Shown here piece by piece: positions 1 through 44,110 of a stretch of 44,110 nucleotides of DNA. The notes below the pieces were generated by a model. It was not told the DNA's origin. It ran no database searches and saw only the letters and a program-made list of their open reading frames with translations. The translations under genes and the position numbers were made by a program. Every line of letters starts with the position of its first letter. Position 1 is the first letter of the stretch. The stretch lies in NCBI GenBank assembly GCA_937898665.1, contig CALEIY010000147.1:1-44110 (forward strand), given 5' to 3'. The DNA is from Candidatus Bathyarchaeota archaeon (lineage in GTDB: Archaea; Thermoproteota; Bathyarchaeia; TCS64; B23).

Positions 1-1212
1 GCCGTAAGGGTTGCGATGGAGATAGCGCCTAAGAGGAGGAAGAGTGGAATCCTCCCATCGAGGGAGGAGGTTGTCGAATGGGCTAAGCGTTGTAGACGAT
101 GCCTCGAATGCCGCAGGGCATGTCCAAATGATCTGCCTATCCCAGAGGCGTTGGAGAAGGCTGCGAAGGGAGACCTATCAGCCCTCGAGGCCCTCTACGA
201 GGATTGTATAGGATGTGTGAGATGTGAGAGCGCCTGCCCACAGGGGATACCGATCCACAGCCTAATAGCCTCCGCAGCGAGGGAGCGCATGGCCTCCGAA
301 CGATTCAAGATCAGGGTTGGCCGAGGAGCGGTGCAGGACGTCGAGATAAGACGTGTAGGCGGACCCATAGTCCTCGGAGAGATTCCAGGGATAGTCGCCC
401 TCGTAGGATGCGCCAACTATCCCAGGGGCGGGATAGAGGTGGCTGAGATCGCCGAGGAGTTCGCCAGGAGGAATTACATCGTCGTAGCGACGGGATGCGC
501 TGCGATGTCGATGGCGATGGTGAAGGATGAGGAGGGTCAAACCATCTATGAGAAGTATCCAGGGGTCTTCGACGCTGGGGGAGTCCTAAACATAGGCTCC
601 TGCGTCTCCAACCCCCATATAGCTGGGGCTGCCATAAAGATCGCGAGGATATTCGCCAAGAGGAATCTGAGGGCAAACTATGAGGAGATAGCTGACTACA
701 TCCTCAACAGGGTTGGAGCCGTGGGCGTAGCCTGGGGAGCGATGAGCCAGAAGGCGGCTTCAATTGCAAGCGGCTTCTGGAGGCTTGGAGTCCCAGTCAT
801 CGTAGGCCCCCATGGAATGAAGTATCGACGAATGCTCCTCGGCAGACGTGAACGGGAGGAGGATTGGTACGTCTACGACGCCAGGACGGGTGAGCGGGTA
901 TACGTCGGCCCAGCCCCCGAGCATCTCTTCTATGCCGCGGAGACAAAGGAGGAGGCGATGGTGATGATAGCTAAGCTGGTTATGCGGCCCAACGACACGA
1001 CGAAGGGCAGGGCCATAAAGCTGACCCACTGGATCGATCTCCACAAGAGGTTCTACGGCCGTCTCCCCGATGACCTACACCTCTATGTGAGGAGGAAGGC
1101 GGACATACCGATAACGATGAGGGATGAGATCATGAAATTCCTGGAGGAGAAAGGGTGGGAGGAGAGGCCGATACCAGACCCAACGCTGCTTAAAAGACTG
1201 ATAAGGGGGTGA
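1..1212 (+). CDS. cdhA: CO dehydrogenase/acetyl-CoA synthase alpha subunit, C-terminal part (5' truncated by window edge)
   Basis: Frame is open to base 1; two ferredoxin-like motifs (CRRCLECRRACP, CIGCVRCESACP) and C-cluster-type segments (ATGCAAMSMAMVKDE, NIGSCVSNPH); followed directly by cdhB-E. Confidence 0.93.
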   Translation, partial: AVRVAMEIAPKRRKSGILPSREEVVEWAKRCRRCLECRRACPNDLPIPEALEKAAKGDLSALEALYEDCIGCVRCESACPQGIPIHSLIASAARERMASERFKIRVGRGAVQDVEIRRVGGPIVLGEIPGIVALVGCANYPRGGIEVAEIAEEFARRNYIVVATGCAAMSMAMVKDEEGQTIYEKYPGVFDAGGVLNIGSCVSNPHIAGAAIKIARIFAKRNLRANYEEIADYILNRVGAVGVAWGAMSQKAASIASGFWRLGVPVIVGPHGMKYRRMLLGRREREEDWYVYDARTGERVYVGPAPEHLFYAAETKEEAMVMIAKLVMRPNDTTKGRAIKLTHWIDLHKRFYGRLPDDLHLYVRRKADIPITMRDEIMKFLEEKGWEERPIPDPTLLKRLIRG

Positions 1213-1751
1213 AGGCCATGATGCGTGGAGAATCCTGGCAGACGGCTGAGATCCCAGGGCCAAAGAAGGCCCATGTGATCACCGATCCCAGGATCGTCGC
1301 CTCCCTCATAAAGCGGAGCTCCAGGCCGATACTGGTCGTCGGAGGCGAGGCCGATGAGGCTGTCGTCAACTATGCCATAGAGCTTTCAAGGGCCGTTGGG
1401 ATGCCCATAGCGGCGACGCCCTCAACGCTGAAGGCCTTCGCAGAGAGGGATTTCAAGGAGGCCTACCCCTTCTCGGCTGTTGAGATCGGGGAGAGGCTTA
1501 GGGATCCCGACTGGGAGGGCCTCGACGGCTCTGGGCAGTATGACCTGGCGCTCTTCATTGGCTTCAAATATTACGTCTCCTGGCTCATCCTCTCGGGGCT
1601 TAAGCACTTCGCTAGGAGGGGGGAGGGCTACCTGACGACGGTGAGCCTCGACCCCTACTATCAGCCCCACGCCTCCTGGTCTCTCCCAAACCTGACGAGG
1701 GAGAGGTGGGAGGAGAACATTAAAGGGCTGCTTCATCATTTGGGGAGGTGA
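1209..1751 (+). CDS. cdhB: CODH/ACS epsilon subunit
   Basis: Position between cdhA and cdhC, 4-nt overlap with cdhA, ~180 aa with Rossmann-like 'RPILVVGGEA..' start and 'DLALFIGFKYY' segment. Confidence 0.88.
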   Translation: MKAMMRGESWQTAEIPGPKKAHVITDPRIVASLIKRSSRPILVVGGEADEAVVNYAIELSRAVGMPIAATPSTLKAFAERDFKEAYPFSAVEIGERLRDPDWEGLDGSGQYDLALFIGFKYYVSWLILSGLKHFARRGEGYLTTVSLDPYYQPHASWSLPNLTRERWEENIKGLLHHLGR

Positions 1752-1757
1752 TATGAG

Positions 1758-3131
1758 ATGTCCTTCGAGGATATACCGGTTGACGTAGGCATAATCTACG
1801 AGGGCGAGAGGATAAGGTGGAAGGACACCTTCGTCGAACTTGGCGGCCCAAGGGTTGAGCACAAGTTCGAGCTGGTTAGGGTTAGACCCCTAGACCAGGT
1901 GGAGGATGGCAAGATCACCATCATAGGGCCAGACCTGAAGGATATGGAGCCAAAGTCGACGCATCCCCTCGGCATACTCGTCGAGGTGGCTGGAAAGGAG
2001 CTTGAGGAGGAGATGGAGGGAGTCTTCGAGCGGCGGATCCACGAGTTCATCAACTACATCCAGGGCTTCATGCACCTCAACCAGAGATACGACATCCACC
2101 TGAGGCTGAGCATGGCCTCCTATAAAAAGGGCTTAAACAGCTTCGAATACGTAGGTAAGGTTCTCATAAGGCTCTACAAATCCGAGATACCAATCATAGA
2201 GAAGATCCAGGTAACCTTCATCACGGATCCCGAGAAGGTTAAGGAGCTATACCAGGAGGCGTTGAAGGTCTATGAGGCTAGGGATGCGAGGATAAGGGGG
2301 ATGAGGGATGAGGATGTCGACGTCTTCTACGGATGCACCCTCTGCCAATCCTTCGCTCCAACGCATGTCTGCGTTATAACGCCTCAGAGATACGCCAACT
2401 GTGGAGCTATAAGCTGGCTCGATGGGAGGGCCGCCTCAAGAGTCGACCCGAAGGGGCCGATCTTCGTCATAGAGAAGGGTAAATGCCTAGACCCGATAAA
2501 GGGGGAGTATGAGGGCGTAAACAAGGTGGTGAAGGAGAAGTCGGGAGGCGTCATCGAGAGGGTCTGGCTCTACACAGCCTTCGGCTATGAGCATACATCC
2601 TGCGGATGCTTCGAGGCGGTAGCCTTCTACATACCCGAGGTCGACGGCCTAGGCATAATCGACAGGGACTTTAAAGGTAAGGCCGTCAACGGGTTGACGT
2701 TCTCAGCCATCGCCGACATCACAGCCGGAGGAACCCAAGTCGACGGATTCCACGGCATCTCCATAGAGTATATGCGCTCACCTAAGTTCCTACAGGCAGA
2801 TGGAGGCTGGAGCAGAATAGTCTGGGTGCCGAAGAGGGTGAAGGAGAAGGTTAAGGACTTCATACCCCCAGAGCTCGTCGACAAGATCCCGACGGAGGAG
2901 GATGTCTCAAACGTCGAGGAGTTGAAGGAGTTCCTGAAGCGGGTGGGCCATCCAGTCGTTGAGCGTTGGAAGGCCATGGAGGAGGCTAAGCCACCGGAGG
3001 AGGAGAAGCCGGCTGAGGAGGCCGTCCTCGGGCCGCTGCCAACGGTGACGGCGACGGTTGGAGGCTTCAGAGTCATCTTTGAGAACGCCAGAATCTACGC
3101 CGATAGGGTGATCATAAAGCGGATCAAGTAG
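1758..3131 (+). CDS. cdhC: CODH/ACS beta subunit (acetyl-CoA synthase, A-cluster)
   Basis: A-cluster type motif FYGCTLCQSFAPTHVCVITPQRYANCGAISWLDGRAA and YEHTSCGCFEAV; archaeal short form without the bacterial N-terminal domain. Confidence 0.96.
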   Translation: MSFEDIPVDVGIIYEGERIRWKDTFVELGGPRVEHKFELVRVRPLDQVEDGKITIIGPDLKDMEPKSTHPLGILVEVAGKELEEEMEGVFERRIHEFINYIQGFMHLNQRYDIHLRLSMASYKKGLNSFEYVGKVLIRLYKSEIPIIEKIQVTFITDPEKVKELYQEALKVYEARDARIRGMRDEDVDVFYGCTLCQSFAPTHVCVITPQRYANCGAISWLDGRAASRVDPKGPIFVIEKGKCLDPIKGEYEGVNKVVKEKSGGVIERVWLYTAFGYEHTSCGCFEAVAFYIPEVDGLGIIDRDFKGKAVNGLTFSAIADITAGGTQVDGFHGISIEYMRSPKFLQADGGWSRIVWVPKRVKEKVKDFIPPELVDKIPTEEDVSNVEELKEFLKRVGHPVVERWKAMEEAKPPEEEKPAEEAVLGPLPTVTATVGGFRVIFENARIYADRVIIKRIK

Positions 3132-4310
3132 GTGAAGGGGATGGAGAAGAAGGAGAGGGAGGACACCATCTCCAAGTGGCTCAAAGACCTGGAGGAGCTA
3201 ATCCTAGAGAACTTCCAGATGGAGGTTGACCGCCTAGAGCTGATACTCCAGCCACAGGTCGTCAAACCCCTACTGGAGAGGGTTGCCCCTGCTAAGCCGA
3301 CGGAGCTCCTGAGGGAGGAGTTCAAGCCCCCCATCAGGGAGTATCCAGGTCAGGTCGTCGAGGTCGTCCTAGGGGCGACGAGGGCTGAGGGAGGCTCCAG
3401 ATGTCGATCCATCACCATAGGAGGGGAGAAGACTCCAGCCTTCTACCTCTTCGAGGGCGTCCAGCCCCATAGGCCCGTAATCGTCGGCGACGTCTTCGAC
3501 ATGGAGATAAGCCTACCAAAGCCCGTTAGGGAGAGCCTCGGAGACGTCCTCTCAGACCCAGCTGAGTGGGCGAGGGTCTACGTCGAGAAGTACGGCGTCG
3601 ACATGATCGACATAGAGCTCATCAGCACGGATCCACTGTTGAAGGATACACCCGCCAGGGAGGCCGCCAAGACCGTTGAGGAGGTCCTCCAGGCTGTCGA
3701 TGTCCCCCTCATCGTTGGGGGTTCGGGGAATCCTGAGAAGGATGGTGAGGTGTTGATGAAGGCGGCTGAGGTGGCGGAGGGTGAGAGGGTTCTACTCAGC
3801 TCTGCAACCCTCGACCTCTATGAGCCGATAGCCGAGGCGGCTAAGAAGTATGGCCACGTCGTCCTCGCCTGGACCTCCCTGGACATAAACCAGCAGAAGG
3901 AGCTGGATCGACGCCTCTTCGAGTATCTCCCAAGGGAGCGCATCGTCATGGATCCAACCTCGGCGGCCCTCGGCTACGGCATCGAATACGCCTTCACCGT
4001 TATGGAGCGGATGCGCCTCGCAGCCCTCTGGGGGGATGAGGAGCTCCAGATGCCGATGGCAGCCGCCACCTCCAACTCCTGGGCTGCTAGGGAGGCCTGG
4101 AAGAAGGCCCCTGAACTCGGCCCGAGGAGGCTGAGGGGGCCGCTCTGGGAGACCATCGCATCGCTCACCTTCCTCTTGGCGGGTGTCGACATGTTCATAA
4201 TGCTCCACCCAGCGGCGATGAGGACGCTGAGGGATGTCATAGACTGGCTTATGGCTGAGGGTGAGGCCGTGAAGACGGCCTATGAGGATTGGGTCTCCAT
4301 GGAGGTGTAG
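3132..4310 (+). CDS. cdhD: CODH/ACS delta subunit (corrinoid Fe-S protein small subunit)
   Basis: TIM-barrel CdhD-like sequence (VEVVLGATRAEGGSRCRSITIGGEKTPAFYLFEG); GTG start immediately after cdhC stop. Confidence 0.93.
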   Translation: MKGMEKKEREDTISKWLKDLEELILENFQMEVDRLELILQPQVVKPLLERVAPAKPTELLREEFKPPIREYPGQVVEVVLGATRAEGGSRCRSITIGGEKTPAFYLFEGVQPHRPVIVGDVFDMEISLPKPVRESLGDVLSDPAEWARVYVEKYGVDMIDIELISTDPLLKDTPAREAAKTVEEVLQAVDVPLIVGGSGNPEKDGEVLMKAAEVAEGERVLLSSATLDLYEPIAEAAKKYGHVVLAWTSLDINQQKELDRRLFEYLPRERIVMDPTSAALGYGIEYAFTVMERMRLAALWGDEELQMPMAAATSNSWAAREAWKKAPELGPRRLRGPLWETIASLTFLLAGVDMFIMLHPAAMRTLRDVIDWLMAEGEAVKTAYEDWVSMEV

Positions 4311-4313
4311 GCG

Positions 4314-5711
4314 ATGCCGAAGAGGGTTAGCCCAATAGACATATTCAACCTCCTGCCGAAGACCAACTGCGGTGAATGCGGCGAGGAGACCTGCTTCGCC
4401 TTCGCAACAAAGCTGGCCGACAGGAAGGTTGACCTGGAGCTGTGTAAACCCCTCTTCGAGGAGGGCTTCAAGGAGAATCTGGAGAAGCTTAAAGCCCTGT
4501 TGAGGCCCGCCGTCCTGGAGATTAGGATTCACAGCCCCTCAAGGGAGGTTCGCATAGGCGGTAAGGTTGTGATGTATAGGCATGAACTCCGCTACGACAA
4601 CCCCACGGCGATAGCGATAGCCGTCAGCGACACAATGCCTGAGGAGGAGATGCTCGCTAAGGTGAAGAGGGCTGAGGAATTCAAATACAGCTACATCGGC
4701 ATGGACCTGACACTCGACATGATCGCTGTAAGATGCGTCTCAGGAGACCCAGACAGATTCGGTGAGAGGGTTAAGAAGGTTGCGGAGGCAACGGAGATGC
4801 CGCTCATCCTCTGCTCATATGATCCAGCTGTGATGGAGAGCGGCCTCTCAGCCCTTAAGGATTCTAGGCCCCTCATCTACGCAGCCAATAAGGGTAATTG
4901 GAAGGAGATGGCTGACCTCGCCCTGATGTATGGCTGCCCCCTCGTCGTCTCAGCCCCAGGAGACCTAAATCTGCTGAGGTCTTTGACGAAGACCCTCCTC
5001 GAATACGGCGTTGAGGAGCTGGTTCTCGACCCTGGAACATACCCCGATGAGGGCTTGAAGACCACCATCAACAACTTCACCATGCTAAGGAGATGCGCCT
5101 GCGAGCTTGAAGACGAGCTTTCAGGATTCCCCCTCCTCGCCGCCCCAATAGTCGCCTGGAAAGGAGAGGAGGATCCAACTATAAAGGCGTGGAAGGAGTC
5201 CTATCTCGCCTGTATGCTCATCCTCAGGTTCGCCGACATAATCATCCTAAACAGCATCGAGACCTGGTCGATACTGCCAATAGTCATCCTAAGGCAGAAC
5301 ATATACACGGATCCCGTTAAGCCTGTCAGCGTTGAGCCTGGATTGAGGGTTATAGGTAACCCGGATAGGAACTCCCCTGTGCTCTACACTACGAACTTCG
5401 CCCTCACCTACTACACCGTCATGGATGACATAAGGGACCTCGACTGCTATCTCCTCGTCGTAGACACCGAGGGAATAAGCGTTGAGTCAGCCGTTGCCGG
5501 GAGGAAGCTGACCGCGGAGAAGGTGGCTGAGGCGATAAAGGAGACGGGTATAGAGAAGCTCGTCGATCATAGGAAGATCATATCACCTGGATTGGCTGCG
5601 AGGATAAGCGGTGAAACCGAGGAGTTATCAGGCTGGGAGGTCCTCGTAGGTCCCAGAGACTCGTCGGGGATTAAGGATTTCATAAAGAAGAGGTTCTACG
5701 GCGAGGGCTGA
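4314..5711 (+). CDS. cdhE: CODH/ACS gamma subunit (corrinoid Fe-S protein large subunit)
   Basis: N-terminal 4Fe-4S motif CGECGEETCFAFATKLADRKVDLELC typical of CdhE/AcsC. Confidence 0.96.
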   Translation: MPKRVSPIDIFNLLPKTNCGECGEETCFAFATKLADRKVDLELCKPLFEEGFKENLEKLKALLRPAVLEIRIHSPSREVRIGGKVVMYRHELRYDNPTAIAIAVSDTMPEEEMLAKVKRAEEFKYSYIGMDLTLDMIAVRCVSGDPDRFGERVKKVAEATEMPLILCSYDPAVMESGLSALKDSRPLIYAANKGNWKEMADLALMYGCPLVVSAPGDLNLLRSLTKTLLEYGVEELVLDPGTYPDEGLKTTINNFTMLRRCACELEDELSGFPLLAAPIVAWKGEEDPTIKAWKESYLACMLILRFADIIILNSIETWSILPIVILRQNIYTDPVKPVSVEPGLRVIGNPDRNSPVLYTTNFALTYYTVMDDIRDLDCYLLVVDTEGISVESAVAGRKLTAEKVAEAIKETGIEKLVDHRKIISPGLAARISGETEELSGWEVLVGPRDSSGIKDFIKKRFYGEG

Positions 5712-6615
5712 TAACCCCCTCCTTCTCTTCCACCAGCCCCTCCCTCAATAGCCTCTCCAGATGTCTCTCAACGGTTCTGGGGGCTTCGCAGACCTTTAGA
5801 TCGTTGACGAGCAGCCTCTTCAACTCATCCACCTCCATGGGGCCTCTGCTCTCCAGCTCCCTTAGGATGTGGTCTCCCACCGTTGGATGGCCTATCGCCT
5901 CGAAGAAGGCTTCGACGAGGATGTCCCCAGCCTCCTGCATCAGTGGCTCTATTGGATCCATGGATGCTAGACAGTAGTGTTCATTCCCCTCGTTGGAGTG
6001 CTCCTGCATTATCTTCTCCTTCAGGGCCATGGGATCCCTGTAGGGGTGGGAGATGAGCTTCTCCGCGACGCTTCGAGCTGAGCCGCAGGGGGTGTCCCTA
6101 AGCACCTCTATACGCTTTATGATGCCCCTATCCTCGTCGAGTTCAACCCTCAGCTTTGGTCTCCCCATCTTCTCCAGCAGCCTTGAGATATAGGGGTCTT
6201 CACTCTCCTCCAATATGCAGTAGGGCTTCGGGAATTCGCAGTGTATCCCCAGCTTTTCAAGGTCATCCATTATCGTTTTTAGGCCTTGGGGTATCCGCTC
6301 CCTGTCGTCGAGGGGGTATAGAACCGACTTGGCCTTAAGCCTCTCAGCTATTGGGGGTATGAGATCTCCGAGCAGCGGATGGATGTCGAAGACTAGCAGC
6401 AGATCGCATTCGACGATGGGCATGCTCTTCGGAATATACTTCTCAGGCTCCTCCCAGAGATTCTCCAGGACATTCGGCTCGTCGGGATGCTCCTCCTCTA
6501 TGGTCTCAGGTTGGAGGTTGTAGATGTAGACGATCTCCCCTCCGAAGCCGTGGTAGGCGAGGTTGTCTATGAACTGCTCCCCCGCTGGGCCTGAGTAGAT
6601 GATGTATATCCTCAT
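5680..6615 (-). CDS. DUF166 family protein with C-terminal winged-helix-like region
   Basis: RIYIIYSGPAGEQFIDNL.. start, DTPCGSARSVAEKL and HYCLASMDP motifs typical of archaeal DUF166; C-terminus resembles wHTH (ILRELESRGPMEVDELKRLLVN..); tail-to-tail overlap with cdhE. Confidence 0.75.
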   Translation of the reverse strand: MRIYIIYSGPAGEQFIDNLAYHGFGGEIVYIYNLQPETIEEEHPDEPNVLENLWEEPEKYIPKSMPIVECDLLLVFDIHPLLGDLIPPIAERLKAKSVLYPLDDRERIPQGLKTIMDDLEKLGIHCEFPKPYCILEESEDPYISRLLEKMGRPKLRVELDEDRGIIKRIEVLRDTPCGSARSVAEKLISHPYRDPMALKEKIMQEHSNEGNEHYCLASMDPIEPLMQEAGDILVEAFFEAIGHPTVGDHILRELESRGPMEVDELKRLLVNDLKVCEAPRTVERHLERLLREGLVEEKEGVISPRRRTSSL

Positions 6616-7271
6616 GGCTCCTCACCCAGGAGCTCCAGGCAGCGTCTCACACCCTCAACGGCGTCCTCGGCATAGGCGTCGGCTCCGATGCTCTTGGCGA
6701 ACTCCCTGGTGACAGGTCTGCCTCCAACGATGATCTTAACCCTATCCCTCAGTCCTCTCTCCTCCAGCGCCTTGATGACCCTCTCCATGTAGGGCATCGT
6801 CGAGGTCAATAGGGCTGACATACCGAGGATGTCAGGCTGCCACTCCTCAACCGCCTTGGCGAAGCTCTCCTCATCGACGTCTATTCCGAGGTCGATAACC
6901 TCGAAGCCATTCGCCTGTAGCAGGATGGCGAGTATCGACTTCCCTATGTCATGTATATCCCCCTTCACCGTCCCCAATACTACCCTACCCCTCCTGGGGC
7001 CGCCTCTCCCCCTGCTTAGATGAGGCTTTAGAAACTCTATGGCCTTCTTCATATTCGACCCAGAGACGATGAGGTCTGAGGTGAAGTAGCGTCCCCGCTC
7101 ATATCCCCGACCTATCTCGTCCAGGCCTCTGGAAAGCTCCTTGAAGATCTCGTAGGGATCGACGCCCTCATCGAGGCGCTCCCTACAGAACTCGATTATC
7201 TTCTCCCCCTTGAAGTCGAGGAGCATCTCAACGATGCCCCTGACATCGAGTCCGCCTAGCTTATCACCCAT
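6612..7271 (-). CDS. Corrinoid (cobalamin-binding) methyltransferase protein, MtbC/MtaC type
   Basis: B12-binding motif GTVKGDIHDIGKSI, SALLTSTM, GGRPVT; start at 7271 preferred because a TATA-like TTTAAA (minus strand) at ~7297-7302 sits ~27 nt upstream; track start 7325 lies upstream of this TATA. Confidence 0.9.
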   Translation of the reverse strand: MGDKLGGLDVRGIVEMLLDFKGEKIIEFCRERLDEGVDPYEIFKELSRGLDEIGRGYERGRYFTSDLIVSGSNMKKAIEFLKPHLSRGRGGPRRGRVVLGTVKGDIHDIGKSILAILLQANGFEVIDLGIDVDEESFAKAVEEWQPDILGMSALLTSTMPYMERVIKALEERGLRDRVKIIVGGRPVTREFAKSIGADAYAEDAVEGVRRCLELLGEEP

Positions 7272-7418
7272 CTTTCCTTGATGAAGGATTGCTGATGAAT
7301 TTAAACGTTTAGTTGTGTTGAACATGAAAAATTCACATCTTATAGTGGAGGATGAGGAGGAGAATTTAAAGAAGATTTATAAACCACATGGATTCGTTAT
7401 CCGACGAATGGGATCTCG

Positions 7419-8240
7419 ATGGTTGTGAAGATCGTCGTAACGGGGAGAGGTGGAAGCGGCAAGAGCACCTTCACAGCCCTAACAACCAGATGCCTAGGGG
7501 AGATGGGCTATGGGCATCTACTCGTCGTAGACGTCGACCCCGATGGAAGCCTCGCGGATATGCTCGGAGTAGACCTCGAGGCTGAGGGGAAGAGAACCAT
7601 CTCCGAGATACTCTACGATGTGTTGGAGAAGAGGCTCTTCACAAAGATGGTGGGCGCCACGGCCTCCGAGAAGCTGGAGCCATTCCTCTTCGAGGACGCG
7701 TTATATGAGGGGGATAGCTACTTCGACTTCGTCTCCGTCGGCGTCAAATGGTCTGAGGGATGCTACTGCGTCCCAGATCGAGCGCTGAGCGAGGTTATGG
7801 AGCGATGGGCTGAGAACTATGACGTCGTCATCATCGACTCACCCGCCGGAGTAGAGCATCTAAACCGCAGGATCACGAAGAGCGTCGACGATGTCTTCAA
7901 CATCCTCGACCCCTCTAAGAAGAGCTTCGACAACGCCCTCCGGTCATATAGGCTGATGAGGGAGCTGGACATCGAATTCAAGAACTACTACCTAGTCGGC
8001 GGATACCGCTTCCCAGCTGAGCTGGAGGCGATGGCTGAGGGGCAGCCCTTCCCCTACCTCGGCAGAGTCGAATATGATGACCTCGTCTACCGATACAACC
8101 TGGAGGGGAGAAACCTCCTAAAGTTGCCGGAGGACTCCCCAGCCTACGCCTCGGTGAGGGATATACTGCGGAGGGCGGGCTATGGCCCTAGGCCTCCACC
8201 CCTCTCGGAGCTCCTTGGGGTTGATGGCGATGAGGGATAA
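7419..8240 (+). CDS. CooC-type nickel-insertion ATPase (paralogue 1, GRGGSGKST P-loop)
   Basis: MinD/CooC fold with P-loop GRGGSGKST, DVDPDGSLADMLG, CxC motif EGCYCVP. Confidence 0.85.
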   Translation: MVVKIVVTGRGGSGKSTFTALTTRCLGEMGYGHLLVVDVDPDGSLADMLGVDLEAEGKRTISEILYDVLEKRLFTKMVGATASEKLEPFLFEDALYEGDSYFDFVSVGVKWSEGCYCVPDRALSEVMERWAENYDVVIIDSPAGVEHLNRRITKSVDDVFNILDPSKKSFDNALRSYRLMRELDIEFKNYYLVGGYRFPAELEAMAEGQPFPYLGRVEYDDLVYRYNLEGRNLLKLPEDSPAYASVRDILRRAGYGPRPPPLSELLGVDGDEG

Positions 8241-9036
8241 GGGTTTCAAGCTCGCCGTAGCCGGTAAGGGAGGGGTGGGCAAGACCTTCATCTCGGGAAC
8301 CCTCGCCAGGCTGCTCGCCAGAGACGGATATAGGGTGTTGGCCGTCGACGCCGATCCAAATATAAACCTCGCCTCCACTCTGGGGATACCACGAGAGATC
8401 TCCGAGCGGATCATACCCCTCTCAGAGAATGAGCGTCTCATCGCTGAGAAGACGGGTGTCCCACCTGGAGGCTCTTACGGACTCGTCTTCAGGTTGACGC
8501 CTAGGGTTGACGACATCTTCCAACGCTTCTGCGTCGAGGCCCCCGACGGCGTCAGGCTGCTGGTCATGGGAACCGTGAAGGGTGGAGACACAGGCTGTAT
8601 GTGTCCAGCCAACGCCCTTCTAAGAGTTTTGATGCAGCATCTCCTCCTCTCCAGGGGGGAGGTCGTCGTCATGGATATGGTCGCCGGCCTAGAGCATCTA
8701 GGCCGAGGCACAGCTAAGAGGGTTGACTCCATGCTCGTCATCGTCGAGCCGACGCTGAAGTCGATTGAAACCCTCAGACGCATCGTGAAGCTGGCCAGGG
8801 ATATAGAGATACCGGAGGTCTTAGCCGTGGCGAATAAGGTGAGGGGTGAACGAAGCCGGAGGCTCATCGAGAGGGAGGTGGGAGACATCCCCATAGCGGC
8901 CTACATACCCTACGACGCCTCGATAGAGGAGGCGGAGCTCCTCGGCGTCGCCCCCCTCGACCACGATGAGAACTCCCCAGCCGTGGAGGCGGTGAGGGGT
9001 CTTAAGGAATACCTGAAGGAGCGATATGGCTTCTAA
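8224..9036 (+). CDS. CooC-type nickel-insertion ATPase (paralogue 2)
   Basis: Deviant Walker A GKGGVGKT, DADPNINLASTLG, CxC motif GCMCPAN; in-frame ATG at 8224 chosen over track start 8182. Confidence 0.87.
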   Translation: MAMRDKGFKLAVAGKGGVGKTFISGTLARLLARDGYRVLAVDADPNINLASTLGIPREISERIIPLSENERLIAEKTGVPPGGSYGLVFRLTPRVDDIFQRFCVEAPDGVRLLVMGTVKGGDTGCMCPANALLRVLMQHLLLSRGEVVVMDMVAGLEHLGRGTAKRVDSMLVIVEPTLKSIETLRRIVKLARDIEIPEVLAVANKVRGERSRRLIEREVGDIPIAAYIPYDASIEEAELLGVAPLDHDENSPAVEAVRGLKEYLKERYGF

Positions 9037-9892
9037 GGGCTTGGAGCCGAGGATCAAGGCCATCAGGGTTAGAACGGGCTACTGGACTCCTGGAACCGAT
9101 TATGTCGCTGAGATCGTTGAGGCCGTCAGGGGGTTGGTGAGAGACGGCGACATCATCGCCGTCTCGGAGAAGGCAATCTCAACGGCTAAGGGACTCATAG
9201 TCGATGAGGCGAGGTTTAAGCCAGGTCTCCTAGCCAGGCTCATCGTCAGATTCTGGGTTAGACGTCTATGGGGAGGCCCCCTAGGTCGATGGGCCAGGCT
9301 TAGAGTCAGAACCCTGAGAAATCTTAGGCATTACCCCCTGGAGCTGGGGGCTAGGCATAAGGAGGTGGCCCTAAGATATGTGGGCCTCCTACAGGCCTTG
9401 AGGCACTACTCCGAGGGGGGTATAGACGCCAGCAATCTCCCCTACTCCTATGTAGCCCTCCCCCTCCCAGAGGCGTCGAGGGAGGCTGAGCGCATAGCCT
9501 CAGCCATCGAAGAGGAGACCGGTAAACGAGTCTCGGTGCTCATCGTCGACAGCGATAAATCCTTCAGCTGGAGAAACCTCCACCTCGCCCCACGAAGGGT
9601 TGAGACACGGGGCCTCATACACCTCGGCGGATTCCTCACCTTCCTCCTCGGCCGCATGCTCAGGTTGAAGGCCAGAGCCACACCGGTCGCCTCTATAGGC
9701 ATAGGGAACCCAGACCTCGCCCTGACGCTGGCCGAGGTAGCCGACAGGGTGAGGGGATATGGAGCTGGCAGAACAGTCTGGGAGATGGCGAGGAGGCTCG
9801 GCGTCGAGCTTACAGGCGTCACATGGAGGATGCTGAGGAGGGTTGAGCATCACCCCATAGTGATTCTACGACTCTTGGAAGGTCTTAAATAG
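9026..9892 (+). CDS. Coenzyme F420-0:L-glutamate ligase-like (CofE-like) protein
   Basis: GDIIAVSEKAISTAKG motif typical of CofE family, followed by divergent middle region; 11-nt overlap with upstream cooC-like gene. Confidence 0.65.
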   Translation: MASKGLEPRIKAIRVRTGYWTPGTDYVAEIVEAVRGLVRDGDIIAVSEKAISTAKGLIVDEARFKPGLLARLIVRFWVRRLWGGPLGRWARLRVRTLRNLRHYPLELGARHKEVALRYVGLLQALRHYSEGGIDASNLPYSYVALPLPEASREAERIASAIEEETGKRVSVLIVDSDKSFSWRNLHLAPRRVETRGLIHLGGFLTFLLGRMLRLKARATPVASIGIGNPDLALTLAEVADRVRGYGAGRTVWEMARRLGVELTGVTWRMLRRVEHHPIVILRLLEGLK

Positions 9893-9923
9893 GGTGGGGT
9901 AGGCTTCGATTGGAGTGATATCC

Positions 9924-10769
9924 ATGGCGAGACTCGGCTTCCTGAAGCTTGGGAACATCGCCACCTCGCCGATGGTGGAGCTCCTCCTCGACGAGAGGGC
10001 TGAGCGGGAGGACATGGAGGTGAGGGTTGTCGCCTCCGGAGCGAATATGAGTCCAGGGCAGGCTGAGGAGGTGGCTAAGGCGATGGTGGAGATGAAGCCT
10101 GACATCGTCTTTGTAGTCAGCCCAAACGCCGCAACCCCTGGGCCGAAGAAGGCGAGGGAGGTCATCGCGGAGGCTGGAATACCGGTGGTTGTTATAACCG
10201 ATGGGCCGAAGAAGCTGCTGGAGGAGCTGGCTGAGAGGGGTATGGGAGGCATCATAATAGAGGCCGACTCCATGATCGGCGCCCGAAGGGAGTTCCTCGA
10301 CCCAATAGAGATGGCCATCTTCAACGCAGATGCCATAAAGGTTCTCGCCGTGACGGGAGTCTATAACATCGTCTACGAGGCCATAGACCGCATCATAGAG
10401 CAGCTGAAGAGGGGGGAGAAACCTGAGCTGCCGCTGATCAGGGTGACGAGAGCCATGGCCATAGAGGCTGCAGGATTCTCAAACCCCTATGCGGCTGCCA
10501 AGGCCGCAGCGGCCTATGAGATGGCTAAGAGGGTTTCAAACCTCACAACTGAGGCCTGCTTCAAGGAGAAGGATTGGAAGGTCTACACAGCGCTCTGCGC
10601 TGCGGCCCATGAGCTTATGCGCTGGGCTGCGATGCTGGCTGATGAGGCGAGGGAGATAGAGAAGTATGGAGACTCCGTTCTGAGGAGGCCGCATCACAGG
10701 GATGGATCGCTGCTGAGCAAGCGGAGGCTCCTGGAGAAGCCCTCTAAGCCTTCGCCCTCTCCCTCTTGA
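9924..10769 (+). CDS. mtd: F420-dependent methylenetetrahydromethanopterin dehydrogenase
   Basis: RLGFLKLGNIATSPMVELLLDERAERED..., MKPDIVFVVSPNAATPGPKKAREV, IIEADSMIGARREFLDPIEMAIFNAD. Confidence 0.95.
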   Translation: MARLGFLKLGNIATSPMVELLLDERAEREDMEVRVVASGANMSPGQAEEVAKAMVEMKPDIVFVVSPNAATPGPKKAREVIAEAGIPVVVITDGPKKLLEELAERGMGGIIIEADSMIGARREFLDPIEMAIFNADAIKVLAVTGVYNIVYEAIDRIIEQLKRGEKPELPLIRVTRAMAIEAAGFSNPYAAAKAAAAYEMAKRVSNLTTEACFKEKDWKVYTALCAAAHELMRWAAMLADEAREIEKYGDSVLRRPHHRDGSLLSKRRLLEKPSKPSPSPS

Positions 10770-11787
10770 ATCTGGCTAGCTTCACCACCGCCTCCAATCC
10801 AGGCTCCACCTCGTCGAGGGGCTTAACCTCGATCAACCCCTCTTTCTCTGCACCCCTCAGCGCCTCCTCACCCCTATCGCTTCGAACTATGACCGTCGAC
10901 CATCCATCAGGGGAGCCGACATTCCCAACGGAGATGTCCGCCAGCTCGGATGTGAAGTCGGCGCAGTGGTGGCAGCACTCCCTGACCAGCTCCTCCATCT
11001 CCCTAAGCTTAACCCTCAACAGATTCTCCCCATCGGCTCCATAGGCGAGGAAGCGGCCGCGCTTAATATCAAACTTATGAACATCCTTCGGCTCGACGCC
11101 CTTAGACTTGAGGAACTCCATCAGCCTTCCATAGTCGAAGGTCTCCATACAGAAGAGGCCTACGATGAGATCCAGGGCCTTAGAGAACTTTGCCTCGGAG
11201 TGATCTCCAAGCTGTAGGCGCCTCAGGGCGGTCACCTGGCAGGGGGTTCCAACGACGGCTACATGCTCAGCCATATACTCCTTAACGGCTGAGGCCACGC
11301 CCACGAGGGTTGGACTCGGCGTATACTTAGTTCCAGCGGCCTCCAGAAGCTCCTCTAGGGTTGAGACGACCATCGGCTGAGGCTCCCAGACCCCATTGGA
11401 CTTCAGCCCCGCGACAACTGCGACACAACCCTCCGATAGCCTGTGGGCGAGGAGAGCCGTAACCGCTCCGCCATCCTGGCAGCGTTCTCGGATTCTCTCA
11501 TCCAGCGCCCTAACGGCGTAGAGGCCCCTATAGAAGCCTATCTCGGACTCTCCTCCCTTCGCCCCGAAGGCCCTCTCCTCAAGGGTCTCCTTATCGAAGC
11601 TCGTCCTGGGGCAGTTGTTGTAGCACATGCCACAGGAGATGCAGAGGCTGACGAGTCTCGGGGTGGAGCCCGCCATCTCTATGGAGTTTAGGGGGCAGAC
11701 GGCTGAGCATCCCCCACAGCCGACGCAGAGCTTAGGCCTGATCACCTCAGCCATGAGATTTCCGAAGGCCTTAGGCCTCGATGACAT
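10744..11787 (-). CDS. FrhB/FpoF-like coenzyme F420 hydrogenase/dehydrogenase beta-subunit family protein
   Basis: Two 4Fe-4S motifs (CVGCGGCSAVCP, CISCGMCYNNCP), QDGGAVTALL, GTPCQVTALR, CxxCxD segment (CCHHCADFTSELADISVGN). Confidence 0.88.
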   Translation of the reverse strand: MSSRPKAFGNLMAEVIRPKLCVGCGGCSAVCPLNSIEMAGSTPRLVSLCISCGMCYNNCPRTSFDKETLEERAFGAKGGESEIGFYRGLYAVRALDERIRERCQDGGAVTALLAHRLSEGCVAVVAGLKSNGVWEPQPMVVSTLEELLEAAGTKYTPSPTLVGVASAVKEYMAEHVAVVGTPCQVTALRRLQLGDHSEAKFSKALDLIVGLFCMETFDYGRLMEFLKSKGVEPKDVHKFDIKRGRFLAYGADGENLLRVKLREMEELVRECCHHCADFTSELADISVGNVGSPDGWSTVIVRSDRGEEALRGAEKEGLIEVKPLDEVEPGLEAVVKLARFKRERAKA

Positions 11788-11850
11788 GATGCATCACATA
11801 ACACCCTCCATAATCCTTTTAACAATTTTACTGCACCTCGATGAAACGCC

Positions 11851-11875
11851 TTTAAATAGGGGTTTTGAAACCTCT
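11851..11875 (+). promoter_or_regulatory. TATA box TTTAAATA followed by imperfect dyad AGGGGTTTTGAAACCTCT upstream of acd
   Basis: GGTTT-TG-AAACC core, one mismatch in the 18-bp dyad, located between TATA and expected TSS (~11880). Confidence 0.45.
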
Positions 11876-11885
11876 CAGATGGCTG

Positions 11886-14006
11886 TTGAACCCTCAGGAT
11901 GATGGCTTAAAGGCGATCTTCAAGCCCGAATCCGTCGCCATAATAGGCGCCTCCAGGACTCCTGGGAAGGTTGGGCATACGCTGCTGAGGAATCTAATGG
12001 AATGCGGTTATGGCGGTGAGATCTATCCCATAAACCCCCATGCTGATGAGATACTCGGCGTCAAATGCTACCCCTCCGTGCTGGAGGTGCCTGGCGATGT
12101 TGATCTAGCCGTCATAGCTATTCCTGCCCCCATAGTCCTCCAGGTGGCCGAGGAGTGTGGCAGGAAGGGGGTTAAGGCTCTCATAGTCATCTCAGCAGGC
12201 TTCAGGGAGACCGGTAGAGAGGGAGCTGAACGTGAACGTAGGCTCCTTGAGATCGCCAGGTGCTATGGGATGAGGGTTCAAGGCCCAAACTGCCTTGGGG
12301 TCATCGACACCTATACGCCGCTGAATCTCAGCTTCGCCCCCGCCATGCCTAAGAGGGGGAGTATAGCCTTCATCTCTCAGAGCGGAGCCCTCGGGACGGC
12401 GGCCCTCGACTGGGCGATGGGTGAGGGTATAGGATTCTCCCATTTCATAAGCCTTGGGAATAAGGCCGACCTGGATGAGGTGGATTTCCTGGAGGCCCTA
12501 GGGGGAGATGAGAGCGTCAAGGCCATCATCCTATACGTCGAGTCGATAGAGCAGGGTCAGCGCTTCATAGAGGTTGCCGGCGACGTATCGAGGAGGAAGC
12601 CTATCATCGTCCTCAAGGGCGGGATCTCCAAGGCAGGCTCAAGGGCCGCCGGAAGCCATACGGGGGCGCTAGTCGGAAGCTACACCGCCTATAAGGCGGC
12701 CTTCAGGAAGAGTGGAGTCCTATCTACGGAGGGCGTTGAGGAGCTCTTCAACTACGCCGTAGCCCTCACCGAGCAGCCCCTGCCCAGGGGGGAGGGCGTC
12801 GCCATAGTCACCAACGCCGGTGGGCCAGGCATAGTCTTCACAGACCTCTGCGAACGCTACGGCGTCGAGTTGGCGAGGCTCAGCCCTGAGACCCATAGGG
12901 CGTTGAGGGAGGGTTTGCCGCCGGAGGCGGCGACGGGCAACCCCATCGATGTGCTGGGCGACGCGAGGGCAGACCGGTATAGGTATGCTCTGGAGCGGGT
13001 GCTGGCCGATGTCCATGTCCATGCCGCAGCCGTCATATTGACTCCTCAGGCGATGACGGAGAGCCTCGGCACGGCGAGGGTCATAGTGGAGATGAGGGAG
13101 AGATTCCCAGAGAAGCCCTTACTGGCTGTTTTCATGGGTGGAGGGGAGGTTGAGGAGGCTGCTAGATACCTAAAGGAGCATGGAGTCCCCTGCTTCGACT
13201 TCCCAGAGAAGGCTGTTAGAACCCTATCGGCGTTATACACCTATGCCCGATACCTGAAGAGGCCGGTGGAGAGGCCGACTAGATTCGAGGACGTCGACTT
13301 TGATAGGGTGAGGGAGATACTTCAAGGGGCGAGGGAGGATGGTAGGGTTGTGCTCCTCCCCCATGAGGCTTCGGAGGTTGTGAGGGCCTATGGCGTTGAG
13401 GCCCCTGAGATGAGGGTGGCCACCTCGGAGGCTGAGGCCGTCAACCATGCGGAGGAGCTGGGATACCCCGTCGTCCTAAAGATAGTCTCACCAGATATAC
13501 TGCATAAGACCGATATAGGAGGCGTCGTCCTAAACCTCTCCTCAGCTGAGGAGGTTCGCTCAGCCTATAGGGGGATCATGGCTCGGGTTTCGAGGCATAT
13601 GCCTCAAGCCAGGCTTTATGGAGTGCTCGTCTCCAAGATGGTTCCACAGGGGCGTGAGATGATCATAGGGATGAGCAGAGACGTCCAGTTCGGCCCCCTC
13701 ATCATGTTCGGCCTGGGAGGCATCTACGTCAACTTCCTCAGGGATGTCTCCTTCGCCCTTGCACCTCTCTCTAGGAGGGAGGCCGCTGAGATGATCAGGG
13801 AGACGAAGGCCTACACGCTGCTGAGGGGGATCAGAGGCGAGAAGCCGGCCGACCTAAGGGCCTTGGAGGAGGTGATCCTGAGGGTTGGGCAGCTCTCGGT
13901 GGACTTCCCCGAGATATTGGAGATGGACATAAACCCCCTCATGGTTTATGAGGAGGGTGGGGGTTGTATAGCTGTGGATGTGAAGATAACCCTGGGAGTT
14001 GATTAG
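11886..14006 (+). CDS. acd: ADP-forming acetyl-CoA synthetase (fused alpha-beta acyl-CoA synthetase)
   Basis: KPESVAIIGASRTPGKVGHTLL, phosphohistidine-loop SHTGALVG, ATP-grasp C-terminal domain GYPVVLKIVSPDILHKTDIGGVVLNL; TTG 11886 preferred over track TTG 11865 because the TATA box is at 11851-11858. Confidence 0.93.
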   Translation: MNPQDDGLKAIFKPESVAIIGASRTPGKVGHTLLRNLMECGYGGEIYPINPHADEILGVKCYPSVLEVPGDVDLAVIAIPAPIVLQVAEECGRKGVKALIVISAGFRETGREGAERERRLLEIARCYGMRVQGPNCLGVIDTYTPLNLSFAPAMPKRGSIAFISQSGALGTAALDWAMGEGIGFSHFISLGNKADLDEVDFLEALGGDESVKAIILYVESIEQGQRFIEVAGDVSRRKPIIVLKGGISKAGSRAAGSHTGALVGSYTAYKAAFRKSGVLSTEGVEELFNYAVALTEQPLPRGEGVAIVTNAGGPGIVFTDLCERYGVELARLSPETHRALREGLPPEAATGNPIDVLGDARADRYRYALERVLADVHVHAAAVILTPQAMTESLGTARVIVEMRERFPEKPLLAVFMGGGEVEEAARYLKEHGVPCFDFPEKAVRTLSALYTYARYLKRPVERPTRFEDVDFDRVREILQGAREDGRVVLLPHEASEVVRAYGVEAPEMRVATSEAEAVNHAEELGYPVVLKIVSPDILHKTDIGGVVLNLSSAEEVRSAYRGIMARVSRHMPQARLYGVLVSKMVPQGREMIIGMSRDVQFGPLIMFGLGGIYVNFLRDVSFALAPLSRREAAEMIRETKAYTLLRGIRGEKPADLRALEEVILRVGQLSVDFPEILEMDINPLMVYEEGGGCIAVDVKITLGVD

Positions 14007-14007
14007 A

Positions 14008-15111
14008 TTGGTCTACTCAATCTATGTGACGGGGACGAGATTCAGCGGGAAGACAGCCCTCTGCCTAGGGCTGATGCAGAAGTTCAGGGAGCTAGGCTTC
14101 AGAGTTGGATACTTTAAGCCTATAGGCGTAGGCCTAAAGGAGGTTGAGGGTGAACCCATAGACCCTGATGTCTATCTAATGAGGGAGATACTCGGCCTCA
14201 GGGAGCCTCAGGAGGTTATAACGCCCATCACCCTTGGGAGGAGATATCTCGATGAGGTGGAGAACTGTGGGGAGCTGGAGCATCGAGTCATGGAGGCCTA
14301 CGAGGAGGTGAGCGGCGATAAGGATATACTCCTCATAGAGGCCCCGCCAGACCCAGAGCTCCTCATCTGCTGCGGCCTCGACGTCCCAAGCCTCGCTGAG
14401 CGATTTAAGGCGAGGATCATCTTCTCCGTCAGAGGCGTCGAGGATGAGGTGGCTGAGAGGATAATCCTCTACAAGGAGTTCTTCCGGTTCAGGGGAGTGG
14501 AGCTCCTGGGAGCCATCCTCAACTTCGTCCCCCTCCAGCAGCTGGAGAGGATGCGGGGTGTGGTCTCTCCGATATTGAGGAGATGCGGCGTGGATGTTCT
14601 AGGCGTCGTCCCAGATAAGAGGGAGCTGACGATGAACACCGTTGAGGAGCTGAGGGACATCTTAGAGGCTGAGGTTCTAGCCGGTAAGGATCGGATGGAT
14701 AGACTCGTCGACGGCTACCTCGTCGGAGCCATGACCCCCGAGTCGGCGTTGACCTGGCTGAGGAGGAGCGTCGGCTGCGCCTTCATCACCGGTGGAGACC
14801 GAACAGACCTCATCCTCACGGCTCTGGAGACGATGCCAAGCGTTATCATCCTCACCGGAAACATATATCCCTCTATCTCCGTCCTAACGGCGGCTGAGGA
14901 GAAGGGCATACCCATCCTCCTGGTTCCCTACGACACCTATACCACGGTTATGAAGCTTGAACACCTCGATGGGAGGATCACGCCCTCACCGACGTCGAAG
15001 AGGAAGATACAGCTCATCCATGAGATGATCGATGAATACGTCGACTGGAGGAGCATCCTAGAGGGCTACGCCGATTGGAAGAGGAGGGCTAAGTGGCCTC
15101 CAGAAGGCTGA
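14008..15111 (+). CDS. BioD-like P-loop / DRTGG-domain protein (Pta N-terminal-like, no phosphotransacetylase catalytic domain)
   Basis: P-loop GTRFSGKTALCLGL, ILLIEAPPDPEL, and DRTGG-like segment (AFITGGDRTDLILTALE); TTG start 13999 or 14008. Confidence 0.75.
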   Translation: MVYSIYVTGTRFSGKTALCLGLMQKFRELGFRVGYFKPIGVGLKEVEGEPIDPDVYLMREILGLREPQEVITPITLGRRYLDEVENCGELEHRVMEAYEEVSGDKDILLIEAPPDPELLICCGLDVPSLAERFKARIIFSVRGVEDEVAERIILYKEFFRFRGVELLGAILNFVPLQQLERMRGVVSPILRRCGVDVLGVVPDKRELTMNTVEELRDILEAEVLAGKDRMDRLVDGYLVGAMTPESALTWLRRSVGCAFITGGDRTDLILTALETMPSVIILTGNIYPSISVLTAAEEKGIPILLVPYDTYTTVMKLEHLDGRITPSPTSKRKIQLIHEMIDEYVDWRSILEGYADWKRRAKWPPEG

Positions 15112-16075
15112 GGGGGATGAGGTAGTCGCCTCTACGCCCCAGCATCAGCCTATAGTAGACGCCCCTCGAGGAGTGAACCTCCTCGAGGACTCCCCTAGCC
15201 TCGAACTCGTCGCCCTCCCAAACCTGCTCGGCGAATCTCCCCCTATAACTCATCAACTCCTCAACCCTCAATCCATCAGCCTCAGCCTCAACAACATAGC
15301 GGCAGGGAGTGTAGATGCCGAGGGCATCTTCGATCACCACGCCTCGTATCGTCGCCTCACCCATCGGCTTCGAGAAATGAGGAGGCTCAAACTCGGTTGG
15401 ATTTGGGACGAGTCTAACATAGTAGGGAACACCCTCGATCAATCCATGTAGGAGCTTAACCCTCTCCAACTCGGCCAGCCTCCTGAGGTCTAAGCCCGTT
15501 CCACCCCAACGCATTTCGGCAACCTTCAGGGCTTCATCCGATGGGAGGCTTGAAAGAAGGCCTCTCTCCCTAAGGCGTCTAAGAGCTTCATAGGCTTTAA
15601 GGCCGCTCTGTCTCCCGTAGATGATTAGGTCGATGTCGGATTCCGTCGTCTTCAGCCCTATGAGGAGGGAGCCGGTCAGCCCCACATCTCCGAGGGGAAC
15701 CCCCTCATCCCTTAGGGCCTCAGCGAAGAGCTTCACAAGTTTCCCAGCCCTATTCTCCGACTGCCTTAGGATTTCCTTAAGCCCCTCTCTTGGGTCGTAG
15801 ATTCTCCTTATATGGCTGTGGGGGACGAATTGGACTCTGATCCCCTTCTCCTCCATCCATCTCAGGTAGTTAGGGTGATGCTCCTCCAGATACCGGGTGG
15901 TCTCCTCCAGGTCGTAGACCCGCCTATACCGTCTTCCACATCGAATCCGGTCTCCATGCTCATCTGGTATGTAGCGTAGATAGGCGATGACTCCATCCTC
16001 TGGGTGGTGGAGGCCCTTAACCGTGAAAAGCAATCCCTCATCTGTTTCGATGTAGTAGCCCTCGATGGGTTTCAA
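15089..16075 (-). CDS. Predicted nucleotidyltransferase (archaeal family)
   Basis: Pol-beta-like GLTGSLLIGLKTTESDIDLIIYG motif. Confidence 0.72.
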   Translation of the reverse strand: MKPIEGYYIETDEGLLFTVKGLHHPEDGVIAYLRYIPDEHGDRIRCGRRYRRVYDLEETTRYLEEHHPNYLRWMEEKGIRVQFVPHSHIRRIYDPREGLKEILRQSENRAGKLVKLFAEALRDEGVPLGDVGLTGSLLIGLKTTESDIDLIIYGRQSGLKAYEALRRLRERGLLSSLPSDEALKVAEMRWGGTGLDLRRLAELERVKLLHGLIEGVPYYVRLVPNPTEFEPPHFSKPMGEATIRGVVIEDALGIYTPCRYVVEAEADGLRVEELMSYRGRFAEQVWEGDEFEARGVLEEVHSSRGVYYRLMLGRRGDYLIPLSLLEAT

Positions 16076-16101
16076 CCCTCTAAGCCTAGTGGGAGGAGTG
16101 T

Positions 16102-16108
16102 TATAAAA
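16102..16108. promoter_or_regulatory. Central TATA element shared by divergent genes (TTG 16075 minus / TTG 16133 plus)
   Basis: TATAAAA, centre 30 nt and 28 nt from the two start codons. Confidence 0.5.
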
Positions 16109-16132
16109 GGTGGTTGAAATACTCCAGCAGAG

Positions 16133-17065
16133 TTGGAGAGCATCATATCGAGGTGCGGAGTCCTCGCCTCCCTCCTGGAGGTCTCAGCCTACCCAAAGCC
16201 TGGAAATGTCCACAGGCTCTACGACATGCCTGGAACCAGGTATGAGCACTTCCTCGCCGGCGGAGTCGCCATAGAGCCCTATCTCAGGGAGGCGGCGAGA
16301 CGTGGATTTGAGGCCTCGAGGGGGATGAGGGGCTGGGATGAGCTGGAGATTGGAAAGCTCATCAGGGAGGCCGTGGAGGAGACGTTGAGATGGCAGAGGG
16401 GTGGAAACGTTAACTTGGGCATACTCCTCCTCTTCGCCCCCATAGCGGCGGCGGCTGGCTCGATCTTCGAGGCGGATAAAGTGGAGGCTGGGAAGCTGAG
16501 ATCGGCCTTAAGGAGGGTGCTGAGGGGAACGACTCCTCGGGATGCTGTGGAGGTCTATGAGGCAATAGGGCGGGCCATGGGGCCTGAAACCCTCGGGGAG
16601 GCTGAGGAGCTCAGCGTCCTCGACGAGGATTCGAGGCGTAGAATCCTGGAGGAGGGTTGGAGCCTCCTCAAAGTATTCAAGCTCTGCTCCGAGTATGACT
16701 CCATCTGCTATGAATGGGTGACCAATTTCCAGCTCACCTTCGAGGTCGGCTATCCAACGCTGAGGAGGAACCTGGAGGAGTTGAACGTGAACGACGCCAT
16801 AGTTGAGACCTACCTCATCCTTTTGGCTCATAGGCCTGACAGCCTCATCAGGCGTAAATGTGGATTGGAGAGGGCCGTGGAGGTCAGCGAGATGGCTCGG
16901 GGGGTTCTGGAGGCTGGAGGCGTCAGAACCCTAGAGGGGCGACGCCTACTTGAGGAGATGGATTCGAAGCTGAGGAGGAGTGGTGGAGCCTTAAATCCTG
17001 GGACGACGGCCGACCTCACAGCCTCCTCCATATATATAATGCTTCTTGAAGGTTGGAGGCCCTAG
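16133..17065 (+). CDS. Triphosphoribosyl-dephospho-CoA synthase family (CitG/MdcB-like) protein
   Basis: SAYPKPGNVHRLYDMPGTRYEHFLAGGV and NVNLGILLLFAPIAAAAG motifs; leaderless TTG 28 nt after TATAAAA at 16102-16108. Confidence 0.82.
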   Translation: MESIISRCGVLASLLEVSAYPKPGNVHRLYDMPGTRYEHFLAGGVAIEPYLREAARRGFEASRGMRGWDELEIGKLIREAVEETLRWQRGGNVNLGILLLFAPIAAAAGSIFEADKVEAGKLRSALRRVLRGTTPRDAVEVYEAIGRAMGPETLGEAEELSVLDEDSRRRILEEGWSLLKVFKLCSEYDSICYEWVTNFQLTFEVGYPTLRRNLEELNVNDAIVETYLILLAHRPDSLIRRKCGLERAVEVSEMARGVLEAGGVRTLEGRRLLEEMDSKLRRSGGALNPGTTADLTASSIYIMLLEGWRP

Positions 17066-17946
17066 GATAGAAGCCACTTCAGAGTCTCATCGAGGTCCCT
17101 GTAAACCCTCCACTTACGTCTGAAATATTTGAGGACGTTCTCCACATCCCTCCTGATGAGCAGCTCTGCATTAGGGTGATCCATGGTGACGTATTGGGGC
17201 CAGTCTATGATGAGAACCTCCCCATCGGGCTTGACTACGATGTTGAACTCGCTTAGGTCGTTGTGGATTATGCCAGCTGATAGGGTTAGCTTGATATTCC
17301 TCAATATGTCGTCGAGAAGGCCCTCGGGGTCGTCGAGGCTGACGACGTCGACGAGGGGGAATCCCTCGATGTAGCCCATGACGACGACGTGGCGATTCCT
17401 ATGTATGGGCTTGGGAACCGAGACTCCGGCCTCGTAGACGATGCCTAGGGCCTCGAACTCCCTCTCAGCCGCCAGCCTCGACTCATAGAGCCAGGAGATA
17501 TGCCGTCGACCCCCGACGTATCCCCGTTTTCGCCTGGTATCCCTGAAGCTGACTCTGCCTAGTCGATGGAACTTCACCGCCACCCTCTCCCCATTGGAGG
17601 TGAGAGCCTCATAGACGTCGGACTCCTTCCCCACGCCGAGGGGCTTCCCCAGGGCCTCTAGGATGTCAGCCTTAACCAGGGCGTTTAGGGCGAGGGCGTC
17701 GTAGCCGGCGTAGTTGAGGATGTATCCGACGTAGGGCTGCTGCCTCCCATAGATGAGCTCCATGTTGTTCAGCCTCCTGATCCTATACTCCAGCTCCCGT
17801 GGATTGAGGCCTGAGATCCTCTCGATCTCCTCGACGGGGACGTATCTATGGCTGGACATCCCCAGCTCTATGGCTGTTAGAACCCTGAAGTCCTCCGGCT
17901 CAAGCTGCGTCAACAGCGTCGCAGCCCTCTCGGCTGAAGACATCAT
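17062..17946 (-). CDS. rio2: RIO2-type serine/threonine protein kinase
   Basis: N-terminal wHTH; GVGKESDVYEA, VAVKFHRLGRVSFRDTRRKRGY, HNDLSEFNIVV, IIDWPQYV. Confidence 0.95.
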   Translation of the reverse strand: MMSSAERAATLLTQLEPEDFRVLTAIELGMSSHRYVPVEEIERISGLNPRELEYRIRRLNNMELIYGRQQPYVGYILNYAGYDALALNALVKADILEALGKPLGVGKESDVYEALTSNGERVAVKFHRLGRVSFRDTRRKRGYVGGRRHISWLYESRLAAEREFEALGIVYEAGVSVPKPIHRNRHVVVMGYIEGFPLVDVVSLDDPEGLLDDILRNIKLTLSAGIIHNDLSEFNIVVKPDGEVLIIDWPQYVTMDHPNAELLIRRDVENVLKYFRRKWRVYRDLDETLKWLLS

Positions 17947-17978
17947 GAGGTCTAGGGCTGTCTCATATATTACTGCTC

Positions 17979-19391
17979 TCAGCTGAGGAGGTCTCGAAGC
18001 TCCTCAAGCGCCCTGAGAACCTTACGCCCCTTCTCCGTCAATCTGAGGTATCGCCTCTTCCCCTTAAGCCTGGAGGCGATGAGGCCTCTCTCCTCTAGGT
18101 ATGAGATGTGCTGATATACGGCTCCGAGGGTCATGCCCCTGCCAAGCCTCTTCCACAGCTCATATCCATAGGTCTCCCCCTCCTCCAGCAGCCTCAGGAT
18201 GCGCTCCTTCGTTGTGAGCCTCGATGTGAGGCTTGGATGTCGACGCCTCATCCTCAATCCCCTAAGTATGTCATCGGTCTTTAGGCCGCTGCTGGCGATG
18301 AGGCAGACAACCCTCTCATCGCCGTCGATCTCCCCTGAGTCGAGGAGGGTCTTAAGGCTGGCCACCGTGGCTGCGCTCGCCGGCTCCGCGAAGACCCCCT
18401 CTAGGCGGGCGATGGTCTTCTCCATCTCAAGCATCTCATCATCGCTGATGGAGACGGCTAGGCCACCCGACTCCCTAACCGCCTTGAGGGCGAGTTCACC
18501 GTAGATGGGTGAGGCAACCCTTATGGGCGTGGCGCCCGTGGAGGCCTCCTCCACCTCCACGGGCTTCTCAAGGCCAAGCCTGAAGGCCTCGGTGATGGGT
18601 GGACAGCCCTCAGCTTGAACCCCGATGAGTCTGGGGGGATCCTCCATCCAGCCCATCGCCTTCATCTCACCATAGCCCTTCCATAGGGAGTGGATGGTGG
18701 CTCCGCTACCCATGGCGGCGACAACGACGTCGGCCTCAGCCCCCTGTTCATGAAGCTCATAGGAGATGGTCTTCAACGCCTCTATCGTCAGCGGGTTCAG
18801 CTCGGCGGTCGCCTGATACCATCCATGCCTCTCCACCATCTCCACCGACAGCCTAATCGCCTCCTCTATGCTGCTACACTGCTCCTCTATGTAGGCGTCA
18901 TAGGCTATCATCTGAGCCAGCTTACCCATATCAACATCTCTTGGGATTAGAAGATGACACTCGATGTCCACCTTCGCTGAGTAGGCGGCGAGGGAGGCGC
19001 CCTGATTCCCATTCGTCGCGCAGACGATGGCGTCGAAGCCCCTACTATAGGCGTCTGAGATGAGGAGGGCGCCAGGCCTATCCTTAAAGGAGTTCGTCGG
19101 GTTCCGAGTCTCATCCTTCAGCATCAAGTTCCTCAATCCGAGGGCCTCACCGAGTCTCTCAGCCCTGTGGAGCGGCGTCCCACCCTCACCTAGGCTTATG
19201 GCCCTATCAACCCTTGGGAGAAGAGGCCTATACCTCCAGAAGTTGATAGGCCCCTTAAGCCGCACATCCCTGAGATACTCTGGGTTGAAGACATATTCCA
19301 GCAGGCCTCCGCATCGTAGGCATCTATTCCAGGGTGTAGGCTCAGCCTCAGCCCCGCATCTGGAACACCTCAACTGATAGGGGGTCTCCAT
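17979..19391 (-). CDS. thrC: Threonine synthase fused to C-terminal PadR-like winged-helix domain
   Basis: PLP enzyme motifs (LMLKDETRNPTNSFKDRP, CATNGNQGASLAAY, GSGATIHSLWKGY) and C-terminal TTKERILRLLEEGETYGYELWKRLGRGMTLGAVYQHISYLEERGLIASRLKGKRRYLRLTEKGRKVL. Confidence 0.9.
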   Translation of the reverse strand: METPYQLRCSRCGAEAEPTPWNRCLRCGGLLEYVFNPEYLRDVRLKGPINFWRYRPLLPRVDRAISLGEGGTPLHRAERLGEALGLRNLMLKDETRNPTNSFKDRPGALLISDAYSRGFDAIVCATNGNQGASLAAYSAKVDIECHLLIPRDVDMGKLAQMIAYDAYIEEQCSSIEEAIRLSVEMVERHGWYQATAELNPLTIEALKTISYELHEQGAEADVVVAAMGSGATIHSLWKGYGEMKAMGWMEDPPRLIGVQAEGCPPITEAFRLGLEKPVEVEEASTGATPIRVASPIYGELALKAVRESGGLAVSISDDEMLEMEKTIARLEGVFAEPASAATVASLKTLLDSGEIDGDERVVCLIASSGLKTDDILRGLRMRRRHPSLTSRLTTKERILRLLEEGETYGYELWKRLGRGMTLGAVYQHISYLEERGLIASRLKGKRRYLRLTEKGRKVLRALEELRDLLS

Positions 19392-19404
19392 CGACGTATG
19401 GAGA
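19385..19404. promoter_or_regulatory. Inverted repeat overlapping the thrC-PadR start codon
   Basis: TCTCCAT-CGACGT-ATGGAGA; minus-strand start codon is within the left arm. Confidence 0.45.
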
Positions 19405-19477
19405 TAACCGTCAGTAGGGTTTAAGTGTTAGGAGTCGACACCCTTTTTACCCCCTCTCCTAATGGTGGTTTGAAAGC

Positions 19478-19780
19478 TTGAGGATCGTGGAGCTGAGACC
19501 TGGAATGGAGGGCGTAGACCTCAAGGTGAGGATAATCAATCTGAAGAATCCTAGGAGGGTGAAGACAGCGAGGGGTTTGGAGCATCTACTCGTCGAGGGG
19601 GAGGTCGAAGACGGGACGGGTAGGGCGCTCCTCAACGTCTGGAATGAATCCATAAGGCAGCTTGAGGGCGTAGGGGAAGGCTCCATCGTGGAGTTGAGGA
19701 ACTGCTTCATCACCTCCTTCCAGGGAGTTATACACATCAATATCGGCAGAGAATCCGAGATCAGGCTGGTGAGGGAATGA
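19478..19780 (+). CDS. OB-fold single-stranded nucleic-acid-binding (SSB/RPA-like) protein
   Basis: ~100 aa, pattern DLKVRIINLKNPRRVKT..VEGEVEDGTGRALLNVWNESI similar to archaeal SSB/OB folds; TTG start. Confidence 0.75.
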   Translation: MRIVELRPGMEGVDLKVRIINLKNPRRVKTARGLEHLLVEGEVEDGTGRALLNVWNESIRQLEGVGEGSIVELRNCFITSFQGVIHINIGRESEIRLVRE

Positions 19781-20352
19781 ACCTCCAGGAGCTCCTAAGA
19801 AATCTCAGGGAGGAGGTGAGAATGCTCTTACCCGAGGGTGGAACCCACGGCTATGAGCATACGGAACGCGTCTTCAGGCTCGCCCTCCATATAGGTCAGA
19901 GGGTGAATGCGGATTTAGGTATACTACTCCCCGCAGCCCTCCTCCATGATATAGGTAGAGGGGAGATCGACCACGCCGAGGCTGGGGCGAGGAGGGCTAG
20001 GGAGATCCTGGGGAGAATAGGCCTTAAACCCGATAGGATCGAGGCCATCGTCGAGGCTATTGAGACCCACAGCTTCAGTGGGGGGAGAGCGCCGAGAACC
20101 CTTGAGGCGAAGGTGTTATCCGACGCCGACAAGCTGGACGCCATGGGAGCCATAGGCATCTACAGGGCCGCAACCTACAGCGGGGAGCATCAAAGACCCA
20201 TAGAGGGTTTTATACAGCATTTCCATGAGAAGCTGCTGAGGCTTAGGGAGCTGCTATATACCGAGGAGGCGAGGAGGATGGCGGAGGAGCGGCATAGATT
20301 CATGCTCCAATACCTTGAGCAGCTGGAGAGGGAGCTAAACCTCGAAACCTAA
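19777..20352 (+). CDS. HD-domain phosphohydrolase
   Basis: HxxxVxR / HD / H..SF motifs: GYEHTERVF, ALLHDIGRGEIDHAEAGA, AIETHSF, LSDADKLDAMGA. Confidence 0.88.
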   Translation: MNLQELLRNLREEVRMLLPEGGTHGYEHTERVFRLALHIGQRVNADLGILLPAALLHDIGRGEIDHAEAGARRAREILGRIGLKPDRIEAIVEAIETHSFSGGRAPRTLEAKVLSDADKLDAMGAIGIYRAATYSGEHQRPIEGFIQHFHEKLLRLRELLYTEEARRMAEERHRFMLQYLEQLERELNLET

Positions 20353-20900
20353 CGGCTCCAAGGCCTGTAGAGATCGTGGCTGAATCCAAGCTGCTCAAGG
20401 ATTTTCCCCACTATGAAATCTACAAGCTCCCTCACGCTCTCAGGTTTATGGTAGAAGGCTGGTGAGGCCGGTAGGACTCTAACCCCTAATAGGCTGAGCC
20501 TATAGAGATTTCTGAGGTGTATGGGGCTTAGGGGGGTCTCCCTGGGAACAACTATCAGCCTCCTCCCCTCCTTGATCTGGACGTCGGCGGCCCTGGTGAT
20601 GAGATTGTCAGCATAGCCGTTGGCGATGGCCGCCACCGTCTTCATCGAGGCTGGGACGATGACCATGCCATCGACCTTGAAGGAGCCGCTGGTTGGTGAA
20701 GCCATGAGGTCGCTGGGGTCATAGACCCTATCGGCTAGGGCTTCTAAAGCCTCCATGCCTCCAAGCTCCTCCTCGGCCACAAGTCTACCCGCATCGCTGA
20801 CTATGAGGTGGATCTCCACATCTCTCTTCCTCAGCTCTTCGAGAAGTCTCTTGGCGTAGATGACGCCGCTCGCCCCCGTCACGGCGACGATGAGCCTCAT
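20349..20900 (-). CDS. ubiX: UbiX-type flavin prenyltransferase
   Basis: MRLIVAVTGASGVIYAKRLLEEL, VPASMKTVAAIANGYADNLITRAADV, KEGRRLIVVPRETPLSPIHLRNL; ATG at 20900 chosen over track start 20945. Confidence 0.93.
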   Translation of the reverse strand: MRLIVAVTGASGVIYAKRLLEELRKRDVEIHLIVSDAGRLVAEEELGGMEALEALADRVYDPSDLMASPTSGSFKVDGMVIVPASMKTVAAIANGYADNLITRAADVQIKEGRRLIVVPRETPLSPIHLRNLYRLSLLGVRVLPASPAFYHKPESVRELVDFIVGKILEQLGFSHDLYRPWSR

Positions 20901-20923
20901 CGCTCTCAGAGGCATCGCCAATC

Positions 20924-20930
20924 TATAAAA
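20924..20930. promoter_or_regulatory. Central TATA element shared by divergent ubiX and racemase genes
   Basis: TATAAAA, centre 27 nt from both start codons (20900 minus, 20954 plus). Confidence 0.5.
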
Positions 20931-20953
20931 GGGGTTTGACGTCATTCATCAAT

Positions 20954-21598
20954 ATGCGTATCAGGGTTGTCGTCCCCATAACCGGATTGACACCCGAGGC
21001 CATAGAGGAGAGGTTGAGGTATCTCAGGAGCATAGCTGACCCTGGAACTGAGGTGGAGATGACTCCGATTAGGGTGGGGCCTCCGGCGATCGAGTCTAGG
21101 GTAGACGAGGTGGAGGCGGGGCCAGAGGTTTTGAGGCTGGTTAAGGAGGCTGAGGAGGAGGGATGCGACGCTGTCATCATCTGGTGTGGAGGCGACCCAG
21201 CCCTGGAGGCCGCTAGGGAGCTGGTGGATATACCCGTCATAGGCCCTGGGGAGGCGATGAGGCTCCTGGCCTCCATGTGCGGCGAGAAGCCCTGCTGCAT
21301 CGTCCCCGATATACCCGTTTTGGAGATGCGTAGAGACTTAGAGAGGACTGTGGAGGTTTTGAAGAGGATGATCCGTGAACGAATCGAGAGGGGTGAGGGG
21401 GACTCCTTCTACCTTGGCTGCCTAGCCCTCTGGGGTCTGGGCCGACGGCTCCGTGAGGAGTTGGGGATCCCCGTCATAGATGGAGCTGAGGCCTCGCTGA
21501 AGATGGCTGAGCTGGCTGTGAAGCTGGGCCTAAAACCGAGTAGGGTGGCCTACCCAAAGTATCCCCCCGCTCATAGGAGTGCTGACTACCCTGACTGA
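20954..21598 (+). CDS. Asp/Glu/hydantoin racemase family protein
   Basis: MRIRVVVPITGLTPE.. and DAVIIWCGGDPALEAARELVDIPVIGPGEAM; ATG 20954. Confidence 0.78.
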   Translation: MRIRVVVPITGLTPEAIEERLRYLRSIADPGTEVEMTPIRVGPPAIESRVDEVEAGPEVLRLVKEAEEEGCDAVIIWCGGDPALEAARELVDIPVIGPGEAMRLLASMCGEKPCCIVPDIPVLEMRRDLERTVEVLKRMIRERIERGEGDSFYLGCLALWGLGRRLREELGIPVIDGAEASLKMAELAVKLGLKPSRVAYPKYPPAHRSADYPD

Positions 21599-21879
21599 GG
21601 CTTCGGCGGATTCGCCGGCTCGATGCAGATGTAGAGGATGTTGTTGCCTCTGATGAAGACGTTTCCATAGTTGGTGACCACTCCCTCGCTGTTATATTCC
21701 TTCGCCCCCTCCAGTAGGACGTTCATGTAGCCGTCAGCCCTAATCATCCTGCCCCAGTAGGTATCCCTGCTCTTTAGGCAGACGACGACGTTACTCCCCA
21801 CGCTCTTTATCAGGACGTTGAGGGGCTTCTTACTAGGCTCTAAGCTCGGCACGGGAGGCCCCGTATATGACCCCCTCAC
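21586..21879 (-). CDS. Sm-like (Lsm) RNA-binding protein
   Basis: Sm1/Sm2-like: KPLNVLIKSVGSNVVVCLKSRDTYWGRMIRADGYMNVLLEGA and YGNVFIRGNNILYI. Confidence 0.9.
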   Translation of the reverse strand: MRGSYTGPPVPSLEPSKKPLNVLIKSVGSNVVVCLKSRDTYWGRMIRADGYMNVLLEGAKEYNSEGVVTNYGNVFIRGNNILYICIEPANPPKPQSG

Positions 21880-21886
21880 TCCCCCT

Positions 21887-22501
21887 TTAAAGCTTTCTCA
21901 GTTTACCTTCAAAGACCGCTATGACGACCCAATCTCTCAAATTCTCGTCTGGGGGCATGGTAATTGGCTTTAGGCCGGAGCTCCTGAGAAGGCTTAGGAA
22001 TCTCTCCCTGCTGAAGGACTTCTTCAATGCCGTTATGATTAGCTTCCCCCCATCCTTTGAGACCCTAACCATCTCCCCCACGGCTTTAAGTGGGTTTGGG
22101 GTGTTGTTGATGAGGGTTATGGCGAAGATATATCGATAGACGCCGTCTCTGAAGGGGAGGTTCTCGGCGTCCCCGAGGATGAGATGTTTCCCCCTCAACC
22201 CCTTTCGGCGGGCTGTGGAGATGAGGGAGGATGAGAAGTCGAGGCCTACAGCCTCCACATTAAGCCGCTCCAGGAGGAGGCCCGTTCCGCAGCCGTTGTC
22301 GAGGGCTATGCCCTCGATACACTCTAGATGTGATAGGAAGCTCTCATACTTCTCCTCCTGCTCCCCCTTGTATAGGGCCTCATAGAGGCCTCCGCCCATG
22401 CTGTTGAAGGCCTCCATGATACGCCTCTTCTCCTCGAACCCCCTCTTCGCCTCAAAATTCTGAGACAAAGAGGCGGGGATAACCATGTCTAAACCCTTCA
22501 A
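21887..22501 (-). CDS. Class I SAM-dependent methyltransferase
   Basis: ALDNGCGTGLLLERL motif I, AVGLDFSSSLI, GDAENLPFRDGVYRYIF. Confidence 0.87.
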   Translation of the reverse strand: MKGLDMVIPASLSQNFEAKRGFEEKRRIMEAFNSMGGGLYEALYKGEQEEKYESFLSHLECIEGIALDNGCGTGLLLERLNVEAVGLDFSSSLISTARRKGLRGKHLILGDAENLPFRDGVYRYIFAITLINNTPNPLKAVGEMVRVSKDGGKLIITALKKSFSRERFLSLLRSSGLKPITMPPDENLRDWVVIAVFEGKLRKL

Positions 22502-22526
22502 CCGATTACCTGAAGGCTGGAAACCG

Positions 22527-22533
22527 TTTTAAA
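22527..22533. promoter_or_regulatory. Central TATA element shared by divergent methyltransferase and ilvD genes
   Basis: TTTTAAA, 29 nt and 28 nt from start codons 22501 (minus) and 22558 (plus). Confidence 0.5.
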
Positions 22534-22557
22534 CTCTTATCCTCACCTCTAAGAAAC

Positions 22558-24240
22558 ATGAGCAGCCCCAGATGGAGGAGTAGCAGAGTCCTAGATGGCC
22601 TCAGCCGAGGCATCCATAGATCGCTGCTAAAGGGGGTTGGCCTCACCGACGAGGAGCTCAGGAGACCCCTCATCGCCATCGTCAACTCCTGGAACGAGAT
22701 CGTCCCAGGGCATTTCCACCTGAAGCTGCTGGCGGAGATGGTGAAGAGGGGCGTCCTCGAGGCTGGTGGGACCCCGCTGGAGTTCAATACCATCGCAGTC
22801 TGCGACGGCATCGCCATGGGGCATGAGGGTATGCGTATGTCCCTGCCCAGCAGGGAGATCATCGCCGACTCGATAGAGGTGATGATAGAGGCCCACGGCT
22901 TCGACGCCATGGTCTGCATCACTACCTGCGACAAGATAGACCCTGGGATGATGATGGCTGCCGCGAGGCTTGATATACCCACCATCTTCTGCCTCGGCGG
23001 CCCAATGGAGCCAGGCTATCCCAGGTGGGGTAGGTTTAAGGGATGCTCCATCACGGTTCAGAATCTCATGGAGGCTGAGAGCCTCGTCAGAGGCGGGAAG
23101 ATGACCCTAGAGGAGTTTAGGTATCTGGAGGACATCTGCTGTGGTGGCCCAGGGGCCTGCGGAGGGATGTTCACGGCAAACTCGATGCAGTGCCTCATAG
23201 AGGCCATCGGCATGGCCCTCCCCTACATGGCGACGGCGCCATCTATGAGCGCTCAGCGCTTCAGATTGGCCGTTGAGACGGGTAGACGCATCATGGAGCT
23301 CCTGAGGGAGGATGTGAGGCCGAGCGACATCATGACGGAGGAGGCTTTCAGAAATGCCATAGCTGTGGATATGGCCCTCGGAGGCTCGACGAATACGGTG
23401 CTACATCTACCCGCCATAGCCCATGAGTTGGGCATAGAGCTAAGCCTAGACCTCTTCGATGAGATAAGCCGTAGGACTCCTCATCTCTGCAACATGGCTC
23501 CAGCCGGCCCCTATAAGATTAGGGATCTCCACCTCGCGGGTGGAATCCCAGCGGTGATGAGGGAGCTGGGAGAACTCATCGACGGCAGCTGCCTCACCGT
23601 CTCGGGTATGAAGGTTTCGGAGATCACGGCCAAAGCCCAGGTCTGGGATAGGGAGGTGATCAGGCCGAGGAGCGACCCGGTTCACAGGGAGGGGGGCATC
23701 GCCATCCTCTATGGAAGCCTCGCCCCCGACGGCTGCGTCATAAAGGTCGCTGCTCTCCCAAGGGAGATGTGGAGGTTTGAAGGCTCGGCGAGGGTCTTCA
23801 ATCGAGAGGAGGAGGCCGTTGAGGCGATTAGGGGAGGGGGCATCAAGGAGGGGGATTTCATCATCATAAGGTATGAAGGCCCTAAGGGTGGGCCTGGGAT
23901 GAGGGAGATGTTGACGGCCACCGCCGCCCTGGTTGGTTCCGGCCTCGATAGGTCTGTGGCCCTCGCCACGGATGGACGCTTCTCGGGGGCGACTAGGGGG
24001 CCTTGCATCGGTCATATATCCCCTGAGGCCGCTGAGGGAGGCCCCATAGCCCTGGTGGAAGATGGAGATCAGATAATCCTAGACGTTGAGAGGCGGAGGC
24101 TTGACCTAATGGTCTCGGAGGGGGAGCTGGAGAGGCGTCGTCGACGTTGGACTCCACCTGAGCCTAGGGTTCGGAGGGGTTATCTGGCTCGATACTCCAG
24201 GCTCGTCTCCTCGGCAAATCGGGGGGCGGTGATGCCCTAA
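22558..24240 (+). CDS. ilvD: Dihydroxy-acid dehydratase
   Basis: SWNEIVPGHFHL, CDKIDPGMMMAAARLDIPT, CCGGPGACGGMFTANSMQCLIEAIGMALP, DGRFSGATRGPCIGHISPEAAEGGPIAL. Confidence 0.97.
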   Translation: MSSPRWRSSRVLDGLSRGIHRSLLKGVGLTDEELRRPLIAIVNSWNEIVPGHFHLKLLAEMVKRGVLEAGGTPLEFNTIAVCDGIAMGHEGMRMSLPSREIIADSIEVMIEAHGFDAMVCITTCDKIDPGMMMAAARLDIPTIFCLGGPMEPGYPRWGRFKGCSITVQNLMEAESLVRGGKMTLEEFRYLEDICCGGPGACGGMFTANSMQCLIEAIGMALPYMATAPSMSAQRFRLAVETGRRIMELLREDVRPSDIMTEEAFRNAIAVDMALGGSTNTVLHLPAIAHELGIELSLDLFDEISRRTPHLCNMAPAGPYKIRDLHLAGGIPAVMRELGELIDGSCLTVSGMKVSEITAKAQVWDREVIRPRSDPVHREGGIAILYGSLAPDGCVIKVAALPREMWRFEGSARVFNREEEAVEAIRGGGIKEGDFIIIRYEGPKGGPGMREMLTATAALVGSGLDRSVALATDGRFSGATRGPCIGHISPEAAEGGPIALVEDGDQIILDVERRRLDLMVSEGELERRRRRWTPPEPRVRRGYLARYSRLVSSANRGAVMP

Positions 24241-25757
24241 GCCTTCATCTCCCTCAGTATCTTCTTTCTCAGCGACTCCACATCGTAGAGGGGCGTTATC
24301 TTAGACTCTTCGAGGGGCCTGGCGAACTTCTTCTCCACAGCTCTCCTATGCAGAGTGTTCATGGTGCAGAAGGGTATGATGCGCCCATCTGGGACGGCGT
24401 AGTGGATGACGCATCGATTCACCCGTTCAAGGTCGAAGTTGTAGGGATCCATGAAGTGCATCGCCCCAATCATTATAAGCCTGTGATGGAGGTCGCCGAG
24501 GCTCTTATAGTCGCCTCTCCAGATTATGGGTAGAAGGAATCTCCGCAGCATGCCGAAGCTGATGTTCCTTATGGCTGCCGCAGCTATCGTCATCTTCGCC
24601 CTGGTGCTATGCCCCTCATCCACCAGCTTTGAGGCCGTCTCTATGGCCTTGAGGAAGCCGTCGACGTTTAGATGCCTCGTAATCGGCTCCACCTTATCGC
24701 CCTCTGCGACGAGGTATGTCGCCATGCCACAGTGGGGGTGGGCGCTGAAGTCTGGATAATATCGATCCTTGAGCTTGCCGACAAATCTTGCGAAGGGGAC
24801 GACCGTCGGGACGGGATACCAATCCTCCCGCTTTATGAGGCCGCCGGTCTGCTCCTCAGCCAGCCTCATCAGGTCTGGGATCGTTATCCTCATCCTTTCA
24901 CGCTCACGGCGGTTTATCCTCCCCGTTATGGAGACGGGCTGGAAGTTTACACATCGGACTATGTCCCTGTTCTCTATGGCGAAGCGGATGATGCCGCCGA
25001 TCTCCTGATCGTTTACGCCGCCGACGAGCGTCGGCACCAATACGACGCTCCTACCCCCAGCCTCCCTTATGTTCTGGAGGGCCTTAACCTTGATCTCGAA
25101 GAGGTTGAACCCCCTCGCCGCGATGTAGGGCTTCGGGGAGACGCCGTCGAATTGGAGGTAGAAGGTGTCGACGCCGGCTTTGAGGAGCTCCCTACAGTAG
25201 TCGACGCTCTCCGCCAGCAGTATGCCATTCGTATTCACCTCCACATGGTTGAAGCCGAGTCTCTTGGCCAATCGCACCAGGTCTGGGAGGTCTTCCCTCA
25301 CAGTTGGCTCGCCGCCGCTGAATTGGAGCGCCGGAGTTGGAACTGGGCGGTTCTCCCTGAGGTTTCTGAGCATGTCCTCGATCTCCTCGTAGCTTGGCTC
25401 GTAGAGGTATCCGGCTGCCCCGGCGTGGGCGAAGCAGATGGGGCATCGTAGGTTGCATCGATTTGTCACGTCGACTATGCCGAGCACCGTATGGGAGTTG
25501 TGTTCTGGGCAGAGTCCGCAGTCGTAGGGGCATCCGAGCTTCGTCTCGGTTCTTGGGTTGTCCAGCTTCCTGCCGAGGTGTTCATACTTTAGAACTCTTA
25601 TATACTGCTCGTAGTCTCCCCAGTAGAGGTCGGTCCATTCACCGTGTTCTGGGCATCTCTTCTTTATGTAGACCTTTCCCCCCTCTTCGTAGATGGTGGC
25701 GGGGAGCACCTTGAGGCATTCGGGGCAGAGGCTCTTCGTCTCCTTTATGAAGTTCAT
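24237..25757 (-). CDS. Radical SAM protein of the Tes (tetraether lipid synthase)/MJ0619-like family
   Basis: N-terminal LCPECLKVLPATIYEEGGKVYIKKRCPEHGEW, GCPYDCGLCPEHNSH, radical SAM motif CNLRCPICFA, GGEPTVREDLP. Confidence 0.85.
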   Translation of the reverse strand: MNFIKETKSLCPECLKVLPATIYEEGGKVYIKKRCPEHGEWTDLYWGDYEQYIRVLKYEHLGRKLDNPRTETKLGCPYDCGLCPEHNSHTVLGIVDVTNRCNLRCPICFAHAGAAGYLYEPSYEEIEDMLRNLRENRPVPTPALQFSGGEPTVREDLPDLVRLAKRLGFNHVEVNTNGILLAESVDYCRELLKAGVDTFYLQFDGVSPKPYIAARGFNLFEIKVKALQNIREAGGRSVVLVPTLVGGVNDQEIGGIIRFAIENRDIVRCVNFQPVSITGRINRRERERMRITIPDLMRLAEEQTGGLIKREDWYPVPTVVPFARFVGKLKDRYYPDFSAHPHCGMATYLVAEGDKVEPITRHLNVDGFLKAIETASKLVDEGHSTRAKMTIAAAAIRNISFGMLRRFLLPIIWRGDYKSLGDLHHRLIMIGAMHFMDPYNFDLERVNRCVIHYAVPDGRIIPFCTMNTLHRRAVEKKFARPLEESKITPLYDVESLRKKILREMKA

Positions 25758-25841
25758 ACGGCTTATGATTCATTTGGCTAGTTTATTTTAAGGTTATCCG
25801 AAAACTCCTCCTCAACTTGGTGTGAGAACTCTTTAAAATCT

Positions 25842-26633
25842 GTGGGGAGTAGGGTTTTGGAGTTGTCTCCAGCTGTGGGTGGGAGGGCCTTAGCTGCCCT
25901 TAGGGGTCTGGGCTTCACGGAGTATGAGGCCTCAGCCTACATCGCCCTCCTACAGCATGGAGGCCTGACGGCTTTGGAACTCAGCGAGAAGGCCTCGATT
26001 CCCTACTCCAAGGTTTATGGGGTTTTGGAGTCTCTGAGGAGGAGGGGTTGGATCGAGGTTGGTGGTGGGAGGCCGAGGGTATATTACCCAAAGTCTCCCC
26101 TCGAGGCCCTGAGGGTTGAGCGGATTAGGAGGGAGAGGAGCTTCGAGGAGCATAGGAGCGTCATCCTCGAGGAGCTTCAACCAATCTATGAGGGTAGGGG
26201 CCTGAGGGAGCGCCCCGAGGTCTGGATCATCAGGGGCCTAGGGAACATCCTCTCCAGCCTACGGAGGATGGTGGAGGAGGCGAGGAGGGAGCTGATGATC
26301 GCCCTCCCAGCGGTGGATGAGGAGCTCCTGATGCCGCTCTCAACTCCCCTCAGCCTGGCGAGGAGTAGAGGTGTGGGGATGCTCCTCCTGACGACGATGG
26401 AGGTTGCCTCAAAGCTTGGAGATTATCTCCATCACTTCGATGAGGTTAGGGTTAGAGATGAGATGTTCGGCGGCGGAATCATAGCCGATGGAGCTGAGAC
26501 GCTGCTTATACTCGATGCCACCCCAGGTGGACGCCTCGCCATCGCCTCAGATCATAAGGGGTTGACAAACATAGCGAAGATATACTTCAACCACCTTTGG
26601 AGAACGGCGAAGCCCCTGAAACTTGGACAATAA
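25842..26633 (+). CDS. TrmB-family transcriptional regulator
   Basis: LRGLGFTEYEASAYIALLQHGGLTALELSEKASIPYSKVYGVLESLRRRGWIEV; C-terminal TrmB-like domain; GTG start of track lies only ~8 nt after a TATA-like CTTTAAAA so true start may be TTG 25857/25863. Confidence 0.88.
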   Translation: MGSRVLELSPAVGGRALAALRGLGFTEYEASAYIALLQHGGLTALELSEKASIPYSKVYGVLESLRRRGWIEVGGGRPRVYYPKSPLEALRVERIRRERSFEEHRSVILEELQPIYEGRGLRERPEVWIIRGLGNILSSLRRMVEEARRELMIALPAVDEELLMPLSTPLSLARSRGVGMLLLTTMEVASKLGDYLHHFDEVRVRDEMFGGGIIADGAETLLILDATPGGRLAIASDHKGLTNIAKIYFNHLWRTAKPLKLGQ

Positions 26634-26747
26634 ATCTATCCATCAACCCCCTAAGGCATCTGCTTGGAGGATGATTATGGATGGGGATTCTATCCAAAAG
26701 GGCTGAGACCTTAAAAATCCTTCCAGGAGGAAGCTAGGGAGATCTCG

Positions 26748-26784
26748 GAGGCTTCATGAATTAAGGGGTTTCATGGATTTGGAT
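26748..26784 (+). repeat. 37-nt dispersed direct repeat, copy 1
   Basis: GAGGCTTCATGAATTAAGGGGTTTCATGGATTTGGAT; 34/37 identical to copy 2. Confidence 0.85.
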
Positions 26785-27501
26785 ATATTTTCTATCCCTC
26801 CCTTGATCTTCGAAGAGCCGCTCCGCGATCTCTCTTCCCCTCTCGGTTAACCTGAACTCCCTTTGCTCTATGCCGAGAAGTCTCGATATTCGGCTGAGGA
26901 TTCCCCCAGCCTCTCTAGCCTCCACGATCCCCAGCTCCTTGATACATCTATTTATCGTCTCCTCCACCTCCTCCCTCTCTGGGTTTACCTGTCTCAGGAG
27001 GTCTCGTAGATTCATCCAGCCATCTTTGAGGTGGAGGGCCTTCAATATGCGGAGGGTGAGGGAGAGCTTCAATATTCTCTGTGCCTCCTCCCCATTGAAT
27101 TGGGTTAGGGTGGGTGTGGGTCTCTCCTCGATTAGGAGGCTGATCCTCTCCGCGATCCTCTCTCCAAGGGGTGTTAGCCTCCAGGTTAGGTAGGTGTATC
27201 TCCCCCGATAGTCCTTCCTCGCGGGTCTTCGCCTCTCCCCCCGTTCTATTAGGCCAGCCTTCAGTAGGCCCTTAAGCCAGGCGTTTATCTCCCTCTTATC
27301 CAGCTCTATCCCCCTTCTATCCAACTCCTCCTGAATCTCCAGCGTTGTTAGATATGGATACTGTCTATTCTCCAAGAAGATCCTGTATATGGCCCTCGCC
27401 ATCCGACTTCTCAGCGGCCTTAGATGAACTTCGAAGAGTCTGTCGAAGAGCTTCTCATCGAGGTGATGGCGCTCCATGTTAGATTTTATTGATTTTGCCA
27501 T
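26761..27501 (-). CDS. Uncharacterised protein with two winged-helix-like halves (putative regulator)
   Basis: Halves each contain wHTH-like helices followed by 'LT.LGERIAERI' / 'LTERGREIAERLF' wing patterns; ATG at 27501 preferred to TTG 27516. Confidence 0.6.
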   Translation of the reverse strand: MAKSIKSNMERHHLDEKLFDRLFEVHLRPLRSRMARAIYRIFLENRQYPYLTTLEIQEELDRRGIELDKREINAWLKGLLKAGLIERGERRRPARKDYRGRYTYLTWRLTPLGERIAERISLLIEERPTPTLTQFNGEEAQRILKLSLTLRILKALHLKDGWMNLRDLLRQVNPEREEVEETINRCIKELGIVEAREAGGILSRISRLLGIEQREFRLTERGREIAERLFEDQGRDRKYIQIHETP

Positions 27502-27507
27502 GGATAC

Positions 27508-27532
27508 AATATTCAAAAAATTTCTGAATATT
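27508..27532. promoter_or_regulatory. Inverted repeat at promoter of the double-wHTH gene
   Basis: AATATTCA-N9-TGAATATT; distal arm overlaps TAATATT ~27 nt upstream of ATG 27501. Confidence 0.5.
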
Positions 27533-27596
27533 ACCTTTACGCCCCGTAAGCCCCCTCCCGAATCTGTTAAATCCAGATAGCGATCATTTATCCCTG

Positions 27597-28613
27597 GTGG
27601 AGTGTTTGGCGAGGGCTAAGGTCTTTGTAACCAGGAAGCTCTTCGATGAGGCTATCAGCCTTATCGAGGAGTATGCCGATGTGGAGGTATATGAGAGTGA
27701 GGAGGAGCCGGCGCCCTATGATCTTATCCTAGAGAAGGTGAGGGATATTGATGGTCTCCTCTGCCTTCTCACCGATAAGATTGACGCGAGGATCATCGAG
27801 GCTGGTGAGCGGTTGAAGGTCATTAGCAACTATGCCGTGGGGTATGACAACATAGATGTGGAGGTGGCGACGAAGAGGGGCATCTACGTCACCAATACTC
27901 CAGGTGTGTTGACGGAGACGACGGCTGACCTAGCCTGGGCTATCCTCATGGCCATAGCCAGGAGGGTGGTGGAGGCTGACAAGTATGTGAGGGCTGGGCG
28001 ATGGGTTCACGCCTGGGGGCCGAAGATGATGCTGGGCTCCGATGTCCATGGAAAAACCCTAGGCATCGTCGGCCTCGGCAGGATTGGATCGGCGGTTGCG
28101 AGGAGGGCTAAGGGCTTCAACATGAGGGTCATCTACTACGACGTCTTCAGGAGGGAAGACCTGGAGAGGGAGCTGGGCTTAGAATACAAGCCTCTTGAGG
28201 AGCTCCTCAAGGAGGCGGATTATGTAACTCTCCACGTTCCCCTGACTAAGGAGACCTATCATCTCATCGGGGAGAGGGAGCTCGACCTGATGAAGCCTAC
28301 GGCCTATCTCATAAACACCTCCAGGGGAGCCGTCATCGATCAGAAGGCTCTCTATAAGGCCCTGAAGGAGCGGAGGATAGCTGGAGCAGCCCTAGACGTC
28401 TTTGAGAAGGAGCCCATCGATCCGGATGATCCGCTATTGGAGCTGGATAATGTGGTGTTGACGCCCCACATTGGGAGCGCCAGCATCGAGACGAGGAAGA
28501 AGATGGCGATGATAGCGGCTGAGAATCTAGTTTCCGTCCTAAGGGGCGTAGAGCCGCCAAACCTGGTGAACCCGGAGGTTAGGAGGATCAGACCCCTCAA
28601 GCCCCGTGAATAA
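27597..28613 (+). CDS. D-isomer-specific 2-hydroxyacid dehydrogenase (glyoxylate/hydroxypyruvate reductase-like)
   Basis: ISNYAVGYDNIDVEVATKRGIYVTNTPGVLTETTADLAWAILMAIARR, GIVGLGRIGSAVARRAKGF, LINTSRGAVIDQKAL; leaderless GTG. Confidence 0.93.
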   Translation: MECLARAKVFVTRKLFDEAISLIEEYADVEVYESEEEPAPYDLILEKVRDIDGLLCLLTDKIDARIIEAGERLKVISNYAVGYDNIDVEVATKRGIYVTNTPGVLTETTADLAWAILMAIARRVVEADKYVRAGRWVHAWGPKMMLGSDVHGKTLGIVGLGRIGSAVARRAKGFNMRVIYYDVFRREDLERELGLEYKPLEELLKEADYVTLHVPLTKETYHLIGERELDLMKPTAYLINTSRGAVIDQKALYKALKERRIAGAALDVFEKEPIDPDDPLLELDNVVLTPHIGSASIETRKKMAMIAAENLVSVLRGVEPPNLVNPEVRRIRPLKPRE

Positions 28614-28618
28614 CGGCC

Positions 28619-29896
28619 ATGAGGATCACTATACCCTATGGGGAGGAGCAGGTCTCCTTCGAGATACCAAAACAAAACTTAGCCTGGATCATCGATAGGG
28701 GGAGCAGGGAACCCTATGGAGACGTCCCTAAAGCCCTGAGGGAGGCTCTGAGACGGCCGGTTGCCTCCAGACCTCTAAGGGAGCTGGCCTCTAATGCCAA
28801 GCATGTTGTCATACTCGTCGACGACTACACCAGGCCGACGCCTCAGAGACTGCTGCTTCCCACCATCCTCAACGAGCTGAAGGAGGGGGGAGTGAGGGAT
28901 CAACAGGTAGAGGTCATCGTCGCCCTGGGAACCCACAGACCGATGAAGAGAAGCGAGATGGAGGAGAAGTATGGAGCCGAAATCCTAGATAGGGTTGAGG
29001 TGAGGAACTTCGACTGCCATGACGAGGCCGACCTCATAGACATCGGCAAGACTCCCATGGGTGTGGAGGTGGTTGTCAGCCGTAGGGTCTATGAGGCCGA
29101 CCTAGTCATCGGCGTCGGAAACATCGTCCCCCACTGCTACGCAGGATGGGCTGGAGGGGGCAAGATCATTCAGCCAGGAGTCTGCGGAGTCAAAACGATA
29201 GAGGAGACCCATATAGCGGCGGGGATGACGAGGCCCATCTTCAAGATGGCCGGAAACCCCGACAACAGGGTGAGACGTATGATCGACGAGGTGGCCATGA
29301 AGTCGGGGCTGAGATTCATAGTGAACACAGTGCTCAACGAGAGGGATGAGGTCTGCCACCTCGCCGTAGGCCACCCCCTAAAGGCCTTCAGGGAGGGCAT
29401 CAAGGAGGCTGAGAAGCTATATCTCCGAGAGATACCCAATAGGGCTGACATCGTCGTGGTCTCAAGCCATCCAGCTGACATAGACTACTGGCAGGCCTTG
29501 AAGCCGACGGACTACGCCTGCCTCGGCGTAAGGCCAGGCGGCGTCATAATCCTCGTCACCCCATGCCCAGAGGGAATCTCACCAGTCCACGGCGATCTAG
29601 GGGAGATGGGGCAGCTGACCTATGATGAGGTTTTAAAGGCCTATAGACGTGGCGAGATCGAGGATGGCGTCGCCGCCGCGGCATTGATGATACACGCCCA
29701 GATCAGGGAGCACGCCAGGATCATCTGCGTCTCCCACGGCCTATCCGAGGGGGATAAGGCAGCCTTAGGCTTCGAGCACGCCGACTCTGTGGAGGAGGCC
29801 CTGGAGATGGCCTTGAAGAGAATGGGGGAGAAAGCCAAAGTCGGCGTCATCAAATGCGGTGACATACTCCCAAGGATGAGAGCGGTGGGAAGCTGA
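28619..29896 (+). CDS. LarA-family (nickel-pincer lactate racemase-like) protein
   Basis: VDDYTRPTP, ALGTHRPM, GVGNIVPHCYAGWAGGGKIIQPGVCG: His/Lys positions consistent with the LarA family. Confidence 0.85.
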   Translation: MRITIPYGEEQVSFEIPKQNLAWIIDRGSREPYGDVPKALREALRRPVASRPLRELASNAKHVVILVDDYTRPTPQRLLLPTILNELKEGGVRDQQVEVIVALGTHRPMKRSEMEEKYGAEILDRVEVRNFDCHDEADLIDIGKTPMGVEVVVSRRVYEADLVIGVGNIVPHCYAGWAGGGKIIQPGVCGVKTIEETHIAAGMTRPIFKMAGNPDNRVRRMIDEVAMKSGLRFIVNTVLNERDEVCHLAVGHPLKAFREGIKEAEKLYLREIPNRADIVVVSSHPADIDYWQALKPTDYACLGVRPGGVIILVTPCPEGISPVHGDLGEMGQLTYDEVLKAYRRGEIEDGVAAAALMIHAQIREHARIICVSHGLSEGDKAALGFEHADSVEEALEMALKRMGEKAKVGVIKCGDILPRMRAVGS

Positions 29897-29916
29897 TCTT
29901 ACAGCCACTGTAAGAT
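29896..29916. terminator. Perfect 9-bp stem / 3-nt loop hairpin at the larA stop codon, between convergent genes (terminator-like, function unproven)
   Basis: ATCTTACAG-CCA-CTGTAAGAT. Confidence 0.45.
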
Positions 29917-29932
29917 TGTGGAGGTAAAAAGG

Positions 29933-30910
29933 TTAGAGGAGGCCCTCCTCCAACCTCCTCCTCAGATTCTCGATCATATCCCTCGTCATCTCAGCCAATC
30001 CGTAGCTGGGTTTCCAGCCCCAATCTCTTCTGGCTGCTGAGTCGTCGATAGACCTCGGCCATGTATCTGCGATCCTCTGCCTATAATCCGGCTTATATAC
30101 CACCTTGAAGTCTGGTATATGCTTCCTAATCTCCTCAGCTAGCTCCCCGGCTGAGAAGCTCATCGATGCGAGGTTATAGTCCGCATGCCTCGTCAGCCTC
30201 TCAGCGTCGGCTTCCATGAGCTGAATCGCAGCCTTAATACAGTCGGGCATGTAGATCATCGGGAGCACCGTATCCTCCCTCACGAAGCAGGTGTAAGGCT
30301 CCCCCTTCACGGCGGCGTAGAACATCTCCACAGCGTAATCCGTCGTCCCACCCCCTGGAGGCGTCTTATAGCTGATGACCCCTGGATACCTGACTCCTCG
30401 GACATCGACGCCGAAGCGGTTATGGTAGTAGTCGCAGAGGAGCTCCCCAGCCAGCTTCGTCACCCCATAGATGGTTCTAGGCCTCATAACCGTCAGCTGG
30501 GGTGTCATATCCCTCGGGGTTTCAGGGCTGAAGACGGCGATGGAGCTTGGGTAAAACACCCTTAGCTCCAGCTCACGGGCCACCTCCAATACGTTGTAGA
30601 GACCACTCATGTTGACGTGCCAGGCTAGCTGGGGCTTCTGTTCACCCTTAGCTGAGAGGATGGCCGCCAGGTGGAAGATGGAGTCTATGTCATACTCCTC
30701 AACTATCTCCCTAAGCCTCTTGGCATCCGTTACGTCGAGGTGTTCGCATGGGCCTGAGGATAGGAGATCCTCCCCAAGCTTCTTAATATGAAAGGTAGCG
30801 ACTACATTCTCCCCGCCGTATAGCTCCCTCAGCCTCGGAGTCAGCTCAGAGCCTATCTGCCCTGCGGCTCCTGTGACCAATATCCTCCTCATCCTCCTAC
30901 CCAAATCCAC
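29933..30910 (-). CDS. tdh: SDR-type L-threonine 3-dehydrogenase
   Basis: ILVTGAAGQIGSEL, YPSSIAVFSPETPRDMTPQ, RYPGVISYKTPPGGGTTDYAVEMFYAAVKGEPYTCFV; next to kbl. Confidence 0.92.
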   Translation of the reverse strand: MDLGRRMRRILVTGAAGQIGSELTPRLRELYGGENVVATFHIKKLGEDLLSSGPCEHLDVTDAKRLREIVEEYDIDSIFHLAAILSAKGEQKPQLAWHVNMSGLYNVLEVARELELRVFYPSSIAVFSPETPRDMTPQLTVMRPRTIYGVTKLAGELLCDYYHNRFGVDVRGVRYPGVISYKTPPGGGTTDYAVEMFYAAVKGEPYTCFVREDTVLPMIYMPDCIKAAIQLMEADAERLTRHADYNLASMSFSAGELAEEIRKHIPDFKVVYKPDYRQRIADTWPRSIDDSAARRDWGWKPSYGLAEMTRDMIENLRRRLEEGLL

Positions 30911-30995
30911 TCCCCAGAATTAGAAATCTGATCAAGTTGATAATTCTTTCATCGAAAACCGTTAATCCTAATAATCAACCAACAATAATAATGGG

Positions 30996-32198
30996 ATGAG
31001 CGTCAAGAGGCATCCCACGAAGTTTCTAAGGGAGGAGTACCTCGCCCTAGCGGAGCAGGACTTAGACTGGAAGCTTAAGACCGTTGAGGGGCCGAGTAAG
31101 CCTATAACGGTGGTCGAGGGGAAGGAGGTTCTACTGCTCTGCTCCAACAACTACCTGGGTCTCGCAACCCATCCAAAGCTCATAGAGGCCGCCATAGAGG
31201 CCGCGAAGGAGTATGGCGTAGGCTCCGGAGCGGTGAGGGCCATCTCCGGCACGATGAGCCTCCACATGGAGCTGGAGCGCCGATTGGCAAGGTGGAAGAG
31301 GGCTGAGGCCGCGCTCACCTACCCCACCGGCTTCATGGTGAACTCCGGATTGATACCGCAGCTCGTCGATAAGGGAGACCTAATCGTCAGCGAGGAGCTT
31401 AACCATGGAAGCATCATCGACGGCTGCCGGCTGAGCAGGGCTGATAGAGTCATCTATAGGCATACGGATATGGAGCATCTCGCTCAGGTTCTCGATGAGG
31501 CTGAGAGGCATAAGCCGCCGTATAGGAGGATACTCATCATCACGGATGGGGTCTTCTCCATGGACGGCGACATCGCCCCCCTCGATGAGATAGTGAAGCT
31601 CGCCGAGGAGCATGGGGCGATGGTCTACGTCGACGACGCCCACGGCGAGGGAGTCCTAGGTGAGGGTGGAAGAGGCATAGTCTCCCACTTCCACCTCGAC
31701 CACGACCAGGTTCACGTCGATATGGGAACCTTCAGTAAGGCCTATGGCACCGTGGGAGGCCACATCTGCGGCTCCGAAGACCTCATAAGGTTCGCGTGGA
31801 ACAAGAGCCGAACCTGGCTCCTCAGCTCATCTCTACCGCCTCCAGTGGTTGCCGCCACCATCGCCGCCATCGACGTATTGGAGACCGAGCCATGGCATGT
31901 CAGGAACCTATGGAAGAATACGAACTACTTCAGGAAGGCAGTCCAGGACTTGGGATTCAACACGGGTAGGTCTCAGACGCCGATAATACCCATCATCGTC
32001 GGGGAGAGCAGCAAGGCGAAGAAGCTGAGCGAGAAGCTATATGAGAGAGGCATCTACGTGACGCCCATCGTCTACCCGATGGTGGCCAGAGACCAGGCCC
32101 GTATACGCATCCAGATGCACGCCCAGCTAACCCAGGAGGATCTTGACAGGGTTATCGAGGCCCTGGAGGAGATCGGGAGAGAGCTAGAGATCATTTAG
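30996..32198 (+). CDS. kbl: Glycine C-acetyltransferase (2-amino-3-ketobutyrate CoA ligase)
   Basis: CSNNYLGLATHPKLIEAAIEAAKEYGVGSGAVRAISGT, DDAHGEGVLGEGGRGI, DMGTFSKAYGTVGGHICG. Confidence 0.93.
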   Translation: MSVKRHPTKFLREEYLALAEQDLDWKLKTVEGPSKPITVVEGKEVLLLCSNNYLGLATHPKLIEAAIEAAKEYGVGSGAVRAISGTMSLHMELERRLARWKRAEAALTYPTGFMVNSGLIPQLVDKGDLIVSEELNHGSIIDGCRLSRADRVIYRHTDMEHLAQVLDEAERHKPPYRRILIITDGVFSMDGDIAPLDEIVKLAEEHGAMVYVDDAHGEGVLGEGGRGIVSHFHLDHDQVHVDMGTFSKAYGTVGGHICGSEDLIRFAWNKSRTWLLSSSLPPPVVAATIAAIDVLETEPWHVRNLWKNTNYFRKAVQDLGFNTGRSQTPIIPIIVGESSKAKKLSEKLYERGIYVTPIVYPMVARDQARIRIQMHAQLTQEDLDRVIEALEEIGRELEII

Positions 32199-32215
32199 TC
32201 CCCCTTTTTCTGAGA

Positions 32216-33016
32216 TCACCGCCCATCACCAGTCTCTCCACCCTCTTTCATGGTTAGATACTCCGTCAGCTTCCTCCCCCTCCTCGCTCTAAGTATATCT
32301 GCGCATCTCCTCGGGGATAGGGGCTTAAACTCCAGGTTTAGAGCCGCCATAAGGCTTTGAGCGCCCTTAGCGAGGCTTGGCGCTACGAGGATTCCCCTAA
32401 TCCTCCTCCCAGTCTCGGCTCTCATGGCGTCGACGTAGCTCTTCAACTGGAGGACGGCTGCCCTATCGGCGGCTCTGCGCTTGATCTCCACAACAGTGAG
32501 AACCCCCTCCCTATCCACCCCTAGGATGTCGATGAAGCCAGGCTCGACTGGTTTCTCCGCCTCGACGGGTTTGAAACCCTCCTCAATTAGAGATGGCTCA
32601 AGTAGGATGGCTTGCTTCATATCCTCCTCGCTGGCGTAGAGGTAGAACTCCCCCTCATCAACTAGGTGTAGTATCGCTACGAGGGTGATCCTGTCGAAGG
32701 CGATCTCGAGAACCTCCCCCTCCCTACGTCTATAGGCCCTGATGTGTAGGCGGCCCTCATCGAGGCGGGTCTTGAAGATGGAGCCTGGAGGCTGCCAGTT
32801 CACCGGAGCATACTCCCTAGGTCGATGGATCAGCGTCGATCCATCGGGCTTTATGATGAGCAGCCGCTCCCCCTGGCTCAACTTGGAGGAGGCTCTCCCG
32901 ACGTAGTCGACGGTGCAGCTCCCGACGATTAGGAGCATCCTCCTCTGGGCGATGCCTTTTTTCACAGCCTCATAGGCCTCATCCAGCGACGGCCTCTCCA
33001 GGATGAGCTGCCTCAT
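32216..33016 (-). CDS. nucS: Endonuclease NucS (EndoMS)
   Basis: N-terminal DUF91-like sequence and catalytic EPGFIDILGVDREGVLTVVEIKRRAADRAAVLQLKSYV. Confidence 0.93.
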   Translation of the reverse strand: MRQLILERPSLDEAYEAVKKGIAQRRMLLIVGSCTVDYVGRASSKLSQGERLLIIKPDGSTLIHRPREYAPVNWQPPGSIFKTRLDEGRLHIRAYRRREGEVLEIAFDRITLVAILHLVDEGEFYLYASEEDMKQAILLEPSLIEEGFKPVEAEKPVEPGFIDILGVDREGVLTVVEIKRRAADRAAVLQLKSYVDAMRAETGRRIRGILVAPSLAKGAQSLMAALNLEFKPLSPRRCADILRARRGRKLTEYLTMKEGGETGDGR

Positions 33017-33025
33017 AATCTTTCC

Positions 33026-33766
33026 CTATCTAAAGTCGGCGGTGGTGACGATGTTTATCCAGGGCGCATTCATCTTCTCATCCAAGAGCCTAAGATGATC
33101 CAGGGCGCCTGAGAGGACGAAGACTCCATGTCCAGGGAACAGCCTATCAGGCTGGAGCTCCACCATCCTTTTAATCGACCTCTTCCACTCCTCCAAGTCA
33201 CATCCAGGGCCGTTTATCCACCCCAATCTGCCCTGAGCCGAGGCCGTATCGCCTGTGAATAGGTCTAGGGTGTCACCCTCCCTCAGTAGCAGCGAAACGC
33301 CTCCAGGTGTGTGACCTGGCGTGTGGACGACCTCGACTTCGACCTCCCCGACCTCCAGCTTCTCGCCGCCCCTCAGCCTCACATCGACCTCGACCCCCTC
33401 GAATTCAAGGCCTCTAGCCTTAGCCATCTCGTAGAGGGTTAGGGGGCCGAGCCGCTCGATCTCCCCAGCCTCAGCCTCATGGGCGGCGACGCTACACCCC
33501 GTCTCACGCTTAATGCCTCCAGCTCCACCTATGTGATCAAAATGGCAGTGGGTGAGGATTAGAAGCTCAATGTCCCCTGGGTTGAGGCCCACCTCCCTAA
33601 TATTCCTTAGAACCCGTTTGACGTCTCCTCCCCCACCCGCATCGATGAGGGCGAGGGCGTCGCCGCCATCTATGAGATATATGTTACAGTCCCCGGAGTC
33701 CGAGAGGCCGTAGGCTCCTCCTCCCACGAGGTAAACCCTCTCCGTGAGCCTTAAGGCGGACATCAC
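33026..33766 (-). CDS. MBL-fold metallo-hydrolase
   Basis: LTHCHFDHIGGAGG, HTPGHTPGGVSLLL, FTGDTA, PGHG motifs. Confidence 0.92.
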   Translation of the reverse strand: MMSALRLTERVYLVGGGAYGLSDSGDCNIYLIDGGDALALIDAGGGGDVKRVLRNIREVGLNPGDIELLILTHCHFDHIGGAGGIKRETGCSVAAHEAEAGEIERLGPLTLYEMAKARGLEFEGVEVDVRLRGGEKLEVGEVEVEVVHTPGHTPGGVSLLLREGDTLDLFTGDTASAQGRLGWINGPGCDLEEWKRSIKRMVELQPDRLFPGHGVFVLSGALDHLRLLDEKMNAPWINIVTTADFR

Positions 33767-33831
33767 CTGATAATCTCCAACAGGGGATTTATCTCTTCTT
33801 CGCCCCTGGAGGCAGGATGGATAGAGGTTTT

Positions 33832-34008
33832 AACCCTTCGAAGGGTTCGAGCGCTCGAACCCCCATCTACACGAAGCCTAAAATTGACATCTCCATGTAA
33901 CTCGAATCGCCTAAGCCCCTAGGCTTCGATCCCGATTCGATGTGAATCCTAGAGGCTTCTTGAAATATGGGGTTTCATGGATTTGGATGGAGTTCCTGGC
34001 CGTGTAGA
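33832..34008. other. Inverted-repeat-dense intergenic element (candidate structured RNA or small mobile/regulatory element)
   Basis: Overlapping perfect palindromes AACCCTTCGAAGGGTT (33832-33847) and GGGTTCGAGCGCTCGAACCC (33843-33862); CGAAGCCTA/TAGGCTTCG; TCGAATCG/CGATTCGA; outer TCTACACG/CGTGTAGA. Confidence 0.6.
33952..33988 (+). repeat. 37-nt dispersed direct repeat, copy 2
   Basis: GAGGCTTCTTGAAATATGGGGTTTCATGGATTTGGAT; 34/37 identical to copy 1. Confidence 0.85.
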
Positions 34009-34017
34009 AAAAGGGTG

Positions 34018-34194
34018 TTAGCGCTTCTCCATAGCCTCCTGGAATCTCTTAGCCATCTCCGGATAGTGCTTCTCCATGAACTCCTCCATCTTATCTGGAT
34101 GCTCCACGCTCACATGCCACCTTATACCTCCAGGGCTGACGGAGTCCCAGTCGCAGTAGGGGCAGCGATACCTCTCCATCTCTATCTTCGCCAT
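34018..34194 (-). CDS. Small C2H2-type zinc-finger-like protein
   Basis: CPYCDWDSVSPGGIRWHVSVEH; start MAKIEM at 34194 preceded by GAGGTGG (SD-like). Confidence 0.75.
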   Translation of the reverse strand: MAKIEMERYRCPYCDWDSVSPGGIRWHVSVEHPDKMEEFMEKHYPEMAKRFQEAMEKR

Positions 34195-34255
34195 CGAACC
34201 ACCTCTCAGAGATTGGGAGAAGACCTTATTTTTCAATATCGCTTCGGGGGGCGCC

Positions 34256-34279
34256 TTCGTCTCAGAAATCTGAGACGAA
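34256..34279. promoter_or_regulatory. Perfect inverted repeat between two divergent genes (candidate operator)
   Basis: TTCGTCTCAGA-AA-TCTGAGACGAA, 11-bp arms. Confidence 0.55.
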
Positions 34280-34324
34280 AATCCATCATAGGGCTTTATT
34301 AGAGCCTCCGATACCTTCTAATCG

Positions 34325-34651
34325 GTGCATCCCTTGGGGGAGAGGGAGGAGACCAAGGTTATGTGGATAACCTGCCCCGAGTGCGGGGCGAAGCTAGGCA
34401 TAATCATCTCCGTCGGGGGGGTCAGGCCCTCGGAGGCTAAGGCCATAACCATTGATGAGATAAGGGAGCGCCTCTCCTCAATCGAGGTGGATCCCTCCAT
34501 CCTCGAGTTCACACAGGAGGGAGACCTCATAGTCGTCACGCCGAGGAAATTCCTAGGGGAGCTTTGGGGTAAGATCAACGACGTTATGAAGAGCCTCGGC
34601 GGCGTCTGGGTGAGGGAGGGGAAGGAGAGCCGCTGGGAGATAAGGATCTGA
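34325..34651 (+). CDS. Small protein with single CPECG knuckle, uncharacterised
   Basis: GTG start ~28 nt downstream of TTTATTA; WITCPECGAKLGIIISVGG. Confidence 0.6.
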   Translation: MHPLGEREETKVMWITCPECGAKLGIIISVGGVRPSEAKAITIDEIRERLSSIEVDPSILEFTQEGDLIVVTPRKFLGELWGKINDVMKSLGGVWVREGKESRWEIRI

Positions 34652-34883
34652 ATTCGCCGAGGAGGCTCAAGGCCACCTCACGAGCCCACTCACCGGTGGC
34701 GGGATTCTCGGAGATCTCCCTTAGAAACTCCTCCCACCCTATATCCATGGCCCCCCTCCAATCCTCATAGGCCTCGAGAATCCTCCTATAGGCCTCGAGG
34801 TGATAGGTGCAGTAGTCCTCCCCCTCAACGGCGTCCCTCCAGCAGAGCTTACACCTCAACGTCTCACCCCCTTCGACGGGCAA
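34584..34883 (-). CDS. Small putative zinc-binding protein (CxxC...CxxxH)
   Basis: LRCKLCWRDAVEGEDYCTYHLEAYRRI; immediately downstream of topA; start possibly TTG 34859. Confidence 0.6.
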   Translation of the reverse strand: MPVEGGETLRCKLCWRDAVEGEDYCTYHLEAYRRILEAYEDWRGAMDIGWEEFLREISENPATGEWAREVALSLLGEFRSLSPSGSPSPPSPRRRRGSS

Positions 34884-36937
34884 TTTGGGTCTATACAGAG
34901 CTCCCAGGGCCTACGGCCCCGCCTTATGACCCTTATTATAGGAGCTCCACACACCTCGCATCGCTTACCAGTCGCCTCTATGCGCCCCCTCTGGGGAAGT
35001 GGATAGGTGACGGTGCAGCTTCCATCGAAGTAGCCGACGCAGCCTGCGAAGCGCTTGCCGGATTCACGCCCCCTGAAGATTCGGAGCTCCCTACCGCATC
35101 GTGGGCAGTTTCCAAGGGTGTTAGCCCTTATAATATCGCCTCTTATCGCTCTGTTGATCTCTAGGCCTATCGCCATCTCACGCTCCTTAAACCGCTTTAA
35201 TATGGGCTTTAACGCCTCGACAGCCTCCTCCACCACCTCATCGGCCTTGATCTCTCCAAGCCGTATGGCTTCGAGCTTACGCTCAAGGCTTCTAGTCATC
35301 TCAACCGAGAGGATCTCAGGGCAGTAGTGGCTTAGGGTCTCGACGATGGCGAAGCCTAAATCCGTGATCCTCATGGGGTCGCCCTCCACGTAGCCCCTCC
35401 TATAGAGGGTGTCGAGGATTTCAGCCCTCGTCGCCTTTGTTCCAATCTCGGCCTCCTCCATCCTCTTGAGGAGGGAGCTCTGATTATACCTGCTGGGAGG
35501 CTTGGTGAATCTCCTAACAGCCTCAACCTTCAACAGCCTAATGGGCATCCCCTCCTCCAGGGGTGGAAGCTCCACCTCCTTCTCCCTTACATAAGGCCTA
35601 TAGAATCTCATCCATCCAGCCTCGATGACTCTACCGCCCTTTAGATGGAATAGGTGGCCCTCCACATCGATCTCCGCCTTCACCCTCTCCCTCACGGCCT
35701 CCTCGCCGAGTGAGGCCATGAAACGCCGACAGATGAGGTCGTAGATCCTCGCCCCAGCCCCCTTAAGCCCCTTTGGAGCGACTCCGGTGGGGTGTATAGC
35801 TGGATGAGCTGGATCATCCATCCTCCCCTCCCTAGGTCTAAGGGTCTTCCTTGAGAGGAGCTCCTCAACCAGTGGGCCGTAGGCAGTCTCCCTCAACCCG
35901 CTGAGTATCTCCCTCACATCTATCGTCGGCGGCAGCTTCTGGCTTGAAGTCCTCGGATAGCTGATGTAAGCGTCGAGATATAGGCTCTCAGCCAGCCTAA
36001 GCGTCTTCGAGGGGCTATACCTGAAAACCCTATACGCCTCACGCTGGAGATCACCGAGGTTGAAGAGGGTTGGAGGCTGAATTCGATGCCTACTCCTGGA
36101 AACAGCCTTCAGAAGGCCCACCCTACCTCCACATCGCCGCTCTATCTCTAGGGCCTCAGCCTCCCTCTCAATGCGGCCCCCAGCATACTCAACCTTCAGG
36201 CGTCTACCGCCGATCTCAGCCTCAGCCTCTATCACCCAGTAGGGCCTTGGAACGAAGGTTCGAACCTCAATCTCCCTATCCCTGATAAAGCTTAGAGTCG
36301 GCCCCTGGACTCGGCCTATGCTCAGCGTCCTATAGAAGCCTGAAGCCCTCTTCACCGAGAGCGTCAAAGCTCGGCTTAGGTTTATGCCGAAGAGCCAATC
36401 CACCTCATGTCTAGCTCTCCCAGCCTCTATGAGGGGGAAGTCGAGTGTCCCACTCATATTCTCCCAGGCTCTGAGGATATCCCTCCTCGTTAGGGCTGAG
36501 AAACGCATCCTCCTCGCAGCCTTGAGGCTGCTCTCTCCACAGGTGTAGCGGAGGATGTTATATGCGATGAGGCTTCCCTCGATGTCGTAGTCGCAGGCGC
36601 TCACATAGCCCTCAACATCCCTCGAGAGCCGTTTAATCGCCTCTATGAAGACCCTCCTCTTCCCCGCTCTACGGTCAGCCTCATGGACTGGAACCCAGGT
36701 GAAGTCGAAGATCGGGTAAGTCCATCGACCCCCTCTCTGCGCCACGGTGTATAGATGTCCAAGGGCTGAGACTATGACAAGCTCATCGCCATCTCTCCTC
36801 GCTAGGTAGTAGGCGACACCCATCATACGCCTCTTCAGGGGTTTACCACCCTCGTCGAGGGCCTCGGCGATCCTCTGGGCGGCCCTAGGCTTCTCGCAGA
36901 TGACGAGTATCCTACCCAAAGTCCGATCAGCCTTCAA
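34856..36937 (-). CDS. topA: DNA topoisomerase I (type IA, archaeal)
   Basis: ILVICEKPRAAQRIAEAL Toprim start, active-site YISYPRTSSQKLP, C-terminal zinc-ribbon motifs CPRCGRELRIF and CEVCGAPII. Confidence 0.96.
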   Translation of the reverse strand: MKADRTLGRILVICEKPRAAQRIAEALDEGGKPLKRRMMGVAYYLARRDGDELVIVSALGHLYTVAQRGGRWTYPIFDFTWVPVHEADRRAGKRRVFIEAIKRLSRDVEGYVSACDYDIEGSLIAYNILRYTCGESSLKAARRMRFSALTRRDILRAWENMSGTLDFPLIEAGRARHEVDWLFGINLSRALTLSVKRASGFYRTLSIGRVQGPTLSFIRDREIEVRTFVPRPYWVIEAEAEIGGRRLKVEYAGGRIEREAEALEIERRCGGRVGLLKAVSRSRHRIQPPTLFNLGDLQREAYRVFRYSPSKTLRLAESLYLDAYISYPRTSSQKLPPTIDVREILSGLRETAYGPLVEELLSRKTLRPREGRMDDPAHPAIHPTGVAPKGLKGAGARIYDLICRRFMASLGEEAVRERVKAEIDVEGHLFHLKGGRVIEAGWMRFYRPYVREKEVELPPLEEGMPIRLLKVEAVRRFTKPPSRYNQSSLLKRMEEAEIGTKATRAEILDTLYRRGYVEGDPMRITDLGFAIVETLSHYCPEILSVEMTRSLERKLEAIRLGEIKADEVVEEAVEALKPILKRFKEREMAIGLEINRAIRGDIIRANTLGNCPRCGRELRIFRGRESGKRFAGCVGYFDGSCTVTYPLPQRGRIEATGKRCEVCGAPIIRVIRRGRRPWELCIDPNCPSKGVRR

Positions 36938-36956
36938 CTAGAACATCCCGAGCCTC

Positions 36957-36963
36957 TTTTAAA
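36957..36963. promoter_or_regulatory. Central TATA element between divergent topA and MFS genes
   Basis: TTTTAAA, 27 nt from MFS ATG 36987 and 23 nt from topA TTG 36937. Confidence 0.4.
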
Positions 36964-36986
36964 GGTGGTCGATGAGGTAAAGGAGA

Positions 36987-38204
36987 ATGACCTCCCAGCT
37001 CCGAGGACTCGTCAGCTTTCTCAAGAGGCAGAGGAAACCCTTCAAGGTGAATCTCGCCAAGAACATGGTTGAGAACTTCTCCCTCTCCCTCACGGATCAA
37101 TATCAATCCATCTACATCACAGCCCTGGGCGCGGATCCGGTTAAGCTGGGCTACGTCAACAGCGTCGGCGGTGTGGCGGGCGCCCTAACAGCCGTACCCG
37201 TCGGATGGCTCGCCGATCGCCTTGGTATAAGGCGGATACTCCTCACGGCTCTCCCCCTTATGGCCCTGGGATCGGTGATATTCGCCCTCTCCGAGAGCTG
37301 GGAGATCACAGCCCTAGCCTTTCTTATCTCAGCCCTCTCCCTCCGGATGGAGATGACCGTTTGCCCTATGATCTGCGGTAACACCCTTAGAGACGAGGAG
37401 CGTGTAACTGGGATGCAGCTCTGCGACACCCTCTCAGCTCTACCTAGGTTGATAGCGCCCCTAGTCGCGGCCCAGATAATCACCGTCGCGGGGGGATTGA
37501 ATGCGAGGGGTATTAGGCCCCTATACTGGTTGAGGGCCTTAGGGATATCCATCGGCGCCCTCATCATCTACCTCCACTTCACCGATCCCATAGAGCCGAG
37601 GGGTGGGGCTGGACAGCTGAACATCCTCGAATCTCTAGGCAGGGTCTTCAGAGAGGGAAGGATGGTGAAGAGGTGGATGCTCCTCCTCGTCCTCTCCGTC
37701 CTCCCATTCTACCTATACCCCTACTTCCCCCTCTACGCCAAGGAGGTGAAGGGAGCCGATCAATATGTGATAGCGGGGATGAATACGGCTTCAACCCTTA
37801 TCATCGTCCTCCTATCCCTCCCAACTGGAAGCCTCGCCGATAGATTTGGGAGGAAGAAGATGATCTTCTCGATGATGCCCCTATACCTCGCCTCCCTACT
37901 TCTCCTCATCTATGCGCCGACCCCTCAATACCTCCTCCTCGCAGGCCTCCTCAACGGCTTCAACACCCTCATCGCCGCGATCCAGGGAGCCATAACTGTG
38001 GAGATCATCCCAAGGGAGCTACTAGGAAGCTGGTTCGGCATCCTAGGCCTCATCAGGGGACTTGTAGGCGTTCTGGCACCCTTAATAGGGGGATATCTAT
38101 GGGAGGCTGTCTCCCCATCAGCCGTCTTCCACCTAATCCTCCTAACCCAATTGGGTAAGGCCTTGATACTACTCTCCATGCCATCGACGGTGACGAGGGG
38201 ATAA
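36987..38204 (+). CDS. Major facilitator superfamily transporter
   Basis: Multiple hydrophobic segments, GWLADRLGIRRIL and GSLADRFGRKKMI MFS signature loops. Confidence 0.9.
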   Translation: MTSQLRGLVSFLKRQRKPFKVNLAKNMVENFSLSLTDQYQSIYITALGADPVKLGYVNSVGGVAGALTAVPVGWLADRLGIRRILLTALPLMALGSVIFALSESWEITALAFLISALSLRMEMTVCPMICGNTLRDEERVTGMQLCDTLSALPRLIAPLVAAQIITVAGGLNARGIRPLYWLRALGISIGALIIYLHFTDPIEPRGGAGQLNILESLGRVFREGRMVKRWMLLLVLSVLPFYLYPYFPLYAKEVKGADQYVIAGMNTASTLIIVLLSLPTGSLADRFGRKKMIFSMMPLYLASLLLLIYAPTPQYLLLAGLLNGFNTLIAAIQGAITVEIIPRELLGSWFGILGLIRGLVGVLAPLIGGYLWEAVSPSAVFHLILLTQLGKALILLSMPSTVTRG

Positions 38205-38215
38205 AAAGGCGGGGG

Positions 38216-39445
38216 TTACCTCGCCCTCGTGTACTCCCTTCCGAGGGTCTCCCTCGCTATGATGACCCTCTGTATGTTAGTGGCGCCCTCAGCTCCGATG
38301 TAGTAGCTCATCACACCTCTGAGACCCATCTCCAATGGGCATTCCTTCGTGTAGCCGTAGGCTCCGAACCAGAGCATCACCTTAGTGAAGATGTCATAGG
38401 CCAGCCTCGGAGCCATCAGCTTGCACATGGAGATATACTTGCAGCACTCCAGCGATAGACGTCTGTCAGGCATCTTCCCAGGCTCAGCCTTCTCATACTT
38501 CTTGTTCATCATCCAGGCGGCCCTGTAGATCAGCGACCTCACAGCCTCCAGCTCAGCCACCATATCGGCCAGCTCGAACTGGATGCCCTGGAACCTCGCC
38601 AAGGGCTGCTCGAAGGCCTTCCGCTCCTTGATGTATTCGACGCCTAGCTCTATGGCCCTCTGGGCGGCTCCCACACAGCTTGCTGAGACCAGAAGCCTGG
38701 CGGCGTCGAAGCCCTCCATGGTGAGGTAGAAGCCCCATCCGGTCTCGCCGAGCTGATAGTCGTCGGGGATGAATACGTCGGTCATCTTGAAGCCGCCTGT
38801 GCTGATGGCCATTCGGCCCATATCGTCGTAGCGCTTTGTCACCTCCACGCCCTCGGCGTCCAGCGGCAGATAGAAAGCCGTCATACCCCTATGTAGCTGA
38901 GACCTGTCATGGTAGCCGACGCAGAAGTAGCCGCCTCCCAGCTCCTTACACTCCTCCGTCCCGCTGATATACGCCTTCTCGCCGTTGACGATCCACCCTC
39001 CCTCAGTCCTCTTCAACGTCGTCTGGAAGCCCGCGACGTCGGAGCCTCCACCAGGCTCGGTGACGCCGATGCCGATGAAGGCATCACCCCTCGCAGCCTT
39101 CCTTAGGCATTCATCCCTAACACGGTCTGTGCAGTATCTGTCGACGACATAGCCCCAGCTCGCCTGAACTAGAAAGAAGACGGGTAGCGCTATGGATATG
39201 TCGGCATAGCCCAGCTCCTCGGCCGCTATGGTGGTCGTCACCCAGTCGGCTCCAACGCCTCCATGCTCCTCGGGCAGTGTCATGCAGAGGAGGCCCAAGT
39301 CGGCGATGCCCTTGATCAGCTCCCTTGGAAGCCTCTCCTTCTCATCGTTCTCCCGCACCTTCTCCAGCGGCAGATTCTTCTCCAGCCACTCCCTGAGGGA
39401 GCTTCTGAAGAGTTCCTGCTCCTCCGTGAAGGAGAAGTCGACCAT
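38216..39445 (-). CDS. Acyl-CoA dehydrogenase
   Basis: FSFTEEQELFRSSLREWL, GIGVTEPGGGSDVAGFQTT, QPLARFQGIQFELADM, GAEGATNIQRVIIARETLG. Confidence 0.96.
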   Translation of the reverse strand: MVDFSFTEEQELFRSSLREWLEKNLPLEKVRENDEKERLPRELIKGIADLGLLCMTLPEEHGGVGADWVTTTIAAEELGYADISIALPVFFLVQASWGYVVDRYCTDRVRDECLRKAARGDAFIGIGVTEPGGGSDVAGFQTTLKRTEGGWIVNGEKAYISGTEECKELGGGYFCVGYHDRSQLHRGMTAFYLPLDAEGVEVTKRYDDMGRMAISTGGFKMTDVFIPDDYQLGETGWGFYLTMEGFDAARLLVSASCVGAAQRAIELGVEYIKERKAFEQPLARFQGIQFELADMVAELEAVRSLIYRAAWMMNKKYEKAEPGKMPDRRLSLECCKYISMCKLMAPRLAYDIFTKVMLWFGAYGYTKECPLEMGLRGVMSYYIGAEGATNIQRVIIARETLGREYTRAR

Positions 39446-39545
39446 CTAAGACCCTCTCCCCCTAATGGGGAGGAAAAACCTATTTAGCTTTTACCAGCCC
39501 CAACAACCATTTATAGGTGTCAGAGGTATAGGGTTGGGAACAGAG

Positions 39546-40715
39546 ATGAAGGTGGCGGTTGTCGGGGCAGGTCTCATGGGGCCAGCTATAGCCCTTGAAT
39601 GCCTGGAGAGCGGGGAGGTGGAGGAGGTTCTCCTTATCGACATCGATGAGGGGAGGCTTAAAGAGGCGTGGGAGAAGCTTGGCAGGCCTAAGAGGTTGAA
39701 GACCAAGGTTCAGGACGTCACCGATCGCGAGGGTTTCGTTGAAACCATTAAGGGATATGATGCCCTTGGAATAGCCCTACTGAGATGGCTTAACGTCGAC
39801 GCTACCTGGGGGGCGATCGAGGCTGGGGTTCACGCCGTAGACCTATCCGCACCCCCAGAGGAGGACTGGGCCAAGATCGATGAGGCAGCCAAGAAGGCTG
39901 GAGTCACCATCATACCTGGCTGCGGCGTCGAACCTGGATTGACCGACATTCTGGCAGCCCACGGCATGGATCAACTGGATAGGGTTGAGAGCGTCGACAT
40001 ATACTGCGGAGGTATACCGAAGCATCCTGAGCCTCCGTTTAAGTATAAGATCGTCTTCGGAGGCCGCTACCTGCCGCTTAGGCCTGGGATGGTGAAGGTC
40101 ATCGAGGACGGCGAGGAGAGATATGTGAAGAGATACACAGTTGCGGAGCCTATAACCTTCGAGGGGATCGAGGAGGAGCTTGAGACCTTCTACGACGGCT
40201 TCCCAGAGGTCCTATACGATGTGGAGAAGTTTAGGGAGGTTAAGCACTGCGCCGAGAAGACGGTGAGATATAAGGGCTACTGCAACTGGGTTAACTTCCT
40301 AGACTGGTGTGGACTGCTGAGCAGGGAGCCCATAGAGTTTGAGGGGCGGAGCATCATACCCTTCGAGGTCTTCAGCAGGATCATCTATCCGAAGGTGAAG
40401 ATGGAGGAGACTGATCGAGATATAACGGTTCTGAGGGTCATCGTCAAGGGCGTGAAGGATGGCGTTGAGACCACTTATACCTATGATATGGTCGATCACT
40501 ACGATGAGGAGAGGCATGTAACCTCCATGGCTAAGACAACCGGCTATACGGCCGCCATCGTCATGAGGATGATCGCGAGAGGCGAGATAACCGAGCGAGG
40601 CCTGGTGACGACGGTTAGGGCCATCAGGGGTGAACGATTCGAGAGGTTGATGAGAGACCTCGCCAGGATGGGCGTGGAGATAAGGGAGATCATCACAACC
40701 AGTAGGCCCCTATAA
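39546..40715 (+). CDS. Saccharopine dehydrogenase-like oxidoreductase
   Basis: MKVAVVGAGLMGPAIALECLES, GCGVEPGLTDILAAHG; ATG 39546 follows TATA-like CATTTATAGG. Confidence 0.85.
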   Translation: MKVAVVGAGLMGPAIALECLESGEVEEVLLIDIDEGRLKEAWEKLGRPKRLKTKVQDVTDREGFVETIKGYDALGIALLRWLNVDATWGAIEAGVHAVDLSAPPEEDWAKIDEAAKKAGVTIIPGCGVEPGLTDILAAHGMDQLDRVESVDIYCGGIPKHPEPPFKYKIVFGGRYLPLRPGMVKVIEDGEERYVKRYTVAEPITFEGIEEELETFYDGFPEVLYDVEKFREVKHCAEKTVRYKGYCNWVNFLDWCGLLSREPIEFEGRSIIPFEVFSRIIYPKVKMEETDRDITVLRVIVKGVKDGVETTYTYDMVDHYDEERHVTSMAKTTGYTAAIVMRMIARGEITERGLVTTVRAIRGERFERLMRDLARMGVEIREIITTSRPL

Positions 40716-40773
40716 CCTCCCTCTTTTCCCTCGCAACCTATAAGATTAAAACCTGATTGAGTGGAGAATCATC

Positions 40774-41565
40774 TTGATCGACATGTCGGATTTCTGGCCT
40801 GAGGGTTATAGGTGCGCCATCTTCCTCTCCTTCGACTATGACTCCTCCAGCGCTGAGATGTGGAAGACGCCTCATGACCTCGTCGCCCAGAGCAGGGGGA
40901 GATTCGCCCCAAAGGTGGCTATACCGAGGCTCCTCGACCTCCTCGACAGACTCGGAATAAAGGCCACCTTCTTCACCCCAGGTTGGACCGTCGATCACTA
41001 TCCCGATTCGGTGGAGGAGATCATAAGCCGTGGACACGAGGTCGCAGGGCATGGATACATCCATGAACGGATGAATGAGCTCTCAGCCGAGGGGGAGGAG
41101 GGTGTCTTCAACAGGATGATGGAGGCCTTCGAGCGGATCGGCGTCAAACCCGTCGGGTATAGGGCACCCTACTGGATAGTCACCACCAGAACCCTCAACC
41201 ATCTCCGACGATTAGGCTTCAAATACTCCAGCAACTTCATGGACGACGATATGCCCTACATCCTCGACGAGGAACATGGCATCGTGGAGCTTCCCGTCGA
41301 GTGGATGCTCGACGATTGGCCCCAATTCGAGCTCCAGAGGAAGGCGCCTGATGAGGTTTACCGGCTTTGGAAACCAGAGCTTGAAGGCATCTATGAGTTG
41401 GGGAGATACGCAGCTCTAACCTGCCATCCACAGTGCATAGGGCGTATATCGAGGCTTAAGATGCTGGAGAAGCTCCTAAGGGAGTTCCTGGATAGAGGCG
41501 ACGTCTGGTTCCCAACTGGCCGTGAGCTATCCGACTGGGTTAGGAGGAGGCTAGCCTCCTCTTAA
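40774..41565 (+). CDS. Polysaccharide deacetylase family protein
   Basis: IFLSFDYDSSS, KATFFTPGWTVDHYPDSVEEIISRGHEVAGHGYIHE, GYRAPYW; TTG start. Confidence 0.9.
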   Translation: MIDMSDFWPEGYRCAIFLSFDYDSSSAEMWKTPHDLVAQSRGRFAPKVAIPRLLDLLDRLGIKATFFTPGWTVDHYPDSVEEIISRGHEVAGHGYIHERMNELSAEGEEGVFNRMMEAFERIGVKPVGYRAPYWIVTTRTLNHLRRLGFKYSSNFMDDDMPYILDEEHGIVELPVEWMLDDWPQFELQRKAPDEVYRLWKPELEGIYELGRYAALTCHPQCIGRISRLKMLEKLLREFLDRGDVWFPTGRELSDWVRRRLASS

Positions 41566-42316
41566 CCTCCTCCACCAATCTTGGAAGAGCCTTACCCGAG
41601 GGCGCCCTGATGATGACGTCGCAGAGGTAGCTCAGCTCCGTCTCATTTGGATTCACCTCTATGAGGACTCCGCCGTTCCTCTTCACTATCAGCGGTAGAC
41701 CAGCGGCTGGATAGACGACAGCTGAGGTTCCTATGACGAGCATACAGTCCGATCTCTCAGCCTCCTCAAGGCATCGATTGAGGACGTCTCTCGGTATGGG
41801 TTCACCGAACATCACGGTGTCGCTCTTAACAAGGCCTCCACAGTTGGGACATCGGGGTGGAAGCTCCGAGAGGTCGAAGCCCTCCAGGGGAAATCTTGAG
41901 AGACAGTTTAGGCATCGAAGCTTGTAGATGTTTCCATGAATCTCCAAGACGTTTCGGCTTCCAGCCTTATTGTGGAGGTCGTCGATGTTCTGGGTTATCA
42001 ACGCCTTCAATATGCCGAGCCTCTCCAGCTCTGCGAGGGCGTAATGCCCTGGATTCGGCTTGGCCTTGAAGATGGTCTGCGTCAGCTCCCCCGTCTCCAG
42101 CCTTCTAATCCGCTCCTCCCACCACTTCTTCGGGTCGGCGAGGAAGCGTTGATATCCATCCATGGGAGGCTCCCCGAATCTCGTCCATAGGCCTCCAGGA
42201 CCTCTGAAGGGTGGGATCCCACTCTCCACGGAGACTCCAGCTCCAGTTAGGGCTGTGACATAACTGGAAGATAGGATCAGCTCAGCAGCCCTCTCAACGG
42301 CTCGCTCCCAATCCAT
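41540..42316 (-). CDS. Sir2-family NAD-dependent protein deacylase
   Basis: ALTGAGVSVESGIPPFRGPGGLW, ALITQNIDDLHNKAGSRNVLEIHGN, zinc motif CLNC..CPNC, GTSAVVYPAAGLP. Confidence 0.96.
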   Translation of the reverse strand: MDWERAVERAAELILSSSYVTALTGAGVSVESGIPPFRGPGGLWTRFGEPPMDGYQRFLADPKKWWEERIRRLETGELTQTIFKAKPNPGHYALAELERLGILKALITQNIDDLHNKAGSRNVLEIHGNIYKLRCLNCLSRFPLEGFDLSELPPRCPNCGGLVKSDTVMFGEPIPRDVLNRCLEEAERSDCMLVIGTSAVVYPAAGLPLIVKRNGGVLIEVNPNETELSYLCDVIIRAPSGKALPRLVEEVKRRLASS

Positions 42317-42356
42317 CTCATGGAAAGAAGTATAGGTGGTGATAAAAGTGTGGATT

Positions 42357-43301
42357 CTACTTCTTCAGCCTCTCCCTCAGCGCCTTCGTCAGCGCCGGTA
42401 ACACCTCATATAGGTCTCCGACGATGCCGTAGTCGGCGAGGTTGAAGATGTTGGCGTTCTCATCGCTGTTTATCGCGACGATGATGCCGCAGTCTCTGAT
42501 GCCTGCGGCGTGGTGAACTGTTCCGGAGATGCCGACGGCGATGTAGAGCTTGGGCCTCACCTTATGGCCGCTTATGCCGATCCACTCCTTCATCCATCCA
42601 TAGTCGGCTGCGATGGGCCTGGTGCCTCCGATCTTGGCTCCGAGAACCTCGGCGAGCTCCTCCAGCAGCTTCAAGTCCTCCTTCTTCTTGAAGCCCCTGC
42701 CCGCTGCGACTATGACCTCAGCCTCCTCCAGGCCTACCTCCTCTCGAACCTTCCCACGACGCTCCACAACCTCAGCCTTAGGCTTCTCTGGTTCAACCTC
42801 CAGCTTTAACACCTCCCCCTTCCTCTCCGCCGGTTCAGGCCTCTTGAAGACCCTAGGGGGAACTGTGGCGATGTGCGGCGTCTTCAGGCTTGCCACCCTT
42901 GCTATGGCTGAGCCTCCATAGGTGAGCCTCTCAGCTATGAGCCTTCCATCCTCCAGCTTTAGGCTTAGACACTCGGTTAGGAGGCCGACTCCGAGGGATG
43001 CTGCGAGGCTTGCGGCCAGCTCCTTCCCCCTCTTCGTAGCCCCGATGAGGATGACGCTCGGCGACGCCTCCTCAACAGCCTTCAGTAGAACGCTCCTATA
43101 GGGTTCGAGACTCCACTCCCCCAGGAGTGGATGCTCCGCGACGTAGACCAGGTCGGCTCCATACCTGATGAGCTCCTCAGGGTTTCCATCTCCAATTTGG
43201 AGAGCTGCGAGCTTCGAATCCATGGCGTCGGCCAACTCGCGACCTTTACCCAGGAGCTCCAGCCTCAGACCAGGCTCCTCGGAGTAGATGAGGACGCTCA
43301 T
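42357..43301 (-). CDS. etfA: Electron transfer flavoprotein alpha subunit
   Basis: VAAGRGFKKKEDLKLLEELAEVLGAKIGGTRPIAADYGWMKEWIGISGHKVRPKLYIAVGISGTVHHAAGI. Confidence 0.96.
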   Translation of the reverse strand: MSVLIYSEEPGLRLELLGKGRELADAMDSKLAALQIGDGNPEELIRYGADLVYVAEHPLLGEWSLEPYRSVLLKAVEEASPSVILIGATKRGKELAASLAASLGVGLLTECLSLKLEDGRLIAERLTYGGSAIARVASLKTPHIATVPPRVFKRPEPAERKGEVLKLEVEPEKPKAEVVERRGKVREEVGLEEAEVIVAAGRGFKKKEDLKLLEELAEVLGAKIGGTRPIAADYGWMKEWIGISGHKVRPKLYIAVGISGTVHHAAGIRDCGIIVAINSDENANIFNLADYGIVGDLYEVLPALTKALRERLKK

Positions 43302-43304
43302 CGC

Positions 43305-44096
43305 TTACACCCCCAGAACACCCTCATCGATGAGGGCTTCAACGAGTCTCTCCACCTTCTCCTCGACGGTTTCGCCTTCGATGATCTTCCTCTTCCTCTC
43401 CACTAGTGGGGCCTCCACGTCGAGGATCTCCACAGCCCTCTCAGCCTTCAGGGCGTCGGGGTCAACCCCTATCGCTGAGGCATCCCACACCGTCGTGGGC
43501 TTCCTCTTCGCCCTCATGATACTCATCAACGTCGGAATCCTCGGCTCGTTGATCTCCCTGACAACCGAGACGACAGCTGGGAGCTCCACCTCCACCACCT
43601 CATCGACATCCTCCAAGTCTCGGATGGCTCTCAGCCTCTTGTCATCTATAAGCTCCAGCTCCCTCGCATAGGAGATCATCGGCAGTCCGAGGAGCTCTGC
43701 AACCCTTGGGCCAACCTGGGCTGAGAGGGAGTCGAGGCTCATCTCACCGCAGAGTATGAGGCTGTAATCCCCAATCTTTTCGATGGCCGCGGCCAGAACC
43801 TTGGATGTTCCATAGGCGTCGAGGCCTCTAAGATTCTCATCGTCGACGATGTAGGCGGCATCAGCCCCCATAGCTAAGGCCTCCAACATGACGGTCTTCG
43901 TCTCAGGGCCTCCCAGTGATAGGGCTAAGACCTCACCCCCATGCTTCTCCTTCAACCTGATCGCCGCCTCCAAAGCCCTCTTATCCAGCTCGCTGATGAC
44001 ATGCTTCACGCCCTCGGTGAGAGGCTTCCTCGTTGAGGGATCAAACCTCAGCTCATCGAGGTCTACGATGTCCTTTAGCAACACTATTATCCTCAA
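43305..44096 (-). CDS. etfB: Electron transfer flavoprotein beta subunit
   Basis: IIVLLKDIVDLDELRFDP, ALEAAIRLKEKHGGEVLALSLGG, LILCGEMSLDSLSAQVGPRVAELL. Confidence 0.95.
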   Translation of the reverse strand: MRIIVLLKDIVDLDELRFDPSTRKPLTEGVKHVISELDKRALEAAIRLKEKHGGEVLALSLGGPETKTVMLEALAMGADAAYIVDDENLRGLDAYGTSKVLAAAIEKIGDYSLILCGEMSLDSLSAQVGPRVAELLGLPMISYARELELIDDKRLRAIRDLEDVDEVVEVELPAVVSVVREINEPRIPTLMSIMRAKRKPTTVWDASAIGVDPDALKAERAVEILDVEAPLVERKRKIIEGETVEEKVERLVEALIDEGVLGV

Positions 44097-44110
44097 GCCC
44101 TCACCTCCCC

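Follow-up and report, generated by a model that had tools for sequence, protein, structure and literature searches.

Introduction

On its own promoter, Ss-LrpB occupies a set of helically aligned, imperfect palindromes positioned at regular distances, and the bound dimers wrap the DNA (PMC2995911). For archaeal activators of this kind, a binding site immediately precedes the BRE (PMC2995911). Repeated sites are likewise characteristic of the replication origins of archaea (ORB/DUE; Sulfolobus oriC3 with WhiP), in this case arranged around an AT-rich stretch, with a winged-helix gene adjoining (PMC12141716).

The subject of this report is an intergenic region from a Bathyarchaeota MAG, contained within a stretch of 44,110 nucleotides hereafter referred to as the window. 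The region lies between two minus strand genes, one encoding a 59-aa zinc-finger-like protein (ZnF, 34018-34197) and the other a metallo-beta-lactamase-fold protein (MBL, 33026-33766). The Bathyarchaeia, an abundant and uncultured group, are poorly understood with respect to gene control and chromosome biology. In an earlier, sequence-only reading, the region was noted for its dense symmetries, with a structured RNA, a MITE-like relic, and a protein-binding array all left as options. On the basis of sequence comparisons across the order, we believe that it is probably one of several copies of a composite DNA operator/promoter element that acts in cis and to which a protein would bind. No description of this element was found in open-access papers.

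Results

A module of ~190 bp between the ZnF and MBL genes

Synteny of the ZnF-MBL gene pair extends across much of the order, and the spacer is mostly 250-300 nt in length. Spacers were aligned on the minus strand, first 13 and then 19 of them. They have in common a nearly gap-free core of ~190 bp, and the flanks on either side are unalignable. Judging from the alignment of the 19 orthologous spacers and from model matches, the local copy is a worn version of a module common to a Bathyarchaeia order. It is referred to here as type A, and it extends from 34004 down to 33818 on the minus strand.

When read 5' to 3' on the minus strand, the module is composed of an inverted repeat (IR1), a fixed block, an interior that is specific to each copy, and a second occurrence of the same repeat (IR2). 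The consensus for the repeat is TGGACA-N7-TGTCCA, and the fixed block has the form TGAARGT...TATAAGGC. In the window, IR1 is worn (CGGCCAGGAACTCCATCCA, 33984-34002) and is followed by the conserved block ATGAAACCCCATATTTCAAGAAGCC (consensus TTGAARGTAYATNTTNTATAAGGC, 33954-33978), the sequence of which is BRE/TATA-like and possibly serves as a promoter. The second repeat, also worn (GGGTTAAAACCTCTATCCA, 33818-33836), is positioned 166 bp from IR1. A putative TATA-like box of the MBL gene, GTTAAAAC, is found at 33827-33834. The type A interior contains four TCGA-centered sites. Sites 1 and 2, as identified in the spacer alignment, both read ATCGAA (33936-33941 and 33925-33930, respectively) and are 11 bp apart. 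Sites 3 and 4 together form a 20-bp palindrome, GGGTTCGAGCGCTCGAACCC (33843-33862), which reads TTCGA-N4-TCGA in relatives. In addition, a small inverted repeat, TTACATGGAGATGTCAA (consensus TTRCAT...GTAA), was located by inspection at 33884-33900. All of these features are on the minus strand, except for the palindrome, which is strand-neutral.

All eight arms of the symmetries described in the sequence-only reading are present at the positions it gave. They include a strand-neutral 16-bp palindrome, AACCCTTCGAAGGGTT (33832-33847), which overlaps both IR2 and the MBL TATA-like box and has GGGTT in common with the 20-bp palindrome, and the arm pairs CGAAGCCTA/TAGGCTTCG, TCGAATCG/CGATTCGA, and TCTACACG/CGTGTAGA. 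The 20-bp palindrome is unique at its length in the window, where 0.05 would be expected by chance, and the window holds six perfect palindromes of at least 16 bp versus 1.35 expected. Both palindromes are intact in the sister genome, G001, and imperfect in other genera. Among the aligned genomes, the window and its sister are alone in having the 16-bp palindrome and in having a perfect 20-bp palindrome. The mutually exclusive, interleaved hairpins that had been proposed as a switch are not conserved. Neither is the proposed 143-nt closed unit; the true unit is the module described above. The 37-nt repeat, on the other hand, is genuine, with 92% identity and an E-value of 1.8e-8 within its own genome, and is part of the module: it consists of the fixed block, which forms its core, and part of IR1. 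As had been surmised, no convincing gene covers the core, and a search of the window for a tRNA gene found none.

A perfect inverted repeat with 11-nt arms, TTCGTCTCAGA-AA-TCTGAGACGAA, is observed at 34256-34279 in the divergent intergenic region between the ZnF gene and the gene at 34325-34651. It is a likely operator in its own right.

Additional copies of the module

Copies were searched for with a 51-52-nt model comprising IR1 and the block (R1, then R3), and the genome-wide statements that follow are based on such model searches and include MAGs, which are incomplete. A clear gap in E-values separates the module matches from chance matches. The module is present in 25 of the 32 genomes of the order, usually in two to four copies each, and is absent from the remaining seven. 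A search for other genomic copies had been recommended in the sequence-only reading, and it revealed both a second copy in the window and a third elsewhere in its own genome. The second, type B, is positioned at 26624-26800 on the minus strand, where it overlaps the 3' end of a gene for a tandem winged-helix protein and includes the first copy of the 37-nt repeat. It contains three inverted repeats on that strand, namely IR1 (GGGATAGAAAATATATCCA, 26780-26798), a middle repeat (TGGATAGAATCCCCATCCA, 26678-26696), and IR2 (TGGATAGATTTATTGTCCA, 26624-26642). The third (L310, G000:C58:9363-9413) is GC-rich and lies by PIN-like and AbrB-like ORFs.

Copy B adjoins the tandem winged-helix gene, copy C has IlvD and a methyltransferase as its flanking genes, with an LSm-like gene close by, copy D falls between CofE-like and Mtd-like genes, and further copies adjoin FEN1-like or PIN-like genes; beyond the Pfam and NCBIfam results, these neighbors were named from a reading of their sequences. 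Copy C has been lost from the window genome, since the methyltransferase/IlvD intergenic region (22501-22558) is just 57 bp in length. In the closed genome G018, three copies are found within 12 kb and a fourth is located 0.74 Mb away. Recognizable three-repeat copies are also observed in two genomes belonging to other families of the class. A third match in those families, in G164, falls inside an ABC-transporter gene and was taken as chance. The full-length type A model identifies one full-length locus per genome, with G006 adding a partial one at a contig end.

The interiors of copies within one genome display a mean identity of 46%. Concerted evolution of the blocks was considered, and no clear general effect emerged (identity of 0.66 within genomes versus 0.63 between them). 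In G006 (L211, positions 2928 and 14503), copies A and B differ in their interiors but have identical 51-nt 5' blocks, which reflects either a recent gene conversion event or a strong constraint on both copies. A genome-wide regulon built on the inverted repeat alone was rejected: in ten genomes, the counts of the exactly spaced pattern were near those of the control, except in two.

Spacing of the inverted repeats

Of 58 copies, 93% have an over-threshold IR2 at the position expected, as compared to 20% of shuffled interiors. In the majority of copies, IR1 and IR2 are 164-166 bp apart, regardless of the interior and with unrelated loci included. Minor classes are observed at 152-156 and 172-177 bp, and one copy is at 192 bp. 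The separation between the middle repeat and IR2 is 53-54 bp in all 12 of the copies counted. The module thus has one palindrome repeated at constrained distances, as is the case in a multi-site operator, and the spacing is kept while the interiors diverge. Given that the copies are presumably related by descent, the constant spacing mainly shows that length, rather than sequence, has been held. A periodicity near 10.5 bp yields a p value of 3e-4 over 16 locus classes and of 0.14 when the classes are collapsed, and because of the latter value helical quantization is suggestive only.

Folding and covariation

Folding on both strands had been proposed as a check on the RNA interpretation. The segment from 33825 to 34015 indeed folds better than its dinucleotide shuffles, with z-scores of -3.4 and -3.6 for the two strands, but the 195-nt fold of the sister is like those of shuffled sequences (z of +0.31 and -0.58). 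The sister differs at 9 positions in 251 nt (96% identity), and its substitutions affect all three long-range pairings. One pair is changed on both sides, and three are changed on one side only, giving G-U or A-C depending upon the strand that is read. Mean z-scores for the two strands are -1.26/-1.62 for type A, -1.55/-1.79 for type B, and -0.49/-0.77 for type C. The suggested Rfam search gave no match at the gathering threshold in the window and only a chance-level match in 10 related loci. RNAalifold returned 10 pairs with an energy of -5.6.

Within the repeats, IR1 is 74% paired and IR2 is 80% paired, with departures that are about equally divided between G-U and A-C (8:10 and 6:8, respectively). 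The type A helix formed by sites 2 and 3 behaves differently: it is 90% paired, displays an A:U/U:A switch, and shows 13 G-U versus 2 A-C departures. This covariation is not explained by DNA binding, and much of it may represent a single evolutionary event. A helix between sites 1 and 4 was also considered, and by inspection it shows no covariation. In light of these comparisons, a conserved RNA fold for the module is not supported. Because the fold, Rfam, and inverted repeat results stand against the one covarying helix, a DNA element is favored and a transcript from type A is left as a possibility; to that extent only does the earlier suggestion of a structured RNA survive. In a single genome, marked symmetry together with favorable folding can stem from DNA operators and not RNA.

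Independence from neighboring genes

G004 and G008 have lost both the MBL gene and the ZnF gene and still retain type A. At a given locus, the orientation of types B and C differs among genera, and several copies are positioned between convergent genes. The element is therefore not the leader of a neighboring gene. An MBL leader or riboswitch, specifically, was rejected in view of G004 and G008 and of three genomes in which the element is unchanged within spacers of ~670-1070 bp. Some copies have no downstream gene to control, which counts against the operator/promoter reading.

In genus g2 (L206 and L207), the MBL, ZnF, and winged-helix genes are missing from an otherwise conserved neighborhood, and the elements remain. 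About 400-800 bp of extra sequence, possibly gene remnants, lies between ZnF and an unchanged type A element in L034, L037, and L047.

A candidate binding protein

The gene beside the type B copy (26761-27516, minus strand) encodes a protein of 251 aa, which AF2 predicts, with a pLDDT of 81.8, to fold as two winged helices in one chain. The best Foldseek match is SarS, with a TM-score of 0.27 that is weak overall, followed by MarR-like proteins. The protein matches no Pfam family, and its only NCBIfam matches, to Lrs14/Sta1, are sub-threshold. Neither Pfam, NCBIfam, nor Foldseek gave an Lrp match. The gene occurs in 21 of the 32 genomes, and all 21 carry the element; seven genomes have neither. 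Four genomes contain the element with no detected winged-helix gene, and three of these (G004, G008, and G028) belong to one genus. Such co-occurrence is weak evidence, given the physical linkage of the gene to copy B and shared ancestry. Taken with the structural matches, it makes the tandem winged-helix protein the leading candidate for the binder of the element, a lead rather than proof.

Discussion

Of the options put forward in the sequence-only reading, the protein-binding array is the one favored by the data: the module is present at several loci, and one inverted repeat brackets its unrelated interiors with a fixed spacing. In the mechanism envisioned, a DNA-binding protein that recognizes TGGACA-N7-TGTCCA would bind to IR1 and IR2 and, in some copies, to the middle repeat as well. 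The bound sites, whose separation is fixed, would probably share one face of the helix, and a wrapped or looped complex could form over the AT-rich, promoter-like block beside IR1. This complex would control transcription starting at the block and, in type A, would also act on the following gene's promoter, with which IR2 overlaps. For this role, the leading candidate is the product of the tandem winged-helix gene adjoining type B.

A rather unlikely alternative is that the module is a small, autonomous ncRNA gene, with copies A to D being paralogous RNAs that have different interiors. IR1 and the block would then constitute a regulated promoter, a transcript of ~110-130 nt would start downstream of TATAAGGC, and IR2 would help to end it. 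The near gap-free conservation of length, the autonomy of a unit that flips whole, the T-runs that follow some copies, and the covariation of the site 2:3 helix through G-U rather than A-C intermediates are all in keeping with such a gene, which would define a lineage-specific family of small RNAs. The T-runs are inconsistent, however, and the site 2:3 switch may have arisen just once in the tree. Folding is weak and strand-symmetric, falling near zero for type C, the interiors of B and C are hardly conserved, and Rfam provides no match.

It is very unlikely that the copies mark a chromosome-maintenance locus, such as a secondary replication origin or a partition site, for which the winged-helix protein would serve as the initiator or partition protein. 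Such a function would suit the low copy number per chromosome, the frequent clustering within about 15 kb, the AT-rich interiors of type B, the dedicated winged-helix gene adjoining, and the proximity of TopA, NucS, and, in genus g2, a FEN1-like gene. In the closed genome G018, however, orc1/cdc6 is 0.69 Mb away, and the GC skew, as sampled from 20 stretches of this one genome, reverses its sign near 0.8-1.0 Mb and 2.1 Mb and not at the cluster at 1.36 Mb. A replication origin is thus not supported by either the orc1/cdc6 position or the skew. The distant fourth copy in G018 and the seven genomes lacking any copy also argue against it. Highly improbable is the suggestion of MITE-like relics, that is, of a non-autonomous mobile element with inverted-repeat ends. 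The sequence-only reading was correct that the sequence recurs elsewhere, and the several loci, both orientations, patchy presence, and copies beyond the order in two other families would fit a mobile element. Yet there are few copies per genome and they are not near-identical, the termini and spacing are conserved around unrelated interiors, type A has been kept at one locus across genera, and the wHTH-IlvD intergenic region within genus g10 provided no clean empty site (one empty site compared). Plasmids gave no match, and the viral pattern matches, all of which lack the rest of the element including the TATAAGGC part, are attributed to chance; a viral or plasmid origin was rejected.

It is conceivable, albeit quite unlikely, that the copies belong to an undescribed class of nucleoprotein sites, dispersed in the genomes of Bathyarchaeia and recognized by a tandem winged-helix protein dedicated to them, and that they act in chromosome organization, segregation, or replication control. 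Each chromosome would usually carry two to four such modular elements, with a pair or triplet of inverted repeats at fixed spacing beside a fixed block. That they are kept without their neighbors, are orientation-independent, and cluster locally would set them apart from ordinary gene operators. A sharply defined, repeated element together with a named candidate binder offers a direct biochemical handle in the form of a 190-bp DNA.

With respect to known systems, the element resembles the structured ncRNAs of Rfam in being intergenic, in its conserved length, and in the one covarying helix of type A, but it differs from them in having no family match, no conserved fold, and no strand bias in folding. 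Like archaeal origins, it has repeated sites, an AT-rich stretch, and an adjoining winged-helix gene. Unlike them, it lacks a nearby orc1/cdc6 gene or skew change and is present in several copies, some with GC-rich interiors. The candidate protein, modeled as two winged helices in one chain, is reminiscent of tandem winged-helix regulators of the SarS/MarR type, although the overall match is weak and there is no Pfam family in common. From Lrp-type operator arrays the element is distinguished by a different repeat sequence, by an end-to-end length of ~165 bp versus the ~100 bp wrapped in Lrp, by its occurrence in stand-alone copies, and by a candidate protein that is a tandem winged helix rather than an Lrp. 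Because the protein family differs, the analogy is one of working in a like manner and not of membership. By that analogy, with its several imperfect palindromes at regular spacing and one site immediately preceding a BRE/TATA-like block, the archaeal multi-site operator, as exemplified by that of Ss-LrpB, is the closest working analogue of the element.
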